Shown piece by piece: positions 1 through 13,526 of a stretch of DNA of 13,526 bases. The notes beneath the pieces were generated by a model. The model saw only the letters and a program-made list of their open reading frames with translations, did no database searches and was not told where the DNA came from. How positions within the stretch are numbered: position 1 is the first letter of the stretch; each line of letters starts with the position of its first letter. Made by a program: the position numbers and the translations under genes. Source of the DNA: Pseudomonadota bacterium (lineage in GTDB: Bacteria > Pseudomonadota > Alphaproteobacteria > Rhizobiales > Xanthobacteraceae); the NCBI GenBank assembly GCA_021779635.1, contig JAJYAH010000105.1, positions 1-13,526 on the forward strand, given 5' to 3'.

Positions 1-383
1 AGGGTGATCACCGGATACGGCCGCCGCGGTGGATCCACCGGCTCGGCCGGCAAAGGTTCGCCGACGCCAGCGACGTTCGTCGGAGTGCCGGCGTCTGCCG
101 GAGCGACGTCCGCGTCCAACGGCGGACCGCCCAGTTTGGGAGGGACCTTTTGTGCGGGCGGCATGATGCGTTCCCGCAACGTCTTGGCAAAATAATCCGC
201 ACCGCTGCTGCCCCATCTGCGAAGACGGGCCGGATCGACGGCGATCCCGGCCGTAACAGCGCGTTCGACGGCCTCTCGGACCTGCCGGCCGATCTCAAGA
301 TTGCCCTCTGCGATGATCGTGCTGAGTGGCGGGATCCGGACCGGCCGACGGGCCGGTCCATTGTTGTCGGAGGGTGCTGCCAT
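1..383 (-). CDS. Hypothetical protein coupled to the ParA gene, 3' end outside window
   Basis: This reading frame starts at ATG 383-381 and stays open to the left edge (127 codons), so its C-terminus is missing. The start overlaps the stop of the ParA-like gene by one base (TGATG), the classic arrangement for translational coupling, which makes it the next gene of the same operon. Residues from about 18 to 70 look globular, with PLSTIIAEGNLEIG, then REAVERAV, then a DPARLRRWG...DYFAKTLRERI helix. From about residue 75 the chain is rich in Pro, Ala, Gly and Asp and looks disordered. I recognise no family. Genes just after parA on plasmids and ICEs often encode a centromere-binding or partition partner, but no DNA-binding motif is visible, so that is only context. 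An overlapping frame (361-8) is its shadow. Confidence 0.72.
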   Translation of the reverse strand, partial: MAAPSDNNGPARRPVRIPPLSTIIAEGNLEIGRQVREAVERAVTAGIAVDPARLRRWGSSGADYFAKTLRERIMPPAQKVPPKLGGPPLDADVAPADAGTPTNVAGVGEPLPAEPVDPPRRPYPVIT

Positions 384-1207
384 CACACTCCGCCCTTCGG
401 CAGCACGATCAACTGCGACAGCGCCGCGTGCATGGAGCGGAAGTAGACCGCAACAGCGCGCCGCGCGATCTTGACGTCACCCACTTCCATGTTGAGGCGC
501 TTGCCGGCCTCCGTCGGCTCCATCGCCAAGGCCTTCAGGAAGCGCTGCCCGGCGTTATCGTAGGGCTCCCAGAAGTCCGGGAGGATCGCGGGCATGGTGA
601 CGCGGGTCACGCCCGCGAGCAACGGCTTCAGGTCCTTCTCGAACTGATGCCGTGCCGGCCCAGTGGTCCGGAGCGCCCCGAGCGGGCCCCGCTCCAGCAG
701 GTTTTCGACCAGCACCAAGCGTGCGCTCGGCACCGCCGAGCGGAACCGGCGGATGGTCTCGGCCGCAGAGGCGATGGCATCAGTCTCGGCCTGCACCAGG
801 ACGAAGACGACCATCGGCAACCCCCACGAAACGAGATCTTCGTCGATTTCCACGTCGGTCAGGAAGTTTGCAGCATTTTCGACTTCATTGGCACCGATAT
901 CGAACAACACCGACTTGCCGCTCCCCATAGCCTCGCTGCAGGCGGTGTAGAACGGCGTGAAGGCTTGGCGCATGAGAGCCGGGTTGTTCATGACCAAGTC
1001 CGGGTTGGGTCGGAGTTCAACAACCTTGGCGCCGATCAGCGTGCGCAGCCGCATCTTGTCGTCGGCCTGAAAGACGCTGTACGGATACCCGTTCACGGTC
1101 ATCAGGTCGGCGACCGTCGCCATCAGGAAGGTCTTGCCGGTCCCGCCCTTCTTGGAAGCGGTAACAAGCGCGGCGGGCGGAGTCAGGGGAAAAGAAGACT
1201 TCGTCAT
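383..1207 (-). CDS. ParA/MinD-like P-loop ATPase
   Basis: This is a 274-aa ATPase of the ParA/MinD (SIMIBI) class, which in related elements positions DNA or protein cargo during partition or transfer. A deviant Walker A motif, KKGGTGKT at residues 19-26, lies just after a short N-terminal beta strand (AALVTAS). A probable Walker B-like strand follows (SVLFDIGANE), and then MVVFVLVQAETDA, a typical later strand. The length fits an orphan ParA without an N-terminal helix-turn-helix. I chose ATG 1207 because GAGAGG lies 7 nt upstream and the first strand then begins near residue 11. The frame stays open to 1354, but that upstream part translates the shared leader motif and is probably not protein. 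The downstream gene overlaps the stop. The leader holds several competing hairpins (separate entry). Family assignment is secure; the cargo is unknown. Confidence 0.88.
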   Translation of the reverse strand: MTKSSFPLTPPAALVTASKKGGTGKTFLMATVADLMTVNGYPYSVFQADDKMRLRTLIGAKVVELRPNPDLVMNNPALMRQAFTPFYTACSEAMGSGKSVLFDIGANEVENAANFLTDVEIDEDLVSWGLPMVVFVLVQAETDAIASAAETIRRFRSAVPSARLVLVENLLERGPLGALRTTGPARHQFEKDLKPLLAGVTRVTMPAILPDFWEPYDNAGQRFLKALAMEPTEAGKRLNMEVGDVKIARRAVAVYFRSMHAALSQLIVLPKGGV

Positions 1208-1290
1208 CTGGTAACCTCTCATCAGGTCGGCGCCAATCGCCGACGGCGATGTCTTAACCGCGACTGAGAACACCCCTCGCGAATGCAAAT
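1208..1290 (-). promoter_or_regulatory. Leader of the ParA operon: shared motif plus competing hairpins around the SD
   Basis: Reading the minus strand toward the gene, this leader begins with ATTTGCATTCGCG (1290-1278), a motif also found upstream of three other genes here. Three mutually exclusive stems follow. H1 pairs 1245-1250 with 1236-1241 (6 bp, 3-nt loop). H2 pairs 1238-1244 with 1226-1232 (7 bp, 5-nt loop). H3 pairs 1224-1228 (GACCT) with 1213-1217 (AGGTT, part of the Shine-Dalgarno). H1 excludes H2, and H2 excludes H3, so H1 plus H3 would hide the ribosome site and H2 would free it. The GACCT-5nt-GAGGTT core also occurs before both relaxase copies. The pairings are seen in the sequence; regulation is inferred, and the stems are short. 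Confidence 0.45.
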
Positions 1291-1673
1291 GGCCCCCGAA
1301 CTTCTTTTGGGAGCGCCGCGGCGCCACGCTCGGCCGGCGCCTTCGCGGCTCCACTATCGATTATGGTCGTCGCCGCGAGCCAATCGACGGCCTCTTGCGC
1401 GATGCGAAAATGGGCGCCCAAGCCTTGCGCCTGCCGATAGGTCATCCTTCCGGAGGATTGATAGCCCTCGTTCTGCGGCCTCTGACCGGAGAAGACCGTG
1501 TCAATGCCGCAATAGGCTGTCCATCGCGGCGGGATGGCCGGGTCGCTGAACGTGAATCAGCAGGGTTTGATCCAGGCGCGGGTACCGGCTTCCAGGTCAC
1601 GCATAAACTTCGCAGTTACGCGCTCGCAGAAGCTGACACGTTGTGTCGTCCGAGCGGATTTGCGCATTGGCAT
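1254..1673 (-). pseudogene. ArdC-like antirestriction protein remnant (N-terminal domain, in-frame stop, C-terminus lost)
   Basis: From ATG 1673 the frame encodes a typical ArdC N-terminal start (helix FCERVTAKFMRDLEAG, then TRAWIKPC, where the family usually has a W-x-KPW ending). It meets a TGA at 1559-1557. In the same frame it continues with RWTAYCGIDTVFSGQR, matching the family's 'Y.GIN...LW' strand, and with SSGRMTYRQAQGLGAH, matching its conserved 'W.MTYRQA..LG..VR' segment. After about residue 95 the similarity stops. The usual 'GEKG' segment and the whole C-terminal metallopeptidase-like domain (HExxH) are missing; the frame ends at 1254 inside the ParA leader. Known ArdC proteins bind DNA and protect incoming single-stranded DNA from restriction. 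A single nonsense codon plus truncation means this copy is most likely dead. It sits between DUF736 and parA, a common place for ardC in alphaproteobacterial plasmids and ICEs. Confidence 0.7.
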
Positions 1674-1735
1674 GGTTCTTTCGATGAAAGGATGGGGCGG
1701 ATCCGCGGCCGCATTTGCGACCGCGCTCTCGCAGG

Positions 1736-2035
1736 TTAGGCGACGCGGCGGGTCCAGATCAGCGTGTGCTGGCCATCTTTTCCTTCGACGAGGTTGGCGA
1801 AGATCGGGCTCGCGAAAGTCGGATCATCCAATCTGACCGAGAGATAGCTGCCGCCATCCTTGCGGGCTTTCTTCCATGCCGCCCCGAGTTCAATGCTTCC
1901 TGAGACGACCCTGAAATCCGGGCCATTGTCCGAACTTGCGATAGGCGCAAAATCTACCGCCAGCGAGAGCGAGACCGTGCGCAAGGAACCGGTGTAGCGG
2001 TCGTTCTTTTTGGTGAAGTTGCCGATGGTTGCCAT
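1736..2035 (-). CDS. DUF736 family protein
   Basis: This is a 99-aa protein of the DUF736 family, small single-domain proteins found almost only on alphaproteobacterial plasmids and conjugative elements; their biochemical role is not established. The family hallmarks are all visible: MATIGNFTKKNDRYTGSLRT at the N-terminus, a central DFRVVSGSIELGAAWKKA, then YLSVRLDDPTFASPI.ANL, and a C-terminal LIWTRR. The protein has the normal full length. I chose ATG 2035, the start of the conserved MATIG, although the frame stays open to 2116; the Shine-Dalgarno is weak (CGGAAA). The gene is the first of the minus-strand block that continues with the ArdC remnant and parA. Family call is firm, function open. 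Confidence 0.92.
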   Translation of the reverse strand: MATIGNFTKKNDRYTGSLRTVSLSLAVDFAPIASSDNGPDFRVVSGSIELGAAWKKARKDGGSYLSVRLDDPTFASPIFANLVEGKDGQHTLIWTRRVA

Positions 2036-2664
2036 GATCGATTTCCGTTTGTTTCGAGCACCGCTTGATTGCGGTCTCGATGACGGTCCTGACGACGACA
2101 GGCGATCGACACGCACCTTCAGGCCGAAGCAACGCGGAGGATGGCGGAAAGCCGGCTATTTTGGCTTGGGCGAGGAAGCCGGAGCGCAGCGAGGCGGGGA
2201 AAATAGTTGAGCGGCGCCGTTGCGTGGATACGATCGGGGCCTCGGCCCGAACCTTTCGGCGATACCGTCCATCATCTGAGAACGCATAAACGTAAGGGCT
2301 CGGTCTGCAAGCGGAAACATCTGGCCGGCAACATCACCTCAGACGACCGGACATTCGTGGGCATTGCTCGATTCCGACAGCAGATTATCGCAATTCGTCT
2401 CGGACGAGGCGCATTTAAGTTGCGATCGCATCACAGCGGCCGTAGATTGGAAGACACTTTGCTAGAGGCAATCATATTGGCGAACGAGGCCCGGCAACCG
2501 CTAGACGGCGCGGGAGACTGGCCGCCGATTAGAAATCCTCGAAGCGGAACAGGATGCGGTGCCGTCGCTTGCAGCACAGGAGCGGTCCGACTGTCTCGAA
2601 ACGCCTCCGTGTGTGGTGAACATTCGCGCGAGCAGTCGAATGCGCGGAACGGTATTTCAGCTCA
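2036..2664. other. 629-bp stretch without a convincing gene
   Basis: No frame here has both a plausible start with ribosome site and a recognisable product. A long plus-strand frame (2207-2776, TTG start, no Shine-Dalgarno) runs antisense into the end of the 403-aa gene and looks like chance. The part next to DUF736 (about 2036-2210) probably holds that gene's promoter; a widely spaced inverted repeat, CTATTTT at 2156-2162 and AAAATAG at 2200-2206, flanks a GC-rich segment. The rest may be decayed sequence at the junction between the maintenance block and the cargo genes. I see no RNA gene, insertion sequence or repeat array. Confidence 0.5.
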
Positions 2665-3876
2665 TCACGCCGGAATGACAAGGATCCGATTGGTGCCCAG
2701 CCTTGGATCAGGCTCGCTAAATTTGACGCGCGAAATGACATCCTCGACACAACACTTTGCTGCCGCGACGTCATAATCCTTCCCCCGCGAGCCCACAATC
2801 AATCCGCGGCCTGGAAAACTCTCGCCGTCAATCTCAAATGACAACCGGTGCTTAGACATTCTTTCGTCGTCTACATACAAAATATCGCCATGCGCAAATT
2901 CAGCAGCTCGTTGAACGCAGCCGCCAATCGGCCCTTCGAGAGATGCCAACGCCTCCGTCACTCCGATGGATTTGACGGTTCGGTGGTAGGGATCGATCAG
3001 AATTGCAGGGTGGCTCTGTAATCTGCGAGACTTAGGCTTAGCCATGGACGTCGCATCCGAAACGGGAGACAATCGCGGCACGTCGAAAAACGTCGATCCC
3101 GACGGTGGAAATGCGTCATTTTCTCGCAGCTCCTGAGCTTTTTTAGTATTGAGTTTTCGCAGTTGATTTGTGAAACCGCGGTCATGTTCGCAGGCAGCAT
3201 GCCAGCTTGCGGCACAGGCCACTCGCTGAAGTTCTTTCGCAAGCTCTGGGGCTGTCGTGCCGGCAGCTCGCAGCAGCTCCGCGCTTACCGGTTCCCGATT
3301 TGGCGGACCGCCCAATGGCGGCGAACCGTCGGTGGCCATGACCTCATTGGGTGAGCCCCACTTCCAGGTCAAAATCCGTCGACTGAATTCCCCTGGCAGC
3401 GCCACCACGGCGAACACTCGCGGGGCCGCAAGTTCTCCATCTGCGTCCCATTTCGTCGAAAGCGTGATGGCAGATATTTGGAATTTGCCGGCAACCACCA
3501 ACGCCTTGTCGACAAAGTCGAGATAGACCGCAAGATACCGAGCATTGAACATCTCAGCTTTGCCGGCCATTTCCCGCGAGACCCTCAATTTGACGAGACC
3601 CTCTAAAGTTTCGCGGTCAAACTGGAATGCCGCGACGTAGCGATCACAATGCCCGCTTTGATCGAGGAACAAGCGCGCAATTGTTGCGTCGAACTCGGTA
3701 ATGATATCGACAATGTTACCAACACTTGCACGGGTAATAGCCGCTTGGTTGGACGCTTGAATCATAGCAAGCAGGGGATTCCTCGCCTCCGGTAAGTGAC
3801 CCTGGCCTTTGGCCACAAGTTCCGTCGCCACTTCGCGGCCAGCATTCAACACGAAACGGTCCAACCAGGTTGTCAT
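2665..3876 (-). CDS. Unknown protein with DUF3846-like C-terminal domain
   Basis: This is a 403-aa soluble protein. The last third (about 290-390) resembles DUF3846, a small domain from phages, plasmids and ICEs: AILIDPYHRTVKSIGV, then GGCVQRAA, GDILYVDDERMSKHRLSF and FPGRGLIVGS. These match the family's 'ILVDP..TV..IEV', 'GD.LYVDDE' and 'GRGLVVG' blocks. The first 280 residues match nothing I know: a helical N-terminus, a probable beta-rich middle (SAITLSTKWDADGELAAPRVFAVVALPGEF), and a Pro/Gly-rich linker near 183-197. DUF3846 proteins are usually much shorter, so this looks like a fusion or a divergent long form. ATG 3876 has TGAGG 12 nt upstream inside a small hairpin. The gene lies last of three unknown minus-strand genes, but a terminator and 281 bp separate it from the 236-aa gene, so it probably has its own promoter. 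The DUF3846 link is moderate; the function is unknown. Confidence 0.72.
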   Translation of the reverse strand: MTTWLDRFVLNAGREVATELVAKGQGHLPEARNPLLAMIQASNQAAITRASVGNIVDIITEFDATIARLFLDQSGHCDRYVAAFQFDRETLEGLVKLRVSREMAGKAEMFNARYLAVYLDFVDKALVVAGKFQISAITLSTKWDADGELAAPRVFAVVALPGEFSRRILTWKWGSPNEVMATDGSPPLGGPPNREPVSAELLRAAGTTAPELAKELQRVACAASWHAACEHDRGFTNQLRKLNTKKAQELRENDAFPPSGSTFFDVPRLSPVSDATSMAKPKSRRLQSHPAILIDPYHRTVKSIGVTEALASLEGPIGGCVQRAAEFAHGDILYVDDERMSKHRLSFEIDGESFPGRGLIVGSRGKDYDVAAAKCCVEDVISRVKFSEPDPRLGTNRILVIPA

Positions 3877-3903
3877 TTTTTTCGTTCCTCAAATTTGATG
3901 AGG
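3877..3903 (-). promoter_or_regulatory. Hairpin covering the Shine-Dalgarno of the 403-aa gene
   Basis: On the minus strand CCTCA (3903-3899) and TGAGG (3891-3887) form a 5-bp stem with a 7-nt loop. The 3' arm is the only purine-rich ribosome site before ATG 3876, followed by an A-rich spacer. A second AATTTGAGG copy lies about 45 nt further upstream. The stem is weak, so alone it would be unremarkable; it matters because comparable structures precede other genes here. Confidence 0.3.
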
Positions 3904-4108
3904 CTTACGTACACGACGCCGCCTACGCTCGAATGAACTGAAAACCTCAAATTCAATCAATCGATTTCGACCATCGTCAAAGCTGGGCGTCCAGACGGCC
4001 CCCTGAGGCGCGGGCCTTTTCGTGCTTAATTTGCGACCCAGCGAGCGCACCGGGCTGCAGAGGGGCCAAATCGGTTCGGTTGCGCTCTGGATGGATGACG
4101 AAAGAAAA

Positions 4109-4131
4109 CAGGGCGCCTTTCGAGCGCCCTG
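4109..4131 (-). terminator. Intrinsic terminator after the 236-aa gene
   Basis: A perfect 8-bp inverted repeat, CAGGGCGC and GCGCCCTG, encloses a 7-nt loop. Read on the minus strand it is followed at once by TTTTCTTT, the expected U-rich tail, and it begins 27 bp after the stop codon of the 236-aa gene. Read on the plus strand it is not followed by a good T run, so the minus strand is the likely direction. Confidence 0.8.
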
Positions 4132-4157
4132 CTAATTCTGGCGACTGTTGAGATGTT

Positions 4158-4868
4158 CTAAACGACCGGCGGAAGCGAAGGCATGATCCACCTCAGGCTC
4201 AGCTTCCACAACTTTAACGGACTTGGCAGCGTCGGTGTATAGATGACAATGACCGCGGCCCTGGTTGTCACAACCTGTTCGCAAAACGGGAACAAACTCT
4301 CCGCGATCCCTTTCGCATCAGCGTCCTTCTCGGTCTCGGTCAGCCAGCCGTTTCGGGTTGTCAAATAACCGTTCTTGGAAGTCGCAACATCGCGGTCTTC
4401 GAGAATGTGGCGAGCGTCATCGACCGTCAGGATATGCCAGCCCTGTTCCGCGATGCCGAGGATGACGGACCGCGCGGTCGGAAACGGCAACTCGCCGTCG
4501 CCCGCCACCAAGGTTGCGCCATCCTGCAAAAACGAGGAAATGTAAGCCTTCCGGTCTTCGACCAGTCGATTGAGATCCTTTTTGCTCACACGGACCAGAG
4601 GAACGTCATCGACCGGAAGCGTTCTGTATTCGGTCAATCCGATCCGCGGAAAGCTGCCGAAATCCGCGTTCACCAAGTAGCAGTGCGGATAGCGCCGGAG
4701 CATCTCAGCGGCAACGGATGTGGAAGAACGGTGGCGCCATCCCGCAATCAGATTGCGGATGTCCTGGATAGGCAGCTTGCCGCCAACGTATTTTGCAAAC
4801 CCGGCCAACTTATCCGGGACCAGTTTCGAGAGAGTCGAAAAAACGACGTTCTTGATCTGACGCAACAT
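4158..4868 (-). CDS. Hypothetical protein, 236 aa
   Basis: I do not recognise this 236-aa protein. It begins with a basic, amphipathic segment (MLRQIKNVVFSTLSKLVPDKL). It continues as a mixed alpha/beta domain with PHCYLVNADFG, DDVPLVRVSKKDLNRL, GATLVAGDGELPFPTARSV and GWHILTVDDARHIL. It ends in a hydrophobic stretch (TRAAVIVIYTPTLP) and a basic-aromatic tail (KLWKLSLRWI) that could touch a membrane, though no clear transmembrane helix is present. ATG 4868 is preferred because GAGGAGG lies 5 nt upstream; the frame is open to 4985 but the extra part would translate the shared TTGCATTCGC leader motif. A strong terminator follows, so it is probably transcribed alone or as the end of the 6704-4992 transcript. 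It carries the same upstream motif as parA and the relaxase, which suggests a role tied to the element's own cycle. Confidence 0.75.
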   Translation of the reverse strand: MLRQIKNVVFSTLSKLVPDKLAGFAKYVGGKLPIQDIRNLIAGWRHRSSTSVAAEMLRRYPHCYLVNADFGSFPRIGLTEYRTLPVDDVPLVRVSKKDLNRLVEDRKAYISSFLQDGATLVAGDGELPFPTARSVILGIAEQGWHILTVDDARHILEDRDVATSKNGYLTTRNGWLTETEKDADAKGIAESLFPFCEQVVTTRAAVIVIYTPTLPSPLKLWKLSLRWIMPSLPPVV

Positions 4869-4935
4869 TGTTGCCTCCTCTGTGGTTGGGAGGCTCGTCA
4901 TAGGCCGGTTTCGAAATACCCCCCGCGAATGCAAT
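4869..4935 (-). promoter_or_regulatory. Leader of the 236-aa gene: shared motif and SD-pairing hairpin
   Basis: The minus strand carries ATTGCATTCGCG (4935-4924) followed by a GGGGGGTATTT run, closely matching the parA leader (GCATTCGCGAGGGGTGTT). Nearer the gene, GCCTCC (4894-4889) can pair with GGAGGC (4878-4873), a 6-bp GC-rich stem with a 10-nt loop; its 3' arm is the strong Shine-Dalgarno itself. The motif and pairing are visible; a regulatory role is inferred. Confidence 0.45.
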
Positions 4936-4991
4936 CGACCCCAAAGTAATTGTTCGGGGCCGACCAGGTTGTCGTTTGCTGTCAATTTACG

Positions 4992-6704
4992 TTAGGCCGG
5001 CACGGCACCGACGAAATGTTTATCTTGATCTCGCTCGACCCGCCACCGACCAGCCCAGTCGACCCGGTACAACGGCGGTAAATTGACGAACGTGGATCGC
5101 AGATGCAGCTCCGGAAACATGCTTTGAAAGGATCCTAACTCGGCATTAAAACGGTAGTAGGTCGTTGGCTCCTCGTCAGGCTCGCCGTCCTGCGCTCCTT
5201 GAACTACGTCCGTCAATGCCGGCCCACCCTCAACAGGCGGCGCTATGGTCAAGTCGTGTTTCGGCTCAGCCATAAATTCCCGCAATGACAGGATCACCGT
5301 CCGAGGCCCCCCGGTCGAGACGATCTCTGCGGCCGCCGCAATCAACTCGGCCCGATCGGCATCGTTGAGAAACGACAGGCCGACCTCGCGACAATTTCGG
5401 ACCGCGAGGTTCCAATCTTTTTCGCCGTTCGCTTGGTGCACAGTGCTCAGAAAAGCACGAGCGTTATGGGGGTCCATGTCACGCACCCGATGACGTTGGA
5501 GATGACCAAGCCAAACGAGACTTTCCAATACGTCGCTAAATTCTTGCGGAACTTCAGGACAAATAGCCGGTATCACGGAGCGCGCGTTGACGCCGCCATA
5601 AAAGGCTATAATTGCCGCATCGAGAGAAGCAATGCAGCGAAAGACGCCAAATCCCTTCTGTTCGTCTCCGACCTGCACGAGAGCGTTTTCAATTTTTAAG
5701 TCAAAGCCGTCGGCTAAGTCCGACACCAAAGCCCGCAATTGCTCTATTCTCCTGGTTGTGCTTGGCGTCAAATTCTGCCGCAGAAGACGTTGAAGTTCCA
5801 CATTGGCATCAAGCATTTTTTCGGCCACGTCTAATCGCGCTCTGTCCATTTCCTGAAAGGCACTTGCGCCGAGGCGAAGAGCCGTTACGACCCGATGGTA
5901 CCATGCGCCCAGCGCGATCCCGTCCAATTCGAATCCAAATATCTGAATGCTATTTAACAGTTCATCTGCTATCCGATTCATGTTAGAATTGAAGATATGC
6001 GGCCGCTCGCCTTGATGAGTTGGCCCGAAAGCGCCCTTGTTTTTGGGCTTGTCTATTACACTTCGGGCGATGGTACGGGCTGCTTCAAACTTATAGCATT
6101 TGATCGCCGTAAAGTTTGCGACCGCGCCATCTTGAACAGTCCGGGAGACACTTTCGGTGCGCGAATGAACAAGATCTCCTTCCAGATCGACGAAGCGGGG
6201 TTCTCCGAGCGCATGTTCGATAAATTCTGCTGCGTGCGTTTCTGCTCGCTCCTGCCAAAGCCCCTCCGGGAAACGATTCGGATACCGACTATATGTCTTC
6301 TCTAAGGATCCCTTGATCGCGGCCTTGCCGATCACCGCTTGAATCGCCATCGCTTGGCGAAGAGTTTCACCAACAGGATCTTTACGGTTACCGCGACGAA
6401 CGTCAGTTACGAACATGGAGGACAATCGCCAAATCGGCCTACCGGCCATGAACTGGATACGATCTCGGTGGTTTAGCAGAACCTTTTGAGCGAGTAAGTC
6501 ATCGAGGGAGACCCGCTGGACTTCTATATCAAGCCCAGTAGACCAATGTATTTCCTCCGTGACGGCAACGACCTGCGAATGCGTAAGATCATAGATTGGA
6601 TTGATGTAGAGCGCCGTGTGATCGGCGATCCACGCGGCATCGTGCAAGACCACGACGATATCCTTGAGGACCAGTGGCTGTTGCGTCCAGGCATGTTGCG
6701 GCAT
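4992..6704 (-). CDS. Large hypothetical protein, 570 aa
   Basis: This is the largest unknown gene in the window. No signal peptide or transmembrane segment is apparent. The N-terminus (LKDIVVVLHDAAWIAD...) leads to EEIHWSTGLDIEVQRVSLDDLLAQK, which faintly recalls the last Asp-bearing strand of nucleotidyltransferases, but I find no GSxxxxDxD motif, so I do not claim that fold. The middle (about residues 290-360, EMDRARLDVAEKMLDANVELQRLLRQNL...) is strongly helical, perhaps coiled coil. An acidic linker (GAQDGEPDEEP, about residues 502-512) leads to an aromatic C-terminal segment ending near WAGRWRVERDQDKHF. ATG 6704 has AAAGGA just upstream. The sequence looks less GC-rich than the relaxase, consistent with cargo of separate origin. 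It is transcribed divergently from the relaxase. The size and multidomain look would fit a defence or effector protein, but nothing proves it. Confidence 0.78.
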   Translation of the reverse strand: MPQHAWTQQPLVLKDIVVVLHDAAWIADHTALYINPIYDLTHSQVVAVTEEIHWSTGLDIEVQRVSLDDLLAQKVLLNHRDRIQFMAGRPIWRLSSMFVTDVRRGNRKDPVGETLRQAMAIQAVIGKAAIKGSLEKTYSRYPNRFPEGLWQERAETHAAEFIEHALGEPRFVDLEGDLVHSRTESVSRTVQDGAVANFTAIKCYKFEAARTIARSVIDKPKNKGAFGPTHQGERPHIFNSNMNRIADELLNSIQIFGFELDGIALGAWYHRVVTALRLGASAFQEMDRARLDVAEKMLDANVELQRLLRQNLTPSTTRRIEQLRALVSDLADGFDLKIENALVQVGDEQKGFGVFRCIASLDAAIIAFYGGVNARSVIPAICPEVPQEFSDVLESLVWLGHLQRHRVRDMDPHNARAFLSTVHQANGEKDWNLAVRNCREVGLSFLNDADRAELIAAAAEIVSTGGPRTVILSLREFMAEPKHDLTIAPPVEGGPALTDVVQGAQDGEPDEEPTTYYRFNAELGSFQSMFPELHLRSTFVNLPPLYRVDWAGRWRVERDQDKHFVGAVPA

Positions 6705-6992
6705 TTCATTCCTTTGAATGATGAATTCGGATGAGAGAAAGTAGGAGCGCCGGGCTGCACGTGACGGTGTGTTAAAATGAGTACTAGCGGCGAGCCGTCG
6801 CGTTCTGCTGAAGTGATTTACTCAAGTTTTAATCAATGTTCTCGGCCCGAGGGCGAGCCCTAATCTCGGGGCTACCTCGGCTGCTAGGCTACCGGCCCAT
6901 ACCGGAACACACTCATCATCACGTCGCCGTATTTGCATTCGCCTGCCCTCTGCTAAAGCCATGCTTGTTGGAGGACCTCGATGGAGGTTCTC
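6705..6992. promoter_or_regulatory. Divergent, structure-rich spacer before the relaxase; candidate oriT/promoter region
   Basis: These 288 bp separate the 570-aa gene (minus) from the relaxase (plus), so promoters for both must lie here. Next to the minus gene, TCATTC and GAATGA (6706-6721) form a perfect 6-bp inverted repeat around its ribosome site. In the middle, 6841-6905 is dense in repeats: GCCCGAGGGCGAGCCC gives alternative small stems, AGCCC (6856-6860) pairs with GGGCT (6869-6873), GGCTACC occurs twice 17 bp apart (6870 and 6887), and ACCGG occurs twice (6891 and 6901). MobF relaxases are often encoded close to their oriT, so this is the best oriT candidate in the window. I cannot identify a nick site. 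TTTGCATTCGC sits at 6932-6942. Confidence 0.35.
6971..6992 (+). promoter_or_regulatory. 9-bp RNA hairpin ending exactly at the relaxase AUG
   Basis: GAGGACCTC (6971-6979) and GAGGTTCTC (6984-6992) form a continuous 9-bp RNA stem with one internal G-U pair and a 4-nt GATG loop. The Shine-Dalgarno GGAGG lies mainly in the 3' arm, and the start codon follows with no gap at 6993. The same stem with a different loop lies before the mini-relaxase ORF at 10428-10449. It could block translation as RNA or be a palindromic operator as DNA. Confidence 0.6.
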
Positions 6993-9659
6993 ATGGTTGC
7001 GACAATCGCGGCTGGTACAACGGCGCAATATTACAGCAAGCAAAGCGAATATTATCTCGGGGGCGGGGAGCCCGCGGGGCGTTGGATCACGTCCACTGGC
7101 AATTTCGATGCGACCCATGGCGCGATCGTCGACAACGCGCTGTTCGAACGTCTTCATGCCGGTCTGGATAAAGACGATCAGCCTCTGCTGTCGAATAATG
7201 GCGATGGGGCAAATCGCGTCGGCGGAATTGACCTGACCCTATCGGCGCCGAAGTCGGTCTCCGTCTTGTTCGCGCTCGCTGATCCCGCGACGCGTCGTGC
7301 GATCGAGCACGCTCAGCACGTTGCGTGCGAGGCGACGATTGGCTTCCTCGACCGAAATGCCGCATTTTGTCGACGCGGCAAGAACGGCCATCTACTGGAG
7401 CGGGCGTCCCTGACCGTGGCGTCGTTCCAACATGCGGAGGCAAGGCCGGTTGCGCACGACGATGGATGCGTCTTTGCCGATCCCAACCTGCATAGTCACG
7501 AAGTGATCCTGAATTGCGCTGTCCGCGACGACGGCTCAATCGGCGCCCTCGATGCCCGTCACCTCTTTGCCAACAAGATGGCCGCCGGCGCGGTGTACCA
7601 TCTCACACTGGCCTCCGAACTCCAAAAGCTCGGTTTTGCCATTGGCGATATTGGTAAAAACGGAATCTTCGAAATCGTCGTTCCTCAAACGGATGGCAGT
7701 CGCAGTGCGGAGCTCGACCAGAGTTTTGTAGCACTGCAACGCCACTTCTCGGCGCGGCGCAAGGAGGTGGAACAAGCGATGGCCGAAGAAGGGCTGTCGA
7801 CCGCGGATGCGCCGGCGCTGGCGGCGGCGATCGCTCTGGGAACCCGGTCGTCCAAACAGCAAGAGCGAACCGGGGATCGGTTCGAATTGTGGGCAGCGCA
7901 AGCCGCCCCGTTCGTGGATTTCGACCGGCTCATCGAGAGCCTGCAAACGCATCGGACGTTAGATCACGCTGAACAAGAAAAGCTGATCGCCGAGCGCGTG
8001 GGGGCGGTGCCGGCGCAGCTCACCGAACGCGAAAGCGTCTTTGAACGGCGGCATCTGGATGCGGCCGTCGCGACTTCGCTAGTGGGCATAGGCGTAGCCG
8101 CCATCCGCATGGAGCAGGAGGTCGCCCGCCTTATCGAAGCAGGCGTCGTTGTCGAGCTTGGACGGGATGCCCTACAGCAAGCGGTCTATTCCACTCCGGA
8201 ACAGATCGCGATCGAGCGGGAGTTGGTCACGGTGGCGGAGCGCCTCGTCCGTGCGCAGCGCGCAGCACCTGATCCGGACGATGTTCTGCAGATTTGCGTT
8301 CAGCACGGGCTGTCCGCGGAACAGACGCGCGCCGCGCAGATGGCGACGACATCAGCCGCCATCGCGGTGATCGAGGGCGCAGCCGGTTCAGGTAAGTCAA
8401 CCACGTTGGCCGCAATCGTGGCAGCCTATTCCGCCCCGTCAGATATCAGTGGCGCTGCCTCCATGCCCCGGCGGGTCATCGGCGCGGCTCAATCCTGGAA
8501 GATTGCCAAAGAATTGCAAAAGCTCGGCATCGAGGCGATGGCCACAGACGCATGGCTTGCCCGTACCAGCGAACCGTTTCTCGATGCCAATACCGTGCTT
8601 GTCGTGGATGAGGCGGGGCTTTTGTCATCGCGCCAAATGCTGGCGATCACCAAGAAGGCCGCGGAAGCACGCTCAAAGATCGTGATCGTAGGCGATCGCG
8701 AACAATTGCAGGCCTTGGGCGCTGGCCCCGGGCTTTCCATCCTCGCCGGAATTGCGGGCACAACCCGCGTGGACACCATCGTGCGGCAGCGCGAGGCCTG
8801 GATGCGCGCCGCCGTCACGGATTTCGCCAAGGGGCGTGCCGAGAAGGGATTACAAGCGTTCGAGGAGCGGGGCTTCCTAACCTCCACTCTCGGCGAAAAG
8901 GCAACCGTCAAAAGTATCGTGAACGCATGGGAAAATACCCAGCGTGCGGCGTCGACCCCTTCGGTCCTGTTGATTGCCAAGACCAACGCTCAGGTCCGGG
9001 CCCTCAATGAAGAGGTCCGCGTCCGATTGAAGCGCGACGGGCAGATCGTCGGAGCCGATATCCAAGTTGCTGCCGTAACACCGTCAGGCCATGGTCAACA
9101 GCTTGCTTTCGCGACCGGCGATCACATCCGGTTTCTGGTGCGGCATGATCGACTCGCGGTCATCAACGGCACCACGGCCACCATCACCCATATCGATGGC
9201 CGCGAAACGTCGGATCCCACGCTCCAAGTCGAAATTGCCGGCCGTCTGGCGAAGTTTCGCGTATCGGAGCTTGCCGATGAATTTGGCCGAGCCCGGCTTG
9301 GTCACGCCTACAGCACCACGATCTATGGATCCCAAGGCCTGACCACCGATCAGGCTTTTGTCTGGGCCGGCCCGTCGATGACACGGCATGACGCCTATGT
9401 CGCATTTTCTCGCGCTCGGGAGAAGCTCGAGATCTTCGTCGATATTCGCGAGATTGACGCGCAAGTCCGCCTGGATTTGCCGCTGTCGGAGCGGCTGGAG
9501 GCCGCCATAACGCCGGAACGGCGACTGAACTGGCTGGCCAGCCGGCTGTCGCGGCTGCAGGTCAAGACCTGCACGCTCGATCCGGTGCTCGATCATGCCG
9601 CACGGGTCCAGGAACGCGCGCGCGAGCGTGAACGGTCGGTGGAGTATGACCTTGGCTAA
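6993..9659 (+). CDS. MobF-family conjugative relaxase/helicase (TrwC/TraI-like)
   Basis: This 888-aa protein nicks oriT and unwinds plasmid or ICE DNA for conjugative transfer. Numbering from ATG 6993, tyrosine pairs Y13Y14 and Y20Y21 match the spaced double pairs of F TraI. LTLSAPKSVSVLFAL (81-95) is the MobF signature. H147, H167 and H169 (ASFQH; NLHSHE) form the metal-binding histidine triad. The RecD-like helicase follows: Walker A GAAGSGKST (462-470), Walker B VLVVDEAG (535-542), motif III VGDREQLQALG (567-577), and STTIYGSQGLTTDQ with AYVAFSRARE (774-810). It is shorter than F TraI and lacks a long C-terminal extension. I prefer ATG 6993 over 6981: it has GGAGG 5 nt upstream, and the shrunken copy at 10450 starts at the equivalent MVATI. 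All catalytic motifs look intact, so it is probably active. A coupling protein is not in the window. Confidence 0.95.
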   Translation: MVATIAAGTTAQYYSKQSEYYLGGGEPAGRWITSTGNFDATHGAIVDNALFERLHAGLDKDDQPLLSNNGDGANRVGGIDLTLSAPKSVSVLFALADPATRRAIEHAQHVACEATIGFLDRNAAFCRRGKNGHLLERASLTVASFQHAEARPVAHDDGCVFADPNLHSHEVILNCAVRDDGSIGALDARHLFANKMAAGAVYHLTLASELQKLGFAIGDIGKNGIFEIVVPQTDGSRSAELDQSFVALQRHFSARRKEVEQAMAEEGLSTADAPALAAAIALGTRSSKQQERTGDRFELWAAQAAPFVDFDRLIESLQTHRTLDHAEQEKLIAERVGAVPAQLTERESVFERRHLDAAVATSLVGIGVAAIRMEQEVARLIEAGVVVELGRDALQQAVYSTPEQIAIERELVTVAERLVRAQRAAPDPDDVLQICVQHGLSAEQTRAAQMATTSAAIAVIEGAAGSGKSTTLAAIVAAYSAPSDISGAASMPRRVIGAAQSWKIAKELQKLGIEAMATDAWLARTSEPFLDANTVLVVDEAGLLSSRQMLAITKKAAEARSKIVIVGDREQLQALGAGPGLSILAGIAGTTRVDTIVRQREAWMRAAVTDFAKGRAEKGLQAFEERGFLTSTLGEKATVKSIVNAWENTQRAASTPSVLLIAKTNAQVRALNEEVRVRLKRDGQIVGADIQVAAVTPSGHGQQLAFATGDHIRFLVRHDRLAVINGTTATITHIDGRETSDPTLQVEIAGRLAKFRVSELADEFGRARLGHAYSTTIYGSQGLTTDQAFVWAGPSMTRHDAYVAFSRAREKLEIFVDIREIDAQVRLDLPLSERLEAAITPERRLNWLASRLSRLQVKTCTLDPVLDHAARVQERARERERSVEYDLG

Positions 9660-9753
9660 ATCGCGTTCCAAAAAAATAGGGTTGCGACCGCGCGCGTCGG
9701 CCGAACTCGACGCCATCGAAAGCTTCTCGGCCGTTGATCGACACAGTCTTTGA
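9652..9753 (+). CDS. Short 33-aa ORF overlapping the relaxase stop, related to the 97-aa gene
   Basis: Starting at TTG 9652 (GGAG 7 nt upstream), this ORF begins AKSRSKKIGLRPR and ends at 9753. It overlaps the relaxase stop through the sequence TTGGCTAA. The 97-aa gene at 10733 starts in the same way, GTGGCTAA over the mini-relaxase stop, with GGAG 8 nt upstream and the peptide AKVKGTLRPR. The two are therefore probably homologous positions, with this one shortened. An ATG at 9646 is possible but lies only one base after GGAG. It may be a truncated remnant or a genuine small basic protein. Confidence 0.42.
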   Translation: MAKSRSKKIGLRPRASAELDAIESFSAVDRHSL

Positions 9754-9793
9754 CCCGCCATCTTCTTCCTGACCAACCGAAAGGACCACGACC

Positions 9794-10156
9794 ATGCCTG
9801 ACAGCAACCTTCCCATTGATCCCAATACCATCCTGCCAATGCCGGTTGAGAATTTTGCCGACATCGCCATCGGTGCCGCGCTCTGGCTGGTGCTGGAATC
9901 GCAGGGGGCTATCGCCAACAAGACCGCGTTCGATCCCGACCCCGAGAACTGCTTCAAGGTGTTCGGGCGGCTCCCGGCGGTGCGGGTGCTGCGCGATCTC
10001 ACCGAGGATCAGCGTCACGACATGTTCATCGAGGGCTTCCGTCGTATCCCCCACGGCGCGCAGCAGGCATTTGAGCTCTTGCTATCCCACCACACGGAGA
10101 TGTTGTGGGAGGGTTTCCGGACCCGGTGGAATGCGATTGCAAACGAGCAGCCATAG
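9794..10156 (+). CDS. Hypothetical protein, 120 aa
   Basis: This is an unrecognised 120-aa protein. ATG 9794 has AAAGGA 8 nt upstream. The chain opens with a Pro/Asp-rich segment (DSNLPIDPNTILPMP), then a hydrophobic helix (FADIAIGAALWLVLESQG), a DPDPENCFKVFGRLPAVRVLRDLTEDQ segment, and a helical C-terminus (QQAFELLLSHHTEMLWEGF). No cysteine pairs, signal peptide or catalytic motif are visible. It follows the relaxase by 134 bp on the same strand and is likely part of its transcript. Its third-position GC bias is like that of the relaxase, which supports real coding; the long minus-strand frame across it (10002-9562) is a shadow. It could be a small accessory factor of transfer, but only position suggests that. 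Confidence 0.68.
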   Translation: MPDSNLPIDPNTILPMPVENFADIAIGAALWLVLESQGAIANKTAFDPDPENCFKVFGRLPAVRVLRDLTEDQRHDMFIEGFRRIPHGAQQAFELLLSHHTEMLWEGFRTRWNAIANEQP

Positions 10157-10386
10157 TCGCCGCATGGTTGCGCTGGCTCGGCCAGCATCGGAGGCCGCGG
10201 TCAACCGAACACCCACGTTTCGAATTCGGTCAGGGTGACGGACCCGGGGCCCGACATCACCGCCAACCAGGAGCACGCCCTACTGCTTCGGCGGGGGCAC
10301 GATGATCCACGGGAACAAGGAGCCGAGCGGCGGCCGGTCGTCTTTCGTGGGTGGCGATGCCTTTGATGAGGTCGTCCGCGATCGTG

Positions 10387-10449
10387 TATTTCCATTCGCG
10401 TCCCCCCCATCCAAAGCATGTTCTTTAGAGGACCTCATCAGAGGTTCTC
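10387..10449 (+). promoter_or_regulatory. Duplicate of the relaxase leader: shared motif and the same 9-bp hairpin
   Basis: TATTTCCATTCGCG (10387-10400) matches the relaxase upstream motif, and AAAGC-ATG-TT spacing follows as in that copy. GAGGACCTC (10428-10436) and GAGGTTCTC (10441-10449) are identical to the relaxase stem arms, with an ATCA loop, and ATG follows directly at 10450. The loop has changed while both arms are unchanged, which suggests selection on the pairing or on a palindromic operator. Confidence 0.6.
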
Positions 10450-10740
10450 ATGGTGGCGACGATCGTAGCGAGCGCAATACCGCAGCCCAGACAGTCCGAA
10501 TATCTTCTCGGCGGACGCGAAGCCGTGGTCCGTGGCTCGATTGTTGATGTCGCTCTGGTCGGTCGCCGTGATGGCTTCGACGTGGTCGGTCGGTTCCTAC
10601 CGATTAGTCCGGGCGGCATGTCTTGGCTCATTACCGGACTGTCTCGCGTTCAGATTAGGACATGTACGCGCGATCCGGCTGTGGAGTACGCGAGGCGCGA
10701 GGCTGAACGCAATCAGTCACGGAGCTCCGACCGTGGCTAA
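10450..10740 (+). pseudogene. Miniature relaxase derivative: N-terminal and C-terminal ends fused, core deleted
   Basis: This intact 96-codon frame is built from the two ends of the relaxase. Its start MVATIVAS...QSEYLLGG matches relaxase MVATIAAG...QSEYYLGG, then GSIVDVALVGRRDGFD matches GAIVDNALFERLHAGLD. Its end SWLITGLSRVQIRTCTRDP...AEYAR-like region matches relaxase NWLASRLSRLQVKTCTLDP. The paired tyrosine segment (Y13Y14), the histidine triad and the whole helicase are gone, so it cannot act as a relaxase. The leader hairpin, the start and the stop overlap with the next gene (GTGGCTAA) are kept, and the frame has no stop. It could be a decayed duplicate, or a small ORF kept because its translation controls the downstream genes. 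Divergence from the full gene shows the duplication is not recent. Confidence 0.7.
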
Positions 10741-11026
10741 GGTCAAAGGCACCCTTCGGCCGCGAAAGGTTCAGGGTGATCCCCTCAACACTTCAGGCCA
10801 TTCCGAACATGGCCCAAAGGTGGGCGCCGCGACGGATGAGCCGATCGTGCTTGACGATTTTCCCGAGGTGATCCCGGTCGCCAGGCCGGAGTTGGAGGTC
10901 ATCGAAACGTACCTCGGCGGTCTGATCGACCAGCTGCTTATGGACGCCGCATCCGACGGGGCCAAGGCGCCCGTTTCCACCAATTCCGGCAGCCCATCCG
11001 GGCCTCCCGCCCTAGATCGTGACTAG
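10733..11026 (+). CDS. Hypothetical small protein, 97 aa, coupled to the mini-relaxase
   Basis: The gene starts at GTG 10733 (GGAG 8 nt upstream) inside the end of the mini-relaxase ORF, which stops at 10740. The frame extends upstream to 10532, but that part overlaps the mini-relaxase. The N-terminus is short and basic (AKVKGTLRPRKVQG). A Ser/Gly/Ala linker follows, then an acidic-hydrophobic core (DEPIVLDDFPEVIPVARPELEVIETYLGGLIDQLLMDAAS) and a disordered Ser/Pro tail. The helix near EVIETYLGGLIDQLLM could be a dimerisation element. Its stop TAG lies within the GTG start region of the next gene, so the three frames from 10450 form a chain of overlaps. I know no family. The 33-aa ORF after the full relaxase shares its N-terminal start. 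Confidence 0.65.
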   Translation: MAKVKGTLRPRKVQGDPLNTSGHSEHGPKVGAATDEPIVLDDFPEVIPVARPELEVIETYLGGLIDQLLMDAASDGAKAPVSTNSGSPSGPPALDRD

Positions 11027-11030
11027 TCAC
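11019..11030. repeat. Perfect 12-bp palindrome over a stop/start overlap
   Basis: GTGACTAGTCAC is a perfect 12-bp palindrome. It contains both the GTG start of the 223-aa gene and the TAG stop of the 97-aa gene. It could be an operator or just a chance product of the overlap; no second copy is seen in the window. Confidence 0.5.
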
Positions 11031-11690
11031 GCCATGTGCCCGCCCGACCAAACCAACGAAAAACCTGACGACGCCGCTGCCGCGGCTGACGGCGACGAAA
11101 CCGCCCAAGAGCAGAATCACGTCGTCGTCCCGCTGACAGACGACGAGTTGCGAGCGGGTGGCATGAAGCGCACTGTGGCGTACATCCGAACGGAACGGTC
11201 GAAAGAAGCACTTCGGAAAGAAAAACATCGAAAGAAGCAGCAAGAAAGCGGTAAGCGCCAAATCAACATCAACGTTCCTGATGACGACCGTTCGCGCGCC
11301 ACCGTGCGGGGCGCGGCAATCGCGATCGAAGACGAGGTGGCGCACCGGGCTTTTGAACTGCTGCTCGCTGACGAGGAATTGCGCCCCCTCATTGTCGGCG
11401 TCGCCGCTCAATCCGAACTTCGCGAAATAGTCGACCTTATCCAACGACTGCCAGCAACAGCACATTCACTGAACGCCGTACGGCTCGCCATTACCGATCC
11501 GGCGATTGCCGAACTGATCGATAGGGCGACGGCGACCCGCCGCGTGCGGGTGGCCATGGAGATGGCCGCCGCCAACCCGGAATTCGTATTCTTTGGTCAC
11601 AACGCTGCGACACAGCGGAGCTTCTGCGCCCGTCTGGCCCGGCTCCTGCTCAGGATTCACAAAGTCCGCCGCATCGATAGCGACCCATAG
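11019..11690 (+). CDS. Basic accessory protein, 223 aa (possible ribbon-helix-helix DNA-binding type)
   Basis: The frame opens at GTG 11019, overlapping the stop of the 97-aa gene by 8 bases; ATG 11034 is an alternative start (218 aa). The first 45 residues are Ala/Asp/Glu-rich and probably disordered. A strongly basic patch follows (RSKEALRKEKHRKKQQESGKRQ), then ININVPDDDRSRATVRGAA. The order 'basic helix, strand of alternating residues, Asp-rich turn, helix' recalls small DNA-binding proteins of alphaproteobacterial plasmids with a (Q/R)-x-N-V-x-V-P strand; I infer, but cannot prove, a ribbon-helix-helix-like fold. The remainder is helical (AIEDEVAHRAFELLLADEEL...). Lying between the mini-relaxase unit and the recombinase, it could be a transfer or excision regulator. 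Confidence 0.72.
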   Translation: MTSHAMCPPDQTNEKPDDAAAAADGDETAQEQNHVVVPLTDDELRAGGMKRTVAYIRTERSKEALRKEKHRKKQQESGKRQININVPDDDRSRATVRGAAIAIEDEVAHRAFELLLADEELRPLIVGVAAQSELREIVDLIQRLPATAHSLNAVRLAITDPAIAELIDRATATRRVRVAMEMAAANPEFVFFGHNAATQRSFCARLARLLLRIHKVRRIDSDP

Positions 11691-11823
11691 CGATGCATGG
11701 CGCGGCAACGCTCGAGCAATTCCCCAAACGAGGGCGAAATCAGTTAACCGCCTGAAAAGATAAGGCTTTGCAAAGGCCTCTCGAGCTGCAAGACTCCCCT
11801 AAATCCGTGGAAAGTGGCACCGT
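11691..11823 (+). promoter_or_regulatory. Spacer before the recombinase with a CTTTGCAAAG palindrome
   Basis: This 133-bp gap should hold the recombinase promoter. It contains the perfect 10-bp palindrome CTTTGCAAAG (11766-11775), then CTCGAG six bases later (11779-11784). I find no convincing -35/-10 pair with normal spacing and only a weak ribosome site (AAAGTGG) before ATG 11824. The palindrome is a reasonable operator candidate, for example for a recombination regulator. Confidence 0.3.
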
Positions 11824-13518
11824 ATGAGTAACCGTAAGCGCCAGGCAAAACCTATCGTGGGGACCAACAGGACCCGGGTGGCCCTGTATCTGCGTGTCTC
11901 AACGGATCGACAGCGTCAGCACGATCTTTCGATTCCGGATCAGAGGACGCAAATCTTGTCTTGGTGCGAAACCCAGGGCCATGAAGCGGTGGCGGAGTTT
12001 GTCGAAGGCGGAGCGACAGGGACCGACGACAAGCGCCCGATTTTTCAGCAAATGATCGATCGGGCCTGTGACGGCGACAATGCGTTCGATGTCATCGCAG
12101 TGCACAGCTATAGCCGTTTCTTTCGCGATGCCTTTGGCCAGGAGTTCTATCTTCGGAAACTGGCAAAGCAGGGCGTCAAGCTGGTCTCCATTACCCAGCC
12201 GCTTGGCGACGACGATGATCCCGCACAGGCGATGATGCGAAAGGTCATTGCGCTGTTCGATGAATATCAGTCGAAAGAGAACGCGAAGCACGTGCTGCGC
12301 AATATGAAGCTCAACGCCCAGCAGGGTTTCTGGAACGGCTCGCCCGTCCCGCTTGGCTATGTGTTGGTCGAGGTGGAGAAGCGCGGCACCAAGATCAAGA
12401 AGACCCTGGCCATCGATCCCGTCGATGCCGAAACCGTCCAGCTCATTTACAGGCTGTATCTAAATGGAGACGGCACGTCCGGCGCGCTCGGCGTCAAAGA
12501 GGTGGTCAAATGGCTGAACAGCCGTGGCTACCGGACCCGCAAGGGCAAAACCTTTGGTGTCGGCACCATCTACAAGATACTCACCAGCACCACCTATATG
12601 GGCGAGTGGAAGTTCAACCGGATGTCGTCCCGCACCGGGAAATGGAAGCCCGATGCAGAGGTCGTAACCTCGCCGGTTCCGGCGATCATCGAACCTCATC
12701 TGTTTGAGCAGGTCCAGCGCCAGCTTCATGCCCGTAGTCCGAAGGTCGCCGCGCCACGCGTGACGACGGGGCCGATCTTGCTCACCGGCCTCGCCGTGTG
12801 CGCAAGTTGCAATGGCGGAATGACGCTGCGGACGGGCACCTCGAAGACCGGCGCCGTCCATCGTTACTACACTTGCTCGACCTGCGCACGAAAGGGGAAG
12901 ACGGTCTGCAAAGGCCGGTCAATCCCGATGGCGAAGCTCGACACGCTCGTCACCAGCCATATGAACGAACGGCTGTTCCAGCCGGAGCGGCTGGCCATGA
13001 TCTTGTCCTCGCTCTCGTCGCGGCGTTCGGAAAAGGCAGACTCGGTCAATGCCCGCGTAACCGCTTTACAGCGCGAGGTCACCGACGCCGACGAAAAGCT
13101 CAAGCGCCTCTATCGGCTGATCGAGGACGGCATGACGGAAATGGACGATGTGCTGAAGGATCGGCTAAACTCACTGAAGGCCGACCGGGACCGCGCCAAG
13201 GCCGCACTCGAACGAGCCAAATCCCACTCATCGCAAGCCATCCAGATCGACCCGGCGCTGCTTGAGCAGTTCGGTCGCAGCATGCGCGAGAACTTTACCT
13301 CCGGATCGATTCCGTTCCGCAAGGCCTACCTGCAGTCCCTGATCGACGTGATAGAGGTCGACGACACCCAAATCCGCATCAAAGGCAGCAAAGACGTACT
13401 CGAAAGAGCGGTTCTGGCGAGCCGGAATGGGGCCATTCCGGGTTCGCAGATGAGTACTGGGTGGCGCTCCCTAGGGGAATCGAACCCCTGTTTTCGCCGT
13501 GAGAGGGCGACGTCCTAA
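11824..13518 (+). CDS. Large serine recombinase (site-specific integrase)
   Basis: This 564-aa serine recombinase most likely integrates and excises the element. The catalytic domain opens with VALYLRVSTDRQ, giving the nucleophile S26 with R23 nearby, and has HSYSRFFRD (95-102) with the further catalytic arginines, then the long helix FDEYQSKENAKH. The recombinase domain spans about 168-300 (GFWNGSPVPLGY; WLNSRGYRTRKGKTF). A zinc ribbon has C326-x2-C329 and C351-x2-C354, with C362 close by. A coiled coil covers about 405-465, typical of phage and ICE integrases. The conserved end seems to be near IRIKGSKDVLERAVL. The last 18 residues (547-564) are read antisense from the tRNA-Glu gene and the stop lies in its D-arm region, so this tail belongs to the target site. 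The frame is otherwise intact. Confidence 0.95.
   Translation: MSNRKRQAKPIVGTNRTRVALYLRVSTDRQRQHDLSIPDQRTQILSWCETQGHEAVAEFVEGGATGTDDKRPIFQQMIDRACDGDNAFDVIAVHSYSRFFRDAFGQEFYLRKLAKQGVKLVSITQPLGDDDDPAQAMMRKVIALFDEYQSKENAKHVLRNMKLNAQQGFWNGSPVPLGYVLVEVEKRGTKIKKTLAIDPVDAETVQLIYRLYLNGDGTSGALGVKEVVKWLNSRGYRTRKGKTFGVGTIYKILTSTTYMGEWKFNRMSSRTGKWKPDAEVVTSPVPAIIEPHLFEQVQRQLHARSPKVAAPRVTTGPILLTGLAVCASCNGGMTLRTGTSKTGAVHRYYTCSTCARKGKTVCKGRSIPMAKLDTLVTSHMNERLFQPERLAMILSSLSSRRSEKADSVNARVTALQREVTDADEKLKRLYRLIEDGMTEMDDVLKDRLNSLKADRDRAKAALERAKSHSSQAIQIDPALLEQFGRSMRENFTSGSIPFRKAYLQSLIDVIEVDDTQIRIKGSKDVLERAVLASRNGAIPGSQMSTGWRSLGESNPCFRRERATS
13462..13500. other. Putative attachment site at the 3' end of tRNA-Glu
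   Basis: The integrase gene runs directly into the 3' half of an intact-looking tRNA gene, the usual layout at one end of an ICE or genomic island integrated in a tRNA. The core is expected to be a stretch of the T-arm and acceptor strand. No second copy of this tRNA end occurs in the window, so the other attachment site must lie beyond the left edge. Large serine recombinases use tRNA targets less often than tyrosine recombinases do. The exact core cannot be set from one end. Confidence 0.55.
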
Positions 13519-13526
13519 CCGCTAGA
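13462..13526 (-). tRNA. tRNA-Glu(CTC), 5' end cut by the window edge
   Basis: Read on the minus strand, the sequence contains the D-arm TAGCGGTTAGGAC, an anticodon stem-loop TCGCC / CTCTCAC / GGCGA with anticodon CTC (Glu), and the T-arm AGGGG / TTCGATT / CCCCT. The 3' acceptor strand AGGGAGC, discriminator G and an encoded CCA (13464-13462) follow. Only about the first 10 bases, including the 5' acceptor strand, lie outside the window. The gene is transcribed toward the recombinase and overlaps its 3' end by 57 bases. Confidence 0.93.

Follow-up and report, generated by a model that had tools for sequence, protein, structure and literature searches.

Introduction

In plasmid R1, translation of a short upstream ORF, which encodes the repA leader peptide, controls the next gene, and the control is exerted by an antisense RNA. 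In relaxases of the MobF/TrwC type, which are relevant to the locus described here, the N-terminal tyrosine pairs are catalytic. The S004-repA leader of Salmonella genomic island 1 (SGI1) is described as a leader ORF whose translation is needed in cis, with a stem-loop that masks the downstream start (PMC7826253). For the IMEMl R88B-like elements of Mesorhizobium, it has been proposed that excision is linked to relaxase expression via gene order, with a putative RDF gene downstream of the relaxase gene traA (PMC8627217).

The window, that is, the whole stretch of 13,526 nucleotides that was analysed, contains much of an integrating mobile element. In addition to a full-length relaxase gene, it carries a mini unit, in which a short ORF made of relaxase ends precedes the gene p97. 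An earlier note had suggested that this mini ORF may be a domesticated leader ORF. The comparison with related elements favours a leader reading, considering that the unit recurs, that its motif, hairpin and overlap are kept and that the middle of the ORF in a sister lineage is near neutral; the other half of the suggestion, a need for translation of the ORF, is a possibility read from the anatomy of the unit. We estimate a probability of about 0.5 that the mini unit arose from a relaxase gene by internal deletion, probably once cassettes from two related elements had been joined, and has been retained as a regulatory leader.

Organization of the mobile element

The features of the window are listed in Table 1. 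The full-length relaxase has a TrwC domain plus a helicase, as is characteristic of the MobF/TrwC type, and reaches 180.7 bits with the NCBIfam MobF model (cut-off 100). The products of p97, p120 and p223 gave nothing above the curated cut-offs in Pfam and NCBIfam and no PHROG match, and the AlphaFold model of p223 was poor (pLDDT 41). The window is composite: each cassette has lost a different redundant gene, the p97-type copy behind the mini ORF being intact and the copy behind the full relaxase being an internal-deletion remnant. As for the tRNA gene, tRNAs near or inside the recombinase end are also seen elsewhere, namely tRNA-Leu (L001, L002, L116), tRNA-Glu (L119, L122) and tRNA-Arg (L121).

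Table 1. Features of the window, with strand and supporting evidence (SD, Shine-Dalgarno)
Feature	Position	Strand	Evidence or remark
ParA-like gene		-	CbiA and VirC1 matches, both under Pfam cut-offs
Genes of 126, 403, 275 and 570 aa		-	ORF list
Motif, ParA-like gene	1279..1290	-	motif scan; no mismatch
Motif, 275-aa gene	4925..4936	-	motif scan; 2 mismatches
Motif, full relaxase: ATTTGCATTCGC	6931..6942	+	motif scan; exact
Leader hairpin, full relaxase	6971..6992	+	z -3.98
Full-length MobF relaxase/helicase, 888 aa	6993..9659	+	TrwC 3.5e-54, AAA_30 2.7e-40 (Pfam)
Remnant of p97-type gene behind full relaxase, 35 aa	9646..9753	+	5′ and 3′ pieces match p97 genes of other elements
p120	9794..10156	+	ORF list, locus mapping
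Motif, mini unit: ATTTCCATTCGC	10388..10399	+	1 mismatch to ATTTGCATTCGC; common to relaxase, ParA-like and 275-aa gene starts
Leader hairpin, mini: GAGGACCTC-ATCA-GAGGTTCTC	10428..10449	+	SD in 3′ arm; -14.7 kcal/mol, z -3.84, p 0.007
Mini-relaxase ORF, 96 aa	10450..10740	+	alignment to relaxase ends, protein clusters
Possible second hairpin over p97 start codon	10715..10738	+	8/8 pairs; p 0.060 for window copy; lead only
Overlap of p97 start (GTG) and mini stop (TAA), 8 nt	10733..10740	+	same arrangement in all five genomic minis
p97 (AK..LRPR gene, 97 aa)	10733..11026	+	no family match
p223	11019..11690	+	start overlaps p97 end (11019-11026); homologues 60-71% identical
Large serine recombinase	11824..13518	+	Resolvase, Recombinase, zinc ribbon (Pfam); PHROG integrase
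tRNA gene, cut by window end	13465-13526	-	overlapped by recombinase ORF

Origin of the mini ORF from a relaxase gene

The mini ORF had been described as a fusion of relaxase N-terminal and C-terminal sequence, and both of its ends indeed align with the full relaxase gene above chance. The 5′ part, compared with the leader and start of the full gene, gives a local score of 70, the best of 500 mononucleotide shuffles being 32, and 64 of 82 columns match from -64 to +16. For the 3′ part, the score is 33 and the best of 500 shuffles 27, a difference that is thin alone. A longer homologue, P0006, matches the window relaxase at either end, with single-pair E-values of 2e-17 for an N-terminal stretch, which reaches about residue 67, and 1e-11 for residues 845-888. 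From these two stretches, about 775 codons are missing. In keeping with the loss of the catalytic middle, the mini protein has no TrwC or AAA match in Pfam and no relaxase match in NCBIfam; the residues between about 67 and 845 are absent, and the TrwC domain with the HUH motif that marks the MobF/TrwC type is not found.

The coordinates of the ORF and its open frame are as the note gave them. A correction applies to its length, given that the window copy (96 aa) is a shortened member of a family of 108-109 aa and has undergone a 12-aa in-frame deletion. This lineage comprises six protein clusters, the window mini and P0002-P0006 (108-109 aa), and the mini protein was found on two contigs in the protein search. 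The 70-80% identity of P0002-P0006 to the window mini over the full query, together with the last nine residues, which vary at one position only across the six clusters, would be expected if the mini encoded a working small protein, such as a regulator or a decoy built of relaxase ends. This is, however, very improbable, considering that the first Tyr-Tyr pair is missing and the second is changed to YL or NC in all six clusters, that AlphaFold gives no fold (pLDDT 49, pTM 0.18; 8-row alignment including relaxase ends) and that almost no amino-acid constraint is seen in the sister minis of other elements. The mini peptide itself is probably unimportant.

Upstream motif

The 12-bp motif ATTTGCATTCGC precedes four gene starts of the element in the window, including that of the mini ORF, and two more sites with two mismatches (5940 and 10144) are located inside or next to coding sequence. 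In the shuffled window, 0.75 matches were obtained on average and 3 at most. The IUPAC form of the motif has three matches in the window at one mismatch, and none of 200 dinucleotide shuffles reached three. A search for sigma-70-like promoters found 0, with 1.5 expected.

In L001, L002 and L115, the exact 15-mer CAATTGNTCTGCAAC occurs three times each, before the divergent 275-aa-type gene, the relaxase and the mini ORF. L003 has three CAATTGNTCTGCAAC sites with 2-3 mismatches and one elsewhere with 1 mismatch; the other listed matches have 2-3 mismatches, and in shuffled loci (8 mononucleotide shuffles each) 0.1-1.9 such matches were obtained. L126 has the window motif type before its relaxase and 275-aa-type gene, with 2 mismatches each, and an inverted repeat, TTTGCATTGCAAA, found before the relaxase of L004 and L116, represents a third motif type. 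This repeat or its one-base variants occur at 9907 and 9937 in L004 and at 4481 and 8106 in L116, upstream of the relaxase and at one further site.

The motif differs between element types and agrees within an element, and each mini carries the type of its own element. Judged from these sequences, agreement within an element is what control by a common regulator would be expected to produce, and it is the strongest single argument that the mini unit may be in use. If the mini leader descended from the relaxase leader of the same element, the initial agreement would be explained, but not its exact keeping while the middle of the ORF drifts. The motif match itself says nothing about the regulator.

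Leader hairpin

The arms of the leader stem had been called unchanged, and GAGGACCTC and GAGGTTCTC are in fact identical in the full and the mini leader, the loops being different (GATG and ATCA, respectively). Among 30 folded leaders of relaxase and mini genes, most have a hairpin just before the start codon with the Shine-Dalgarno (SD) sequence in the 3′ arm. Six near-identical leaders were removed (L115 full and mini, L122, L018, L020 and L022 are among the dropped names), and 23 of the remaining 24 had folds more stable than those of shuffles (p<=0.04), all except L021 (p 0.10); the mean z was -3.7. Judged by eye, the two arms change in step, for example GAGGACCTC/GAGGTTCTC in the window and L126, GCCTCC/GGAGGC in L004, L116 and L119, AAGGCCTC/GAGGTTTT in L121 and GGACCTC/GAGGTCC in L024. 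The stem of the full L003 relaxase contains a mismatch.

Leaders of 19 other genes of the same elements, two of which were not placed on the start codon, gave a mean of -3.1 kcal/mol, compared with -15.0 for the relaxase and mini leaders, and the difference in SD-zone pairing between the leader sets was smaller (0.54 versus 0.42). A stable stem over the SD sequence with compensatory change is the signature of an SD-sequestering hairpin, although a DNA palindrome would leave the same trace. Relaxase-like structures are also seen at other places. When the 275-aa gene is read from an internal ATG at 4868, a GCCTCC...GGAGGC hairpin covers its SD sequence at about 4871-4894 (minus strand). In L004, a second leader-like sequence (..YFDGGDRNSRGRG..) is present at about 8955-9010, 1 kb before the relaxase leader.

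Junction with p97

The stop of the mini ORF was said to overlap the start of the AK..LRPR gene as in the full-length unit. The overlap is present in both places, with GTGGCTAA in the mini unit and TTGGCTAA at 9652-9659 in the full relaxase, and the gene behind the full relaxase in the window is itself a deletion remnant of 35 aa. All five genomic minis have the form of a translationally coupled leader, namely a short ORF with a start signal and a stop overlapping the next start. Because p97 begins M-A-K, the TAA stop is largely dictated by p97; the kept feature at the junction is the frame that runs into this TAA. A candidate SD sequence of p97, GGAG, is located about 9 nt before its start.

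The possible hairpin over the p97 start also reaches 8/8 pairs in L119, in L120 and at the junction that follows the full relaxase of L115; three sister minis form it with the register shifted by one. It was below shuffles (p<0.05) in two of 12 junctions, the window p97 remnant being excluded, and one of these two, L003, folds otherwise. A claim of significance for this hairpin was dropped on account of this count.

Distribution across related elements

Seventeen stretches were mapped, 16 of which are distinct (L124 is L003 again). The search for mini ORFs before p97 homologues, which had been put forward as a check on the leader proposal, found them in five of the 16 distinct elements (the window, L001, L002, L003 and L115), the L003 mini being located by position and not by tblastn. 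The basic gene order is relaxase-p97-(p223 or p120)-recombinase, which is direct in L004, L116, L119 and L120 and interrupted by a gap between relaxase and p97 in L121 and L122. L126 has p97 with no p120 or p223 match, L125 has no p97 match, and L118 has p97 with no recognised relaxase or mini; the relaxase is in two pieces in L123 and cut at the 5′ side in L117. The order is relaxase-p97-p223-mini-p97-p120-recombinase in L115 and relaxase-p97 remnant-p120-mini-p97-p223-recombinase in the window. These are the same two cassettes in opposite order, and the mini heads the second cassette in both.

Two genes, presumably for metallophosphoesterases (a label taken from a motif), are inserted between relaxase and mini at 12677-14340 in L001. 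L004 has a second serine recombinase with a p97-like gene upstream of the element (4684-6327), and its own recombinase (13751-14936) is without a central stretch, query residues 177-335 being unmatched.

A protein search with the sister minis gave four clusters, of which P0007 and P0008 are the own minis of L115 and L001, and P0009 and P0010 are additional. Beyond the five genomic minis, there are thus seven mini protein clusters (P0002-P0006, P0009 and P0010). P0010, a metagenomic protein of 67 aa known as a protein only, starts like the L001 form and ends like the L004 relaxase; it is likely a recombinant. An independent origin of the two mini forms was dropped as a settled point, and the two may be trimmings of one ancestral mini.

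Wider scans gave the following counts. In the genus of L002, at least 43 of 265 genomes contained the p97 gene (E<=1e-4); it was also found in at least 25 of 391 genomes of the family of L003 (E<=1e-8), in 1 of 8 and 4 of 18 genomes of two genera (E<=1e-10), and, in an order-wide search, in at least 1 of 397 genomes, the centre genome itself. The relaxase (E<=1e-150) was found in at least 12 of the 265 genomes. The candidates scored per genome numbered 3 for the relaxase (265 genomes), 18 for p97 in the 265 genomes and 12 for p97 in the 391 and 397 genomes. A relaxase scan of genome contigs yielded five loci, four of them with a nearly full homologue. No relative of p223 was found in 130 pattern stretches of genome contigs; with the mini protein, none of 43 stretches of viral contigs was confirmed and plasmids gave no match. 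A leader pattern search, in which at least 143 of 265 genomes matched among the matches listed, was rejected as mostly noise.

Conservation of the unit and drift of its middle

Among the four sister minis (L115, L002, L001 and L003), the mean pairwise identity is 33% at -95..-76, 80% at -75..-46, 56% at -45..-25, 83% in the hairpin and 84% from -4 through codon 11. It is 58-65% in the middle of the ORF and 76% over its final 21 nt; in the 39 nt of p97 that follow it is 67%, so that the beginning of p97 is no better conserved than the mini middle. The dN/dS values are 0.38-1.38 for the sister minis (six pairs, L003 included). For p97 they are 0.22-0.37, also from six pairs, and for the relaxase 0.04-0.16, from ten pairs of which most have a dS above 1. 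Pooled over the three better-aligned sister minis, L003 being left out as it aligns poorly, pN/pS is 0.86, or 0.94 without the first 11 codons, suggesting that the middle of the sister mini evolves near neutrality. This comparison covers the sister lineage; the P0002-P0006 lineage was compared as proteins.

A pN/pS near 1 would be expected of a dead relaxase copy that is decaying after cassette combination and in which leader and ends persist as the events are recent. The mini length, which varies from 65 to 96 codons, and the decay of the first p97 copy of the window and of the L117 relaxase fit such a remnant as well. Nevertheless, simple decay is an unlikely explanation, because the middle stands at 58-65% identity while motif, hairpin and start stand at 80-84%, and because the 15-mer is exact in three of the four sister minis.

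Stops, frameshifts or a lost leader in related elements, the outcome named as the one that would speak against a domesticated leader, are present in none of the five genomic minis, all of which are open. A neutral frame would stay open with a probability of 0.08-0.21 per branch at 25-35% divergence. However, the open frame is weak evidence, because the frame of p97 is equally stop-free through four of the five minis and the DNA is GC-rich; openness was therefore dropped as a main argument. The open p97 frame is also compatible with a role in transcription only, in which the unit is kept for its leader and for a motif that acts as operator or promoter, while the ORF is simply carried along and p97 uses its own SD sequence. 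In favour of this alternative, no other feature stands out from its surroundings by its conservation as much as the motif, most of the junctions shown have an SD-like GGAG ahead of the p97 start, and no mini was noticed by eye in 16 loci with distant p97 relatives, so that p97 types can do without a mini. On the other hand, a pure promoter would not need the SD hairpin, codons 1-11 or the stop/start overlap, all of which persist as well, and a role in transcription only is to be regarded as a serious but rather improbable alternative. The recurrence of motif, SD hairpin, start and overlap in relatives, while the middle drifts, suggests that the mini unit, as far as can be read from the sequences, is kept for regulation and not for its peptide.

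Proposed regulatory mechanism

If the mini unit acts as a regulatory leader, the motif would bring the second cassette under the same transcriptional regulator as the full relaxase and the divergent genes. Transcripts started in the motif region, or read through from the upstream cassette, would run into the mini leader, where the hairpin would throttle ribosome entry as on the relaxase mRNA. Ribosomes translating the mini ORF would then terminate on the p97 start and reinitiate there, and a second reinitiation may take place at the overlap of p97 and p223 (11019-11026). Since the serine recombinase is downstream and the relaxase bears the same motif, this arrangement suggests a need for p97 and p223 alongside the relaxase, for example in excision.

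A more general form of this model is tentative and less likely than not. In the course of cassette combination, the redundant relaxase would repeatedly be reduced by in-frame deletion until the operator, the SD hairpin, the first codons and the overlap at the end are left. The product would be a self-made translational relay, through which excision or transfer genes stay in the regulon of the relaxase. Convergence would then account for the two mini forms, which differ in their junctions, and P0010 would be a relay re-used by recombination.

Comparison with known systems

If the regulatory reading is correct, the mini unit, examined here in one family of integrating elements of soil bacteria, offers a concrete origin of leader ORFs, namely deletion-emptied enzyme genes whose control ends are still needed. 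It would show how genes newly brought together by cassette-swapping mobile elements are held in one regulon, and it points to short genes of the "hypothetical protein" class that should be read as regulatory. The motif, hairpin and overlap make the leader idea testable with simple reporters. No description of a gutted relaxase used as a leader was recognised in the literature searched, which was covered mainly at the level of titles and abstract openings.

The repA leader of plasmid R1 differs from the mini unit in origin. As in the mRNAs of the ISPpu9 and IS10 transposases, in which 5′ structure or control directed at the RBS is reported to limit translation of a mobile-element enzyme, structure is found at the 5′ end, but here it is carried by relaxase genes and kept on a gutted copy (PMC8450116, PMC5006887). 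In the IMEMl R88B-like elements, the traA relaxase is described as intact, whereas a gutted copy precedes p97 and p223 in the window (PMC8627217). In addition, neither p97 nor p223 is known to be an RDF gene. The S004-repA leader is alike in being a short ORF of an integrative mobilizable element that extends into the start of the following gene. It differs in being a dedicated leader protein before a replication gene, as opposed to the 5′ and 3′ ends of a gutted relaxase before p97, and in having a masked downstream start, for which the present locus has a candidate masking stem only (below shuffles in 2/12 junctions) (PMC7826253). By analogy, the mechanism proposed for the mini unit would be close to that described for the S004-repA leader of SGI1, and its origin and setting would be new.
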